Below, in pieces: positions 1 to 64,000 of a DNA stretch of 64,000 nucleotides (its first letter is position 1; each line of letters starts with the position of its first letter). The notes under the pieces are model-generated. The model was given only the letters and a program-made list of their open reading frames with translations. It was not told the DNA's origin and ran no database searches. The stretch covers positions 19,959-83,958 of the forward strand of contig CANJDH010000006.1 of the NCBI GenBank assembly GCA_947473125.1. Direction: 5' to 3'. The DNA is from Burkholderiales bacterium. Lineage in GTDB: Bacteria; Pseudomonadota; Gammaproteobacteria; Burkholderiales; JAEUOS01. The position numbers and the translations under genes were made by a program.

Positions 1-2
1 AA

Positions 3-824
3 TTTGCCTCCGGCCGCCACAAGCAATTGAAGGTCACACCGGACGACAACAAGGTCGACTTGTTCATGTTTGTGTTGCTGGTCGCCCTGGTCCAGCCGCT
101 GATCTTTGCGCTCACCGGCAAGGCCGGTGCGCTGCTTTTTCCCGAGGCCAGCGGCGCACTGGCATGGATGCCCTGGTGGGCCATGTTCGGCATCCTGCTG
201 CTGGCCGACGACATGACGCAATACTGGTGGCACCGGCTGTCGCACACGCCGCTGCTGTGGCCGCTGCATCGCGCGCACCACACGGCGCAGTACATGAGCA
301 TGCGCATGACCTATCGCAATAACTTCTTCTATTACCTGATGATGCCGGGGCTATGGATCTCCGGCTGCTTGATCTATCTCGGGTTCGGCAACGTCTATCT
401 CGTATACATCATCATCAAGCTCACCGTGATCATGGGCGCGCACTGCGCCGTGCCCTGGGACGAGCGGCTCTACCGGATCAAGGCCCTCGGCCCCCTGATG
501 TGGGTGGTGGAGCGCACCATCTCGACGCCGGCGACGCACTGGGCGCATCATGCGATGACCAACCAGGACGGTGTCGGCCATTACAAGGGCAACTTCGGCA
601 ATCTGCTGTTTTTCTGGGACATCCTGTTCGGCAGCGCGCACATCACGCGGCGCTACCCGCCGCAGGTGGGCCTGAAGGACGACCAGCTGTTCGGCAAGGA
701 GCGCTGGTTTACCGAAATGTTTTATCCGCTGCTGACCTCAAGGCGCGAGCATTCGGCGCTGTCCCCCGGCGGCAAGGCCTACGCCGAGGCGGAAACTGCG
801 ATGCCGCCGGTGCGCGGCGCGTGA
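3..824 (+). CDS. Sterol desaturase / fatty acid hydroxylase family protein (5' end lies outside the window)
   Basis: Membrane protein with histidine clusters HRLSH, HRAHH and HWAHH; the frame stays open to the window edge, so the listed start at 27 is probably internal. Confidence 0.85.
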   Translation, partial: FASGRHKQLKVTPDDNKVDLFMFVLLVALVQPLIFALTGKAGALLFPEASGALAWMPWWAMFGILLLADDMTQYWWHRLSHTPLLWPLHRAHHTAQYMSMRMTYRNNFFYYLMMPGLWISGCLIYLGFGNVYLVYIIIKLTVIMGAHCAVPWDERLYRIKALGPLMWVVERTISTPATHWAHHAMTNQDGVGHYKGNFGNLLFFWDILFGSAHITRRYPPQVGLKDDQLFGKERWFTEMFYPLLTSRREHSALSPGGKAYAEAETAMPPVRGA

Positions 825-869
825 GGCCTGCCCCGCATTGACCTTGTAAAGGACATAGACAAAGTCTTG

Positions 870-937
870 CAATTGGGGGATGGCGGCAGCATCTGCAACA
901 CAGGTATAACCTGTGCTGCAGATGCCGACCCCAATTG
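870..937 (+). promoter_or_regulatory. Nested inverted repeat spanning the start of the NRAMP gene
   Basis: CAATTGGGG (870-878) pairs with CCCCAATTG (929-937); inside it GCATCTGCA-A-CACAGGT-ATA-ACCTGTG-C-TGCAGATGC (889-925). Confidence 0.6.
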
Positions 938-2220
938 ACCTGATCCGCCGCTTCACGCGCGCCTCTTCGCTGGGGCCGGTCCTGAAACAGCTCGGGCCCG
1001 GGCTCATCACCGGTGCCGCCGACGACGACCCGAGCGGCATCGCCACCTACTCGCAGGCGGGGGCTCAGTTCGGCTTCAACATGCTGTGGACGGTGATCCT
1101 CACCTATCCGTTGATGGCGGCGATCCAGATGGTGAGTGCACGGCTCGGCGTCGTGACTGGCCGTGGGCTGGCGGCAAACATCCGGCGTGGCTTTGCGCCG
1201 GCGCTGCTGTACGGCATCGTGCTGCTGTTTGTGGTCGCCAATACCATCAATATCGCAGCCGACATCGCGGCGATGGCCGATGCGCTGCACTTGTTCCTCG
1301 GAGGACCGCGGCATGTGTATTCCCTGTTCTTCGGGCTGCTGTGCCTGGTCTTGCAGGTGTTTCTGTCGTACCAGCGCTATGTGCGTTACCTCAAATGGCT
1401 TACGCTGGCCCTACTTTCCTACGTGGCAGTGGCATTTACCGTGCATGTGCCGTGGGGCGAGGTGGTGCGCGCCTCCCTCTGGCCGAGCCTGGCCTGGAAC
1501 AACAACACGCTGATGATGGTGGTGGCGATATTCGGCACCACCATCAGCCCGTATCTGTTTTTCTGGCAGGCGGCACAGGAGGTCGAAGACCTGCGTGCGA
1601 CGCCAGGGGCCGCCAGCCTGCGCCGCGAGCCGGCCGGCGCGCTGGCGCGGCTGCGTCGCATCAAGGTCGATACCTGGGTCGGCATGGGTTTCTCCAATCT
1701 GGTGGCGTTTTTCATCATCCTGTCCACCGCCGTGACGCTGCACGCCGCCGGCCTGGTGAACATCCAGACTTCGGCCGATGCGGCACAGGCGTTGCGTCCG
1801 CTCGCCGGCGAGTTTGCGTTCCTGCTGTTCGGCCTGGGCATCATCGGCACCGGTCTGCTCGCCGTGCCGGTGCTGGCCGGTTCAGCCGCGTACGCGGTGG
1901 CCGAGACGTTTCACTGGAAGACCGGGCTCGATCTGAAATGGCCGGCGCAAGGGCGCGGCTTCTACGGCATCATCGCGATCGCGACCATGGGGGGCGCGCT
2001 GATCGATTTCCTGCCGGTTGATCCGATCAAGGCGCTGTTCTGGAGCGCCGTGATCAACGGCGTGATCGCCGTGCCGATCATGGCCATGATGATGGTGCTG
2101 GCCAGCTCCCGGCGCATCATGGGGGACTTCACGCTGTCGCTGCGGCATAGCGTGCTTGGCTGGGTCGCGACGGGCGTGATGCTGGCAGCCGTGCTGGCGA
2201 TGCTCGGCACCTGGCTCTGA
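922..2220 (+). CDS. NRAMP family divalent metal (Mn2+/Fe2+) transporter
   Basis: GPGLITGAADDDPSGIATYSQAGAQFG is the NRAMP TM1 signature; polytopic. GTG at 913 is an alternative start. Confidence 0.9.
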   Translation: MPTPIDLIRRFTRASSLGPVLKQLGPGLITGAADDDPSGIATYSQAGAQFGFNMLWTVILTYPLMAAIQMVSARLGVVTGRGLAANIRRGFAPALLYGIVLLFVVANTINIAADIAAMADALHLFLGGPRHVYSLFFGLLCLVLQVFLSYQRYVRYLKWLTLALLSYVAVAFTVHVPWGEVVRASLWPSLAWNNNTLMMVVAIFGTTISPYLFFWQAAQEVEDLRATPGAASLRREPAGALARLRRIKVDTWVGMGFSNLVAFFIILSTAVTLHAAGLVNIQTSADAAQALRPLAGEFAFLLFGLGIIGTGLLAVPVLAGSAAYAVAETFHWKTGLDLKWPAQGRGFYGIIAIATMGGALIDFLPVDPIKALFWSAVINGVIAVPIMAMMMVLASSRRIMGDFTLSLRHSVLGWVATGVMLAAVLAMLGTWL

Positions 2221-2279
2221 GGGAGGGCAGCGCACGCGAGTCGTTTACACTACCATGCCCCCCCCGGAGACATGCAGCC

Positions 2280-2570
2280 ATGAACCTCGTTGCCACCATT
2301 GACTGGCTCAAGGGCCCGACGATCGAAAAAGTGCAGGTGACCAGCGAGCATGCGCTGTGCCAGGGCGGGATTCCGATCCTGATGATCAACGGCCAGCCCT
2401 ATGGCCCGCGCGACTACTACCGTGATCCGACCCGTGCGGAAAATTTTGTCGTGGCAGCCGGCCTGCTCAAATTCGCCCAGCCGCTCGACATGAAAGACCG
2501 TGGCCTTCTGGCGCGCGGCGGATTCCGCACCGAAGACGATGACGACCGGCCGATGACCTTCAAGGTTTGA
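2280..2570 (+). CDS. Hypothetical protein, 96 aa
   Basis: ORF with plausible start between annotated genes; no family recognised. Confidence 0.6.
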   Translation: MNLVATIDWLKGPTIEKVQVTSEHALCQGGIPILMINGQPYGPRDYYRDPTRAENFVVAAGLLKFAQPLDMKDRGLLARGGFRTEDDDDRPMTFKV

Positions 2571-2604
2571 GGCCGCGCACCGGGGCCGCCGCTGCCGCGG
2601 CGGA

Positions 2605-3450
2605 TTACTGCTTGATGAATTTCAGCGTGAAACGGTCGCTCTCGCCGATCGCCTGGTATTTGGCGCGATCGAGGTGCTTGTTGCGATACGTCGGCGGCAA
2701 GGCCCACACGCCTTCCGGATGGTTCTTGGTGTCTTTCGGGTTGGCATTGACCTCGGATGCCCCGGCAAACCTGAAACCGGCCTTTTCGATCAGAGCAATC
2801 GCGTAATCCTGGCGGATGTAGCCGTTTTTGGTCTGCGCCTCCTGGGGCACATCGGGCAAGCCGCGATGGTCGACGATGCCGAGCACGCCGCCCGGTTTCA
2901 AGGCCTTGTGGAACGCGCGCAAGGCCCCGTCAATCTCGTTGCGGGCGATCCAGTTGTGCAGGTCGCGAAACGTGATGACGAAATCGGCACTGCCTGGCGG
3001 CGCGATGTCGTGCAGGCCGGCATTGAAGGGCGTGACTTCGACCTTGCCGTAGAGGGCCGGTTCGGCTTTGAGGCGCGCCAGCAGCTTCTGGTGGTCGGCC
3101 AGATAGTTTGCCGGTGCTGCCGGATCGCGATTGGCGGCGATGTAGCGACCCTTGTCTTTCAGGTAGGGCGCGAGGAACTCCATGTAGTAACCGCCGCTGC
3201 CCGGCAGGATCTCGACCACGGTGCTGTCCACGCGAATGCCGAAAAACGTCAGCGACTCGACCGGATGGCGAAACGCGTCGCGCGCCACGTTATTCGGGCT
3301 GCGATGCGCGGCTGCTGCGAGATGGCTCAGACCGGATGCGTCGTGGGTCGGCAGCGGCGCGCACGCCGCGGCGCCGAGGAAGGCGAGCATCGCGGCGAGG
3401 AGCCGGCCTGCGCCGCCTCGGGCGCGCGGTGGTGTGGGGGTTGGTTGCAT
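2605..3450 (-). CDS. Class I SAM-dependent methyltransferase with N-terminal signal sequence
   Basis: VVEILPGSGGYYMEFLAPYL resembles motif I; hydrophobic N-terminus LLAAMLAFLGAAACA. Confidence 0.8.
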   Translation of the reverse strand: MQPTPTPPRARGGAGRLLAAMLAFLGAAACAPLPTHDASGLSHLAAAAHRSPNNVARDAFRHPVESLTFFGIRVDSTVVEILPGSGGYYMEFLAPYLKDKGRYIAANRDPAAPANYLADHQKLLARLKAEPALYGKVEVTPFNAGLHDIAPPGSADFVITFRDLHNWIARNEIDGALRAFHKALKPGGVLGIVDHRGLPDVPQEAQTKNGYIRQDYAIALIEKAGFRFAGASEVNANPKDTKNHPEGVWALPPTYRNKHLDRAKYQAIGESDRFTLKFIKQ

Positions 3451-3648
3451 GTGGTCTCCGTGGTGCAGGGCGTGGGGTGCAGGGGTGGGGCAGGGTTTAC
3501 GGCTTCATCGCATAATACCCGCCATCGAAAAGCTGTCAGTGGAGAAAGACATGTCGCGCCTGGATACGTCGCCTTTGGATTGCATTGTCCCCGGCATGCC
3601 GGGTAAGGTTGCCGTGCCGGCCGTGCCGAACGCGGCTTGGAAACAAGC

Positions 3649-4518
3649 ATGACCAATCCCTTTATCGCCCTTGATCCGGCGGCGACCATCGCCGACCTGA
3701 TCGAGCGTCGCTTCGGCCTGCCGACGCAAGCGGGCAAGGACCTGCCCGTAGCCGCCGCGGTGACGGTGGCCGGCATGTTGACGCGCCGCTCGCTGCGCCG
3801 CTTCACGCCGCAGCCGGTATCTGCCGAGATGCTTGAGATCGCGCTGGCTGCCGCCTTGTCGGCTCCGGCCAAGTCGGACCTGCAGCAGGCCAGCATCATC
3901 ATCGTGCGCGAGCCGGCCTTGCGTGCGGCCATCAACGATCTGGTGCCGTCGATGCCGTGGATCGCCAACGCCCCCGAGTTCCTGGTGTTTTGCGGCGACA
4001 ACCGGCGCCTGCGCCGCATTGCCGAGCTGCGCGGCAAGCCGTTTCCGAACGACACGCTCGACATGTTCATGAACAGTGCGGTTGATGCCGGCATCGTCAT
4101 GCAGGCTTTCACTACCGCAGCCGAGTCGCTCGGGCTGGCAGTGTGCCCAATCAGCCTGATCCGCAACCAGGTCGAGCGTGCCAGCGAGCTGCTGCGCCTG
4201 CCGCAGGGTGTGTTTCCGGTGGCCGGCATGTGCGTCGGGCATCCGAACGATGCCGGGCGCCTCAGCATGCGCCTGCCGCCGGCCGTGACGGTGCATGTCG
4301 ACCACTATGATGCGAGCGACTTTGATGCCGAACTGGCGGCCTACGACGCGCGCCGCGCGGTGCGCGAACCCACGGCGGCGAACAAGCAGCGCAATGTCGA
4401 CGAGTTTGGCAGCGTCGAGCCCTACACCTGGTCGGAAGACAAGGCGCGCCAATACCATGTGCCTGAGCGTCACAGCTTCGGCCCCTATGTGCGCGGGCAG
4501 GGGTTTGCACTGAAGTAG
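3649..4518 (+). CDS. Nitroreductase family protein / NADPH-dependent oxidoreductase
   Basis: RRSLRRFTPQPVSAEMLEIALAAALSAPAKSDLQQ and VCPISLIRNQ resemble NfsA-type flavin oxidoreductases. Confidence 0.8.
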   Translation: MTNPFIALDPAATIADLIERRFGLPTQAGKDLPVAAAVTVAGMLTRRSLRRFTPQPVSAEMLEIALAAALSAPAKSDLQQASIIIVREPALRAAINDLVPSMPWIANAPEFLVFCGDNRRLRRIAELRGKPFPNDTLDMFMNSAVDAGIVMQAFTTAAESLGLAVCPISLIRNQVERASELLRLPQGVFPVAGMCVGHPNDAGRLSMRLPPAVTVHVDHYDASDFDAELAAYDARRAVREPTAANKQRNVDEFGSVEPYTWSEDKARQYHVPERHSFGPYVRGQGFALK

Positions 4519-4558
4519 GCGTAACCGCAACTGCAACAATCTCCGAAAAAGACCCGCC

Positions 4559-5731
4559 ATGATTCGTGACCCGCAAAAACTCAACGCCCTGTTGACCGAG
4601 GTTCGCCGCTTCGTACGCAGCGAGTGCATGCCGTTTGAAGCGGCGATCGACAAGAGCAATCAAATACCCGAGGCAGTGGTTGCGCGCATGCGCGCCATCG
4701 GCTTGTTTGGCCACAGCATTCCCGAAGCCTATGGCGGGGCGGGGCTGACATCGGAAGAGCTGTCGCTGGTCAACATTGAAGTCTCGCAAGCGGCCACCAC
4801 GTTTCGCGCGCGCTTTGGCGGTAATACCGGCATCGCCTCGGAGGCACTGATCGTCGACGGCACCGAAGAGCAGAAGCGCCGCCATCTGCCGCGTCTGGCC
4901 AGCGGTGAAGTCACCGGCTGTTTTGCGCTCACCGAGCCTGATGCCGGGTCGGATGCCACTGCGCTCCAAACAGTGGCCATCAGGGAGGGCGACGATTATG
5001 TCATCTCCGGGCACAAGTGCTACATCACGAATGCGCCGATCGCCGACCTGTTCACGGTGTTTGCACGCAGCGACCCGGACAGCAAAGGCGCCTCGGGCAT
5101 CACCGCGTTCCTGATCGAGCGCGGCACGCCGGGGCTTTCGACCTCGGAGGGCTACCCCATGATGGGGCAGCGCGGCTCGCCGGTGGGGGAAGTGAGGCTG
5201 GATCACTGCCGCGTAGCGGCGGCGTCGATCCTCGGCGGCCAGCCGGGCGTCGGTTTCCGCTCGGCCATGAAGGCTCTCAACAAGCAGCGCATCAACCTTG
5301 CGGGCCTGTGCATCGGCCCGGCGATCCGCCTGGTGGACGAAATGGTGCTGCGCGCAACCTCACGCCGGCAATTCGGCCAGCCGGTCGCCGAATTCCAGAT
5401 GGTGCAGCAGATGATCGCCGAGAGCAATGTCGAGGTGCACGCCGCGCGCGCGCTGGTGCTGGAAACCGCGCACAAGCGCGACGCCGGCGCAGACGTGACC
5501 ATGGAAGCATCGATGTGCAAGCTGTTTGCCTCCGAGATGTGCGGTCGCGTCGCGGATCGCGCGGTACAGGTGTTTGGCGGCGGCGGCTATATCGCCGACA
5601 ACGTCGCCGAGCGTTTCTACCGCGATGTCAGGCTGTTTCGCCTGTACGAGGGCACCAGCCAGATTCACCTGGGGAACATCGCCAGGCGCACCGTGGCAGC
5701 GGTACAGGCGCGCCTCGCTACAGAGGGATGA
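4559..5731 (+). CDS. Acyl-CoA dehydrogenase
   Basis: CFALTEPDAGSDA, FGGGGYIADNVAERFYRDVR and LYEGTSQIHLGNIARR signatures. Confidence 0.95.
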   Translation: MIRDPQKLNALLTEVRRFVRSECMPFEAAIDKSNQIPEAVVARMRAIGLFGHSIPEAYGGAGLTSEELSLVNIEVSQAATTFRARFGGNTGIASEALIVDGTEEQKRRHLPRLASGEVTGCFALTEPDAGSDATALQTVAIREGDDYVISGHKCYITNAPIADLFTVFARSDPDSKGASGITAFLIERGTPGLSTSEGYPMMGQRGSPVGEVRLDHCRVAAASILGGQPGVGFRSAMKALNKQRINLAGLCIGPAIRLVDEMVLRATSRRQFGQPVAEFQMVQQMIAESNVEVHAARALVLETAHKRDAGADVTMEASMCKLFASEMCGRVADRAVQVFGGGGYIADNVAERFYRDVRLFRLYEGTSQIHLGNIARRTVAAVQARLATEG

Positions 5732-5735
5732 TCGC

Positions 5736-5770
5736 CGAAAAGCGTTGGTGGGAGCGCTTCTTTGGCCTGT
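5736..5770 (+). repeat. REP-like hairpin, copy 1
   Basis: GAAAAGCG-TTGGTGGGAG-CGCTTC; shares the core TTGGTGGGAG with the copies at 12298 and 31595. Confidence 0.65.
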
Positions 5771-5781
5771 CCAAGACGCAG

Positions 5782-6480
5782 CTAGTCGCCGCCACCGCCG
5801 CCACATCCGCCGCCGCCGCCGCAGCCGCTGTCACTTCCGCCATCGGAGCCGCTGTCGGCGAAGCCGTCGGTGCTGCCGTCAACCGACGTGCTCGCGAAAT
5901 CGCCGCCGTAGTAGGTCACCGATGCGTTGCCGGTGGCCATTTCCTCCCTTCGCAGGGTCGAGCAATTGGCGGCATAGCGAAAGCCGTTGGCGATGTTGAG
6001 CTTGGTGTCGAGGGCAAACAGCAACGGCAATCGCGCCGGCGTGCGCGGATTGATGTTTTCTTCAGTGCAGGCATACCACCAGCAGCGTCGCAAGCCGGCG
6101 TTGCTTTGCCTGGCATCGCTCATGGCGGTCGCAGGGGTGTGGTGCAGAAAGCGCCCGAACGCCTGTTGGCAAAACGCCTGGTAGCCCTTTGTGTGCAAAA
6201 TAAATTCGTGCCACAAGTCATCGACCACCTGTGACGGCATCGACACAAACTGGTGGCCGCTCTTGAGGTAGGCGAGAAAGAACTGGCGCAATCCCTGCGC
6301 GACGATCTGGCAGTCCTTGAGGGTCAGGTGCGGGTGTTTTTCGCGCAGCTTGTCGTACAGGCCCTTGGGCAGGAAGTAGGTGCGAATGTGGGCTTCGCGG
6401 CGGCTGCGCTTCACGGCCAACCATGAAAATGCCCCGATCGCGAAACACATGAAGGCAAGAAATGGGATCAGAAATCCCAT
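5782..6480 (-). CDS. Glycine-rich domain-containing-protein-like (GRDP-like) membrane protein with Gly/Cys-rich tail
   Basis: VDDLWHEFILHTKGYQAFCQQAFGRFLHH motif; N-terminal TM helix; C-terminus GSDSGCGGGGGCGGGGGD. Confidence 0.6.
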   Translation of the reverse strand: MGFLIPFLAFMCFAIGAFSWLAVKRSRREAHIRTYFLPKGLYDKLREKHPHLTLKDCQIVAQGLRQFFLAYLKSGHQFVSMPSQVVDDLWHEFILHTKGYQAFCQQAFGRFLHHTPATAMSDARQSNAGLRRCWWYACTEENINPRTPARLPLLFALDTKLNIANGFRYAANCSTLRREEMATGNASVTYYGGDFASTSVDGSTDGFADSGSDGGSDSGCGGGGGCGGGGGD

Positions 6481-6543
6481 GAAGAAGGCTCCGGTGCGCG
6501 CGACGTCGCGATTGCAGTCGGTTGAGGATGGCGGGGCGGCGGC

Positions 6544-7545
6544 CTAGTCCGCCTTGGTTCCCGAAAAACGAATCGCGTCGGCAAAGCGTTCGGACTCGAC
6601 CCTCATGAAACTCGCAAACTCCTCCGGGGTCGAGGCAATCGACTCCATGCCCAGGTCATTGAGCCTGGCCTTGAGGTCTGGTGCCTGCAATGCCTTGACG
6701 ATCTCGGCGTAAAGAATCTTCTGTACGTCGGGCGGCGTGCCGCTGCGCACCAGAAAGCCGAACCACGAGCGCGACAGGAAGCGCGTGCCGGTGACTTCCT
6801 GAAAGGTCGGCACGTCCGGCAGCGACGCACTGCGCTTGTCGGCGGCGATGGCCAGCACCATCATCTTGCCGGCCTTGGCCTGCGGCACTGCCGCCGGCGT
6901 ATCGGTGAGCATCGCCTGCACCTGCCCGCCCATCACGTCGGTCATGGCCTGCGGGGTGCTTTTGTAGGGCACATGCACCATGTCGAAACCGTAGGTCTTC
7001 TTGAGCAATTCGAATGCCAGATGCCCGGAGCTGCCGTTGCCGAACGACGCATAGGACAGCGTGCTCCCCTTCGCCCTGGCCACACCGAGGAACTCGGCCA
7101 GCGTTTTGGTCGCCAGGGCATTGCTGGTCACCAGCACGTGCGGGTTCGATGCCGCCAGCGTGAGCGGCACAAAGTCCTTCCAAGGGTCGTAGGGCAGCTT
7201 GGTGATGAGATGGCTGTTGATGACGAAGCTCGATGCATTGACGAACAGCGTATAGCCGTCGGCCGGGGCCTGGGCCGCGATCGATGCACCGATCACGGTG
7301 CCGCCGCCGGGGCGGTTGTCGATCAGCACCGGTTGTTTCAGAGACTGGCTCAGGCGCTCGGCCACCAGGCGCGCCATGGTCTCGGACGCGCCGCCCGGTG
7401 CATAGGGCACGATGATGCGGATCGGCCGGGTCGGGAAGTCGGCAGCCGTCGCGAAAGGCCCTGCGCCCAGCATTGCGGCAAGCGCCAGCGCCGGGCCGAA
7501 CAGCGCGCGACGCGTCAGGCGCCCAAGCGGTGTCGGATGCGTCAT
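6544..7545 (-). CDS. Bug family tripartite tricarboxylate transporter substrate-binding protein
   Basis: FPTRPIRIIVPYAPGGASETMARLVAERL and VIGASIAAQAPADGYTL. Confidence 0.95.
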   Translation of the reverse strand: MTHPTPLGRLTRRALFGPALALAAMLGAGPFATAADFPTRPIRIIVPYAPGGASETMARLVAERLSQSLKQPVLIDNRPGGGTVIGASIAAQAPADGYTLFVNASSFVINSHLITKLPYDPWKDFVPLTLAASNPHVLVTSNALATKTLAEFLGVARAKGSTLSYASFGNGSSGHLAFELLKKTYGFDMVHVPYKSTPQAMTDVMGGQVQAMLTDTPAAVPQAKAGKMMVLAIAADKRSASLPDVPTFQEVTGTRFLSRSWFGFLVRSGTPPDVQKILYAEIVKALQAPDLKARLNDLGMESIASTPEEFASFMRVESERFADAIRFSGTKAD

Positions 7546-7937
7546 TTTTCCCCCAGGTGGGCAACGGCCTCGATTTCGACCAGCACCTCGGGCGAGCCCA
7601 GCGCTGCCACCTGTACCAGCGTGGAGGCCGGGAAATCACCGGTGAAAAATTGCTGGCGCGCGCGCCACACTTCGGTATTTTTCTTGATGTTGACGACGTA
7701 GATGGTGACTTTGACCACGTCATCGAGCGTCGCGCCTGCGGCTTCAACCAGATGCTTGATGCGTGTAAAGATCACCATCGACTGCGCGTATTCATCCTGG
7801 CCCTCGATGACGCTGCCGTCGAGGCTGCGCGACACCTGGCCGGAGATGAACAGGAAGTCGCCGGCCTTGATGGCGTTGGACCAGCGACCGGGCGGGGCTT
7901 CTCCGACGGCGGGGTGGGTGATGCGGGTTTTCGGCAT
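7542..7937 (-). CDS. RidA family protein
   Basis: FISGQVSRSLDGSVIEG and VKVTIYVVNI; start placed at MPKTRITH, trimming the longer ORF. Confidence 0.85.
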   Translation of the reverse strand: MPKTRITHPAVGEAPPGRWSNAIKAGDFLFISGQVSRSLDGSVIEGQDEYAQSMVIFTRIKHLVEAAGATLDDVVKVTIYVVNIKKNTEVWRARQQFFTGDFPASTLVQVAALGSPEVLVEIEAVAHLGEK

Positions 7938-8134
7938 GGCGCGCTCCTGGGTGGTTGCTATCCAAATCCCATCATATCGGTGATGGCGCTGCTGGACAAG
8001 GGTTGCGCGCGATCGTCGGGCCGGGCGCGCGGCGCTGGCGGGTGGATGGACGGCGACTCGCGCTACACTACGCGCCGCCCGAAGTGCGCTCATGCCGTAC
8101 GCGAGGACAACATCAACCATAGTGGAGAGCGGCA

Positions 8135-9118
<984 letters not shown>

Positions 9119-9137
9119 TTCCCTCTCGATACCCGCC

Positions 9138-10214
9138 ATGAGCCAAGATCCCCGCGTTGCCTCCGCCATTTCCCACTGGGCGCCCCGGTTTGTTTCCAAC
9201 GGCGTGATCCTCGCCGACTTCCAGGAAGTGACAGCCGGCGTCGAGCGCTGGGAAGACTGGTGCGCCGCCTGGTGCGCGCGCGCCGCAGTGCATGAAGCGC
9301 TGGGTCGCGAGGCATTGGCCGAGGGCTACAAGCTGAGCGCCGCCGAGCACCTGTCGCGCGCCGCCACCTATTACCACTTCGGCAAATTTCTTGCGGTCCA
9401 TAACGTGCCCGAAATGCGCGCCGCACACATGAAGGCGGTGGCATGCAAGCAGCTGGCACTACCGCTGATGCGCCCGCCGGTGGTGCGCGTCGAGATTCCC
9501 TACGAGGGCGGCCACCTTGCGGGCTTTCTGCGCCTGCCCGCGGGTGCGGTCAAGCCGCCGGTGCTGATCATGGTGCCGGGGCTCGATTCGGCCAAGGAAG
9601 AGCTCGAAGCCTACGAAGGGCCGTTCCTCGCGCGCGGCATGGCGACGCTGATGGTGGATGGCCCGGGGCAGGGCGAGGCCGAATACGATTTTCCGATTCG
9701 CGGCGACTACGAAGTAGCGGTCAAGGCGATGGTCGATTGGGTGCTGACGCGTCCAGAGGTCGACAGTGCGCGCATCGGCCTGTGGGGTGTGAGCCTGGGT
9801 GGCTACTACGCGCCACGCGCGGTGGCCTTCGAAAAACGCATCAAGGCCTGCATCGGCCTGGCCGGCCCCTACGATTTCAGCGATACCTGGGACAAACTGC
9901 CCGAGCTCACGCGCGAGGCGTTCCGGGTGCGCAGCCACCTGGCGACGCAGGCGGAAGCGCGCGAGCACAGTCGCACGCTGACGCTCAAGAACGGCATCGC
10001 ACGGCAGATCACCTGCCCGCTGTTCCTGGTGACCGGCAAGCTCGACCGGCTGATTCCCTGGCAGGACACGCAGCGCATGGCCGACGAGGCGCAGGGACCG
10101 TCCGAGGTGCTGATCGTCGAAGACGGCAACCACATTGCCAACAACCGGCCCTACCGCTACCGCCATCGCACGGCCGACTGGATGGCCGCGCAGCTCGGCC
10201 TGCCGCGCCAATAG
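9138..10214 (+). CDS. Alpha/beta hydrolase (dihydropseudooxynicotine hydrolase-like)
   Basis: GLWGVSLGGYYAPRA nucleophile elbow; VMVPGLDSAKEE; C-terminal DGNHIANN. Confidence 0.85.
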   Translation: MSQDPRVASAISHWAPRFVSNGVILADFQEVTAGVERWEDWCAAWCARAAVHEALGREALAEGYKLSAAEHLSRAATYYHFGKFLAVHNVPEMRAAHMKAVACKQLALPLMRPPVVRVEIPYEGGHLAGFLRLPAGAVKPPVLIMVPGLDSAKEELEAYEGPFLARGMATLMVDGPGQGEAEYDFPIRGDYEVAVKAMVDWVLTRPEVDSARIGLWGVSLGGYYAPRAVAFEKRIKACIGLAGPYDFSDTWDKLPELTREAFRVRSHLATQAEAREHSRTLTLKNGIARQITCPLFLVTGKLDRLIPWQDTQRMADEAQGPSEVLIVEDGNHIANNRPYRYRHRTADWMAAQLGLPRQ

Positions 10215-10243
10215 CCCGTCCACGAAAAACAAGGAGCTCCTTC

Positions 10244-11245
10244 ATGACCCATTCAGCAATCCCGGCGCCACACCGCAAGTACTTGAACGGTGCTTCCTTC
10301 GTCATCGCCGCGTTGGCGCTGGCCCCTATCGTAGTTCAGGCGCAGGGCTTCCCGATTCCCGGCAAGACCGTGCGCCTGGTGTCCGGCGCCTCGGCCGGTA
10401 GTGCCTCCGACATCATCGGCCGCGCCGTGGCCGAGAAACTGCAGGCGGAGCTGGGCGTGTCGGTGGTGATGGAAAACCGCACCGGTGCTGCCGGCACGAT
10501 CGCCGCGCAGAACATCGTCACGTCGCCGCCGGACGGCCACAGCATTTTTGTGTACACGGCCGCGCATACGGTCACGCCGCTGATCAGCAAGGTGCCTTAC
10601 GATGCGTTGCGCGATTTTGCCGGCGTCACGCCGCTGGCGGTGGTGCCGAACGTGATGGTGGTGGCGGCGGACAAGGGCTACAAGACCGTCAAGGACGTGA
10701 TCGATGCGGCCAAAGCCAAGCCTGGGGCGCTCAACTACGCCTCGGTCGGGGTCGGCACCGCCACCTACATGAATGCCGAAAAATTCCGCATCGCCACCGG
10801 CATCAGCGCGCTGCACGTGCCGTACAAGGGTTCGCCCGAGGCGATCACCGAGACGGTGGCGGGGCGCGTTGATTACTTCTTCGCGCCGCTGGTCTCGGCC
10901 CTGCCGATGATCAAGGCCGGCAAGCTGATCGCGCTGGCAGTCGGCACCACCAAACGCTCGGCGCTGCTGCCCGACGTGCCGACGCTGGCTGAAGCCGGCG
11001 TGCCCAAATCGGACTACCTGTTCTGGATCGGCATGCTGGTGTCGTCGAAGACGCCGCGCGACGTGGTGCAAAAAATCAACCAGGCGACGCTCAAGGCGCT
11101 GCAGGCGCCCGAGGTGCGCGAGCGCTTCATCGCGCTTGGCGCAGAGGCGCTGCCGATGAGCCCGGAGCAGTTCGACGCCCTGATCAGGGAAGAAATGGCG
11201 TCGAATGCCGAGATCATCAAGGCGGCTGGGATCAAGCCGGAGTAG
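10244..11245 (+). CDS. Bug family tripartite tricarboxylate transporter substrate-binding protein
   Basis: FPIPGKTVRLVSGASAGSASDIIGRAVAEKL; LHVPYKGSPEAITETVAGRVDYFF. Confidence 0.93.
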   Translation: MTHSAIPAPHRKYLNGASFVIAALALAPIVVQAQGFPIPGKTVRLVSGASAGSASDIIGRAVAEKLQAELGVSVVMENRTGAAGTIAAQNIVTSPPDGHSIFVYTAAHTVTPLISKVPYDALRDFAGVTPLAVVPNVMVVAADKGYKTVKDVIDAAKAKPGALNYASVGVGTATYMNAEKFRIATGISALHVPYKGSPEAITETVAGRVDYFFAPLVSALPMIKAGKLIALAVGTTKRSALLPDVPTLAEAGVPKSDYLFWIGMLVSSKTPRDVVQKINQATLKALQAPEVRERFIALGAEALPMSPEQFDALIREEMASNAEIIKAAGIKPE

Positions 11246-11258
11246 CCAGCCAGCCGCG

Positions 11259-11455
11259 TCAGAACTCGACTACAAAAGGCAGGATCAAAAACACCGCGCC
11301 GACCACGCACAGCCAGAGCAGGCTGTCGAAGAAGTACGGGTAGACGCACAGTGCTACGCCTGAGAACAGGGCAGAAAGCTTTGACCGCTTCTTTCCGTAG
11401 CTGAATAGGCCATGCCGAATAGACCGGCGAAGATGCTGATTACGAGAGTTTCCAA
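11259..11455 (-). pseudogene. Frameshifted small membrane protein gene (about 65 aa)
   Basis: Minus strand, TTG start after GGAAGGGATGAC gives LETLVISIFAGLFGMAY, then a 1-nt shift near 11410 continues as FSYGKKRSKLSALFSGVALCVYPYFFDSLLWLCVVGAVFLILPFVVEF-stop. Confidence 0.55.
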
Positions 11456-11607
11456 GTCATCCCTTCCGCATGGTGCTGCCGCGCCATGCGGGAATGTCGG
11501 CGCGGGTCATCCCTTTGCGAGATTGCGAGACGCGATTTGGTGTCGCCCCATGCGACGGTAAGTTTGCGCAGCTTTCCCATCGCGCCGGCCGAGACTGGCG
11601 TGCCGAT

Positions 11608-12165
11608 CTACATGCGCCCCAATTCGCGCTCCAGTGCCTGGATGTTGGCACGGGTGCGCTCGACCTCATCGGTGAGGCGCTTGGAGCGTTCGGCAAATTT
11701 GGCAATGTCGGTCTCGTCGGCGCGACGCATCGGCACGTTGCCCTGGAATTCACGCTGCAGTTCGGCCAGCTTGCGGCTTTCGGACGTCAACTCATCGCGC
11801 AGGATTTGTTTGCGGTCTGCCTCGCGGCCGCGCGTTTCGGCTGACACAGGTTGGCGCGCTGCTGCGCTGCGCGTGGCCGGCGCGGAGGCGGGCGCAGCGG
11901 CGGAAGAGGTGGGCGCCGTGCGCGCCCGGCTCGAGCCCAGATCGGTGTTGCGGCAATTGCGCGTGTTGCGCGGCTTGCTGGTGTAGGTTTTGGCGCCGGT
12001 TTCGGGGTCGGTACACACCCAGATTTCGGAGTTGGCGTAGGCCGCGCCTGGCAGCAGCACAATCGTCCCGATGAGCAAGGCGGCAGCGATGCAGCGGCCG
12101 GTGGTGCCGCGCTCGTCGGGACGATTGGCTTGCCAGTCGATGGGAAAAGGGATTGAGCTATGCAT
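11608..12165 (-). CDS. DUF4124-like domain-containing protein
   Basis: Signal peptide followed by SEIWVCTDPETGAKTYTSKPRNTRNCRN; coiled-coil C-terminus. Confidence 0.65.
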   Translation of the reverse strand: MHSSIPFPIDWQANRPDERGTTGRCIAAALLIGTIVLLPGAAYANSEIWVCTDPETGAKTYTSKPRNTRNCRNTDLGSSRARTAPTSSAAAPASAPATRSAAARQPVSAETRGREADRKQILRDELTSESRKLAELQREFQGNVPMRRADETDIAKFAERSKRLTDEVERTRANIQALERELGRM

Positions 12166-12256
12166 GGGCGCAACTTTAACAAACCCGTGGATACCGAGAG
12201 GCGGCAACGCCGGTTCAGCGTGGCGCGTGCATCGTGGATCACGATGGCGACAGCTC

Positions 12257-12335
12257 GAAAACCGTTGTGCCACAACGCACCTGGAGGGCAATGCCATAGA
12301 ACCGTTGGTGGGAGCGCCTTTCAGGCCGTTTCTCG
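12257..12335 (+). repeat. REP-like hairpin, copy 2, preceded by a decayed half copy
   Basis: GAACCGTTGGTGGGAGCGCCTTTCAGGCCG at about 12298-12328; GAAAACCGTTGTGCCACAACG at 12257-12277. Confidence 0.6.
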
Positions 12336-12378
12336 GTACGATTGCCGGACAGACTCTCAGGCAGATTCTCGGCTTACA

Positions 12379-12708
12379 TCAATCGACGATGAACAACTTC
12401 GCCCCGACGTTCGTCGAGGAGCGGTGCGGCTCGGCGTTGTCCGCAACCTGGTAGCTCATGCCGGGTTTGAGCACGAAACTGCGGCCGTCCTTGAGCTCGG
12501 TATGCAGCTCGCCCTCCAGACACAGCAGAATGTGGCCTTTCACACACCAGTGGTCGGCGAGATAACCGGGCGTGTATTCCACCTGGCGCACGCGGATGCT
12601 GCCGAACTGTTGCGTGCGCCAGGTGGCCATGCCGGTGTCGCCCTTGTGTTCGGTGCGGGGGACGCCCGACCAATCGGTGGTGCCGAAGGGAATCGCGGAC
12701 ATTTCCAT
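12379..12708 (-). CDS. DHCW motif cupin fold protein
   Basis: YTPGYLADHWCVKGHILLCLEGELHTELKDGR. Confidence 0.88.
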   Translation of the reverse strand: MEMSAIPFGTTDWSGVPRTEHKGDTGMATWRTQQFGSIRVRQVEYTPGYLADHWCVKGHILLCLEGELHTELKDGRSFVLKPGMSYQVADNAEPHRSSTNVGAKLFIVD

Positions 12709-12732
12709 GTGAGGGGCTCCTCGAGTCGGGTT

Positions 12733-14367
12733 CTATGCGGTGGCGCGATCCGCCAGGATCATCGCTGCGGCCTTTTCCGCGATCATCATAGTCGGCGCCG
12801 CCGTGTTGCCCGAGGTGATGGTCGGCATCACCGACGCGTCGACCACGCGCAGGCCGGCAATGCCGCGTACCCGCAGGCGCGTATCGACCACCGCCGTGTC
12901 GTCGTCGGCGCGCCCCATCTTGCAGGTGCCGACCGGGTGAAAGATGGTGGTGCCGATGTTGCCGGCCGCGACTGCGAGTTGTTCGTCGGTCTGAAACTGC
13001 GGACCGGGCAGGAACTCTTCGGGCGAGTACGGCGCAAGCGCCGGCATCGCAGCAATGCGGCGCGAAAGCTTGAGCGCGTCGGCCGCCACCTTGCGGTCTT
13101 CCGGTGTGGATAAATAGGCGCAGTGGATTTCAGGCTTGTCCTCGTGACGCGCCGACTGGATGCGCACGTGCCCACGCGAGGTCGGGCGCAGGTTGGCGAC
13201 CGATGCGGTGAACGCGGGGAAGGGGTGCAGCGGGTCGCCGAATTTGTCGAGCGAGAGCGGTTGCACGTGGTATTCGAGGTTGGGGGTGGCGTGCTCACCG
13301 GACGAGCGGGTGAAGATGCCCAGTTGCGACGGCGCCATCGACAGCGGGCCGCTGCGCCTGAGCGCGTACTCCAGCCCCATCATCGCCTTGCCCCAGAGGC
13401 TGTTGGCCATGGTGTTGAGGGTTTTGATGCCCTTGACCTTGTAGGCCATGCGCAGTTGCAGGTGGTCCTGCAGGTTGGCGCCGACGCCTTCGAGAGCGTG
13501 CACCACCGGGATCTGGTGTTGCTGCAGCAGAGCGGCCTGCCCGACCCCGGAGAGCTGCAGCAGTTGCGGGGTGCCGATCGAGCCGGCGCAAAGAATGGTT
13601 TCGGCATTGGCGAGCGCCTGCCATTGCACCGTCGCGTCGCGATGCTGGCTCAGGATTTCAACGCCGGAACAGCGCTTGCCGTCGAACAGCAGGCGCGTAG
13701 CGCGCGCGTTGCGCACGATGCGCAGGTTGTGGCGCCGGGCCTCGGTGTCAGTTGGCAAGAACGCCTTGCCGGCGTGCCAGCGCACGCCGGTTTTTTGCGT
13801 CACCTGGAACTTGCCGGTGCCCTCGTTGTTGCCGCGATTGAAATCATCGGTTTTAGGGATGCCGGCCTGATTGGCAGCTTCGGCAAAGCGGTCCAGGATG
13901 TCCCACGAGAGGCGCTGCTCTTCGACGCGCAATTCGCCACCGGCGCCGTGATGTTCGGAGGCTCCCCGGTAAAAATCTTCGTGTCGTTTGAATTGCGGCA
14001 ACACGCCCTCCCAATTCCATGAGGAGTCGCCCGTGAGCTGGGCCCATTCGTCGTAATCGCGTGCCTGGCCGCGCATGTAAACCATGGCGTTGATCAGCGA
14101 ACAGCCGCCAAGGCCGAGGCCGCGCGCGTAATGGATGTCGCGGCCGTTCAGTCCCGGGTCCTTGGAAGTACGATACATCCAGTCGGTGCGCGGGTTGCCG
14201 ATGCAGTACAGGTAGCCTACCGGGATGTGAATCCAGATCCAGTCGTCGCGGCCGCCCGCTTCGACCAGCAGTACGCGCGTAGCCGGGTCTCTGGAGAGCC
14301 GGTTGGCCAGCACGCAGCCGGCACTGCCGCCGCCAACGATGATGTAGTCGTAGGTTTCAGTATGCAT
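12733..14367 (-). CDS. GMC family oxidoreductase (choline dehydrogenase-like)
   Basis: YDYIIVGGGSAGCVLANRLS FAD motif; GLGGCSLINAMVYMRG; C-terminal GNTAAPTMMIAEKAA. Confidence 0.93.
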   Translation of the reverse strand: MHTETYDYIIVGGGSAGCVLANRLSRDPATRVLLVEAGGRDDWIWIHIPVGYLYCIGNPRTDWMYRTSKDPGLNGRDIHYARGLGLGGCSLINAMVYMRGQARDYDEWAQLTGDSSWNWEGVLPQFKRHEDFYRGASEHHGAGGELRVEEQRLSWDILDRFAEAANQAGIPKTDDFNRGNNEGTGKFQVTQKTGVRWHAGKAFLPTDTEARRHNLRIVRNARATRLLFDGKRCSGVEILSQHRDATVQWQALANAETILCAGSIGTPQLLQLSGVGQAALLQQHQIPVVHALEGVGANLQDHLQLRMAYKVKGIKTLNTMANSLWGKAMMGLEYALRRSGPLSMAPSQLGIFTRSSGEHATPNLEYHVQPLSLDKFGDPLHPFPAFTASVANLRPTSRGHVRIQSARHEDKPEIHCAYLSTPEDRKVAADALKLSRRIAAMPALAPYSPEEFLPGPQFQTDEQLAVAAGNIGTTIFHPVGTCKMGRADDDTAVVDTRLRVRGIAGLRVVDASVMPTITSGNTAAPTMMIAEKAAAMILADRATA

Positions 14368-14519
14368 GCGAAGATTGTAACCAGACCCGGAATGGACGAC
14401 CATCAGGCGGCAAAGCGTGTTGTTATTGCATGCGCGGGTTACAACTTTTTACCATTTGGGAGGGGGGCAATCCGTATCATGCGTCAACTCCCCGTACTGG
14501 CTGCCGTTAAGCAGACATC

Positions 14520-14834
14520 ATGAAACGCACCGTCTCCCTCATCGTTCTGTGCCTCCTGGTGGCCAGCCAGGCGGCTTTGGCGCAGCCGCGCCCCGCGGGG
14601 CCCGGCGGCAACGGGCCGGGCGGTGGCGGGCGGCATTTTCAGGAGCGCCGCGCCGAGCGCCAGGAGCAGCGTCGCGAGCAGATCGAACGGCGCCCGCAGC
14701 AGGGCGAACGCAACGAACGCACCGAAAAAAGCGAGCACGGCGGCCAGCGCATGAGCCCCGAGGAGCGGCGCGCCCTGCGCGATCAGGTGCGTGATCATGG
14801 CCGAGATCTTTATCGTGACCCGCCCAAGCGCTAG
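14520..14834 (+). CDS. Exported Arg/Glu/Gln-rich small protein
   Basis: Signal peptide MKRTVSLIVLCLLVASQAALAQ and highly charged low-complexity body; directly upstream of the DUF1800 gene. Confidence 0.6.
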   Translation: MKRTVSLIVLCLLVASQAALAQPRPAGPGGNGPGGGGRHFQERRAERQEQRREQIERRPQQGERNERTEKSEHGGQRMSPEERRALRDQVRDHGRDLYRDPPKR

Positions 14835-14838
14835 ACCC

Positions 14839-16371
14839 ATGTTGCGACTCGCGTCACTCCCTCCCGCCGCGGCGCTGCTGTGTGCCGTGTTGTGGTCGAG
14901 CGCGAGCATCGCGGCGGCCCTGGGGCCCGACGATGCGCGCCTCCTGATGGGGCGCGCCGGATTCTCTCCCACGGAGACCGAAGTCCGGCACTTTGCAACC
15001 CTGAGCCGCGAACAGGCCGTCAACCGCATGCTCGGGTCTTCCGCTGCTGCGGCACCGCGCAATCCGCCGCCGGAGTGGGTCAACGAGCCGGTCGAGCGCC
15101 CGGCGCGCCTCAAGAGCATGACGGAAGAGGAGCGCCGCGCCTGGCAGCAGCGCGAGGCAAGGCGCAACTTCGAACTCAAGACCTGGTGGATGGCCGAGAT
15201 GCTGCAGACAGCGGCGCCCTTGGCCGAACGCATGACGCTGTTCTGGCACAACCATTTTGTGTCGAGTGTGCAGAAGGTGAAATCACCGCAGCTCATGTAC
15301 CGGCAAAACCTGCTGTTGCGCCGGCACGCGCTGGGCAATTTTGGCGAATTGCTGCACGCCGCCGCCAAAGACCCGGCGATGATCATTTATCTGGATGCCG
15401 CCAGCAATCGCAAGGCCCAGCCGAACGAAAACTTTGCCCGCGAGGTGATGGAGCTGTTCACGTTGGGTGAGGGCAACTACACCGAGCGCGACATCAAGGA
15501 GGCGGCGCGCGCCTACACCGGCTGGAGCCTCGACATGGACGACAACGCCGCGTTCAAGTTTCGGCCGATGCTGCACGACGACGGCGTCAAGACGGTGCTG
15601 GGGCGCAGCGGCAACCTGGATGGCGACGCCGTGCTCGACATCCTGCTGGCCCAGCCGGCGACTGCCGAGTTCGTGGTCAAGAAGCTCTGGCGCGAGTTTG
15701 TCTCGCCCGATGTCGATACGCCGGCCAACAAAAGCGAGATTCGCCGCATCGCCGGGGATTTTCGGGCCAGCCGTTACGACATCAAGACGGCGCTGCGCGG
15801 TATCCTGACGTCACCGCGCTTCTACGCCCCCGAACATCGCGCCGTGCTGGTGAAAAGCCCGGTGGAACTGGTGGTGGGAACGGTGCGCCAGCTGGGCATC
15901 ACCTATTCCGACCCCTTGCCGTTCAGCCTGGTGGCTGCCGGCCTCGGGCAAAACCTGTTTGCACCGCCCAACGTGCGCGGCTGGCCGGGCGGCGAAGCCT
16001 GGATCAACAGCACCAGTTTGCTGGCCCGCAAGCAGTTTGTCGAGCGCATGTTCCGGGTCGACGAAATGCGCGAGCTGGCGGGCGGCATGCCGCCCGAGCC
16101 GATGCGCATGGCCGGCATCAAGGCGCAGGAGTTCGGCAAGGTGCAGCAACTGGGGCGGATGGGCGAGGAAGGCCGGGAGCGCTTCATGAAGGCGGCTGCC
16201 AGCATCCAGTTTGACAGCGGCAGGTACCTGGCGCAGTTTTCCGGGCAGTCGTATGGGGCCATCAAGCGCGCCGTACTGCCGGGCGAACCGGCCAACCCGC
16301 TGGGCGCCGAACTCGGCCAGCAGGCGTTGCTCAAGGCGCTGCTGCTCGACCCGATGTATCAATTGAAATGA
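14839..16371 (+). CDS. DUF1800 domain-containing protein
   Basis: MTLFWHNHFVSSVQKVKSPQLMYRQNLLLR, ENFAREVMELFTLGEGNYTERDIKEAARAYTGW, PPNVRGWPGGEAWINS. Confidence 0.93.
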   Translation: MLRLASLPPAAALLCAVLWSSASIAAALGPDDARLLMGRAGFSPTETEVRHFATLSREQAVNRMLGSSAAAAPRNPPPEWVNEPVERPARLKSMTEEERRAWQQREARRNFELKTWWMAEMLQTAAPLAERMTLFWHNHFVSSVQKVKSPQLMYRQNLLLRRHALGNFGELLHAAAKDPAMIIYLDAASNRKAQPNENFAREVMELFTLGEGNYTERDIKEAARAYTGWSLDMDDNAAFKFRPMLHDDGVKTVLGRSGNLDGDAVLDILLAQPATAEFVVKKLWREFVSPDVDTPANKSEIRRIAGDFRASRYDIKTALRGILTSPRFYAPEHRAVLVKSPVELVVGTVRQLGITYSDPLPFSLVAAGLGQNLFAPPNVRGWPGGEAWINSTSLLARKQFVERMFRVDEMRELAGGMPPEPMRMAGIKAQEFGKVQQLGRMGEEGRERFMKAAASIQFDSGRYLAQFSGQSYGAIKRAVLPGEPANPLGAELGQQALLKALLLDPMYQLK

Positions 16372-16379
16372 GGCCGACC

Positions 16380-17561
16380 ATGCAGCGACGCGCATTCCTC
16401 AAGCTGGGTGCAACCGTTCCGGTTCTGGCATGGGGGCCGGCATGGGCGCAGGCACCGCAGAGCCAGGCGCCATCAGCCTTTGGCAACTTGTTGATCCTGG
16501 TCGAACTCAAGGGGGCGAACGACGGCCTCAACACCGTGGTGCCGTTCGCCGACCCGGCCTACGCCGCATTGCGGCCGCGCATCGGGCTCAAGCGCGACGA
16601 GGTGGTGCAGTTGTCGGAGCGCGCCGGGCTGCATCCTGCGCTGGCGCCGCTGCTGCCGCTCTGGCAGGGTCGGCAGATGGCGGTGGTCGAAGGCGTGGGG
16701 TATCCGGACGCCAACCTCTCGCACTTTCGCTCGATCGAGATCTGGGAAACCGGCTCGAACGCCAACCAGTTTCTGCACGACGGCTGGCTGGCGCGCGCCT
16801 TTGCGGCCAACCCGGTGCCGCGCGCCTTTCTTGCCGACGGCATAGTGCTGGGCAGCAATGAGATGGGGCCGCTGGCCGGCGCGCCGCGCAGCGTGGCACT
16901 GGCCAACCCCGACCAGTTCCAGCGCCAGGCGAAGCTGATCGAAAATGAAAAGGGCGAGGACATGAAAAAAGCGGCGAAAAGCCCGGCGCTCAACCACATC
17001 CTCAAGGTCGAAACCAATATCATCGAAGCGGCCGCCAACCTGAACACGCGGCGCGAATTTCGCACCGTGTTCCCGCAGGGGCCGTTCGGCAACCAGATTC
17101 GGACTGCGGCACAGATTGCGGCCAATCCGGCCGGTGTCGCCGCGATCCGGGTGACGCTCGGCGGGTTTGATACCCACCAGAACCAGCCGGGTGCCCATGC
17201 CAACCTGATGAAGCAGCTCGCCGACGGCATCGTGGCGCTGAAAGAAGCGCTGGTCGAGATCGGACGCTGGAACAATACGCTGGTGATGACTTATTCTGAA
17301 TTCGGCCGGCGCCCCAAGGAAAACCAGAGCAACGGTACCGACCACGGCACGGCGGCCCCTCAGCTAGTGTTCGGCGGACAGGTCAAGGGTGGGCTGTACG
17401 GCCAGCCGCCGGCGCTGGGCCGGCTCGACGGCGGCGGCAACTTGCCGCACGCGGTCGATTTTCGCGAGTTGTATGCAACCGCTCTTGAGCGCTGGTGGCG
17501 TATTCCGGCGCAAACCGCTCTCGGAGGCAGGTTTGCGCCGCTCGACCTGATCCGGGTTTGA
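16380..17561 (+). CDS. DUF1501 domain-containing protein (sulfatase-like)
   Basis: Tat-like MQRRAFLKLG; VELKGANDGLNTVVPFADPAYAALRP; TYSEFGRRPKENQSNGTDHGTAAPQLVFG. Confidence 0.93.
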   Translation: MQRRAFLKLGATVPVLAWGPAWAQAPQSQAPSAFGNLLILVELKGANDGLNTVVPFADPAYAALRPRIGLKRDEVVQLSERAGLHPALAPLLPLWQGRQMAVVEGVGYPDANLSHFRSIEIWETGSNANQFLHDGWLARAFAANPVPRAFLADGIVLGSNEMGPLAGAPRSVALANPDQFQRQAKLIENEKGEDMKKAAKSPALNHILKVETNIIEAAANLNTRREFRTVFPQGPFGNQIRTAAQIAANPAGVAAIRVTLGGFDTHQNQPGAHANLMKQLADGIVALKEALVEIGRWNNTLVMTYSEFGRRPKENQSNGTDHGTAAPQLVFGGQVKGGLYGQPPALGRLDGGGNLPHAVDFRELYATALERWWRIPAQTALGGRFAPLDLIRV

Positions 17562-17588
17562 CCCCGCGAGCCGAGAGTGGGCTGACGG

Positions 17589-18569
17589 TTACAGGTCGAG
17601 CTTGATGCCAAGCGCCTTGATGCGCTGCGCGTTCATCTCCGAATCGCGCTTGAGGAACTCGCCGAACTGCTGCGGCGTCTCGCCGATCGGATCGTACCCG
17701 TAGGGCTCGACAAATTTCTCCAGGAACGCCTTGTCGGTGAGCGCCTTGCGCACGTCGGCCGAAATCTTGTTGATGACCGCCACCGGGGTGCCAGCAGGGG
17801 CGGAGAGGCCCAGATAAAAATTGGCCTGCACCTTGGGGTAGCCTGCTTCAGCAAAGGTCGGTACATCAGGCAGGGCCTTGGCGCGTTTGGCGCCGGAGAT
17901 TCCCAGCACCTTGACCTTGCCGGTTTTCAGGTGGGGAATCGCCGCGGTGGCCCCGGCAAACAGGGCATCGATGTTGCCGCCGAGCAGATCCTGCATGGCC
18001 GGCGCGATGCCCTTGTAGGGTACATGCTGCATGTCGAAGGCGCCTTCCTGCTTGAAGCTTTCCATTGCCAGGTGGGTTGTACCGCCGGCGCCGGCAGAAC
18101 CGTAGTTGCGTTTTGCGCCTTCCTTTTTCATCAGGCCGACAAAATCTTTGGCGCCAGCTGCGGGAAGCTCGCCGCGGGCAATCAGCACCATGTTGACAAA
18201 CACCACGCGTGAAATCGGCATCAGCTCGCGATTCGCGTCGTAGGGCAGGTTGTTGTAGAGAAATGCGTTCTGCGAATAGGCCGCATCGGTGCCCAGCAGC
18301 AGGGTATAGCCGTCTGCTGCCGATTTGGTGACCGCGGATGCCGCGACGATTTCATTGGCGCCGGCACGGTTGTCGATCAGTACCGGCTGGCCCCAGATCG
18401 TCGAAAGGACTTCACCCAGGCCGCGCGCGACGTTGTCGACCGGTGCGCCGGCCGGGTAGGGCACCACCAGCTTCACCGGCTTGTTCGGGAATGCCTGGGC
18501 CAAGGCCCCGGCAGACAGGGTCAAAAGCGCAAGGCCGAGCGCACAGCGGCGCAGCAAGGATGGGGACAT
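17589..18569 (-). CDS. Bug family tripartite tricarboxylate transporter substrate-binding protein
   Basis: FPNKPVKLVVPYPAGAPVDNVARGLGEVL; MQHVPYKGIAPAMQDLLGG. Confidence 0.94.
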   Translation of the reverse strand: MSPSLLRRCALGLALLTLSAGALAQAFPNKPVKLVVPYPAGAPVDNVARGLGEVLSTIWGQPVLIDNRAGANEIVAASAVTKSAADGYTLLLGTDAAYSQNAFLYNNLPYDANRELMPISRVVFVNMVLIARGELPAAGAKDFVGLMKKEGAKRNYGSAGAGGTTHLAMESFKQEGAFDMQHVPYKGIAPAMQDLLGGNIDALFAGATAAIPHLKTGKVKVLGISGAKRAKALPDVPTFAEAGYPKVQANFYLGLSAPAGTPVAVINKISADVRKALTDKAFLEKFVEPYGYDPIGETPQQFGEFLKRDSEMNAQRIKALGIKLDL

Positions 18570-18608
18570 GACATCTCCTTTTTGTGTGGGGGTTGTATCT
18601 TTTAAAGA

Positions 18609-18631
18609 AACGATGTATCGTTCAACGGAAC
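18609..18631. promoter_or_regulatory. Candidate IclR-family operator(s) in a divergent intergenic region
   Basis: AACGATGTATCGTT (18609-18622) overlapping GTTCAACGGAAC (18620-18631); an IclR gene lies downstream. Confidence 0.45.
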
Positions 18632-18669
18632 AACTATACTGGTTGGTTGATCGATCTGTCAAGGAGTGC

Positions 18670-19056
18670 ATGGTTATGGTGCAAATGGTTGACTGGAATA
18701 CACTGCCGCGCGAGTTCGTGCGCCAAGGCATCGAGCGCTGCGGTTTCCGCGGCGAAAACGTCATCATGGTGATGAACTTTGTCGAACCGAAGATCCAGGT
18801 GCGGCCGCACCAGCATGATTTCGAGCAGATCGCGATTTGTGTGCAGGGGCGCATGAACTACCACGTCGGCGAGCAGATGTTCGAGATGACGCCCGGTTGC
18901 ATGGTGCGGGTGCCCCCGCACACCATGCACTATGTGGAGCCGGTTGGCGACGAAGTGGCGCTGAACCTGGACGTATTTGCGCCGATTCGTGACGATTACA
19001 AACATCTGGTGGAATACCAGGCGGCTGAATTTTCTGAAACTGACAAAAAAGCCTGA
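18670..19056 (+). CDS. Cupin domain-containing protein
   Basis: RPHQHDFEQIAICVQGRMNYHVG and VRVPPHTMHYVEPVGDE; start preceded by AAGGAG. Confidence 0.88.
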   Translation: MVMVQMVDWNTLPREFVRQGIERCGFRGENVIMVMNFVEPKIQVRPHQHDFEQIAICVQGRMNYHVGEQMFEMTPGCMVRVPPHTMHYVEPVGDEVALNLDVFAPIRDDYKHLVEYQAAEFSETDKKA

Positions 19057-19066
19057 AGGAGAACCC

Positions 19067-20002
19067 ATGTCTGCCGTACTCAACAGCGCCAGCTGGCGCC
19101 AGAACGACCCTGGCCTCTCGGACCGCCTGCTGGTCGGCGCCGTCGACCTGCATTGCCACAGCGGCCCGTCAGTGATGCCGCGCTACTTCGATCACTACGA
19201 TGCGATGCAGGAGGCATCCTCGGTGGGCATTCGTGCGCTGCTGCTGAAAGACCATTACTACTCGGCCACCCCTGTGACCGAAGTGCTCAACAAGCATTTC
19301 AAGCACCTCAAGGTGACGATGCTGTCGGGCGTGCCGCTCAACAACACCACCGGCGGCCTCAACGTTTACGCGGTGGAGCACGGCATCAAGCTCGGTGCCA
19401 GACTGGTGTGGATGCCGACTTTCTCCTCGAAAAACCACCTTGACCACCACAAGAAGGACGAGCATTTCAAGGACAAGTTTCCGCAGACCAAGAAAGTGAT
19501 GCTTGAACCTACGCCGTTGACGGTGACCGACGGCAACGGCAAGCTTCTACCTGAGGTACTGCCGATCCTCGATCTGATCGCCGAGGGTGACGTCGTGCTG
19601 TCATCCGGCCACCTGCATGTCAGTGAAATCTGGCCCTTGTTCGACGAAGCCAAGAAGCGCGGCGTCAAGCGCCTGTTGTGCAACCACCCGACTTACGTGG
19701 TTGATGCGACGCTGGACGACATCCGCCGCATGGTCGGCATGGGGGTGTATGTGGAGCATTCGATGTGCATGTTCGTGCCGGGCTCGAAGTTCAAGTTTTA
19801 CGATCCGCCGGAGCTGCAGGCGATGATTACCGCGGGGACGGTGGACAAGACGATTCTCGGCTCCGACCTTGGGCAGATCGGCAATCCGCGCCTGGTGGAC
19901 GGCTTCAAGAACGTGATTGAAACCTGCCTGGACCTGGGTTACAGCGAAGCCGATGTGCGCAAGATGGTGTCGACCAATGCCGCCGAGCTGATGGGGATCT
20001 GA
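19067..20002 (+). CDS. DUF6282-like (amidohydrolase-like) metallohydrolase
   Basis: VGAVDLHCHSGPSVMPR; LLLKDHYYSATP; LSSGHLHVSEI; TILGSDLGQIGNP. Confidence 0.75.
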   Translation: MSAVLNSASWRQNDPGLSDRLLVGAVDLHCHSGPSVMPRYFDHYDAMQEASSVGIRALLLKDHYYSATPVTEVLNKHFKHLKVTMLSGVPLNNTTGGLNVYAVEHGIKLGARLVWMPTFSSKNHLDHHKKDEHFKDKFPQTKKVMLEPTPLTVTDGNGKLLPEVLPILDLIAEGDVVLSSGHLHVSEIWPLFDEAKKRGVKRLLCNHPTYVVDATLDDIRRMVGMGVYVEHSMCMFVPGSKFKFYDPPELQAMITAGTVDKTILGSDLGQIGNPRLVDGFKNVIETCLDLGYSEADVRKMVSTNAAELMGI

Positions 20003-20005
20003 CCC

Positions 20006-20881
20006 TTGGCAACCGTCAAGGGTGCTTCGCGCGCACACCGACAAGTGGCGGTGGGCGCGAGCGACGCCGAAGGTACGCTCGATTCGGTGGCGCTGGTTGC
20101 GCGCATCCTTGATGAACTGGCTGTCGCGCCGGCGGCCATGGGGGTGACGGAACTGGCGCGCGCTCTCGGCGAATCGAAGGCGCGGATTCACCGCAACCTG
20201 TACTCGCTGAAGCGCTTCGGGTTGGTGGACCAGGAGCACGCGACTGAAAAATATCGCCTCGGCTGGAAGTTGTTTCAGCTGGGCGAACGGGCGGCGCTGC
20301 AATTCGACCTGCGCGAACTGGCAGCACCCTATCTCAAGCGCCTGCGTGAGCTGACCGGGCAAACCGCGCTGTTGTCGGTGCCCCTCAACGGCGAAGCGCT
20401 GGTGATTGCTGCAGCGGATAATGAGGCCAATGTGAGCATCACCGTCAAGCCCGGTAACCGGCCGGCGCCGCATTGCTCGGCACAAGGCCGCATTGCCCTG
20501 GCGTTTGCTGCGCCGGCGCAGTGCGAGCGCCTGCTGGGGTGCAAGCTGGCCGTGCTGACGCCGCAAACGATGACAGATCCGGTGAAGATCCGGCAACGGC
20601 TGGAGCTGATCCGCAAGCGTCTTTATGAACAGGCACCGAACGAATCGATGACTGGCATTAACGTGCTGGCAGCGCCGGTGCTGCGCGATGGCGGCGAGAT
20701 GGTCGGCATCATCGGGATCGTCGGATCGACCCAGCAGATCCCGGCCGGGCCGGATGCCATGCAGCTTGAACTGGTGCAAGGCTGTGCGGCGGCGCTCTCG
20801 GAAATGATCGGTGGCACCGCTTACGCAGAGCGTGGCATTGCCGTGCCGACCCCGCTGGCCGGGCTTGGGCGGACGCGATGA
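20006..20881 (+). CDS. IclR family transcriptional regulator
   Basis: N-terminal wHTH AMGVTELARALGESKARIHRNLYSLKRFGLV; C-terminal effector domain. TTG start. Confidence 0.9.
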   Translation: MATVKGASRAHRQVAVGASDAEGTLDSVALVARILDELAVAPAAMGVTELARALGESKARIHRNLYSLKRFGLVDQEHATEKYRLGWKLFQLGERAALQFDLRELAAPYLKRLRELTGQTALLSVPLNGEALVIAAADNEANVSITVKPGNRPAPHCSAQGRIALAFAAPAQCERLLGCKLAVLTPQTMTDPVKIRQRLELIRKRLYEQAPNESMTGINVLAAPVLRDGGEMVGIIGIVGSTQQIPAGPDAMQLELVQGCAAALSEMIGGTAYAERGIAVPTPLAGLGRTR

Positions 20882-21669
20882 ATCAGCACGCTGTCGAAGC
20901 CGAAGCCGAAGCCGAAGCCGACGACGCGTTGCGTCTCGACTTGCTGTGCGCGTATCACGTGCTCGACCTGGAAGGGCAGGGCAGTGGCCTGGGCGGCCAT
21001 GTCACGGCGAGAGTGCCGGGTGAAAACGCATTCTGGTGCCACGCATGGGGCCTGGCGTTTGACGAAGTAGTGATCGACGACCTGATCAAGCTTGATTTCG
21101 GCCTCAACAAGCTCGCGGGGCACGGCAAGGTCAATCCGACCTTGATTTTTCATGCGCGCATCTACGCGGCTCGGCCCGACGTGGCCAGTGTCGTACACAC
21201 CCATGCAGACCACGTCACGGCGCTCACGGCGAGCGGCGCGCCGCTCGCAATGGTGACGCAATTGTCGGCAATCCTGCATCAGGAAACCGCTTTTCTCGAC
21301 GAGTATGACGGACTGGTGCTGGACCAGCACGGGGGCGACCGGCTGGCGCACGCGCTTGGAGAAAAACGGGTGCTTCTGCTCAAGAATCACGGGCTCATCT
21401 CGGTGGGAACGTCGGTCGGTGCGGCGGTCATTGGCGCGATTGTGGTCGAAGCCAACGCAGCACTGCAACTGAAGGTGATGGCGACGGGTTCGCTGAGCCC
21501 GTTGCCTGACGCAGCGGCGCGCGACGCGAGTCGGTTTCTGACATCCGACACCAACACGCATGATCGTTGGGCCATGTTCAAACGCCGTGCCCTGCGGGCG
21601 CGGCCCGACCGCATTCCGGCGCGGGTGCTGCAAACTGCACAACCCTGGCCATCAGCACAACCACAATAA
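20878..21669 (+). CDS. Class II aldolase/adducin family protein
   Basis: GLGGHVTARVPG; VVHTHADHVTALTASG; LLLKNHGLISVG. Confidence 0.9.
   Translation: MNQHAVEAEAEAEADDALRLDLLCAYHVLDLEGQGSGLGGHVTARVPGENAFWCHAWGLAFDEVVIDDLIKLDFGLNKLAGHGKVNPTLIFHARIYAARPDVASVVHTHADHVTALTASGAPLAMVTQLSAILHQETAFLDEYDGLVLDQHGGDRLAHALGEKRVLLLKNHGLISVGTSVGAAVIGAIVVEANAALQLKVMATGSLSPLPDAAARDASRFLTSDTNTHDRWAMFKRRALRARPDRIPARVLQTAQPWPSAQPQ
20896..20919 (+). repeat. Hexanucleotide tandem repeat (GAAGCC)x4
   Basis: Four perfect copies encoding EAEAEAEA at the N-terminus of the class II aldolase. Confidence 0.85.
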
Positions 21670-21679
21670 TGGAGACAAC

Positions 21680-22645
21680 ATGAACCTACTACGCCGCATT
21701 GCCATCGCCTCATTGCTGGGTGCCTTGATGGCATCGAGTAGCGCCTTCGCGCAGGACTACCCAAGCCGGCCGATCCGCATCATCGTGCCCTACGCACCGG
21801 GCGGTACCGATCAACAGCTGCGCCTGCTGGCGCCGGCGCTGCAAAAGCTGATCGGCCAATCGATTGTGGTCGAGAATATTGCCGGCGCCGGTGCTGCCAT
21901 CGGCACCAACGCCGTCAAGAGCGCCAGACCCGACGGCTACACGCTGCTGTACACCGGCACCGGGGCACTTACCGTGGGCCCGAATATCGGCAAGACGCCT
22001 TACACCATGGATGATCTGGTGCCGATCGGCAATGTGATCGGCACGCCGTTTGTACTGGCGGCACGTCCCACCGCGCCGTTCAAGACCCTGGCAGAGATGG
22101 TCGCGTACGGAAAGGCCAACCCCGGCAAGATCACCTTCGGCTCGGCCGGTCATGGCACCACCACGCACATGGCAGGCGAGGCCATCGCCGGGGCGGCCGG
22201 CTTCCAGATCCTGCATGTGCCGTACCAGGGCATCGGCCCGGCGGTGGCCTCGATCCTTGGGGGCAACGTCGACCTGGTGGTCGGATTGCCCAATGCGATC
22301 ATGCCGCATGTCAATGCAGGCAAGCTGGTGCCGCTGGCGATCACCGGGCCGCAGCGATCCGACCTGATGCCCGGTTTCATCACCGTGCGTGAGGGCGGTA
22401 TCGACATGATCGACGTCACCAAATTCGGCTTTTTCGCACCCAAAGGCACGCCTGATGCGATTTTGCAAAAGTGGATTGCCGCAGTGCCCGAAGCGATGAA
22501 ATCGCCAGAGTTTGTCGAAGCGACCAAACGCACCTTCAACAGCACCATGTATCTCGACCCGGTGCAGTTCAAGGCCGTGCTCGACAACGAGGACAAGCAT
22601 TTCAAGAAGCTCATTAAAGACCTGAAGCTCGGCGCGGCGTCGTAA
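21680..22645 (+). CDS. Bug family tripartite tricarboxylate transporter substrate-binding protein
   Basis: YPSRPIRIIVPYAPGGTDQQLRLLAPAL; LHVPYQGIGPAVASILGGNVDLVVG. Confidence 0.94.
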   Translation: MNLLRRIAIASLLGALMASSSAFAQDYPSRPIRIIVPYAPGGTDQQLRLLAPALQKLIGQSIVVENIAGAGAAIGTNAVKSARPDGYTLLYTGTGALTVGPNIGKTPYTMDDLVPIGNVIGTPFVLAARPTAPFKTLAEMVAYGKANPGKITFGSAGHGTTTHMAGEAIAGAAGFQILHVPYQGIGPAVASILGGNVDLVVGLPNAIMPHVNAGKLVPLAITGPQRSDLMPGFITVREGGIDMIDVTKFGFFAPKGTPDAILQKWIAAVPEAMKSPEFVEATKRTFNSTMYLDPVQFKAVLDNEDKHFKKLIKDLKLGAAS

Positions 22646-23697
22646 TGGCTGCGGATTTGCGCGTCGCCGTCGGCCCGCTTGCGCTCAAGAACCCGATCAT
22701 TTGCGGGTCGGGCGAACATGTGCTTACCGAGGCCGGGATTCGCGCGGCACTGGCGCAAGGCGTTGCCGTGGTGGTGGCCAAGTCGACCAACGAGAGCGCG
22801 GCAGCACGCGCGCAATTGGCGCAGACCGACTACCTTGCCGTGTCCTCCGGCTGGCGCCCGCAGGCCTGGAATCTGGGGAGTGATGGCGGCATCCTGTGTC
22901 GCTCCGGCCTGCAACCGCGCGCGTCGGAAGAGTGGATTGCCGCAGTTGCAGCGCTCGACCGGGAAGCGGCGCGGCAGGGTGCCTATGTGGCAGCCAGTCT
23001 GATCCTAGCGGGGCTCGACGACGCCGTGCGCCTGGCCAAAGTGGTCGAAGCGGCGGGCATCCGGCTGCTCGAATTCAACGTCGGCACGCCCTACGGCGAC
23101 GAAGCCACACATGGCGGCGTGACCACCGAACGCGCCGCAGACAAGATTCAAGAGCAGGTCGCTGCCGTATGCGGCGCGGTGCGCATTCCGGTCTGGGTCA
23201 AGCTGACGGGGCAGAGCGAAAACGTCGCTGCGCTGGCGCAGGCGGCGCAACAGGGTGGCGCAACGGCTGTCACCATGATCGGCCGCATGCTAGGCATGTT
23301 GCCGGATCTCGACACCATGGCGCCGGCGCTCGGCACCAACCTCGGATACGGCGGACCCTGGGCCCTGCCGTTGACCTGCTACTGGCTTGCCAGGAGCCGC
23401 AAGCGCCTCGGGCCGCAGTTCCCGCTGATTGCAACCAACGGGGCGCGTACCGGCGAGGACGCGGCGCGCATGCTGCTGGCCGGCGCCACTGCCGTCGAAT
23501 ATTGCTCGGCGGTGATGACCGGCGGGTTTGGCGTACTCGGGGAGGCGCTCGACGGCCTGTCAGCCTACCTCGGCCGGCACAAGCTGTCGGCGCCACAGTT
23601 GATAGGGCTGGCGGCCGACCGGGTGGCGGCCTACGCCGATTTGCCGGCGCGTCCCGACCATTGGCGCCGTTTCGTGCCTGACCAGACGATTTCCTGA
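22645..23697 (+). CDS. Dihydroorotate dehydrogenase-like (DHOD family) flavoprotein
   Basis: LKNPIICGSGEHVLTEAGIRAAL; LLEFNVGTPYG; VWVKLTGQSENV; NGARTGEDAARMLLAGATAVEYCSAVM. Confidence 0.85.
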   Translation: MAADLRVAVGPLALKNPIICGSGEHVLTEAGIRAALAQGVAVVVAKSTNESAAARAQLAQTDYLAVSSGWRPQAWNLGSDGGILCRSGLQPRASEEWIAAVAALDREAARQGAYVAASLILAGLDDAVRLAKVVEAAGIRLLEFNVGTPYGDEATHGGVTTERAADKIQEQVAAVCGAVRIPVWVKLTGQSENVAALAQAAQQGGATAVTMIGRMLGMLPDLDTMAPALGTNLGYGGPWALPLTCYWLARSRKRLGPQFPLIATNGARTGEDAARMLLAGATAVEYCSAVMTGGFGVLGEALDGLSAYLGRHKLSAPQLIGLAADRVAAYADLPARPDHWRRFVPDQTIS

Positions 23698-23763
23698 GGC
23701 AGGTACGGCCCTTCGGTGCCGCGCCGGTTGCGCTTGCGGGAGCGAAGAGGCATGATGCCGGGC

Positions 23764-24015
23764 ATGGAACGCACCCGCATTTCCGGCGGCAAGCTCAAAT
23801 CGGCCGGTTACGACAAGGATCGGCGCATTCTCGAGATCGAGATGACCGACGGGCGCGTGGTCGAATATGCCAACGTCGGCGACGAAATGGCGCGGCGCTT
23901 CCTCACCAGCGGCACGGCGTGGAGCTATTTTCGCGACAACATCGACGAGGAATTTCCCAGCCAGGTGGTGGGGCGCTCCGCCGTCAAGCCGGCGGATTCG
24001 AACCCGTTCGAGTAA
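23764..24015 (+). CDS. KTSC domain-containing protein
   Basis: KLKSAGYDKDRRILEIEMTDGRVVEYANVGDEMARRFLTSGTAWSYFRDNID. Confidence 0.75.
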   Translation: MERTRISGGKLKSAGYDKDRRILEIEMTDGRVVEYANVGDEMARRFLTSGTAWSYFRDNIDEEFPSQVVGRSAVKPADSNPFE

Positions 24016-24130
24016 CGGTGCCAATGCGGGCCGGGTGAATCGCTATACTTCGCTCCTGACACGGCTACGTTGCGTGCCCCGTGCCGGTCATGCCCGAACC
24101 CTTTTCCCGCCTGCAAGCGGCGCCTGCCGA

Positions 24131-24871
24131 ATGCGTATCCTCGCCCTCGAAACGTCGACCGAATTTTGTTCTTGCGCCCTCAGCATCGACGGCGTGATGC
24201 GCGAATCGCACGTGCGCGCCGGGCAGGCGCATTCGGACCTGCTGCTGCCGGCGGTTGCGCGCCTGATGGCGGAAGCCGGGCTCGGGTTTGCCCAGCTCGA
24301 CGCGATTGCCTTTGGTGCCGGCCCGGGCTCGTTCACCGGCCTGCGGATTGCCTGTGGCGCAGCGCAAGGACTGGCCTTTGCCCATGACCTGCCGGTGTTG
24401 CCGGTGGTGTCGTTGATGGCACTGGCCGAAGGCATGGATACGGGAAGCGAAGCGCGCCGCGCCGCTACCCGCGTGATCGCGGCACTGGACGCGCGCATGG
24501 GCGAGTTGTACCTCGCCGCCTACGAGCGCGTCGGCACTGACTGGCGTGCCGTGCTCGCGCCCAGCCTGGCAAAAGCCGATCAGCTGCCGGCGTTGTCGGC
24601 GCGTCATGATTGGCAGGGCGTGGGCAGCGGGTTTGCCGTGTGCGGCGCCGCCCTGACCGCGCGCTACGACGTGCAGAACATCGATGCAACGGCGGTACCC
24701 CGTGCCGCTGCGATCGCCACAATTGCGCTGCGCGCCATGGCACGCGGCGAGGCCTTGGCCGCGCACCAGGCGGCCCCGCTCTACGTGCGTGACAAGGTCG
24801 CGCTGGACGTCAACGAGCAAGCGGCACTGCGGGCCCGGAATGCACGGCACGCAGCGGCGGACCGGGCATGA
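24131..24871 (+). CDS. tsaB: tRNA (adenosine(37)-N6)-threonylcarbamoyltransferase complex dimerization subunit TsaB
   Basis: [55 protein letters not shown]. Confidence 0.95.
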
Positions 24872-25332
24872 GCGCGGTGCTCAAACCGCCGGTAATGCAA
24901 CTCGCAGCGATGGCTCACGAGGACATCGAGCGCGTGATCGTGATCGAGAACGACATTTACGAATTTCCGTGGACAGCCGGCAATTTCAGCGATTCGATCA
25001 AGGCTGGCTACCACTGCTGGCTGGTGGCGGCCGGACAGGACCTCATCGGCTACGCCGTGGTGATGCTTGGCGCCGGAGAGGCCCATTTGCTCAACCTGTC
25101 GGTGGCGCGCGCAATGCAACGGCGCGGCATCGGCCGCCAGTTGCTGCACGACGTGATGGCCGCTGCGCTGGCGCAGGGCGCGCAGAACATGCTGCTCGAA
25201 GTACGACCGTCCAACCATGCCGGCCGAGCCTTGTATGCCCAGGCCGGGTTCACGCAGCTCGGGTTGCGCCGCGCCTACTATCCGGCCCGGGGCGGGCGCG
25301 AAGATGCGCTGATCCTGGGATGCACGTTTTGA
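24868..25332 (+). CDS. rimI: Ribosomal protein S18-alanine N-acetyltransferase RimI
   Basis: GNAT fold ([33 protein letters not shown]); directly downstream of tsaB. Confidence 0.92.
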
Positions 25333-25342
25333 TGGCTGCGGC

Positions 25343-26149
25343 ATGAACCGCATCGACATGCTCAAGGAAATGGGCATCACGCCGGTGTGGGTGCCGCGCA
25401 ATGCGCCGGCGACCGGAGCGGCAGTGCAGTCCGTGCCGGACCCGGTGCAGGTCCGGAAGGACAATGACGATGGGCGGAAACCCTTGGTGGCCAAGGGTTT
25501 CGAGGGCGACACGGCTGCGAGGCACTCGAGGAGCGCCTTTGCGGCCGATGCACCGGCGCCTGCCGGCGTCGACCCGGCACGTTCTGCGCTGATTGCGCGC
25601 ATGGACTGGCGGGAACTCGGGGAGGCCGTCGCCGGTTGTCGGGCCTGCGCGCTGTGCAAGGGACGCACCAATACCGTGTTCGGCGTCGGCGACCAACACG
25701 CCGACTGGATGATCATTGGCGAGGCGCCAGGGCAGGAAGAGGATCGACTGGGGGAGCCCTTTGTCGGGCAAGCCGGCAAGCTGCTCGACAGCATGCTGGC
25801 GGCGCTCGAAATCACGCGAAGCGCCCGAGTCTATATCGCCAACGCTCTCAAGTGCCGACCGCCGGCGAATCGCAACCCGGAGCCGCTCGAAGTCGCCCAG
25901 TGCGCTCCGCACCTGGTGCGGCAGATTGAACTGGTGGCACCGAAGGTGATCTTGCTGATGGGGCGTTTTGCGGTCCAGTCGATCTTGCAGACCGATGCCA
26001 GCATCGCCAGCCTGCGCGGACGCGTGCACCCGTATCTCGGCATCCCGGCAGTGGTGACGTATCACCCGGCCTATCTGTTGCGCAACCTTCCCGACAAGGC
26101 CAAAGCCTGGGAGGACCTGCTGTTGGCCAGGTCAGTGTTGGCCGCCTGA
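25343..26149 (+). CDS. Uracil-DNA glycosylase (family 4)
   Basis: [57 protein letters not shown]; Cys-rich CRACALC. Confidence 0.93.
25475..25506 (+). repeat. Hairpin resembling the REP-like family, inside the UDG coding sequence
   Basis: GAAACCCTTGG (25477-25487)-TGG-CCAAGGGTTTC (25491-25501), 11-bp perfect stem; similar layout to the copy at 31595. Confidence 0.5.
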
Positions 26150-26182
26150 TCCGGCATCGGCCCGCCGGCGCAGCCTGGTGCC

Positions 26183-27478
26183 TTAGTGCTTGGCTTCGCC
26201 GATCAGGTGGTCTAGGTTTTGGCGGCGATGGTTGCCGCGGTTCCAAGCCATCACTAAAGCCATCGTGCCGGAGACGAACAAGCCGAACAGCACGATCACG
26301 GTGTTGATCGAAAAATCGGCGCGGATCATCAGCGCGTACAGGGTGAGCATGATCAGGATGTTGAGGTTTTCGTTGAAGTTTTGCACCGCGATCGAGTGAC
26401 CCGCCGAGAGCAGTACGTGGCCGCGATGCTGCAGCAGGGCGTTCATCGGTACCACGAAGTAGCCGGCCATTGCACCGACCAGGATGCACAGCGGATAGGC
26501 GAACCACGCGCTTTTCACGAATACCATCAGCATCACGACAAAGCCCATCGCCACGCCGAACGGCAAGACCTGCATGGATTTCTTGAGCGGCACGAAGCGT
26601 GCGGCGACGATTGCGCCGACGGCAATGCCAACTGCGACCACACCTTGCAGGATCGCGCCCTTGTCGAGCGGCAGGCCGAGCTGGACTTCGGCCCACTTAA
26701 GCACGATGAACTGCAGGGTGGCGCCGGCACCCCAGAACAGGGTGGTGACAGCGAGAGAGATCTGGCCGATCTTGTCTTTCCAAAGGGTTTTGAAGCAATG
26801 CACGAAATCCGTGACCAGCCTGACCGGGTTGGTCGACTGCTTCGCGTAGCGCGCGCCGGTGTCGGGGATGAACAGGTTGAAGACTGCGGCGATCACGTAA
26901 AACAGGGCGATCACCAGCATCGCCGCCTCGGGGGCCGAGTCGATGCCGGTGTCGAACGGCACGAAGTCCATCGACAGCAGCACCTCGGATACCCTGGGGT
27001 TGATCAGCAGGCCACCGACCACCGTGCCGAGAATGATGGAGGAAACCGTCAGGCCCTCGATCCAGCCGTTGGCGATGACCAGTTGCTCGGCGGGCAACAA
27101 CTCGGTGAGGATGCCGTACTTGGCGGGCGAGTAGGCGGCCGCACCGAGGCCGACCAGGCCGTAGGCGATGAGCACGATGTAATAGTCTTCCGTGCCGGGC
27201 ATCGCCACGAATTCGGAAAACAGCAGCAACATGCAGCCGGCGATCTTGATGGTGTTGGTGAGGAACATCACCGTACCCTTGGGGCGCGAGTCGGCGAAAG
27301 CGCCAACGAAGGCGGCGAGCGCCACATAGGACACCGTGAAGAAGAACTTCAGGAGCGGCGTGACTTCCTTGGGCGCGTCGAGCTCGATGAGCAGCGCGAT
27401 GGATGCGATCAGCAGTGCGTTGTCGGCCAGCGACGAAAAAAACTGCGCCGCCATGATGGTGTAAAAGCCTGGTTTCAT
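26183..27478 (-). CDS. lplT: Lysophospholipid transporter LplT
   Basis: MFS protein starting MKPGFYTIMAAQFFSSLADNALLIASIALL; YGILTELLPAEQLVIANGWIEGLTV. Confidence 0.9.
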   Translation of the reverse strand: MKPGFYTIMAAQFFSSLADNALLIASIALLIELDAPKEVTPLLKFFFTVSYVALAAFVGAFADSRPKGTVMFLTNTIKIAGCMLLLFSEFVAMPGTEDYYIVLIAYGLVGLGAAAYSPAKYGILTELLPAEQLVIANGWIEGLTVSSIILGTVVGGLLINPRVSEVLLSMDFVPFDTGIDSAPEAAMLVIALFYVIAAVFNLFIPDTGARYAKQSTNPVRLVTDFVHCFKTLWKDKIGQISLAVTTLFWGAGATLQFIVLKWAEVQLGLPLDKGAILQGVVAVGIAVGAIVAARFVPLKKSMQVLPFGVAMGFVVMLMVFVKSAWFAYPLCILVGAMAGYFVVPMNALLQHRGHVLLSAGHSIAVQNFNENLNILIMLTLYALMIRADFSINTVIVLFGLFVSGTMALVMAWNRGNHRRQNLDHLIGEAKH

Positions 27479-27619
27479 CGTCTCCGTGGCGCTGCCTGGT
27501 CGATTAGAATCGGTGCGATGCAGGGAGAGCCCTCCGCGCCCGCACCCTTGCCGCCTATTTGTTGTGTGCGCTTTATAGCATGAACGCACGCCCATTCTGC
27601 CACTGCCTGATTCGCTTTC

Positions 27620-28708
27620 ATGCCCCGTCCCATTCGTGTGCGATTCGATCTCGCGGCACTCAGCGCCAACCTGGGGGCGGTGCGCGCCCATGCCGCCAAG
27701 TCGCGGGTGTGGGCGGTGGTCAAGGCGAACGCCTATGGCCACGGCCTGCTGCGCGCCGCCGAGGCCTTGCGTGCTGCCGATGGATTTGCGTTGCTCGACC
27801 TGAATGAAGCGGCGCGCTTGCGCGAGGCCGGGTTTGCCCACCCGATCCTGCTGCTCGAAGGCATTTTCGAGGCACATGACATCGAGACCGTGGATAGCCT
27901 GCACCTGACCCCGGTGGTGCACCACCGCGAGCAGATCGACCTGCTCGAAGCGGCCTCGGCGAGCGGCCATTTGCGGCGCCCCATAGATGTTTACCTGAAG
28001 GTCAACAGCGGCATGCACCGACTCGGATTCTGCGGGCCGCAGGTTGCCGCGGCGCACGCGCGCCTGAAAGGCTTGCGCGGCGTCAAATCGATCACCCTGA
28101 TGAGCCATTTTGCCGATGCCGACGGGGCCTCGGGCGTGGCCGGCCAGGTCGAGAATTTCGAGGCCGCTACCCGCGGCCTGGAAGGGCCGCGCAGCCTGGC
28201 CAATTCGGCGGCCATACTGCGGTTCCCGGAGGCGCATGCCGACTGGGTGCGGCCCGGCATCATGCTCTACGGCGCCTCGCCTTTTCCAGAGGTTGGTGCG
28301 GCAGCATTGGGCCTTGCGCCGGTGATGACACTGGAGAGTGAACTGATCGCGGTACAGGATTTGAAGCGCGGTGACGGCATCGGCTACGGCTATATTTACC
28401 GGGCCGAGCAGGACATGCGCGTCGGGATCGTCGCATGCGGTTATGCCGACGGTTATCCACGCCATGCGCCGGGCAGCGATGCCGCCGGCACGCCGATCCT
28501 GGTCGATGGCGTACGCACCCGCACCGTTGGCCGCGTGGCGATGGACATGCTCTATGTGGACCTCGCACCGGTACCGAAGGCCGGCGTCGGCAGCCGCGTC
28601 ACTCTCTGGGGGCGCGGCCTGGGCGCCGACGAGGTGGCAACGGCCGCCTCCACGGTCTCGTACGAATTGCTGTGTGCCCTGGCGCCGCGCGTGCCGGTGC
28701 AGGCATAA
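27620..28708 (+). CDS. alr: Alanine racemase
   Basis: [17 protein letters not shown]-lysine motif; [23 protein letters not shown]. Confidence 0.96.
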
Positions 28709-28719
28709 GGAAAACCGAA

Positions 28720-30105
28720 TTGGCCAAACTGAAAAGCACCACCAGAAGTGTCTACGTCTGCAACGAATGCGGCGGAGACAGCACCAAATGGCAAGGCCAG
28801 TGCCCGCACTGCAATGCCTGGAATTCGATGGTCGAGATGAAGGTCGATGCCTCGAAAGCCGCCCCCACCAATCGTTTCAGCACAGCCTACGCACCGCTCG
28901 CTGGCACCGTCGAGGTGCGCACCCTGTCCGACATCGAGGCGCGCGACGTGCCGCGCATCTCGACCACCATAGAGGAATTCGACCGCGTGCTCGGTGGCGG
29001 CATGGTGCGCGGCGGGGTGATCCTGATCGGCGGCGACCCGGGCATTGGTAAGTCGACGCTGCTGCTGCAATGCCTTGCCGGCCTGTCGGCGACGCGCCAT
29101 GTGCTCTATGTCAGCGGCGAGGAGTCGGGCGAACAGATCGCGCTGCGTGCGCACCGGCGCGGGCTGGCGGCGCCCGGCATGAAACTGCTGGCCGAAATCA
29201 GCCTGGAAAAAATCCAGGCGACCTTGCTGGCCGAAAAGCCCGAAGTGGCGGTGATCGATTCGATCCAGACGTTGTATTCGGATGCCCTCTCCGCAGCACC
29301 GGGCTCGGTGTCGCAGGTGCGCGAGTGCGCGGCGCAGCTGACGCGCATCGCCAAGGCGACCGGCGTCACCATCGTGTTCGTTGGCCACGTCACCAAGGAA
29401 GGCACCATCGCCGGGCCGCGCGTGCTCGAACATATTGTCGACACGGTGCTGTATTTCGAGGGCGACACCCATTCGAGCTTCCGGCTGGTGCGCGCCTTCA
29501 AGAACCGGTTTGGCGCGGTCAATGAACTTGGCGTGTTCGCGATGACCGACAAGGGGCTCAAGGGGGTCTCGAACCCTTCCGCGCTGTTTTTGTCGCAACA
29601 CGATGAACCGGTACCCGGCTCCTGCGTGATGGTGACCCAGGAAGGGTCGCGTCCGCTGCTGGTCGAGATCCAGGCACTGGTCGACGACGCCCACGCGCCG
29701 AATCCGCGGCGCTTGTCGGTGGGGCTCGAGCAGGCACGGCTGGCGATGCTGCTGGCGGTTTTGCACCGCCACGTCGGTGTCGCCTGTTACGACCAGGACG
29801 TGTTCATCAATGCGGTCGGCGGTGTCAAGATCGGCGAGCCCGCAGCAGACCTTGCCGTGATGCTCGCGATCATCTCGTCATTGAAGGGCAAGCCGTTGCC
29901 GAAGGGCCTGGTGGTGTTCGGTGAAGTCGGGCTGGCCGGGGAAATTCGTCCCGCGCCGCGTGGCCAGGAACGCCTCAGGGAGGCGGCCAAGCTGGGCTTC
30001 ACGCAGGCTTTGATACCGAAGGCGAACGCGCCGCGACAGGCGATTCCCGGCCTGGAAGTGATCGCGGTGGATCGCGCCGCCGAAGCGCTGGCGCGCTTCA
30101 GGTAA
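28720..30105 (+). CDS. radA: DNA repair protein RadA
   Basis: TTG start: MAKLKSTTRSVYVCNECGGDSTKWQGQCPHC zinc finger; GGDPGIGKSTLLLQ Walker A; KNRFG motif. Confidence 0.97.
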   Translation: MAKLKSTTRSVYVCNECGGDSTKWQGQCPHCNAWNSMVEMKVDASKAAPTNRFSTAYAPLAGTVEVRTLSDIEARDVPRISTTIEEFDRVLGGGMVRGGVILIGGDPGIGKSTLLLQCLAGLSATRHVLYVSGEESGEQIALRAHRRGLAAPGMKLLAEISLEKIQATLLAEKPEVAVIDSIQTLYSDALSAAPGSVSQVRECAAQLTRIAKATGVTIVFVGHVTKEGTIAGPRVLEHIVDTVLYFEGDTHSSFRLVRAFKNRFGAVNELGVFAMTDKGLKGVSNPSALFLSQHDEPVPGSCVMVTQEGSRPLLVEIQALVDDAHAPNPRRLSVGLEQARLAMLLAVLHRHVGVACYDQDVFINAVGGVKIGEPAADLAVMLAIISSLKGKPLPKGLVVFGEVGLAGEIRPAPRGQERLREAAKLGFTQALIPKANAPRQAIPGLEVIAVDRAAEALARFR

Positions 30106-30116
30106 TTTGGCGCACC

Positions 30117-30158
30117 CGGTTTTCAGGTCACAGTTCTCAGGCCGCGCTTCTCAGGCCG
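30117..30158. repeat. Three degenerate tandem 14-bp units between convergent genes
   Basis: CGGTTTTCAGGTCA / CAGTTCTCAGGCCG / CGCTTCTCAGGCCG. Confidence 0.6.
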
Positions 30159-31530
30159 GCTTGTGGGCGGCGCGCACGATGGCGTTGCGCACCAGTTCGA
30201 TGTGCTCGCGCAGAAAATACACGTGGTTCGAGAACGCCAGCGGCAGGCGAATCCGGTTGACCTGGTCCTCGATCCAGTCGAGGCGCTCAAGATAGCTGGG
30301 CAGCTTGCTTTCGGCCGGGTTATTGCGCAATTGCCCTTCGAGGAATTTGAGTTCGCCGTACCAGTGGTAGACCTTGGAGCGGATGCGCCATGAGTACAGC
30401 ATCGGCGCGAATTTGGTGATCGGGATCAGGATGGCCAGGATCGGCAGCAGGATCACGAACATGCGGTCGACCCAGGTCGCGGCCCAGAACGGCAGGTACT
30501 TTTGCAGGAACGGCGGGCCTGACTTGTAGTAACGCTGCGCATCCGTACTCAGCGCCACCTCGGTGTCGCTGCCGAGCGGGAACTCATGCTCCCTCTGCAG
30601 CAGTGTGGCATTGCCATGTACTTCGGTAGCGGCTTTGAGCAGCAAGGTGACAAGGGCCGGGTGCAGGTCAGCGCGGGCCGCCAGCTTCACCGTCGGGGCA
30701 AGCAGTTGCACGTCTTCGACCGGTATGTTGCGCTCCATGTCGAAACTGCCGTGCGGCAGCGTGAGTAGATGCAGGAACGGAAAGTTGCGAATCAGCGCAT
30801 CGGCCTGGTCAAGATTCATCAAGGCGATCCCGGGTGTGGCGAGGAGCTGCTGGATGTGCGGCGTGTCCAGGGTCGTGAGGAACAGTGCCGCGTCGGCGCG
30901 CCCCTCAAGCAGGGCGGCGGCGGCGGCCGGCCCCGATAACGGTAGCAGCGTGCTGTTGTCCTCGGTCACGCCGGATGGCGTGAGCAGGCGCAACGCGAGG
31001 GTGCGTGTGCCCCCCCCAGGCGCACCCACTGCGACCTTGCGTCCCTTGAGCGCGGCGAGCCTGGTGGGCGGCGCAGGCGGAGAGGCGCCCTGGCTGCGCG
31101 AGGCCGAGGCCGGCGCCGCTGCCAGGCGCACGAAGATCCAGAGCGGCTCGTAATACATGCTTCCCAGTGACACCAGCTTGTCGGCAACCTCCGGTGCGTT
31201 GCCGTCGCTCACCATGCCGCCCTGGATGAAGCCGGCACGGACGCCTGACGCATCGTCGAGCAGGCGCGCGAGGTTTTGCGGGGCGCCGCTGGACGGGCGC
31301 AGTACCAGATTGACGCCGTCGCGCGCCAGCACTTTCTTGTACCGCTCGGCGTAGAGCGTAAAGGCGCCTTCGTCTGCGCCGGTACTTATTTCAATGACGT
31401 TGGGTGGCGCCGGATTGATATAGCGAAAGCCGAGCAGCAAGGCCACGGCGAGCGCGGCAAACACCATCCAGTACTGTGCGACGAAGTCGCGCGCGTGTTC
31501 ACGATAAAAATCTCGGGCTTTCTGGATCAT
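30151..31530 (-). CDS. TAXI family TRAP transporter solute-binding subunit-like membrane protein
   Basis: [39 protein letters not shown]-terminal and C-terminal TM helices. Confidence 0.8.
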
Positions 31531-31594
31531 GCCCCATTTTTGCACACTGCGGCAGCGGCGCGGCCAGCGGGACGCAGGCGATCCCGGAAGCCTT

Positions 31595-31624
31595 CTGAAA
31601 ACCGTTGGTGGGAGCGGTTTTCAG
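31595..31624 (+). repeat. REP-like hairpin, best-formed copy
   Basis: CTGAAAACCG-TTGGTGGGAG-CGGTTTTCAG: perfect 10-bp stem with 10-nt loop. Confidence 0.75.
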
Positions 31625-31734
31625 GGCCGCCCACCGGTTCGGGCCAGCGGGGCGCTCCTGCCGCAATGCTACAATGGCTGCCTGTCCCTGTTTGGCTCGC
31701 CGCTGGTGCTGACATCCTAGCGCGCCCGATTTCC

Positions 31735-33078
31735 ATGAAACCCGTTGTTGCCCTGGTCGGCCGGCCCAATGTCGGCAAATCGACCCTTTTCAATCGTCTG
31801 ACCAAAACGCGCGACGCTTTGGTGGCAGACATTCCCGGGCTGACGCGCGACCGCCATTACGGCCATGGACGCCTGGGCGGCAAACCCTACCTGGTGATCG
31901 ATACCGGTGGTTTCGAACCGGATGCCAAAACCGGCATCGTCAGTGAAATGGCGCGTCAGGCAACGCAGGCGATCGCCGAAGCCGACGTGGTGATTTTCCT
32001 CACCGACGGGCGCGCCGGGGTCACCGGCCACGACCACACCATTGCCGAAATGCTGCGCAAGGCCGGGCGCAAGGTGCTTCTCGCGGTGAACAAGACCGAA
32101 GGCATGACTACCAGCGGCGTCGCCAACGAATTTTACGAACTGGGGCTGGGCGATCCCTATGCCATTTCGTCGGCCCATGGCGATGGCGTGCGCGAACTGG
32201 TCGAGTTGGCGCTTGAAAAGTATCCGGAGGAATCGGACGCCGACGATGTCGTCGAAAAGCGGCCGCGCCTTGCGATTGCCGGGCGTCCCAACGTCGGCAA
32301 GTCGACGCTGGTCAACACCCTGCTCGGCGAAGAGCGCGTGATCGCGTTCGACCAGCCGGGTACCACCCGCGACGCGATTTCGATCGATTTTGAGTGGCAC
32401 GGCAAGCCCTACACCCTGATCGATACCGCCGGGCTGCGCCGCCGCGGCAAAGTGTTCGAAACCATAGAAAAATTCTCGGTCGTCAAGACGATCCAGGCCA
32501 TCGAAGACGCCAACATCGTGATCCTGGTACTCGATGCGCGCCAGGACATTTCGGACCAGGATGCACACATCGCCGGGTTCATCCTCGAATCCGGTCGCGC
32601 CCTGGTGGTCGCGGTCAACAAGTGGGACGGCCTCGATAGCTACGTACGCGAGCGCATCAAGCAGGACGTGGCGCGCAAGCTCCAGTTCCTGTCGTTCGCC
32701 AACCTGCATTTTATTTCGGCCCTGAAGGGCGAGGGCATCGCAGGGTTGATGAAATCCGCCGGCGACGCCTATGCGGCGGCGACAACCAAGCTGTCAACCC
32801 CGAAAATCACCCGCATCCTCCAGGATGCAGTGGCCGTGCAACAACCGCCGCGAGCCGGCATGTCGCGGCCCAAATTGCGCTATGCGCACCAGGGTGGCAT
32901 GAACCCGCCGGTCATCGTCGTGCACGGCAATTCGCTCCAGCATGTGCCGGACAGCTACAAGCGCTACCTGGAGGGCGTGTTTCGCGACGCCTTCAAGCTC
33001 AAGGGCACGCCCTTGCGCGTGCAGTTCAAGCACAACACCAACCCGTTTGCCGACAAAAAGACCGGTACCAGGGGTTGA
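31735..33078 (+). CDS. der: Ribosome biogenesis GTPase Der
   Basis: Two G domains: [18 protein letters not shown] and [35 protein letters not shown]. Confidence 0.98.
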
Positions 33079-33198
33079 AAACACGCGCGGCCCTTGCAAT
33101 CGGCGCCAAAAGGCGCAATATGCAATGCTGCGGTGCGCTCAAAAGCGCGTTTTTCGTGTAAATTCAACCCTCTATAAAAGCAAACGAAGGGCCATACC

Positions 33199-33435
33199 AT
33201 GAGCAATAAAGGGCAAATGCTACAAGACCCGTTCCTGAATGCATTGCGCAAGGAACACGTTCCGGTGGCCATCTACCTGGTTAACGGCATCAAGCTGCAA
33301 GGCCAGATCGAATCGTTCGATCAATACGTGGTGCTGCTCAAGAATACCGTCACCCAGATGGTTTACAAGCACGCCATTTCGACCGTGGTGCCATCGCGCC
33401 CGGTGACCATGAACCTCGAGCAGGGCGACGCCTGA
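33199..33435 (+). CDS. hfq: RNA chaperone Hfq
   Basis: [67 protein letters not shown]. Confidence 0.99.
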
Positions 33436-33514
33436 GCCGATCCGGCCGGGGCGGCCAGCACAGGGCGCCAGTCGTGACTGCAGCACCAGCCGGCTTCACA
33501 CGCCGGCACTAAAC

Positions 33515-34723
33515 GTGCTCGACTCCTACCACTCCACGCGGGCTTCTGCCGCTCTTGACAACGCGGTACTGGTGGCGCTCGATTTCGGCGAGCGTGGCTA
33601 CGCCGACGCCGTCACCGAATTTCGCCTGTTGTGCGCGAGCGCGTTGCTCAAGGAGGTGGCGCTGGTCGGTGGCAAGCGCCAGAGGCCCGATCCGGCCTTG
33701 TTTGCCGGGTCCGGCAAGGTCCAGGAAATCGCTGCCGTCGTGGCCCAGGCTGATGCCGGTCTGGTGGTGGTCAACCACATGCTGTCGCCGGCGCAGCAGC
33801 GCAATCTCGAAAAAGAAGTCAAGGTGCGTGTGATCGACCGCACCACCCTGATCCTCGATATTTTTGCCCAGCGCGCGCAAAGCCATGAAGGCAAGATCCA
33901 GGTCGAACTGGCGCAATTGCAGCACCTGGCCACGCGCCTGGTGCGCGGCTGGACCCACCTGGAGCGCCAGAAAGGCGGCATCGGCCTGCGCGGGCCGGGC
34001 GAAACGCAGCTTGAAACGGACCGGCGCCTGCTCGGCATCCGCGTCAAGGCGCTGCGCGAGAAACTCGACAAGCTCAAGCGCCAGCGCGAGGTACAGCGCC
34101 GCGCGCGCAGTCGTGGGCGGGTTTTTTCGGTATCGCTGGTGGGCTATACCAACGCCGGCAAGTCGACCTTGTTCAATGCGCTGACCAAGGCCGATGCTTA
34201 CGCCGCCGACCAGTTGTTTGCGACCCTCGACACCACCTCGCGGCGCGTCCACCTCGATGGCGGCGATCAGATTGTCGTGTCCGACACGGTTGGTTTCATT
34301 CGCGAGTTGCCGACCACGCTGGTGGCGGCGTTTCGCGCCACACTCGAAGAAACCATCCACGCCGACCTGCTGTTGCACGTGGTCGATGCGGCTTCCTCGA
34401 CGCGGCTCGAGCAGATCGACGAAGTCAACGGTGTATTGCGCGAAATCGGCGCCGACGGCATTCCGCAGATTCTGGTCTGGAACAAGATTGACGCAGCCAT
34501 TTCCGACGGAGGCGCGCGATACGCGGCCGGCGTTGAGCGGGATGAATATGATAAAATTTGCCGTGTGTTTTTGAGTGCCCGAACGCGTGACGGGATGGCG
34601 TATTTGCGGCAGGCACTGACTGAATCGGTGGCGGCATTCAAGCCAAAGTCTGACCTTCATTTTGAAGCCAATGATGGCGTAACGGCGGGTGGCACGGTTG
34701 CTTCCGCCGTTTCTGTTTTGTGA
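33515..34723 (+). CDS. hflX: GTPase HflX
   Basis: GWTHLERQKGGIGLRGPGETQLETDRR; VSLVGYTNAGKSTLFNALT; GTG start. Confidence 0.97.
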   Translation: MLDSYHSTRASAALDNAVLVALDFGERGYADAVTEFRLLCASALLKEVALVGGKRQRPDPALFAGSGKVQEIAAVVAQADAGLVVVNHMLSPAQQRNLEKEVKVRVIDRTTLILDIFAQRAQSHEGKIQVELAQLQHLATRLVRGWTHLERQKGGIGLRGPGETQLETDRRLLGIRVKALREKLDKLKRQREVQRRARSRGRVFSVSLVGYTNAGKSTLFNALTKADAYAADQLFATLDTTSRRVHLDGGDQIVVSDTVGFIRELPTTLVAAFRATLEETIHADLLLHVVDAASSTRLEQIDEVNGVLREIGADGIPQILVWNKIDAAISDGGARYAAGVERDEYDKICRVFLSARTRDGMAYLRQALTESVAAFKPKSDLHFEANDGVTAGGTVASAVSVL

Positions 34724-34739
34724 AACGGTTTCCCCTTAC

Positions 34740-35969
34740 ATGAACTTATTCTCAGCACTCAAATCGCGCCTGCAGGACCTACGCATGTTCGCCACGGGCG
34801 GTGGCCCGCCGGATCTCGAAGAGCTGTGGCGCGACTTCAATCGCCGACTGTCGGGATTGTTTGGTGGTCGTGCCACGGGGGCCGAAAAGTCTGGTGGCGG
34901 ATTCGGCGGCGTGCCGTCTGGCCCGCCGAGCGGCAAGATGTTTGGCGGTGGACTCGCCTTGGTGGCCGTGGTGGTGGGGCTGCTCTGGGCCTCGAGCGGA
35001 TTTTTCATCGTTCCGGAAGGCCAGACTGCGGCGATCTTGCGTTTTGGCAAGTTCCAGCAACTAACCGACCGCGCCGGATTCAAATGGCGCCTGCCGTACC
35101 CGGTAGAAAGCCATGAGATCGTGAATCTGCAACAACTGCGCCAGGTCGAGGTGGGTTACCGCAACAACGTCAAGACCAAGGTGCTCAAGGAGTCGCTGAT
35201 GCTGACCGACGACGAGAACATCATCGATATCCAGTTTGCAGTGCAGTTTCGCCTCAAGGATGCCAAGGCGTGGCTGTTCAACAATCGTGATCCGGGCGAG
35301 ATGGTGTTGCAGGCCGCGGAAACGGCTATGCGTGAAATTGTCGGCCGTTCGAAAATGGACTTCGTGCTCTACGAAGGCAAGGAGCAGATCGCCAAGAGTG
35401 CCGAGAAGCTGATGCAACAGATCGTCGATCGCTATGACTCGGGCATCGCCATCGTCAATGTTACTTTGCAGAATGCGCAGCCCCCCGAGCAGGTGCAGGC
35501 ATCGTTTGATGATGCGGTCAAGGCCGGGCAGGATCGCGAACGTGCCAAGAACGACGGCCAGGCCTATGCCAATGACGTCATCCCGAAGGCGCGCGGCACG
35601 GCAGCTCGCCTGATGCAGGAGGCCGAGGGTTACAAGCAAAAAGTGGTGGTGTCGGCTGAGGGTGAGGCGAGCCGCTTCAAGCAGGTGTTGACCGAATACA
35701 GCCGGGCGCCGCAGGTGACGCGCGACCGCATGTACATCGAAACCATGCAGCAGGTGTTTTCCAACACATCCAAGATCATGGTTGATGCACGTGCCGGCAA
35801 CCAGATGCTTTACTTGCCGCTCGACAAGCTGATCGGGCAGGGCGGCGGTGGTACTGCCTCTGCGGAGCCGTTACCGGCGCAGCGACCAAGCGTAGACCCA
35901 TCGCCCCCGACCTCGGTTGACGCGCGTTCACGTGATACCGGGCGGACTCGCGAACGGGAGGTGCGCTGA
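34740..35969 (+). CDS. hflK: FtsH protease activity modulator HflK
   Basis: Gly-rich N-terminus, TM, SPFH domain; upstream of hflC. Confidence 0.97.
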   Translation: MNLFSALKSRLQDLRMFATGGGPPDLEELWRDFNRRLSGLFGGRATGAEKSGGGFGGVPSGPPSGKMFGGGLALVAVVVGLLWASSGFFIVPEGQTAAILRFGKFQQLTDRAGFKWRLPYPVESHEIVNLQQLRQVEVGYRNNVKTKVLKESLMLTDDENIIDIQFAVQFRLKDAKAWLFNNRDPGEMVLQAAETAMREIVGRSKMDFVLYEGKEQIAKSAEKLMQQIVDRYDSGIAIVNVTLQNAQPPEQVQASFDDAVKAGQDRERAKNDGQAYANDVIPKARGTAARLMQEAEGYKQKVVVSAEGEASRFKQVLTEYSRAPQVTRDRMYIETMQQVFSNTSKIMVDARAGNQMLYLPLDKLIGQGGGGTASAEPLPAQRPSVDPSPPTSVDARSRDTGRTREREVR

Positions 35970-36856
35970 TGAACCGGATCATCTCAGCGGTATTTTTCGC
36001 CGTCTTCATCGGCATGCTCGCTTCCTCGATGCTGTTCGTGGTCGACCAGCGTCAATACGCGATCATTTTTGCGCTCGGCGAAGTCAAGGAAGTGGTTACC
36101 GAACCGGGCCTCAAGTTCAAGCTGCCGCCGCCGTTCCAGAACGTCGCGTATTACGACAAGCGCATCCTTACCATCGATACACCCGATTCCGACCGGTTCA
36201 TTACCTCCGAGAAGAAAAACCTGGTGGTCGATTCCTTCATCAAGTGGCGCGTGTCGGATCCAAAGCTGTATTACGTCAGCGTCCAGGGCCGTGAGGTCGA
36301 CGCCGTGTACCGCATCCAGCAGTCGCTCAAGGATGCGCTCAACAACGAAATCGGCAAACGGACCGTCAACGACATGGTATCCGGCGTGCGCGACCGTGTG
36401 ATGCAGGACATCCGCACCAAGGTCAATGAAGACACCAAGAAAATCGGCGTCGAAATCGTTGACGTGCGCCTCAAGCGCGTAGAGTTTTCCGACGAAATCA
36501 AGGACTCGGTGTTCAAGCGCATGGAGTCGGAGCGCAAACGGGTGGCCAATGAATTGCGTTCGACCGGTTCAGCCGACGGCGAGAAAATCCGCGCCGATGC
36601 CGATCGCCAGCGCTCGGTCATCATTGCCGAGGCGTATCGCGATGCGCAGCGCATCCAGGGTGAGGGGGATGCCAAGGCATCGGCCATTTATGCGCAGGCA
36701 TTCGGCCAGAACCCGGAGTTCTACAACTTCTACCGCAGTCTGGAAGCCTATCGCAACAGTTTCCGCAGCAAGAGCGACATCCTGGTCGTCGAGCCCAATT
36801 CGGATTTCTTCAAATACCTGAAGAATTCGAATGGTGGTGCTGCGGTCAAGAAGTAA
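35969..36856 (+). CDS. hflC: Protease modulator HflC
   Basis: SPFH domain; [38 protein letters not shown]. Confidence 0.97.
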
Positions 36857-36874
36857 TACGCGCCGGCTCCGCTG

Positions 36875-37054
36875 ATGTCGTCCCTTTTGACCGCTTTCGG
36901 CCTGATGTTGGTAATCGAAGGCCTGATGCCGATGATCGCTCCGGTCGCCTGGCGCGAAACGTTCAAGCGGGTGCTCGAAATGCGCGACGGGCAGATCCGC
37001 TTCATCGGCATGGCTGCAGCGCTCGTCGGCGGCGCGCTGCTGTTGCTTGCCTGA
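36875..37054 (+). CDS. DUF2065 domain-containing protein, 59 aa
   Basis: Short ORF absent from the track: [59 protein letters not shown]; between hflC and hisZ. Confidence 0.88.
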
Positions 37055-37065
37055 CGAAAACTCAC

Positions 37066-38217
37066 ATGACGCGCTGGGCCCTTCCCGAATACATTGCCGA
37101 CGTACTGCCGGTCGAGGCGCGGCGCGTCGAGGGCCTGCGCCGCGCTTTGCTGGAGGCGTTTCGGGCGCACGGGTATGAATTGGTCATGCCGCCGCTGCTC
37201 GAGTATCTCGATTCCCTGATGACCGGCACCGGGCATGACATGGAGCTGCGCACCTTCAAGCTGGTGGACCAGCTGTCCGGGCGTACCATGGGATTGCGCG
37301 CCGACATCACGCCGCAGGCCGCACGCATCGACGCGCACCTGCTCAATAGGCCCGGCGTGACACGCCTGGCCTATTGCGGCCCGGTGTTGCACGCCTTGCC
37401 GCAGGGGCTGAACGCAAGTCGGGAGCCGCTCCAAATCGGCGCCGAGTTGTACGGCCATGCGGGCATTGAAGCCGACATGGAAATCCAGAATCTGCTGCTC
37501 CATGTCCTCGAGATTGCCGGCCTCAAGAAAGTGCGTTTTGACGTCGGGCATGTCGGCGTATTCCGGGCACTCGCGGACATGGCAGCGCTTGACGAGGCGC
37601 GCTCCGAGGAATTGTTCGCGCGTCTTCAGGCCAAGGATATTCCAGCACTGCGCCAGTCACTTGGCGATGTAGCCGCAGCGGTACGGGATGCGCTGCTGCT
37701 GCTGCCGCGCCTCTACGGCGGGCTTGAGGTGCTCGAGCGCGCCGAACGCGAGTTGCCGAAACACGATGCCATTTCTGCCGCCCTCGACGAGCTGCGTACC
37801 TTGACGGCGCGGATGCAGGGGGCGCAAGTGAGCATTGACCTGGCGGAATTGCGCGGTTATCAGTACCACAGCGGCGTCGTGTTTGCGGCTTACTGCGAAG
37901 GCTTGCCCAACGCGATCGCCCGCGGCGGCCGCTACGACGAGGTCGGGAAATCGTTTGGGCGTGCGCGCCCGGCGACCGGATTTTCGCTGGACCTGAAAGA
38001 GCTTGCCGCCGTCGTTCCGGGGCATGGCGCCGCCGGCGCCATCCTTGCGCCGCTCGATGACGATGCGGCGTTGCGCGACGAGATCAGCGCCTTGCGCGCG
38101 GCCGGCGAATCGGTGGCGATGACACTGCCCGGCCATGACAAGGCTTCGTGGCGGGCCTCGTGCGATCGTGAATTGCGCAAGCGCGGTTCGACCTGGGTCG
38201 TGGAAAAAATTTCCTGA
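37066..38217 (+). CDS. hisZ: ATP phosphoribosyltransferase regulatory subunit HisZ
   Basis: [47 protein letters not shown]; HisRS-like; adjacent to purA. Confidence 0.94.
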
Positions 38218-39525
<1,308 letters not shown>

Positions 39526-39537
39526 AACGAATACGCC

Positions 39538-40056
39538 ATGGCCGACCTCTACGTCTCCTGGGATGACTATCACCACGCGATCGAGAGACTTGCGGCCAAG
39601 GTGCACGCGTCCGGATTTGCCTTCGACCAGATCATCTGCCTGGCGCGGGGCGGGCTGCGTGTCGGCGACATGCTGTCGCGCATCTTCAACCAGCCGCTGG
39701 CGGTGCTGGCGACGCAATCCTATTTCGCCAACGCCGACAAGAGCGCCGAAGCGCAGGGTGAATTGACCATCGGCCAGCACATGGCGAAAGTCAATGAGCG
39801 ACTCGGGCAGTCGGTCCTGCTGGTTGACGACCTGGTCGACTCCGGCAAGACCATGCAGGATGTGGTCGAGCACCTGCGCCAGCGTTACCCGGGGATCACG
39901 GCGGTCAAGACTGCCGTGATCTGGAAAAAAGGCTGTTCGGTGTTCACCCCGGATTTCTGGGCCGATGACCTGCCTGATAACCCCTGGATCCACCAGCCGT
40001 TCGAGATCTACGACAAATTGAAGCCCGAGCAGCTCGCCGAGCGCGTACTGCGGTGA
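39538..40056 (+). CDS. Phosphoribosyltransferase family protein
   Basis: IICLARGGLRVGDMLSRIF; VLLVDDLVDSGKTMQDVVEHL. Confidence 0.92.
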   Translation: MADLYVSWDDYHHAIERLAAKVHASGFAFDQIICLARGGLRVGDMLSRIFNQPLAVLATQSYFANADKSAEAQGELTIGQHMAKVNERLGQSVLLVDDLVDSGKTMQDVVEHLRQRYPGITAVKTAVIWKKGCSVFTPDFWADDLPDNPWIHQPFEIYDKLKPEQLAERVLR

Positions 40057-40076
40057 GCCATGCAGGGGGTGCCAAT

Positions 40077-40102
40077 AAAAAACCCGCCGAAGCGGGTTTT
40101 TT
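40077..40102. terminator. Probable bidirectional Rho-independent terminator
   Basis: AAAAAACCCGC-CGAA-GCGGGTTTTTT between a plus-strand gene and the minus-strand tRNA. Confidence 0.85.
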
Positions 40103-40108
40103 AAGGAT

Positions 40109-40195
40109 TGGTGCCCAGAAGAGGACTCGAACCTCCACAGTGTTGCCACCGCTAGGACCTGAACCTAGTGCGTCTACCAATTCCGCCATCTGGGC
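40109..40195 (-). tRNA. tRNA-Leu (anticodon CAG), CCA encoded
   Basis: Reverse complement GCCCAGATGGCGGAATTGGTAGACGCACTAGGTTCAGGTCCTAGCGGTGGCAACACTGTGGAGGTTCGAGTCCTCTTCTGGGCACCA; class II variable arm. Confidence 0.97.
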
Positions 40196-40246
40196 GCAGT
40201 GAATGCAAACCACATACCGTTTGCAAGAATGAAATTATAAACCAAA

Positions 40247-42523
40247 TTGAAACGTAAACCACCAAAAACCCGGCCGGGTCCGGCCAAGAAGAGCAGCAGC
40301 CGTCCCGCCTGGAACGATCGGTCCGTGCGCGTCGCAATCCCGGAGCGCACCGACATCGCCGCCGTCGTGCTGGCAGAGCCGGGTATCACCTACGGGATGC
40401 TTGCCAAACGCCTGGGCATCGACAAGATCGAAGCCGAAGCCATGGGGCGCCGCGTCGATGCAATGCTGCGCGATGGCGAGTTGATCATGAAGGCCGGGGG
40501 AAAATTCCACCCGGGCCAGGAACCCAAGACCGAAACAGGCGTGGTCAGCCGGCATCGCGATGGCTTCGGCTTCATCGCCGCTGGTACCGGTGGCGATGAC
40601 CTGTTCGTCGCGCCGCACTCGCTCGAAGGCGTGATGCATGGCGACACCGTGAGTTTTGTGCGCAAGCCGGTCGACGCGCGCGGGCGCCAGGAGGCGCGCG
40701 TCCTGGATGTGACGCAGCGCGCAGTGAGCCGCGTGGTGGGCAAGCTCAGGCGTGAAGGCACCCGCTGGATGGTGGTACCGCGCGATCGCAACTTCCCCCA
40801 TCCGGTCGAAGTGAGCGGAAAGATCGATTCCCCCGAAGACGGTACCGTGGTCAGCGCCGAAATCACCCACTACCCGCAGGACGGGCAGGGCGCCAAGGGG
40901 CGCGTCGAGGAGATTCTTGGCAACGAAGATGATTCCGGCATCGAGATTGAAATCGCGCTGCGCAAGTTTGACCTGCCGCATGTCTTTTCCAGGGACGCGG
41001 AATCCGAAGCGAAGGCATTGCCGGCACAATTGCGCAAGTCCGACTATGACGAGCGCATCGACCTGCGCAAGCTGCCGCTGGTCACCATTGATGGCGAGGA
41101 CGCGCGTGATTTTGATGACGCCGTGTATTGCGAGGTGCTGGACAAACCGGGCAAGCCGTTTCGCCTGATCGTGGCGATTGCCGACGTCAGCCACTATGTG
41201 GTTCCCGGCAAACCTCTCGACGTCGATGCACGGGAGCGCTCCACCTCGATCTATTTTCCGCGCCGCGTGATTCCAATGTTGCCGGAAAAACTGTCCAACG
41301 GCCTGTGCTCTCTCAATCCCGATGTGGATCGCCTGGTGATGGCCTGCGACATGGTGGTGACGGCCGCCGGCGAGGTTCGGTCCTACGAGTTCTACCCGGC
41401 CGTCATGCACTCCCAGGCGCGCTTCACCTATACCGAAGTCGCTGCAATCCTGGCTGACCCGAAGGGTGATGCGGCGCGGAAACGCAAGAAATTGGTGGAT
41501 TCGCTGCTGGCGCTGGAGCGGGTCTACCACGCCTTGCTGGCCGGGCGCGGCGAGCGCGGCGCGGTCGATTTCGAATCGATGGAGTCGCGCCTGATCTTCA
41601 ACGATGCGGGACGCATTGAAAGCATTGTGCCGGTAGTGCGTAACGACGCACACAAGCTGATCGAGGAATGCATGCTGGCGGCCAACGTGTGCGCGGCCGA
41701 CATTCTCGAAAAAAACAAACATCCGGCGCTGTACCGGATCCACGCCGGCCCGACGCCGGCCAAGCTCGAAAACCTGCGCGAGTTCCTCGGCGGGCTCGGC
41801 TTGCCGCTGGGCGGGGGGGACGACCCGCAGGCGAAGGACTACGCGAAATTGTCCAAACTGATCAAGGGTCGCCCCGATGCCTTGCTGGTGTCGAGCGTGA
41901 TGTTGCGCTCGATGCAGCAGGCGCAGTACAGCCCCGACAATATCGGCCATTTCGGCCTCGCTTACGAGCGCTACGCACACTTCACCTCGCCGATCCGGCG
42001 CTACCCCGACCTGCTCGTGCACCGTGCCATCAAGGCGGTACTCAAGGGACGCAAGTACCACGAAGCCGATTGGGATGCCTTGGGAAGCCATTGTTCCAAG
42101 AACGAGCGGCGTGCAGACGAGGCCTCCCGCGAGGTAACGTCCTGGCTCAAATGCATGTACGCGCGTGAGCATATGGGTGCAGAGTTTGACGGCGCGATTA
42201 GCGGTGTCGCCGGCTTCGGTATTTTTGTTACGCTCGACCAGTTGCTGATCGACGGCATGATCCACATCACCGAGTTGGGGCGTGACTATTTCAAATACGA
42301 CGAAGCGCGCCATCTGCTGCGCGGCGAGCGTAGCGGCCTGACGTTCCGGCTCGGCCAGCGCGTGCGCGTGCGCATTGTGCGTGCCGACCCGGACGCACTC
42401 AAGATCGACCTGCAACTGGTTGACGCGCAGACCGAAGCGGACGCCGAAGATGGCACCCTGATTCAGGTGGAAACGAAGAAAAAAGCGAAGGCGCCGAAAC
42501 CACGCGGTGCCAAAACCAAATAG
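40247..42523 (+). CDS. rnr: Ribonuclease R
   Basis: RNB domain (DARDFDDAVYCEVL; YAHFTSPIRRYPDLLVHRAIKAVL), S1 domain, basic tail; TTG start. Confidence 0.96.
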   Translation: MKRKPPKTRPGPAKKSSSRPAWNDRSVRVAIPERTDIAAVVLAEPGITYGMLAKRLGIDKIEAEAMGRRVDAMLRDGELIMKAGGKFHPGQEPKTETGVVSRHRDGFGFIAAGTGGDDLFVAPHSLEGVMHGDTVSFVRKPVDARGRQEARVLDVTQRAVSRVVGKLRREGTRWMVVPRDRNFPHPVEVSGKIDSPEDGTVVSAEITHYPQDGQGAKGRVEEILGNEDDSGIEIEIALRKFDLPHVFSRDAESEAKALPAQLRKSDYDERIDLRKLPLVTIDGEDARDFDDAVYCEVLDKPGKPFRLIVAIADVSHYVVPGKPLDVDARERSTSIYFPRRVIPMLPEKLSNGLCSLNPDVDRLVMACDMVVTAAGEVRSYEFYPAVMHSQARFTYTEVAAILADPKGDAARKRKKLVDSLLALERVYHALLAGRGERGAVDFESMESRLIFNDAGRIESIVPVVRNDAHKLIEECMLAANVCAADILEKNKHPALYRIHAGPTPAKLENLREFLGGLGLPLGGGDDPQAKDYAKLSKLIKGRPDALLVSSVMLRSMQQAQYSPDNIGHFGLAYERYAHFTSPIRRYPDLLVHRAIKAVLKGRKYHEADWDALGSHCSKNERRADEASREVTSWLKCMYAREHMGAEFDGAISGVAGFGIFVTLDQLLIDGMIHITELGRDYFKYDEARHLLRGERSGLTFRLGQRVRVRIVRADPDALKIDLQLVDAQTEADAEDGTLIQVETKKKAKAPKPRGAKTK

Positions 42524-42543
42524 AGATTCAATAGAGGAATCGC

Positions 42544-43539
42544 ATGTTACCGACCAGCATGAAATACGTCGACCATGGCGCAGGAGGCGCGTCTTCCTGC
42601 ATGACGGTCAAGCAAGGACCGTTGCCGACCCTCAAATCCGGTGAGGTCCTGATCGAAGTGGCTTACGCCGGCGTGAACCGGCCGGACGTGGCGCAGCGCT
42701 CGGGCCGCTATCCACCGCCGCCAGGCGCGTCTCCGTACATGGGTCTGGAAGTGTCCGGCACGGTGGTGGCAAAGGAAGGCGACGTCACGCCATGGAATCT
42801 TGGTGACAGCGTCTGCGCGCTGACGCCGGGCGGCGGCTATGCCGAATACTGTGCGGCGCCTGCATCGAACTGTCTGCCGGTACCCAAGGGGCTCTCGATG
42901 GAACAGGCGGCGGCGCTGCCGGAGAACTACTTCACGGTCTGGACCAACGTGTTCGAACGTGGCGCGCTCAAGGCCGGCGAGTCGATTCTGGTTCATGGCG
43001 GTTCGTCCGGCATCGGCATCACCGCGATTGCGCTGGCCAAGGCTTTTGGTGCCACCGTCTACACCACCGTCGGCAATGCCGAGAAGGCCGCCGCCGTTAC
43101 CAGGCTCGGGGCCGATGCGGCGATTAATTATCGCGACCAGGACTGGGCCGGCGAAGTGTGGAACCTGACGGCCAAAAAGGGGGTCAACGTGATCCTCGAC
43201 ATGGTGGGCGGGCCGTATACCGAGAAAAACCTCAAATCCCTGGCGATGGATGGCAGGCTGGTGCAGATCGCCTTTCTGCAGGGGTCAAAAACCGAACTCG
43301 ACATGACGCCTATCATGGTCAAGCGCCTCACCTTCACCGGTTCGACCCTGCGCCCGCGTACGGTTGAACAGAAGGCGGCGATCGCGCAGGCGCTGCTCAA
43401 GAATGTCTGGCCGCTGATTGAAGCCAAAGAAGTCGGCACCATCATCCACGCGACGTTTGGTTTGGACGACGTGCAAAAGGCGCACGACATGATGGAGGAG
43501 TCTCTCCACATCGGCAAGATCATGCTCAAGGTAAGGTAG
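42544..43539 (+). CDS. NAD(P)H quinone oxidoreductase (zinc-independent MDR/PIG3-like)
   Basis: GVNRPDVAQRSGRYPPPPGASPYMGLEVSG; VHGGSSGIGITAIALAKAFGA. Confidence 0.9.
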   Translation: MLPTSMKYVDHGAGGASSCMTVKQGPLPTLKSGEVLIEVAYAGVNRPDVAQRSGRYPPPPGASPYMGLEVSGTVVAKEGDVTPWNLGDSVCALTPGGGYAEYCAAPASNCLPVPKGLSMEQAAALPENYFTVWTNVFERGALKAGESILVHGGSSGIGITAIALAKAFGATVYTTVGNAEKAAAVTRLGADAAINYRDQDWAGEVWNLTAKKGVNVILDMVGGPYTEKNLKSLAMDGRLVQIAFLQGSKTELDMTPIMVKRLTFTGSTLRPRTVEQKAAIAQALLKNVWPLIEAKEVGTIIHATFGLDDVQKAHDMMEESLHIGKIMLKVR

Positions 43540-43547
43540 GCGGAGAA

Positions 43548-43576
43548 TGTCTTCCACCAACGGTTTCTACCGAATC
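43548..43576 (-). repeat. Degenerate, truncated REP-like copy (minus strand)
   Basis: Reverse complement reads GTAGAAACCGTTGGTGGAAGACATTC. Confidence 0.4.
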
Positions 43577-43584
43577 CCCCTCTG

Positions 43585-44322
43585 ATGGCCGCGACTCATT
43601 TCATCCACGGCTTCCACGCCGTCACGAGCCGCCTGCGCCAGCGCGCCGAAGGCGTGCACGAGGTGTTCGTCGACCCGGATCGTCGCGACATGCGCGTCAA
43701 GGACTTGGTACAACTGGCCGAATCGCATGGCGTGCGCATTGTCCAGGCCAACGGCAAGCGCCTCGACGGCATGACCGGCGGTACCAAACACCAGGGCGTG
43801 GCGGCGCGGGTCGACGACCTGCGCCTGGGCCATTCGCTCGATGACATCCTTGATGCGCTCACCGAGCCGCCATTGCTGCTGGTGCTCGACGGCATCACCG
43901 ACCCGCACAACCTCGGCGCCTGCCTGCGCACTGCCGATGCTGCCGGCGTACATGCCGTGGTGGCACCTAAAGATCGTGCCGTCGGCCTCAATGCCACCGT
44001 TACCAAGGTAGCCTCCGGGGCGGCGGAGACGGTGCCCTACATCACCGTCACCAATCTTGCTCGCACACTCAAGGAATTGAAAGAGCGCGACATCTGGATC
44101 ATCGGCACCGACGAAGACGCCGGCACCTCGCTCTACGCACCGGGGCTGAACCGCGGGCTCGCGCTGGTACTGGGGGCAGAAGGTGAGGGCATGCGGCGCC
44201 TGACGCGCGAAACCTGCGACGAGCTGCGTTCGATACCGATGCTGGGCAGCATCGAAAGCCTCAACGTATCCGTGGCCACGGGCGTGTGCCTGTTCGAGGC
44301 GCGACGCCAGCGGGGAGGCTGA
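43585..44322 (+). CDS. rlmB: 23S rRNA (guanosine(2251)-2'-O)-methyltransferase RlmB
   Basis: SpoU family: [53 protein letters not shown]; downstream of rnr. Confidence 0.95.
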
Positions 44323-44327
44323 CCCGC

Positions 44328-44891
44328 TTATCTGGCCGACAAGGCCGCCTCCACCGCGGCCGTGAGCTCACGACCCAGCGGTTCGACGCCGCTCTTGTAG
44401 CTGGCTACCTTGCCGGACCGGTCGATCAGGTATTTGTGAAAGTTCCATTGCGGTGCCTGGCCGGTCGACTTGATCAGTTGCGCGTAAAACGGATTCTGCG
44501 CGATCGTCGTGCCGAGCTTTTCAGTCATCGGAAAGCTGACGCCAAAATTGGCTGAACAAAACTGCGCGATGTCCTTGTTCGAGCCCGGTTCCTGGGCGCC
44601 GAAATCGTTTGCCGGGATGCCGAGTACGATCAGCCCCTTGTCCTGGTATTTCTTGTAGAGCTTTTCCAGGCTCTCGTACTGTGGGGTGTAGCCGCACTGG
44701 CTGGCCGTATTGACGACCAGCACAACCTTGCCTGCATAGTCCTTTAGTGCGATCGGTTTCGACGGTACCAGCGGGTTGAAACTGTAGTCGAGGACCCCAG
44801 CCGCGCCGGTAGGGGCCACCGAGAACAGCCATACGGTCGTAACGGGCAGCAGGCGGGTCAGCCAGGTGCGGGCAATGGGTGGTATCGACAT
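44328..44891 (-). CDS. Glutathione peroxidase (Cys type)
   Basis: VVNTASQCGYTPQYESLEKLYKKYQDKGLIVLGIPANDFGAQEPG; WNFHKYLIDRSG. Confidence 0.94.
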   Translation of the reverse strand: MSIPPIARTWLTRLLPVTTVWLFSVAPTGAAGVLDYSFNPLVPSKPIALKDYAGKVVLVVNTASQCGYTPQYESLEKLYKKYQDKGLIVLGIPANDFGAQEPGSNKDIAQFCSANFGVSFPMTEKLGTTIAQNPFYAQLIKSTGQAPQWNFHKYLIDRSGKVASYKSGVEPLGRELTAAVEAALSAR

Positions 44892-45022
44892 GATCGGTGC
44901 CAGGTTGGGAAAGATGGTGCAATCATAATCGTCGGCTTGTCGGGTGTGTGACCGGAATCACGCTTTGGCGGCACGGCGTACCGGTAGAATCTGCCTTGCA
45001 ACCTTCCGGGAGTCGAAAGCGC

Positions 45023-45319
45023 ATGTCCTACGACTTTGATTTTGATCACTGGCTGAAATTATCGCAAGACGATCCGCACGGCTTTTTTGCGGAACGTACG
45101 CGGGCGATCGAAGCCTTTCTCGAGGAAGTGCCCGAAGACAAGCGTGACAGCCTGCGCCGCTTTCAGGGCGAAATCGACGCCTTGCGGGCAACCGCCGGCA
45201 CGCCGGTGAACGCCCTCGCCGGGTTGATGGGAATGCTGTCCGATCACCTGCAGGCGCTGCATGGCCACACCGCGCAACTGGCTGACGAGGCGCACCGCCT
45301 CAAGCGTCAGTCTCGGTAG
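45023..45319 (+). CDS. DUF3135 domain-containing protein
   Basis: MSYDFDFDHWLKLSQDDPHGFFAERTRAIEAFLEEVP. Confidence 0.75.
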   Translation: MSYDFDFDHWLKLSQDDPHGFFAERTRAIEAFLEEVPEDKRDSLRRFQGEIDALRATAGTPVNALAGLMGMLSDHLQALHGHTAQLADEAHRLKRQSR

Positions 45320-46650
45320 CGCGGCAGCGTCAGGCGGGCTACCAGCCCGCCGCCGTCGCGTGGCAGCAGGTCGAAGCTGCCCTCGCATTGGCGCATGATG
45401 CGGTCGACGATCGCCAGGCCAAGGCCGGACCCTCCCTGGGTGCTGTCCACCTGGCCATCGTTTGAACCGCGCGCCTCATCGAGCCGCGTAAACGGCTGCT
45501 TCAGGCGTTCCACCTGGTCGGTCGGGATACCCGGCCCCCGATCGCGTACTTCAATCAGGGCTTGCACGGGGTTATGCGCTACGACGATGGTGATCTGCGG
45601 GTTGTCGCTTCCGCCCGCATAGCGCAGTGCGTTGTCGACCAGGTTCATCACTGCCCTTTTCAAGGCTGCCGGGCGCGCGATGGCCTGGATGCGCGTCTCG
45701 GCTTCGCTGGTGACGTCGTGGCCCAGCGTCGTGTAATGGGCAGCCAACTCCCGGGCCAGCGCCGTCAGGTCGACCGCCTCGCCCGGGCGGCTCTCATCGC
45801 GTCCGGCGCGGGCAAATTCGAGAAACTGCCCGATGACTTCGTCCATTTGCTCGATGTCGGCCACCATGCCATCGCGGAATGTTGCGTCACTCGACATTTC
45901 GACACCGAGGCGCAGGCGCGCCAACGGGGTGCGCAAGTCATGCGAGATGCCGGCCAGCACCAGCGCGCGATTGGTCTCCTGCGATTTGAGGTCCTGAGTC
46001 ATCTGGTTGAAAGCTTGCGCGACCTCGGCCAGTTCGCGCGCCCCTTCGACCGGCAGCAGCGGCACAGCTTCCCCTCGGCCCACTGCACGAGCGGCGGCAG
46101 CCAGGCCACGTAGTGGCTGTGTCACGCGGCGCACCAGCCAATAGGCGCCGAGCAAGGCGAGCAGCATTGCCAGCGCTCCCCAACCGATCCAATCCCAGGG
46201 GGGCGGTGCCTCGAGGCGTTCACGGCGCATGCGTACCCAGTATTCATCTTCGTCGATCCGGAAGCTGACCCACAAGCCCTCCTCGCCGTTGCGCCGAAAC
46301 GCAAAGCGTGTCTGGGCGCCGGCTTTGGCGCGTACCAGCGACTCAACCAGGTCGGCAAATGGACGCACCGGCCCGGCCTCGAGTTTTTCGCCCGGCTCGG
46401 ACGGATAGATTTCGATGCGTTCGGTGGCGGAAATTTCACGCATCAGGTTGATGCGCGCTTCCGGGCGCGAACTCACCAGCGCGGCGCGCGTCAGGTTCAG
46501 GATGGCGATGATTTGCTGTGAGACCTGCTGGGCGCGGGGTTCACGTTCGTAAAAACGGAACAGTTGCACCCACGCCAGCACCGATACGATCAGCAGCACG
46601 GCAATGATGACAAAGGTGCGCCAAAGGAGGGAGCGGGGGAATAACTGCAT
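45307..46650 (-). CDS. envZ: EnvZ-like sensor histidine kinase
   Basis: HAMP plus LAGISHDLRTPLARLRLGVEM H-box, N, G1 and G2 boxes; downstream of ompR. Confidence 0.9.
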   Translation of the reverse strand: MQLFPRSLLWRTFVIIAVLLIVSVLAWVQLFRFYEREPRAQQVSQQIIAILNLTRAALVSSRPEARINLMREISATERIEIYPSEPGEKLEAGPVRPFADLVESLVRAKAGAQTRFAFRRNGEEGLWVSFRIDEDEYWVRMRRERLEAPPPWDWIGWGALAMLLALLGAYWLVRRVTQPLRGLAAAARAVGRGEAVPLLPVEGARELAEVAQAFNQMTQDLKSQETNRALVLAGISHDLRTPLARLRLGVEMSSDATFRDGMVADIEQMDEVIGQFLEFARAGRDESRPGEAVDLTALARELAAHYTTLGHDVTSEAETRIQAIARPAALKRAVMNLVDNALRYAGGSDNPQITIVVAHNPVQALIEVRDRGPGIPTDQVERLKQPFTRLDEARGSNDGQVDSTQGGSGLGLAIVDRIMRQCEGSFDLLPRDGGGLVARLTLPRYRD

Positions 46651-46661
46651 CAGGCGGGATC

Positions 46662-46686
46662 ATAAACGGGGTCAGACCCCGTTTAT
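46662..46686. repeat. 25-nt perfect palindrome between ompR and envZ
   Basis: ATAAACGGGGTC-A-GACCCCGTTTAT. Confidence 0.85.
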
Positions 46687-46706
46687 CAGGCTAGGCGGCC
46701 GATCGC

Positions 46707-47420
46707 TCAGTCCGGAACGAACACATAGCCGAAGCCCCACACGGTCTGGATGTAGCGCGGCGCGGACGGATCGGGCTCGATCAGCTTGCGCAGGCGCGAA
46801 ATCTGCACGTCGATGGCGCGGTCAAACACGTCGTACTCGCGACCGCGCGCCAGCTCCATGAGCTTGTCGCGCGATAGCGGCTTGCGCGCGTTCTTGACCA
46901 GCACCTTGAGCACCGAAAATTCCCCTGAGGTCAGCGCCATGGCGGCGCCATCCTTGGTCATGCTGCGCGTCGCCAGGTTGAGGGCGTAGGGGCCGAATTG
47001 GACCGTTTCGATTTCCGATGTCGGGGCCGCCGGCGGGCCAGACTCTGCGATGCGGCGCAGCACCGCGTTGATGCGCGCCACCAGCTCACGCGGGTTGAAC
47101 GGTTTGGGCAGGTAGTCATCGGCGCCCATCTCGAGGCCGACGATGCGGTCGACTTCCTCGCCCTTGGCGGTGAGCATCACGATCGGCGTGGTGTTGCCCG
47201 CGGCACGCAGGCGCCGGCAGATGGAGAGGCCATCTTCCTGCGGCATCATCAGGTCGAGCACGATCAGGTCGAACAGTTCGCGATTGATCAGCTTGTCCAT
47301 GAACTGGCCATTGGGCGCGGCCTGCACCGCGAATCCCTGCTCGCCCAGGTAGCGCAGCAGCAGGTCGCGCAGGCGCACGTCATCGTCAACGATCAGGATT
47401 TTGCGCTTTTGCTGGCTCAT
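46707..47420 (-). CDS. ompR: OmpR-like response regulator
   Basis: KILIVDDDVRLRDLLLRYL receiver; C-terminal winged helix ending DPSAPRYIQTVWGFGYVFVPD. Confidence 0.93.
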   Translation of the reverse strand: MSQQKRKILIVDDDVRLRDLLLRYLGEQGFAVQAAPNGQFMDKLINRELFDLIVLDLMMPQEDGLSICRRLRAAGNTTPIVMLTAKGEEVDRIVGLEMGADDYLPKPFNPRELVARINAVLRRIAESGPPAAPTSEIETVQFGPYALNLATRSMTKDGAAMALTSGEFSVLKVLVKNARKPLSRDKLMELARGREYDVFDRAIDVQISRLRKLIEPDPSAPRYIQTVWGFGYVFVPD

Positions 47421-47563
47421 GCCCGCTCCGGTTTGCTTATTTGTAACAAGTGTAGCGCCATGCCCTGACCAACGCCCGACAACTATGTTGCAGAAGGCCG
47501 CGATTTGAAACAAGGTGTAAATAGGGTAGTCTTGCCGGTTTTTGCGAACCACGGAGCGATGCG

Positions 47564-48526
47564 ATGAAAGTGCTGTTTACCGATCACCGGTTTCCGGACG
47601 TCGAGCTGGAACGAAAGATATTGGCGGACGCGGGGATTGAACTGAAGGTCACGCAATGCAAGAACGAAGACGAGGTGATTCGCGAATCGGAGGGTTGCCA
47701 GGCCCTGCTGATTACCTATGCGCCGGCCAACGACAAGGTTTTTACTGCGCGTCCGCAGATCGGACTGTGCAGCCGGATGGGCGTCGGCTACGACTCGATC
47801 AACACGGCAGACGCGCAAAAGCACGGCGTCTGGGTGGCCAATTCGCCCGATTACGGCTCTTCCGAAGTGGCGCTGCACGCGCTGGCGATGGTGATGTCGC
47901 TATGCCGGCACCTGCCGCAGCACGATGCCAACATCCGCAAAGGTGTATGGGCGACCCATGCGGCCGGACCCGTGCCGCGCATGTCGGGGATGACGCTCGG
48001 CGTGCTCGGTTACGGACGCATCGGCAGCCGCTTTGCGTTTTTCGCGCACTCGATGTTCAAGCGCGTGATCGTCTGCGATCCGTATCGCATCGACGGGGAT
48101 TTCGCGCCCTACGTGGAGCGCGTCTCGCTCGACGAGTTGTTTGCCCAGTCAGATGCGATTTCACTGCATACGCTCCTGAACGACGAGACCCGCGGCATTG
48201 TCAACGCGCGTCTGCTCGATTTGATGAAACCCGGTTCGCGCCTGGTCAATACCTCGCGCGGCGCCGTGGTCGCGATCGACGACCTGATTCCGCGTCTGGC
48301 GAAATTCGACGGTGTCGGCCTCGATGTGCTGCCGATCGAGCCGGTACAGCGAGATTCGGCCCTGCTTAACGCGCCCAATGTGATCCTGTCGCCGCACGCA
48401 GCGTATTTTTCGCTCGAAGCGGAGAAGGAATTGCGCCGCAAGGCGGCCCAGAACATCGTGACCTGGGTGCAGACCGGACGTCCCGACTATGTGGTGACGC
48501 CGGGCACCAAGAGGGCGACGGCGTAA
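47564..48526 (+). CDS. D-isomer-specific 2-hydroxyacid dehydrogenase / CtBP-like
   Basis: GMTLGVLGYGRIGSRFAFFA; PGSRLVNTSRGAVV; GLDVLPIEP; LSPHAAYFS. Confidence 0.9.
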   Translation: MKVLFTDHRFPDVELERKILADAGIELKVTQCKNEDEVIRESEGCQALLITYAPANDKVFTARPQIGLCSRMGVGYDSINTADAQKHGVWVANSPDYGSSEVALHALAMVMSLCRHLPQHDANIRKGVWATHAAGPVPRMSGMTLGVLGYGRIGSRFAFFAHSMFKRVIVCDPYRIDGDFAPYVERVSLDELFAQSDAISLHTLLNDETRGIVNARLLDLMKPGSRLVNTSRGAVVAIDDLIPRLAKFDGVGLDVLPIEPVQRDSALLNAPNVILSPHAAYFSLEAEKELRRKAAQNIVTWVQTGRPDYVVTPGTKRATA

Positions 48527-48548
48527 GCTTGCAGCGGTTGCCAGTGCC

Positions 48549-49334
48549 ATGATTGTCCTGAAACTAGCAGCAGTGCCCGTTGTAGTCTGGCTTGCCAGCT
48601 GGGCCGGCCGGCGCTGGGGTCATCGCATCTCGGGGCTGATCAGCGGCTTTCCGCTGATCTCGGCGCCGGTGGTGCTGTTCCTGGCGGTAGATGCGCCGCG
48701 AGCGTTCATCGCCGAGACCGCCTGGTTCACGATGATCGTGGCGCCCGCAGTTGGCGCTCATTGCCTCGTTTACGCCTGGCTCACCCGCCTGCCGTTGCCG
48801 CGCCGCATGCACTGGGTGGTCTGCATTCTCGCGGCCTGGTCTGCATGCTTTGCCACGCAGTGGCTGCTCAGCGAATATGTGGTGACCGCCTGGTGGGGCG
48901 CACTGCTGGCAATCGGCGAGATGCTGCTGGCGGCGGCGTGCATGCCCAAACCGCAGCGTACCGTGCAGATGCCGCGCATTCCCGCCACCGAGATCGCAGT
49001 GCGCATGGCTGCGGCGCTGTTGATGGCTGCGCTCATCATTCTCGGCGCACAATCGTTCGGGCCGCGCATCAGCGGCATGCTGCTCGGATTTCCGATTACC
49101 GCGTCGGTGTTGCCGCTGTTCACGTTGTACCTGTATGGTGCCGATGCGACGATCCGCCTGTTGTCGGGCTTTGTCACCGGACTGCTCGGCTTTGTCGCAT
49201 ACTTCTTTGCATTCGCGTTGCTGGTGGTGCCGCTCGGTCCTTTTGCGGCGTTCCTGGCTGGCGCATTGGCGAGCGTGGCACTGGTGAGCCTCGTCCTGGG
49301 ATGGCACTCGTTTCGGAAAGTGGCAGCGGCATGA
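48549..49334 (+). CDS. Polytopic membrane protein with internal duplication
   Basis: About 8 hydrophobic segments; GHRISGLISGFPLISAPVVLF and GPRISGMLLGFPITASVLPLF repeats. Confidence 0.75.
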   Translation: MIVLKLAAVPVVVWLASWAGRRWGHRISGLISGFPLISAPVVLFLAVDAPRAFIAETAWFTMIVAPAVGAHCLVYAWLTRLPLPRRMHWVVCILAAWSACFATQWLLSEYVVTAWWGALLAIGEMLLAAACMPKPQRTVQMPRIPATEIAVRMAAALLMAALIILGAQSFGPRISGMLLGFPITASVLPLFTLYLYGADATIRLLSGFVTGLLGFVAYFFAFALLVVPLGPFAAFLAGALASVALVSLVLGWHSFRKVAAA

Positions 49335-50335
49335 ACGGTTTGCTAGGCGAACTGGTGCACGCCGGGCTGGTCCGGCGTGAAGAGGGCGTCACTATCGAGC
49401 CGCTTGCCGGCGGAGTGTCTTCGGACATTTCGCTGGTGACGGCGGGTACGCGACGCTTTTGCGTCAAGCGCGCCTTGGCGAAACTCAAGGTGGTGGCCGA
49501 TTGGCGCGCGCCGGTAGAGCGCAATCGCAGCGAGGTGGAGTGGCTCAAGGTCGCCGCCGGCGTGGTGCCCGATGGCGTACCGCAGGTGCTGGCCGACCAC
49601 TCCGCCGACGGCTGGTTCGCAATGACCTACCTGGACCCGCTGAGCCATCCGGTCTGGAAGGCACAGTTGCGCGACGGTGTCATCGACCCGGACTTCGCCG
49701 CGATGGTGGGGCGCGACATCGGGCGTATCCATGCTGCCACTGCCGGCAATCGCGAACTGGCGCTGCGCTTTGCAACCGACCACATTTTTTATCCGATTCG
49801 CCTCGAAGCCTATCTGGTGGCGAGCGCGCAGAAGCACCCCGGTCACGCGCAACACTTGCAGGCCCTGGTGGCGACGACCCAAGCCAACAAGCGTGCGCTG
49901 GTCCATGGCGACATCAGCCCGAAGAACATCCTGTGCCGTCAAGGGGACGGGCAAGAAGGTCCGGTGTTCCTTGATGCCGAGTGCGCCTGGTACGGCGACC
50001 CCGCATTTGACTTCGCCTTCGTGCTCAACCATCTGTTGCTCAAATGTCTGTGGCGGCCCCAGCACGCTTCACGCTACCTCGAATGCTTTGACGCTCTGTA
50101 CGACGACTACATGAACCGGGTGACGTGGGAAACCACCTACGGCATCGACGGCCGCACGGCGCGCCTGCTGATCGGCCTGTTGCTGGCGCGCGTTGACGGC
50201 AAGTCTCCGGTTGAATACATCATCGATCCAGCCCAACAGCAACTGGTCAGGGATTTCACTCTGCCGCGTCTGACGAAGCCGCCGCATTTTCTCGCCGAGG
50301 TGCGCGACGACTGGGCCGCGCTGATGGGGGTTTAA
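49331..50335 (+). CDS. Phosphotransferase (aminoglycoside phosphotransferase/choline kinase-like family)
   Basis: LVHGDISPKNILC and VFLDAECAWYGDPAFDFAFVLNH catalytic motifs. Confidence 0.87.
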   Translation: MNGLLGELVHAGLVRREEGVTIEPLAGGVSSDISLVTAGTRRFCVKRALAKLKVVADWRAPVERNRSEVEWLKVAAGVVPDGVPQVLADHSADGWFAMTYLDPLSHPVWKAQLRDGVIDPDFAAMVGRDIGRIHAATAGNRELALRFATDHIFYPIRLEAYLVASAQKHPGHAQHLQALVATTQANKRALVHGDISPKNILCRQGDGQEGPVFLDAECAWYGDPAFDFAFVLNHLLLKCLWRPQHASRYLECFDALYDDYMNRVTWETTYGIDGRTARLLIGLLLARVDGKSPVEYIIDPAQQQLVRDFTLPRLTKPPHFLAEVRDDWAALMGV

Positions 50336-50348
50336 TGAGGAGCATGGG

Positions 50349-51638
50349 ATGACCGATGCAGCAATCACCCGCGTGCATGCGCGCCGGGTCTGGGATTCAC
50401 GCGGACGCCCGACGGTCGAGGCAGAGGTGACCCTGGCCGACGGCAGCGTCGGTCGCGGTATCGCGCCGGCGGGGGCTTCGCGCGGTTCGCGCGAAGCGAT
50501 CGACCTGCGCGACGGCGGCGCTCGCCTCGGGGGGCTCGACGTGCGACAGGCGGTGGCCAACGTCAACGGGGAGATCGCGCGCGCGCTGGCGGGGCGCAAT
50601 GCGCATGACCAGGCTGCGATCGATGCCTGCCTGATCGCCCTCGACGGCACGCCGAACAAGGCGCGCCTGGGCGGGAATGCCACCATCGCGGCGAGCCTTG
50701 CGGTGCTTCATTCTTCAGCGGCATCGGCCGAAGAGCCGCTCTGGAAGCGGGTTTCGGAAGGTGGGGCGGTTTCGATGCCGCTGCCCGAGATCCAGATTTT
50801 CGGCGGCGGTGCGCACGCCGGGCGCCGCGTCGATATCCAGGATTTCATGGTGATGGCGCTTGGGGCGACGAGCTTCGCCGAGGCGCTCGAAATGACGGCC
50901 GAGGTGTACCTGGCCGCAGGCAGCCTGATGAAGGCTGCCGGCAAGCTTGCCGGCGTTGCCGACGAAGGCGGATGGTGGCCGGTGTTCGACGCCAACGAAG
51001 AAGCACTGACAATGCTCACGCGCGCCATCGAGCACGCCGGATTCGGGCATGACGCGATGGCGATTTCACTGGATATTGCCGCATCCGAATTCGGTACCGT
51101 GGCGCATGGAGCGGGGCGCTATGTGCTGGGCCTCGACAAGCGCCAGCTCGATACGTCTGGGATGATCGACATGCTCGGCAGCTGGCTCGACGCTTATCCG
51201 ATCGTCTCGATTGAAGACCCGCTGGCGGAAGACGATGAAGCCGGGCTGGTGGAATTCACGCGTCGCTACGGTGCCCGCTGCCAGATCATCGGTGACGACT
51301 ATCTGGTGACCAATGCGGCACGCATCGAACATGCAGCAAGAATCGGCGCGGTGAACAGCGCCCTGATCAAGCTCAACCAGGCCGGAACCGTGACCGAGAC
51401 CAAAGCGGCGCTCGATGCCGCAAAACGCTCCGGCTTGAGTGCTCTGGTGTCAGCGCGCTCGGGTGAAACCGAAGACGTCTCAATCACCCATCTGGCAATC
51501 GGCTGGAACGCCGGCCAGCTCAAGGTCGGCTCTTTTGCCCGCTCCGAGCGCATGGCAAAATGGAATGAGGCGCTGCGCATTGAAGAAACCGGTCTGGCGC
51601 CATTTGTAGGCAAGAGCGCGCTGCCCCGGAAAAACTGA
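50349..51638 (+). CDS. Enolase paralog (phosphopyruvate hydratase family, divergent active site)
   Basis: ARRVWDSRGRPTVEAEV; VADEGGWWP; SLDIAASEF; LIKLNQAGTVTET; VSARSGETED; GQLKVGSFARSERMAKWNEALRIEE. Confidence 0.92.
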   Translation: MTDAAITRVHARRVWDSRGRPTVEAEVTLADGSVGRGIAPAGASRGSREAIDLRDGGARLGGLDVRQAVANVNGEIARALAGRNAHDQAAIDACLIALDGTPNKARLGGNATIAASLAVLHSSAASAEEPLWKRVSEGGAVSMPLPEIQIFGGGAHAGRRVDIQDFMVMALGATSFAEALEMTAEVYLAAGSLMKAAGKLAGVADEGGWWPVFDANEEALTMLTRAIEHAGFGHDAMAISLDIAASEFGTVAHGAGRYVLGLDKRQLDTSGMIDMLGSWLDAYPIVSIEDPLAEDDEAGLVEFTRRYGARCQIIGDDYLVTNAARIEHAARIGAVNSALIKLNQAGTVTETKAALDAAKRSGLSALVSARSGETEDVSITHLAIGWNAGQLKVGSFARSERMAKWNEALRIEETGLAPFVGKSALPRKN

Positions 51639-51681
51639 AATGCTGCGCTGCAGCTTGTTCACCTTCTGCATTGCAGCGAAA

Positions 51682-51697
51682 ATGGTAGCGGTATCAT
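51682..51697. promoter_or_regulatory. Candidate LacI/GntR-type operator upstream of the ABC transporter genes
   Basis: ATGGTAGCGGTATCAT matches ATGTTAGCGCTAACAT (57270-57285) at 13 of 16 positions; TATAAC follows at 51701. Confidence 0.5.
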
Positions 51698-51766
51698 CTG
51701 TATAACAACAAATGGCGACAGCCTGAATGCAACTCGGGTTCGTAGCGTCATTTTTCAGGAGCATGA

Positions 51767-52831
51767 ATGGCATCAGTCACCATCGGCCAGGTGCAGAAGT
51801 ACTTTGGCCAGACCCATATCATCAAGGGCGTCTCGATCGACATCGATGACGGGGAATTTTGCGTGCTGGTCGGGCCTTCGGGTTGCGGCAAGTCGACCCT
51901 GTTGCGCATGATCGCCGGGTTGGAGGAAATTTCCGGCGGCCAGATCAGCATCGGCGCAAAAGTGGTGAACGACATGCCGCCGAAAGAGCGTGACATCGCA
52001 ATGGTGTTCCAGAACTACGCCTTGTACCCGCACATGACGGTGCGCGACAACATGGCATTCTCGCTGATGCTGGCCAAGAAGGACAAGGCGACCATCGAGG
52101 CCGGCGTCGGCAAGGCAGCCGACATCCTCGGGTTGCGGCCGCTGCTCGACCGTTATCCGCGCCAGCTCTCGGGCGGCCAGCGCCAGCGCGTAGCGATGGG
52201 GCGAGCGATCGTGCGCGATCCCCAGGTGTTCCTGTTTGACGAGCCCTTGTCGAACCTGGACGCCAAGCTGCGCGTCGCGATGCGTACCGAGATCAAGGAA
52301 TTGCACCAGCGGCTCAAGACCACTTCGATCTACGTGACGCACGACCAGATCGAAGCCATGACCATGGCCGACAAGATCGTGGTGATGCGCGACGGCATCG
52401 TCGAGCAGACCGGCACGCCCTTGCAGCTCTACGACCATCCGGCCAACCAGTTTGTGGCCGGTTTCATCGGCTCACCATCGATGAACTTCTTGCCCGGTAC
52501 CGTCAAAGGCAGCCAGGTCGAACTCGAGGGTGGCGCGATGCTGCCGATGCCGACCAACGCGAGGGCAGTCGAGGGCCAGAAGGTCGTGTACGGCACGCGG
52601 CCCGAGCACATCGACATGGCAACCGACAGCGACGGAGTCGCCACCGAAGTCGTGGTGGTGGAGCCGACCGGCGCTGATACCCAGGTATTTACCAAGATCG
52701 CCGGCGTCGAAGTAACCAGCGTGTTTCGTGAACGCCACGATTTCAAGCCGGGCGCGATGATCCGCCTGAAGCCCGACCCGACCCGCGCCCATTTGTTTGA
52801 TGCAGCCAGTGGAGTGCGCCTGGTTGCTTAA
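51767..52831 (+). CDS. ABC transporter ATP-binding protein (UgpC/MalK family)
   Basis: LVGPSGCGKSTLLRMIAGLEEISGG; LSGGQRQRVAMGRAIVRDPQVFLFDEPLSNLDAKLR; C-terminal TOBE-like region. Confidence 0.97.
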   Translation: MASVTIGQVQKYFGQTHIIKGVSIDIDDGEFCVLVGPSGCGKSTLLRMIAGLEEISGGQISIGAKVVNDMPPKERDIAMVFQNYALYPHMTVRDNMAFSLMLAKKDKATIEAGVGKAADILGLRPLLDRYPRQLSGGQRQRVAMGRAIVRDPQVFLFDEPLSNLDAKLRVAMRTEIKELHQRLKTTSIYVTHDQIEAMTMADKIVVMRDGIVEQTGTPLQLYDHPANQFVAGFIGSPSMNFLPGTVKGSQVELEGGAMLPMPTNARAVEGQKVVYGTRPEHIDMATDSDGVATEVVVVEPTGADTQVFTKIAGVEVTSVFRERHDFKPGAMIRLKPDPTRAHLFDAASGVRLVA

Positions 52832-52881
52832 GTGTTCGTGAGCACGATTGCATTTCCAATTTCAACAAGGAGAACATAGAC

Positions 52882-54201
52882 ATGCCACATTTCACCCGAC
52901 GTAAATTCCTCCAGTCGACGTCCGTTGCCGCGGGCGCTTCCGCAGCCGGCCCGATGATCTGGGTCAAGGACGCGCACGCGCAATGGAACAATACGGTCGA
53001 GAAGGGCGCCAAATTGCGTGTGCTGCGCTGGAAGCGCTTCGTCCAGGGAGACGAGGACACCTATTTGGCGAATGTCAAAAAATTCACCGCCAAGACCGGA
53101 ATCGAAGTGCGCGTCGACCATGAAAGCTGGGAAGATGTTCGGCCGAAGGCCGCGGTCGCCGCCAACGTGGGCAGCGGCCCGGATATCATCCTGTCGACCA
53201 ATGACGACGCCAATCTGTATCCGGAGAAGCTGGTCGACTGTACCGATCTGGCGAACTATCTTGGCAAGAAATACGGGGGCTGGTACCCGGTCTGCGAACA
53301 GTACTTGAAGCCCGACGGCAAGAAGTGGATCGGCATTCCCTTCGGTGCCGCTGGCAACGCCCTGGTGTACCGTGAGAGCCATATGAAGGCGGCGGGTTTC
53401 GATAAATTTCCCGGCGACACTGCGGGCTTTCTGAAATTGAGCCAGGCGCTCAAGGCCAAGGGTACGCCGCCCGGCTTCGCGCTTGGCCACGCCACCGGCG
53501 ACCAATCTTGGGCCTTCTGGCTGGTATGGGCGTTCGGCGGCAAGATGGTCGACAACAATAACAAGGTAGTCATCGATAGTCCCGAAACCATCAAGGCGCT
53601 CGAATATGGCAAGGAGCTGTATGCCTCGTTCGTGCCCGGCACCCTGTCCTGGCTGGATCCGAACAACAACAAGGCATTCCTCGACGGCCAGATCAGCCTG
53701 ACGGCCAACGGCATTTCGATCTATTACGCGGCCAAGAACTCCACCGACCCGAAGATCAAGGAACTGGCGGCTGACATCCAGCACGCCAACATGCCGATCG
53801 GACCGGCGGGCGTGCCGACCGAAATGAACCTGTTCTTCAACCAGATGATCTTCAAGTACAGCAAATACCCGAAAGCGGCCAAGGAATTCATTCGCTTCAT
53901 GATGGAAGAGGAACAGTACGGGCCCTGGATGCAGTCGGCGATTGGCTACGTATGTCATCCGCTGGTGGCGTATGAAAAGAATCCGATCTGGACCGTCGAT
54001 CCCAAGCACACGCCGTATCGCAATGCGACCAAGGTGATGCGTCCAATCGGTTATGCGGGGAAGATGGGCTATGCGTCTGCAGGGGCGACTGCCGATTTCA
54101 TCATGCTCGACATGGTGGCCGAGGCGGTGTCAGGTCAGAAGTCGCCCAAGGAGGCTGCCGAGCGCGCGCAAAAGCGCGCAGAGCGCTACTACAAGGTCTG
54201 A
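52882..54201 (+). CDS. Sugar ABC transporter substrate-binding protein, Tat-like signal
   Basis: RRKFLQSTSVAAGASAAG; family 1 extracellular SBP pattern; followed by two permeases. Confidence 0.93.
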   Translation: MPHFTRRKFLQSTSVAAGASAAGPMIWVKDAHAQWNNTVEKGAKLRVLRWKRFVQGDEDTYLANVKKFTAKTGIEVRVDHESWEDVRPKAAVAANVGSGPDIILSTNDDANLYPEKLVDCTDLANYLGKKYGGWYPVCEQYLKPDGKKWIGIPFGAAGNALVYRESHMKAAGFDKFPGDTAGFLKLSQALKAKGTPPGFALGHATGDQSWAFWLVWAFGGKMVDNNNKVVIDSPETIKALEYGKELYASFVPGTLSWLDPNNNKAFLDGQISLTANGISIYYAAKNSTDPKIKELAADIQHANMPIGPAGVPTEMNLFFNQMIFKYSKYPKAAKEFIRFMMEEEQYGPWMQSAIGYVCHPLVAYEKNPIWTVDPKHTPYRNATKVMRPIGYAGKMGYASAGATADFIMLDMVAEAVSGQKSPKEAAERAQKRAERYYKV

Positions 54202-54343
54202 CTGGGCGGGGTAAGCCCGGCGCCGTCGGGCTGCCCCCGTGCCGGTCGCGTTTGGTCGTTTGCCGTGCTGGCGACGGCCAGCGCGCCCGAGTCGTGTATT
54301 CCGTGTTGTGCTTTGCTTGTCTGTTCGCATTTAGGAGAACGCG

Positions 54344-55267
54344 TTGTCCCAAGGTTCGGGCCTGTCACTGTTAGGCCGTCTCAACAACAGCGCCAACGCG
54401 CTGGGCTTTATTTTCATGCTGCCGGCGGCGGCAATCCTGCTTGTGTTCCTGACCTATCCGCTCGGTCTGGGCATGTGGTTGGGATTGACCGATACCAAGA
54501 TCGGTCGCGACGGCGTGTTCGTCGGACTTGAGAATTACAAGTCCCTGGCGGAAGACAGCGTGTTCTGGCTGTCGGTGTTCAATACCGTGTTCTACACGGC
54601 GGTCGCCAGTTTCTTCAAGTTTTTTCTCGGGCTGTGGCTGGCGCTGCTGCTCAACGAGAACATCAAGTTCAAATCGTTCATGCGCGCCATCCTGCTGTTG
54701 CCGTGGATCGTGCCAACGACGCTCTCGGCGATCGCGTTCTGGTGGATCTACGACAGCCAGTTTTCGATCATCTCCTGGGTTCTGGTCAAGGCGGGGCTGA
54801 TCGACAAATACATCAATTTTCTCGGTGACGGCTGGAATGCCCGGTTCTCGGTGATCGCGGCCAACATCTGGCGCGGCATCCCGTTCGTGGCCATTTCGCT
54901 GCTGGCCGGCCTGCAGACGATTTCGCCGTCCCTGTATGAAGCGGCGACCATCGACGGTGCTTCGCCGTGGCAGCGTTTCCGCCACATCACCTACCCCTTG
55001 CTCACGCCGATCATTGCCATCGTGATGACGTTTTCGGTGCTGTTCACTTTTACCGATTTCCAGCTGATCTACGTGATCACCCGCGGCGGGCCGGTCAATG
55101 CAACGCATCTGATGGCGACGCTGTCGTTTCAACGTGCGATTCCCGGCGGGCAACTGGCCGAAGGGGCGGCGATCGCCATGGCCATGGTGCCGTTCCTGAT
55201 CGGCGCGATCCTGATCAGCTTTTTCGGCCTGCAGCGTCGCGCCTGGCAACAAGGAACCAAGGATTGA
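54344..55267 (+). CDS. Sugar ABC transporter permease (UgpA/MalF-like)
   Basis: Polytopic; EAA loop YEAATIDGASPWQRFRHITYPLLTP; TTG start with GGAG upstream. Confidence 0.95.
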   Translation: MSQGSGLSLLGRLNNSANALGFIFMLPAAAILLVFLTYPLGLGMWLGLTDTKIGRDGVFVGLENYKSLAEDSVFWLSVFNTVFYTAVASFFKFFLGLWLALLLNENIKFKSFMRAILLLPWIVPTTLSAIAFWWIYDSQFSIISWVLVKAGLIDKYINFLGDGWNARFSVIAANIWRGIPFVAISLLAGLQTISPSLYEAATIDGASPWQRFRHITYPLLTPIIAIVMTFSVLFTFTDFQLIYVITRGGPVNATHLMATLSFQRAIPGGQLAEGAAIAMAMVPFLIGAILISFFGLQRRAWQQGTKD

Positions 55268-55268
55268 C

Positions 55269-56171
55269 ATGAGCGACAACGACAAAACCAATGTAGCTCC
55301 CGGGCCGGTGTATTCCGAAGGCGGGATGGATTTTCTGGTGACACGCCAGCGCCGACTCGTCACGGTCTACGCGCCTCTGGCCGTATTCACGTTTGTCCTG
55401 CTGTTCCCCTTCTACTGGATGACCATCACCGCGTTCAAGGGCAACGACGACCTGTACAACTACGAAAAGTACAGCCCGTTCTGGGTCTCGAATCCGACTC
55501 TGGCGAACGTCAAGAAGCTGCTGTTCGACACGGCGTACCCGGAGTGGCTGTTCAACACCATGCTTGTCTCGGTCTCTTCAACCTGCATCGCGCTGTTCGC
55601 CAGCGTGCTCGCAGCCTACGCCATCGAGAGGTTGCGCTTCAAGGGCAGCAAATGGGTCGGTCTGGGGGTGTATGCGGCTTATCTTGTGCCCCCCTCGATC
55701 CTGTTCATCCCGCTCGCAACCATGGTTTTCAAGCTCGACTTGTTTGATACGCGCTGGGCCCTGATCCTGACCTACCCGACCTTCCTGATCCCGTTTTGTA
55801 CCTGGCTGCTGATGGGGTATTTCAAGTCGATTCCCTACGAACTTGAAGAGTGCGCCTTGATCGACGGTGCGACACGCCTGGAGATTCTCATCAAGATTGT
55901 GTTGCCGCTGGCGGTGCCAGGCCTCATCTCGGCCGGCATCTTTGCGTTTACGCTGTCGTGGAACGAGTTTATCTACGCCTTGACGTTCATTTCTTCGTCG
56001 GAGGTCAAGACCGTGCCGGTGGGTGTGATTACCGAGCTGGTCGATGGCGACGTTTATCATTGGGGATCGCTGATGGCGGGCGCCTTGTTCGGTTCCATCC
56101 CGGTCGCCATCCTGTACTCGTTCTTTGTCGAGTATTACGTCGCAGGCATGACCGGCGCAGTCAAGGAGTAA
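55269..56171 (+). CDS. Carbohydrate ABC transporter permease (UgpE/MalG-like)
   Basis: EAA loop LEECALIDGATRLEILIKIVLPLAVPGL; FTLSWNEFIYALTF. Confidence 0.96.
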   Translation: MSDNDKTNVAPGPVYSEGGMDFLVTRQRRLVTVYAPLAVFTFVLLFPFYWMTITAFKGNDDLYNYEKYSPFWVSNPTLANVKKLLFDTAYPEWLFNTMLVSVSSTCIALFASVLAAYAIERLRFKGSKWVGLGVYAAYLVPPSILFIPLATMVFKLDLFDTRWALILTYPTFLIPFCTWLLMGYFKSIPYELEECALIDGATRLEILIKIVLPLAVPGLISAGIFAFTLSWNEFIYALTFISSSEVKTVPVGVITELVDGDVYHWGSLMAGALFGSIPVAILYSFFVEYYVAGMTGAVKE

Positions 56172-56200
56172 AGGCGGCGTCGCTGCGACCGCGACGCGAT

Positions 56201-57235
56201 TCAGGCGCTGGCACGCGGCACGACCGCAAACCCGAGATCCCGAATCGGGTTGTTGACGGTCTGCCCGGCAAGCCTGGCCAGCAACATCTGTCCGGCTTGC
56301 TCGCCGATCTTGCGTGACCCTACCTGAACCGTCGTCAGTGCCGGTTCGATCTCTGCGGCGATATCGAGGTCGGCAAATCCGGCAATCGCCAGCTCCTGCG
56401 GTACGCGGATCCGGCGCCGCGCACACTCCATCAACGCGCCTACGGCCAGGGCATCATTGCTCAGGAAAACGGCATCAAGACTCGAGTCCAGGTCGAGCAG
56501 CGCTGCCAGGGCTTCGCGCCCGCCGTGAAACGATGTTCCCGCAGGTAACAGTACCTGCTGCAAATGCGCCCCACGCGTGGCATGGATGGCGGCCATGAAG
56601 CCTGTCAGACGTGCGCGCGTGCGGCCGTCGGCGCCACCGGCAAATCCCAAGCGCCGGTGGCCTTTTGCCAAAAGATAGCGCGCCATCGCATGTCCTGCGC
56701 CGACGTTGGAAAAACCGGCCACCATGTCGATGGGGCGGTCAGTCAGGTCCCAGGTTTCGACCACCGGAATGCCAGCTTGCCGCAGGCGCTTGCGGGTGAG
56801 TGCGGAATGGTCGATACCGGTGACGACAATGCCGTCGACGCGTCGGCCGAGAAAGGCGGCCACCATGGCCTCCTCGTTGTGTTCGTCGTAGCCGGTCTGG
56901 CCCAGCAGCAGCTGGTAGCCGCCCGCCGCGAGAGTCTCGGACAGCCCGCGAATGGTTTCCGCAAAAATGGAATTGTCGATGGTCGGCACGATCGCGGCGA
57001 CGATGCGGCTCTTGTTGGATGCCAGGCTGCCTGCGGTGAGATTGGGGACGTAGCCGCATTTGCGGATCGCCGCTTCGACACGCTTGCGCGTGGCAAGCGA
57101 CACCTTGTCGGGGGTATTGATCGCGCGCGACACCGTGATCATCGACACGCCGGCCAGGGAAGCGACGTCTTCCATGCGGCTACCGACGGCCGAGGCGCGT
57201 CGTTTACGCTGGGTATCGAGTTTTTCGATTGACAT
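56201..57235 (-). CDS. LacI family transcriptional regulator, GntR-like
   Basis: MEDVASLAGVSMITVSRAINTPDKVSLATRKRVEAAIRKCGYVPN; LSNDALAVGALMECARRRIRVPQELAIAGFADLDI. Confidence 0.95.
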   Translation of the reverse strand: MSIEKLDTQRKRRASAVGSRMEDVASLAGVSMITVSRAINTPDKVSLATRKRVEAAIRKCGYVPNLTAGSLASNKSRIVAAIVPTIDNSIFAETIRGLSETLAAGGYQLLLGQTGYDEHNEEAMVAAFLGRRVDGIVVTGIDHSALTRKRLRQAGIPVVETWDLTDRPIDMVAGFSNVGAGHAMARYLLAKGHRRLGFAGGADGRTRARLTGFMAAIHATRGAHLQQVLLPAGTSFHGGREALAALLDLDSSLDAVFLSNDALAVGALMECARRRIRVPQELAIAGFADLDIAAEIEPALTTVQVGSRKIGEQAGQMLLARLAGQTVNNPIRDLGFAVVPRASA

Positions 57236-57250
57236 CAGGGGCGGGTGCAG

Positions 57251-57285
57251 GTTAAAGTTTTAACGCGCGATGTTAGCGCTAACAT
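57251..57285. promoter_or_regulatory. LacI/GntR-type operator pair in the divergent intergenic region
   Basis: Perfect 16-bp palindrome ATGTTAGCGCTAACAT (57270-57285) plus GTTAAAGTTTTAAC (57251-57264). Confidence 0.75.
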
Positions 57286-57343
57286 GATGCCTGCAGTGTG
57301 CCGCAGTTTGGGGCGATGAGCAAGCGCCTTGGAGCCGTGATTG

Positions 57344-58339
57344 ATGATCAGCGTTTTGCATGCCTTGTGTTCGAAGCGGGTTGCCGCCTGGTGTGCCATG
57401 GCAGCGCTGGTGTCGGCGTCGCCGCTCGCGCAAGCGCAGGTCTGGCCCGGCAAGCCGATCAGGCTGATCGTGCCGATGCCTGCCGCCGGCACCACCGACA
57501 ACATGGGCCGCCTGGCGGGGCAGAAGCTGGCCGAGATCCTCGGGCAACCGGTCATCGTTGAAAATCGCGCCGGTGCCAATGGCAACATCGGCTCCGATTT
57601 TGTCTCCAAGGCGCCGCCGGACGGATACACGCTGTTGATCTCCGGCGTGGGCAGCCAGGGCATCAATGCCAGCCTGTATCGCAACATGCCATACGACATT
57701 GTCGAGGGCCTGACCCACATTGCGATGATTGCCAAGGGTCCCAACGCGCTGGTGGTCAACCCGTCTTTTCCGGCCAACAACCTGCGCGAGCTGCTGGCGC
57801 TTGCCAAGACACAACCGGGGCGCCTCAACTATGCATCAACCGGGAGCGGCGCTTCGAACCACCTGTCGATGGAAATGCTCAAAACCGCCGCCGGCGTGTT
57901 CATCACCCACATTCCGTATCGCGGCGGGGCGCCGGCCATGCTCGACCTGATGTCCGGGCAGGTGCCGATGATGTTCATCAACTTCGATTCAGCCGTGCCG
58001 CATGTCAAATCAGGAAAGATGCGCGCTCTGGCCGTCACCAGTCTGACACGACGCGCCGCGCTGCCGGACGTGCCGACGGTGGCCGAACAGGGGTTTCCCG
58101 GCTTCGAGGCGGAGTCCTGGACCGGCATCAGCGGGCCGCCCAACATGCCGGCCGATATCGTTGCCAAGATCAATGCGGCCATGCAGAAGGTGGTGCAGAT
58201 GCCCGACGTCAAGGAGCGCTTTGCCGGGCTGGGGCTCGATGCCGCTCCTGGCACCCCCGAGCAGATGAAGGCGTTCGTCAAGAACGAAGTCGAAAAATGG
58301 GGCAAGGCGGTGCGCGCGTCCGGGGCGCAGGTCGATTGA
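57344..58339 (+). CDS. Bug family tripartite tricarboxylate transporter substrate-binding protein
   Basis: WPGKPIRLIVPMPAAGTTDNMGRLAGQKL; ITHIPYRGGAPAMLDLMSGQVPMMF. Confidence 0.94.
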   Translation: MISVLHALCSKRVAAWCAMAALVSASPLAQAQVWPGKPIRLIVPMPAAGTTDNMGRLAGQKLAEILGQPVIVENRAGANGNIGSDFVSKAPPDGYTLLISGVGSQGINASLYRNMPYDIVEGLTHIAMIAKGPNALVVNPSFPANNLRELLALAKTQPGRLNYASTGSGASNHLSMEMLKTAAGVFITHIPYRGGAPAMLDLMSGQVPMMFINFDSAVPHVKSGKMRALAVTSLTRRAALPDVPTVAEQGFPGFEAESWTGISGPPNMPADIVAKINAAMQKVVQMPDVKERFAGLGLDAAPGTPEQMKAFVKNEVEKWGKAVRASGAQVD

Positions 58340-58391
58340 GTGCCGATGGTTGGGTGTTTTGCATCACGTTTTTTTCTGAAGGAGAGTGAAC

Positions 58392-59300
58392 ATGCCACAT
58401 GTGCTTTCGCAGCAGCAGATTGACCGCTACCACGCCGATGGTTACCTGATCGTCGAAGGCGTGCTCGACGACGTCATGCGTCAGCGCATGAAGAACGTGC
58501 TGGCCGAGCTGGTCGAAAAGTCGCGGGCTGTTGCCAGCCACGACGACATTTACGATCTCGAGCCGGGGCACAGCGGTGGCGACCCGCGCGTGCGGCGCAT
58601 CAAAAAGCCGCACGAAGTCGACCCGGTATTCAAGGACTTCATGTACACGCCCAAGCTGGTCGGCATCCTGCAAGACCTGCTGGGTGAAAGCGTGCGCCTG
58701 CACGGCTCGAAGCTCAACCTCAAGGCGCCGCATTTCGGCTCACCCGTGGAGTGGCACCAGGACTGGGCGTTTTACCCGCACACCAACGACGACATTCTCG
58801 CCGTGGGCGTGATGCTGGACGACACCACCGTGGAGAACGGCGCGATGTATGTGATTCCGGGCACCCACAAGGGGCCGACCTACGACCACCACGGTCCGGA
58901 TGGCCATTTTTGCGGCGCCATGGATCCCGACATCTGCGGTGTGGATTTTTCAAAGGCCGTGCCCTGCGAAGGGCCTGCGGGTTCAGTCTCGTTTCACCAC
59001 GTGCGCACCATCCATGGTTCGGCACAAAACACGTCAAACAAGTCGCGCGGCCTGCTGCTTTATGAAATGACCGCCGCGGATGCATATCCGCTCATGGCAG
59101 TCGGCAAAACCGACTGGCAGGCCTTCGAGCAACGACTGATTTGCGGTGAAGAGACTATCGTGCCGCGCGTGGTCGATACGCCGATTCGCATGCCGCTGCC
59201 GCCGGCAAAAAACCAGGGCTCGATTTACGAGAACCAGACGGCCGGCAAGCGCTACTTTGGCTTTGTTGAAGAGGGTGGCAAGAAGACCGCGACGACCTGA
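58392..59300 (+). CDS. Phytanoyl-CoA dioxygenase (PhyH) family protein
   Basis: HADGYLIVEGVLDD; VEWHQDWAFYPHTNDDILAVGVMLDDTTVENGAMYVIPGTHKG (HxD); SFHHVRTIHGSAQN distal His. Confidence 0.9.
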   Translation: MPHVLSQQQIDRYHADGYLIVEGVLDDVMRQRMKNVLAELVEKSRAVASHDDIYDLEPGHSGGDPRVRRIKKPHEVDPVFKDFMYTPKLVGILQDLLGESVRLHGSKLNLKAPHFGSPVEWHQDWAFYPHTNDDILAVGVMLDDTTVENGAMYVIPGTHKGPTYDHHGPDGHFCGAMDPDICGVDFSKAVPCEGPAGSVSFHHVRTIHGSAQNTSNKSRGLLLYEMTAADAYPLMAVGKTDWQAFEQRLICGEETIVPRVVDTPIRMPLPPAKNQGSIYENQTAGKRYFGFVEEGGKKTATT

Positions 59301-59348
59301 TCCGGGTTAGGCTATCCTTGCGCCTGAAACTCACTTCTGGAGAAATTG

Positions 59349-60458
59349 ATGGATGTACGTGCCGCCGTGTCCTATGAGGCCGGCAAGCCGCTGGTGATTG
59401 AAACGGTTCAGCTCGAAGGCCCCAAGGCCGGCGAAGTGCTGGTCGAGATCAAGGCTACGGGGATTTGCCACACCGATGAATTCACACGTTCTGGCGCAGA
59501 CCCGGAAGGCCTGTTTCCGGCGATATTCGGCCACGAGGGCGCGGGTGTGGTGGTCGACATCGGGCCCGGCGTCACCTCCCTTAAAAAGGGCGACCACGTG
59601 ATTCCGCTGTACACGCCGGAATGCCGCCAATGCAAGTCGTGCCTCTCGCGCAAGACCAATTTATGCACGGCGATTCGCGGCACGCAGGGCAAGGGTGTGA
59701 TGCCGGACGGCACCAGCCGCTTCTCCATCGGCGGCAAGAAAATACACCACTACATGGGTTGTTCGACCTTTGCCAATTACACCGTGTTGCCCGAAATTGC
59801 CCTGGCGAAGATTCGTGAAGATGCGCCGTTCGACAAGGTTTGCTACATTGGCTGCGGCGTCACCACCGGCATCGGCGCGGTGATCAACACGGCAAAGGTG
59901 GAGCCGGGCGCCAACGTGGTGGTATTTGGTCTGGGCGGGATTGGCCTCAATGTGGTACAGGGTGCGCGCCTCGCCGGCGCCAACATGATTGTCGGCGTCG
60001 ATCTGAACCCGTCCCGCAAGCCCCTGGCCGAGAAGTTCGGCATGACGCATTTTGTCAATCCCAAGGAAGTCGGCGGCGATCTGGTTGCGCACCTGGTTGA
60101 GCTAACCGGTGGCGGCGCCGACTACAGCTTTGAATGCATCGGCAACGTTGACGTGATGCGCCAGGCGCTGGAGTGCTGCCATCGTGGATGGGGCGTGTCG
60201 GTCATCATCGGTGTCGCCGGGGCCGGCCAGGAAATCAAGACACGCCCGTTCCAACTCGTTACCGGGCGTACCTGGAAGGGAACCGCTTTCGGTGGCGCGC
60301 GCGGCCGTACCGACGTGCCCAAAATCGTCGACTGGTACATGGATGGCAAGATCAACATCGACGACCTGATCACCCACACCATGCCCCTGCAGGACATCAA
60401 CCGCGGCTTCGACCTGATGCATTCGGGTGAATCGATTCGCAGCGTCGTGATGTTTTGA
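59349..60458 (+). CDS. Class III alcohol dehydrogenase / S-(hydroxymethyl)glutathione dehydrogenase-like
   Basis: GICHTDEFTRSGADPEGLFPAIFGHEGAGVVVDIGPGV; CRQCKSCLSRKTNLC; VVFGLGGIGLNVVQGARLAGA. Confidence 0.92.
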   Translation: MDVRAAVSYEAGKPLVIETVQLEGPKAGEVLVEIKATGICHTDEFTRSGADPEGLFPAIFGHEGAGVVVDIGPGVTSLKKGDHVIPLYTPECRQCKSCLSRKTNLCTAIRGTQGKGVMPDGTSRFSIGGKKIHHYMGCSTFANYTVLPEIALAKIREDAPFDKVCYIGCGVTTGIGAVINTAKVEPGANVVVFGLGGIGLNVVQGARLAGANMIVGVDLNPSRKPLAEKFGMTHFVNPKEVGGDLVAHLVELTGGGADYSFECIGNVDVMRQALECCHRGWGVSVIIGVAGAGQEIKTRPFQLVTGRTWKGTAFGGARGRTDVPKIVDWYMDGKINIDDLITHTMPLQDINRGFDLMHSGESIRSVVMF

Positions 60459-61306
60459 GCGCGCAAAAGGTGGCGCAGCAATTCCTGGTGTACCAATCCC
60501 TCTGGGCGATGGAGCGGCGTCGCCCGGATGGCCTCGAATGGACGCTTGACGAAAAGCTCGCGATGATCCGGGACGCCGGCTTCGACGGCGCCGGCGTGCG
60601 CTTCTTCGACCGGCAATACGCAAAAACCGTCACCGACTTTCTGCGCGCCCATGGCATGAGCTGGCAGGCGCAGTGCTATCCGAAGACCGTCGACGACCTC
60701 AAGCCGATCATCGAGCACGTACAGGAGATGGGCGCCGACCATATCAACCTGCAGCCCGACGTCAGGCCCCATCGGCTCGAGGAGTGCATCCCCTATATCG
60801 AAGGTTGGCGGCGCCTGGCGGCGGATGCGGGCATCACCTTGCAGATCGAAACGCATCGCGATCGCATGACCACCGACCTGTTTTTCACCCTGCACCTGCT
60901 CGACTGTTTTCCAGATCTGCGCCTGACCGGCGATCTGTCGCATTACGTTGTCGGGCGCGAATTCGCCTGGCCGATCAGCGAGGAAAACCACGCGCTGATG
61001 CACCGCATCCTCGACAACTGCTGGGGCTTCCACGGGCGCGTCGCGAGCCGCGAGCAGATCCAGGTGCAGATCAGCTTTGCGCACCAGAAAGACTGGGTCG
61101 ACCTGTTCATGGGCTGGTGGGAATATGGCTTTCGCCAGTGGAAGAACAAGGCGGGCGGGGATGCGACCCTGACCTTTCTGTGCGAGATGGGGCCGAGGGA
61201 ATACGCGATGACCGGCCCTGACGGTTATGAACTATCGGATCGCTGGCAGGAAGCGATTATGATGAAAGACATGGTGCGCGCTTTGTGGAACCGCCTGCCA
61301 TCCTGA
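60455..61306 (+). CDS. Sugar phosphate isomerase/epimerase-like TIM-barrel protein
   Basis: Xylose isomerase-like pattern: EMGADHINLQPD, GITLQIETHRDR, LRLTGDLSHYVVGREF. Confidence 0.8.
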   Translation: MSAQKVAQQFLVYQSLWAMERRRPDGLEWTLDEKLAMIRDAGFDGAGVRFFDRQYAKTVTDFLRAHGMSWQAQCYPKTVDDLKPIIEHVQEMGADHINLQPDVRPHRLEECIPYIEGWRRLAADAGITLQIETHRDRMTTDLFFTLHLLDCFPDLRLTGDLSHYVVGREFAWPISEENHALMHRILDNCWGFHGRVASREQIQVQISFAHQKDWVDLFMGWWEYGFRQWKNKAGGDATLTFLCEMGPREYAMTGPDGYELSDRWQEAIMMKDMVRALWNRLPS

Positions 61307-61376
61307 AGCACGGCATTACCGCGTTTTATACAAGAGCAAAAACATTCACGTTGTAGTCAAACCAAAGGAGAGAGAC

Positions 61377-62696
61377 ATGCTTAACGAAAAACGGCGCAAG
61401 GTCATTGGCGGCCTCGGTGCATCGGCATCGATCGCGGCGGCAAGCCCGATGTTCTGGGTCAAGGGCTCGCAGGCGCAAACCAGCTTCAAGCCGGAGAAGG
61501 GCGCCAAGCTGCGCGTGTTGCGCTGGAAGCGCTTCGTGCAGGCCGACGAAGACGTGTGGATGGCCAATACCAAAAAATTCAGCGAGAAATACGGCATTGA
61601 AGTGCGCACCGACCATGAAGGCTGGGAGGACGTGCGCCCCAAGGCTGCCGTGGCGGCCAATGTCGGTGCCGGCCCGGACATCATCGTCGGCTGGCTTGAT
61701 GACCCGCACCTGTACCCTGAAAAACTGATCGACCTGACCGACCTGGCCGATTACCTCGGCAAGAAATACGGCGGCTGGTTCCCCGCCGCACGCGCTTACG
61801 CCACCACCGCCAAGGGGCGCTGGATCGGCCTGCCCTTGGGCGCCGGCGGCGCGCTGCTCAATTACCGCATATCGTCGATCAAGGAAGCCGGCTTCAATTC
61901 CGTGCCGACCAACTTCGACGACTACCTCAAGCTGTGCCAGGGTTTGCAGAAGATCAACAAGCCGGCCGGGTTCGCGATTTCACATGCTACCGGCGACTCG
62001 GAAACGTGGATGCACAACATCCTGTGGGGCTTTGGCGGCAAGCTGGTCGACGACAAGAACAAGGTCACCATCAATTCACCCGAGACCGTCAAGGCGATCG
62101 AATACATGCAGCAGCTGCACAAGACCTTCATCGAAGGTACGGCGGCGTGGAGCGGCGTGTCGAACAACAATGCCTTCCTGGAGGGCAAGATCAGCCTGAC
62201 TTCGAACGGTATCTCGATCTATTACGCGGGCAAGAACTCGACTGATGCGGCCAAAAAGGCGGTTGTCGCGGACATGAATCACGCACCGATGCCGATCGGC
62301 CCGATCGGGCGGCCCACCGAGCTGCACCTGCTCACCCAGGCGATGGCGTTCAAGTACAGCAAATATCCGAATGCCGCGAAGGAATTCCTGCGCTTCATGT
62401 GGGAGAAGGAGCAATACGAGCCCTGGCAAGCCGCCTCGCTCGGTTACATCAGCCACCCGCTCAAGGCCTACAACGACAACAAGTTCTGGAACGACGACCC
62501 GAAGTACGCGCCCTTCAAGGGCGTGGTCGAGCGCCTGCAGCCGCACGGCTACGCCGGTGGTATGGGGTATGCCTCGGCAGCTTGCCTCGCTGACTGGATC
62601 GTGGTCGACATGTTCGCCTCGGTGTGTACCGGGCAGGCGACCGCCAAGCAGGCGGCCGAGACCGCCGAGAAGCGTGCCAAGCGCTACTACACCTGA
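61377..62696 (+). CDS. Second sugar ABC transporter substrate-binding protein (paralog of 52882-54201)
   Basis: KGAKLRVLRWKRFVQADEDVWMANTKKF and YAGGMGYASAACLADWIVVDM align across the first SBP. Confidence 0.93.
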   Translation: MLNEKRRKVIGGLGASASIAAASPMFWVKGSQAQTSFKPEKGAKLRVLRWKRFVQADEDVWMANTKKFSEKYGIEVRTDHEGWEDVRPKAAVAANVGAGPDIIVGWLDDPHLYPEKLIDLTDLADYLGKKYGGWFPAARAYATTAKGRWIGLPLGAGGALLNYRISSIKEAGFNSVPTNFDDYLKLCQGLQKINKPAGFAISHATGDSETWMHNILWGFGGKLVDDKNKVTINSPETVKAIEYMQQLHKTFIEGTAAWSGVSNNNAFLEGKISLTSNGISIYYAGKNSTDAAKKAVVADMNHAPMPIGPIGRPTELHLLTQAMAFKYSKYPNAAKEFLRFMWEKEQYEPWQAASLGYISHPLKAYNDNKFWNDDPKYAPFKGVVERLQPHGYAGGMGYASAACLADWIVVDMFASVCTGQATAKQAAETAEKRAKRYYT

Positions 62697-62782
62697 GAGC
62701 TACGTAACCATTGGAGTGAGTGATATGCGGGGGTGGTCGAAGGGCCGCCCCCTTTTTGTGACCTCAACGAGTCGGCCGCACC

Positions 62783-63988
62783 ATGCACATCACCGCCATT
62801 GACACGATTCACGTCGGCGCCTATCCCAACATCACGTTCGTCGAAATCCATACAGACGAGGGCATCGTCGGGCTGGGTGAAACCTTTCGCGGGCCCCAAG
62901 CCGTGGCGGCGCACATCCATGAAGGCATTGCGCCGTATTTGCTCGGCAAAGATCCGTGCGCGATCGAAGCCCACAGCCACTACATGCTCAATGGCTACCT
63001 GGGGTTCGCGAGTAGCGGGGCCGAGACACGTGGCGCCAGCGCGATCGATATCGCGCTGTGGGACATTTGGGGCAAGGCCACCAACCAGTCGGTCACCCAG
63101 TTGCTCGGTGGTGCGGTGCGTGACAGGATTCGTGTCTACAACACCTGTGCGGGATACACGTATAACGCCCGCGGCGGGCGACGCTTGATTGACGCCACGT
63201 CCGATGAAGCAAGTGCCGAAGGTCCTTACGAGGACCAGATTGCCTTCATGAAGCGGCCCGCGCAATTGGCGCACTCGCTGCTCGAAATGGGCATTTCGGC
63301 CATGAAGATCTGGCCGTTCGACCCGCTCGCCGAGATCAACCGGGGTACGTCCATTTCGCGCGCCGACCTGGCCAAGGGGGTCGCGCCGTTCAAGGCGATT
63401 CGCGACGCCGTTGGCGATCGCATGGACCTCATGTGCGAACTGCATTCGATCTGGAGCCTGCCGGCGGCGCTGGAGATTGCGGCAGCCCTGCGCGATGTCG
63501 GCATCTTCTGGATGGAAGATCCGATCAAGATGGTCAACGCATCGGCGCTGGCCGACTACAGGCGGCAGTCGGGCATGCGCGTCTGCGCCAGCGAGACCCT
63601 GGCCACGCGCTACGGCTTTCGCGAGCTCCTCGAGAAAGATGCGGTCGATTACGTGATGATCGATCTCTCCTGGTGTGGGGGGCTGACTGAATCGAAAAAA
63701 ATCGCCACCCAAGCCGAAACCTATCAGCGCCCGATGGCGCCGCATGACTGCACCGGTCCGGTGGTGCTGATCGCATCGCTGGCGCTGGCACTCAATGCAC
63801 CCAACGCTATTTTCCAGGAAGTGGTGCGCGCCTATTACACCGGCTGGTATGCCGAGTTGGTGACGGCATTGCCGCGCATTGAAAACGGCTTTGCGCACCT
63901 GATGACCAAGCCTGGCCTCGGCACCGAACTGCAACCCGGCATCCGCAAACGGGCTGATGTCACCGTCCGTCGTTCTGAATTGACATAG
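62783..63988 (+). CDS. Mandelate racemase/muconate lactonizing enzyme family protein (enolase superfamily dehydratase-like)
   Basis: AIDIALWDIWGKATNQSVTQLLGG; MDLMCELHSIWSLPAALEIA; FWMEDPIKM; ASETLATRYGFRELLE. Confidence 0.92.
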   Translation: MHITAIDTIHVGAYPNITFVEIHTDEGIVGLGETFRGPQAVAAHIHEGIAPYLLGKDPCAIEAHSHYMLNGYLGFASSGAETRGASAIDIALWDIWGKATNQSVTQLLGGAVRDRIRVYNTCAGYTYNARGGRRLIDATSDEASAEGPYEDQIAFMKRPAQLAHSLLEMGISAMKIWPFDPLAEINRGTSISRADLAKGVAPFKAIRDAVGDRMDLMCELHSIWSLPAALEIAAALRDVGIFWMEDPIKMVNASALADYRRQSGMRVCASETLATRYGFRELLEKDAVDYVMIDLSWCGGLTESKKIATQAETYQRPMAPHDCTGPVVLIASLALALNAPNAIFQEVVRAYYTGWYAELVTALPRIENGFAHLMTKPGLGTELQPGIRKRADVTVRRSELT

Positions 63989-64000
63989 GAGAGTTTCCAT

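Follow-up and report, generated by a model that had tools for sequence, protein, structure and literature searches.

Hairpins that sequester the ribosome binding site protect the transposase genes of IS10-, IS50- and IS200-type elements from read-through transcription. In these systems an inverted repeat situated just upstream can pair with the region of the start if transcription has entered from outside, and only then; a shorter transcript escapes. Strong stems situated shortly after a stop codon are also characteristic of intrinsic terminators and of 3'-end hairpins without a U tract. Furthermore, structured leaders are known from Nramp-related genes, some of which (NrmT) are controlled by M-box (ykoK) Mg2+ riboswitches lying upstream of them (PMC4072509). 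The palindrome described here shares features with each of these systems. It covers the start of an NRAMP-family transporter gene in the window, by which we mean the whole stretch of 64,000 nucleotides analyzed.

A sequence-only reading of this DNA had described a nested hairpin at positions 870-937 with nine outer and 9 + 7 inner Watson-Crick pairs and an ATA loop, i.e. 25 pairs within 68 nt, enclosing two candidate starts of the transporter gene, GTG 913 and ATG 922. Re-reading of the sequence yielded exactly this structure and located both starts inside it (Table 1). In the inner part GCATCTGCA (889-897) pairs with TGCAGATGC (917-925) and CACAGGT (899-905) with ACCTGTG (909-915), the two stem segments being separated by a single A.C mismatch (898/916). 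The resulting inner dyad (889-925) is near-perfect, comprises 37 bp and has its center within TATAAC (905-910), which might be a lone -10 hexamer. The hairpin also contains an asymmetric internal loop (10 nt/3 nt).

Table 1. Coordinates of the nested palindrome, of candidate signals within it and of the adjacent genes
Feature	Position	Strand	Evidence
Fatty acid hydroxylase/sterol desaturase family gene (PF04116), upstream, cut by the window edge	3-824	+	
Outer 5' arm, CAATTGGGG	870-878	+	sequence, fold
Possible upstream ORF, 9 codons, ATG...TAA, MAAASATQV	880-909	+	sequence; candidate coding only
Inner 5' arm, GCATCTGCA-A-CACAGGT	889-905	+	sequence, fold, ungapped hairpin scan
Weak SD-like AGG, 8 nt before GTG 913, within the stem	902-904	+	sequence
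Apical loop, ATA	906-908	+	sequence
Inner 3' arm, ACCTGTG-C-TGCAGATGC, includes GTG 913 and ATG 922	909-925	+	sequence, fold
NRAMP-family transporter gene (PF01566), 435 aa from GTG 913/432 aa from ATG 922	913-2220	+	
Outer 3' arm, CCCCAATTG, part of the NRAMP coding sequence behind ATG 922	929-937	+	sequence, fold

Since the transporter frame is interrupted by a TAA codon in the hairpin loop (907-909), no common start codon other than GTG 913 and ATG 922 is available ahead of the conserved domain. The N-terminal leaders of homologous proteins are variable and often extend about 15-25 residues ahead of the conserved LGPGL, lengths which are consistent with either start. The sequence-only reading had found no clear Shine-Dalgarno sequence in front of the starts, a statement that has to be amended by the weak AGG listed in Table 1. 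The reading frame of the transporter is undamaged, and its alignment with homologues shows 60-70% identity, so that the gene presumably is expressed somehow.

Folding of the region 860-947 (88 nt) gave -41.7 kcal/mol, compared to -24.0 +/- 2.8 kcal/mol for shuffled sequences (z = -6.36), none of the 200 shuffles being as good. When 464 kb of the genome were scanned for ungapped hairpins under strict pairing (match +1, mismatch -3), seven hairpins scored at least 13, one of them being the hairpin at 870-937, while eight dinucleotide shuffles of these 464 kb did not contain any. The hairpin is thus real and not expected by chance in its own genome. Although strong, it is surpassed by others in this genome, as it came 33rd among 1647 stems (464 kb) by hairpin energy without G-U pairs, and the start region of the transporter came ninth among 640 genes when plain fold energies were compared. 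In a strict-score list of palindromes, which like all our genome-wide palindrome statistics covers 1.66 of 4.88 Mb of a 209-contig assembly, it was 16th. Both this score and the start-opening energy given below were adopted once the ranking by energy had put the hairpin in a lower place, and the ranks obtained with either measure have to be weighed accordingly. Intrinsic terminators, one parS-like site and further palindromes between genes occupied the top of the list. Ranking by RNA folds that allow G-U pairs told nothing in a genome so rich in GC.

The hairpin begins 46 nt past the upstream gene (about 46-64 nt after its stop codon). Out of 60 intergenic palindromes scoring at least 11 in the 1.66 Mb, 43 followed a stop codon at a distance of no more than 80 nt, and an adjoining T run was missing from 19 of these 43, including the hairpin at 870-937. 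By its position the hairpin therefore belongs to the post-stop palindromes of its genome. The energy needed to open the transporter start was computed. From a 55-nt leader it amounted to 25.7 kcal/mol (median of the sample 10.4), the fourth highest value of 639 genes, a rank that is approximate since the gene starts of the sample came from a simple, crude codon-usage caller. The sequestration of the NRAMP start proposed earlier is supported computationally by this value of about 26 kcal/mol. Transcripts starting at 838, 872 or 880 required 22-26 kcal/mol, whereas in a transcript starting at 917 the opening of ATG 922 required 8.9 kcal/mol, which is below the median. On the basis of these energies a long read-through RNA is predicted to be poorly translated and a short RNA to be normally accessible. 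A start that is locked in the long and free in the short transcript, as in IS10, is hence what the predicted energies describe.

We tentatively favor the view that a lineage-specific hairpin of the 3'-end type locks the start of the next gene in read-through mRNA and that the transporter is produced from a shorter transcript. The palindrome would occupy the usual site of a 3'-end hairpin between the sterol desaturase family gene and the NRAMP gene, its 3' arm doubling as the first codons of the latter. In an mRNA that enters from the upstream gene, the hairpin (approximately -40 kcal/mol) would bury the weak Shine-Dalgarno sequence and both starts, and the transporter would hardly be translated from this RNA. 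A shorter transcript beginning inside or after the 5' arm could not form the hairpin and would be translated; TATAAC at the center of the dyad may direct a transcription start near 917. The hairpin, its excess over chance, the location of the start within it and the energies are computed, while we infer that transcription reads through, that a short transcript is made and that expression is affected at all. If the start is indeed locked in read-through RNA, the locus would be a modest natural case in which a hairpin shields a housekeeping-type gene from upstream transcription, a device usually tied to mobile elements. Unlike the IS10-type systems, the gene concerned is a chromosomal transporter gene, no mobile element is evident and the sequence is single-copy; moreover, an internal promoter can here be guessed only weakly.

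To compare the locus with its relatives, 80 homologous loci (approximately 60-70% protein identity, mainly from Burkholderiales and relatives) and a few more from genomes of the same order were fetched. Two of the 84 start regions folded (L009 and L116) represent the locus of the window itself and the other 82 originate from other genomes. None of these 82 exhibited a stem of similar quality; the highest strict score among them was 9 (L033), and the mean fold z over all 84 regions, including the two copies of the window, was 0.05. Thus, the comparison on which the sequence-only reading had let its proposal depend turned out against it. The stem is not needed for the basic regulation of the transporter, since the homologues lack it, and a conserved regulatory leader of NRAMP genes was rejected because the pairing is absent from the 82 start regions. 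Neither the upstream hydroxylase gene nor the downstream 96-codon ORF was detected at the fetched homologous loci at E <= 1e-6, and the collections searched contained no near relatives of the source genome. A second copy of the hairpin was not found in its own genome (best other match 22 nt, E 0.1), nor did 399 genomes of the same order or plasmids, phages and viral contigs reveal a convincing match, which led us to dismiss a dispersed palindromic repeat of the REP or MITE type. Parts of the palindrome searched with mismatches in the 1.66 Mb gave a few scattered and unremarkable sites. The palindrome is single-copy and lineage-specific.

Its single copy and its absence from the homologues and from the order sample would also suit a palindrome without any regulatory role, which would have been left behind when DNA was replicated or repaired locally (template switching) and would be tolerated because transcription or translating ribosomes hold it open. 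The lack of a partner motif points in the same direction. This explanation has a real though lesser chance of being correct, as the palindrome spans the start of a conserved gene that is intact, where it would be costly if the RNA is formed.

The hexamer TATAAC, which had been put forward as a -10 region, indeed matches at five out of six positions, but it is not accompanied by a -35 region, and the promoter scan did not find any complete promoter in or near the hairpin. A near-leaderless transcript driven by TATAAC, as also suggested by the sequence-only reading, may exist and forms part of the view favored above, its basis being this lone -10 match. One could go further and assume that the dyad itself holds the -10 region and insulates the transporter gene from its neighbor, so that transcripts from outside fold and silence the start and those of the own promoter alone are translated; we regard this arrangement as rather unlikely. 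Alternatively, the dyad may be a DNA operator, located at the promoter of the transporter gene and bound by a dimeric repressor. This is suggested by the near-perfect dyad of 37 bp centered on TATAAC, and repressor sites over the -10 region are a common architecture. However, within the 1.66 Mb ACAGGTNNNACCTGT recurred just once with at most one mismatch and the 17-mer had no further site with up to three mismatches, the dyad is far longer than the site of one dimer and it has not been kept in the homologues. Such an operator is therefore unlikely.

The location 46-64 nt after the upstream stop codon, in line with the principal class of palindromes of the genome, raises the question of whether the hairpin merely terminates or stabilizes the transcript of the upstream gene, its overlap with the transporter start being incidental and without effect on translation. 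A GC-rich stem-loop as in intrinsic terminators is present. However, the stem is followed by ACCTGATCC, which does not contain a T run, and the terminator scan did not report a terminator at the hairpin, whereas clear terminators of the same genome carry T runs (e.g., L098 14292 and L161 1563). A canonical rho-independent terminator was thus rejected, and a function restricted to the upstream gene is decidedly unlikely. The hairpin also differs from intrinsic terminators and U-less 3'-end hairpins in that its 3' arm codes for the next gene.

The candidate ORF at 880-909 lies inside the 5' arm and in the frame of the transporter. Ribosomes translating it might open the 5' arm and, having terminated in the loop, start anew at ATG 922 or at GTG 913, the latter of which follows the end of the ORF by 3 nt. 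Against such a translational coupling, which we consider very improbable, speak that ATG 880 is not preceded by a well-spaced Shine-Dalgarno sequence, that an ORF of nine codons is often expected by chance and that the homologues lack this leader.

The identity of the transporter bears on the proposal of a metal-responsive dual operator or mRNA switch. Canonical NRAMP transporters possess the metal site DxxN-AxxM. The product of the gene studied here, the only PF01566 gene of its genome, contains DPSG ... TTIS (i.e. DxxG-TxxS) instead and reached 115 bits with the NCBIfam MntH model, far below the cut-off of 430, for which reasons we rejected its identification as an MntH Mn2+ transporter. Its best solved relative (173 bits versus 71 bits for the best MntH) is EleNRMT (PDB 7qia), a Mg2+ transporter of the SLC11/NRAMP family (PMC8806188). 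The metal sites read DxxG-TxxA/T in NRMTs and DxxN-AxxT in NRATs, and the Asn-to-Gly and Met-to-Ala changes described in the same study are consistent with the canonical motif (PMC8806188). The transporter shares the DxxG of helix 1 and a Thr-led helix 6 motif with EleNRMT but differs in that this motif is TxxS and not TxxA/T. Judged by its sequence, it is best read as NRMT-like with a putative Mg-transporter-like site and not as MntH. This site weakens a link to MntR or Fur, and ideas of a switch for Mn/Fe regulation fit poorly.

A metal-responsive leader was a fair idea, since M-box riboswitches control some other Nramp-related genes (PMC4072509). The hairpin, however, did not match any Rfam family above the gathering score, including M-box, yybP-ykoY and other metal riboswitches, and 20 of the homologous loci contained no metal riboswitch but merely one 6S RNA. 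In contrast to the M-box with its aptamer and terminator, to which it has no similarity in sequence or structure, it is a simple start-codon hairpin without an aptamer-like junction. With the stem missing from the homologues, a single copy in the genome and a transporter that is not MntH, we give hardly any credence to a metal-responsive riboswitch or RNA switch, and the dual operator is not supported either.

Some other palindromes were noticed in the window and elsewhere in the genome. A second strong hairpin (window 12060-12127) seemingly coincides with the initial codons of an ORF on the minus strand that starts near 12164. We discarded a family of CAAT...ATTG hairpins comprising this one and 37344-37376, since the members share the terminal four bases only, 37344-37376 is inside a coding frame (crude caller) and 12060-12127 appears in the start of the minus-strand ORF. 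At 46662-46686, 12 nt from a called start, the palindrome ATAAACGGGGTCAGACCCCGTTTAT was found; GGGGTCAGACCCC at this position is its sole occurrence in the 1.66 Mb. The sequence CCCCATGC-TGTTTCACGTGAAACA-GCATGGGG (L140 12211-12242) harbors the 16-bp parS consensus of ParB, embedded in a longer palindrome. Around 12300-12335 the window contains a dispersed, mostly intergenic repeat with the core GAAACC(C/G)TTGGTGGGAGCGG, which is also present at loci such as L128 5463, L146 848 and L105 4111. In the 1.66 Mb, 40 copies of the core AAACC(C/G)TTGG lie on the + strand and 42 in reverse orientation, well above the few copies estimated by chance, and some copies of the repeat form palindromes. One of them (L106 14853-14899) is a perfect 22-bp palindrome of 47 nt (GACGTCCTTCGAAAACCGTTGG TAG ...) on this core, located between convergent ORFs whose products, named by eye, resemble a pseudopilin-type protein and a histidine kinase.
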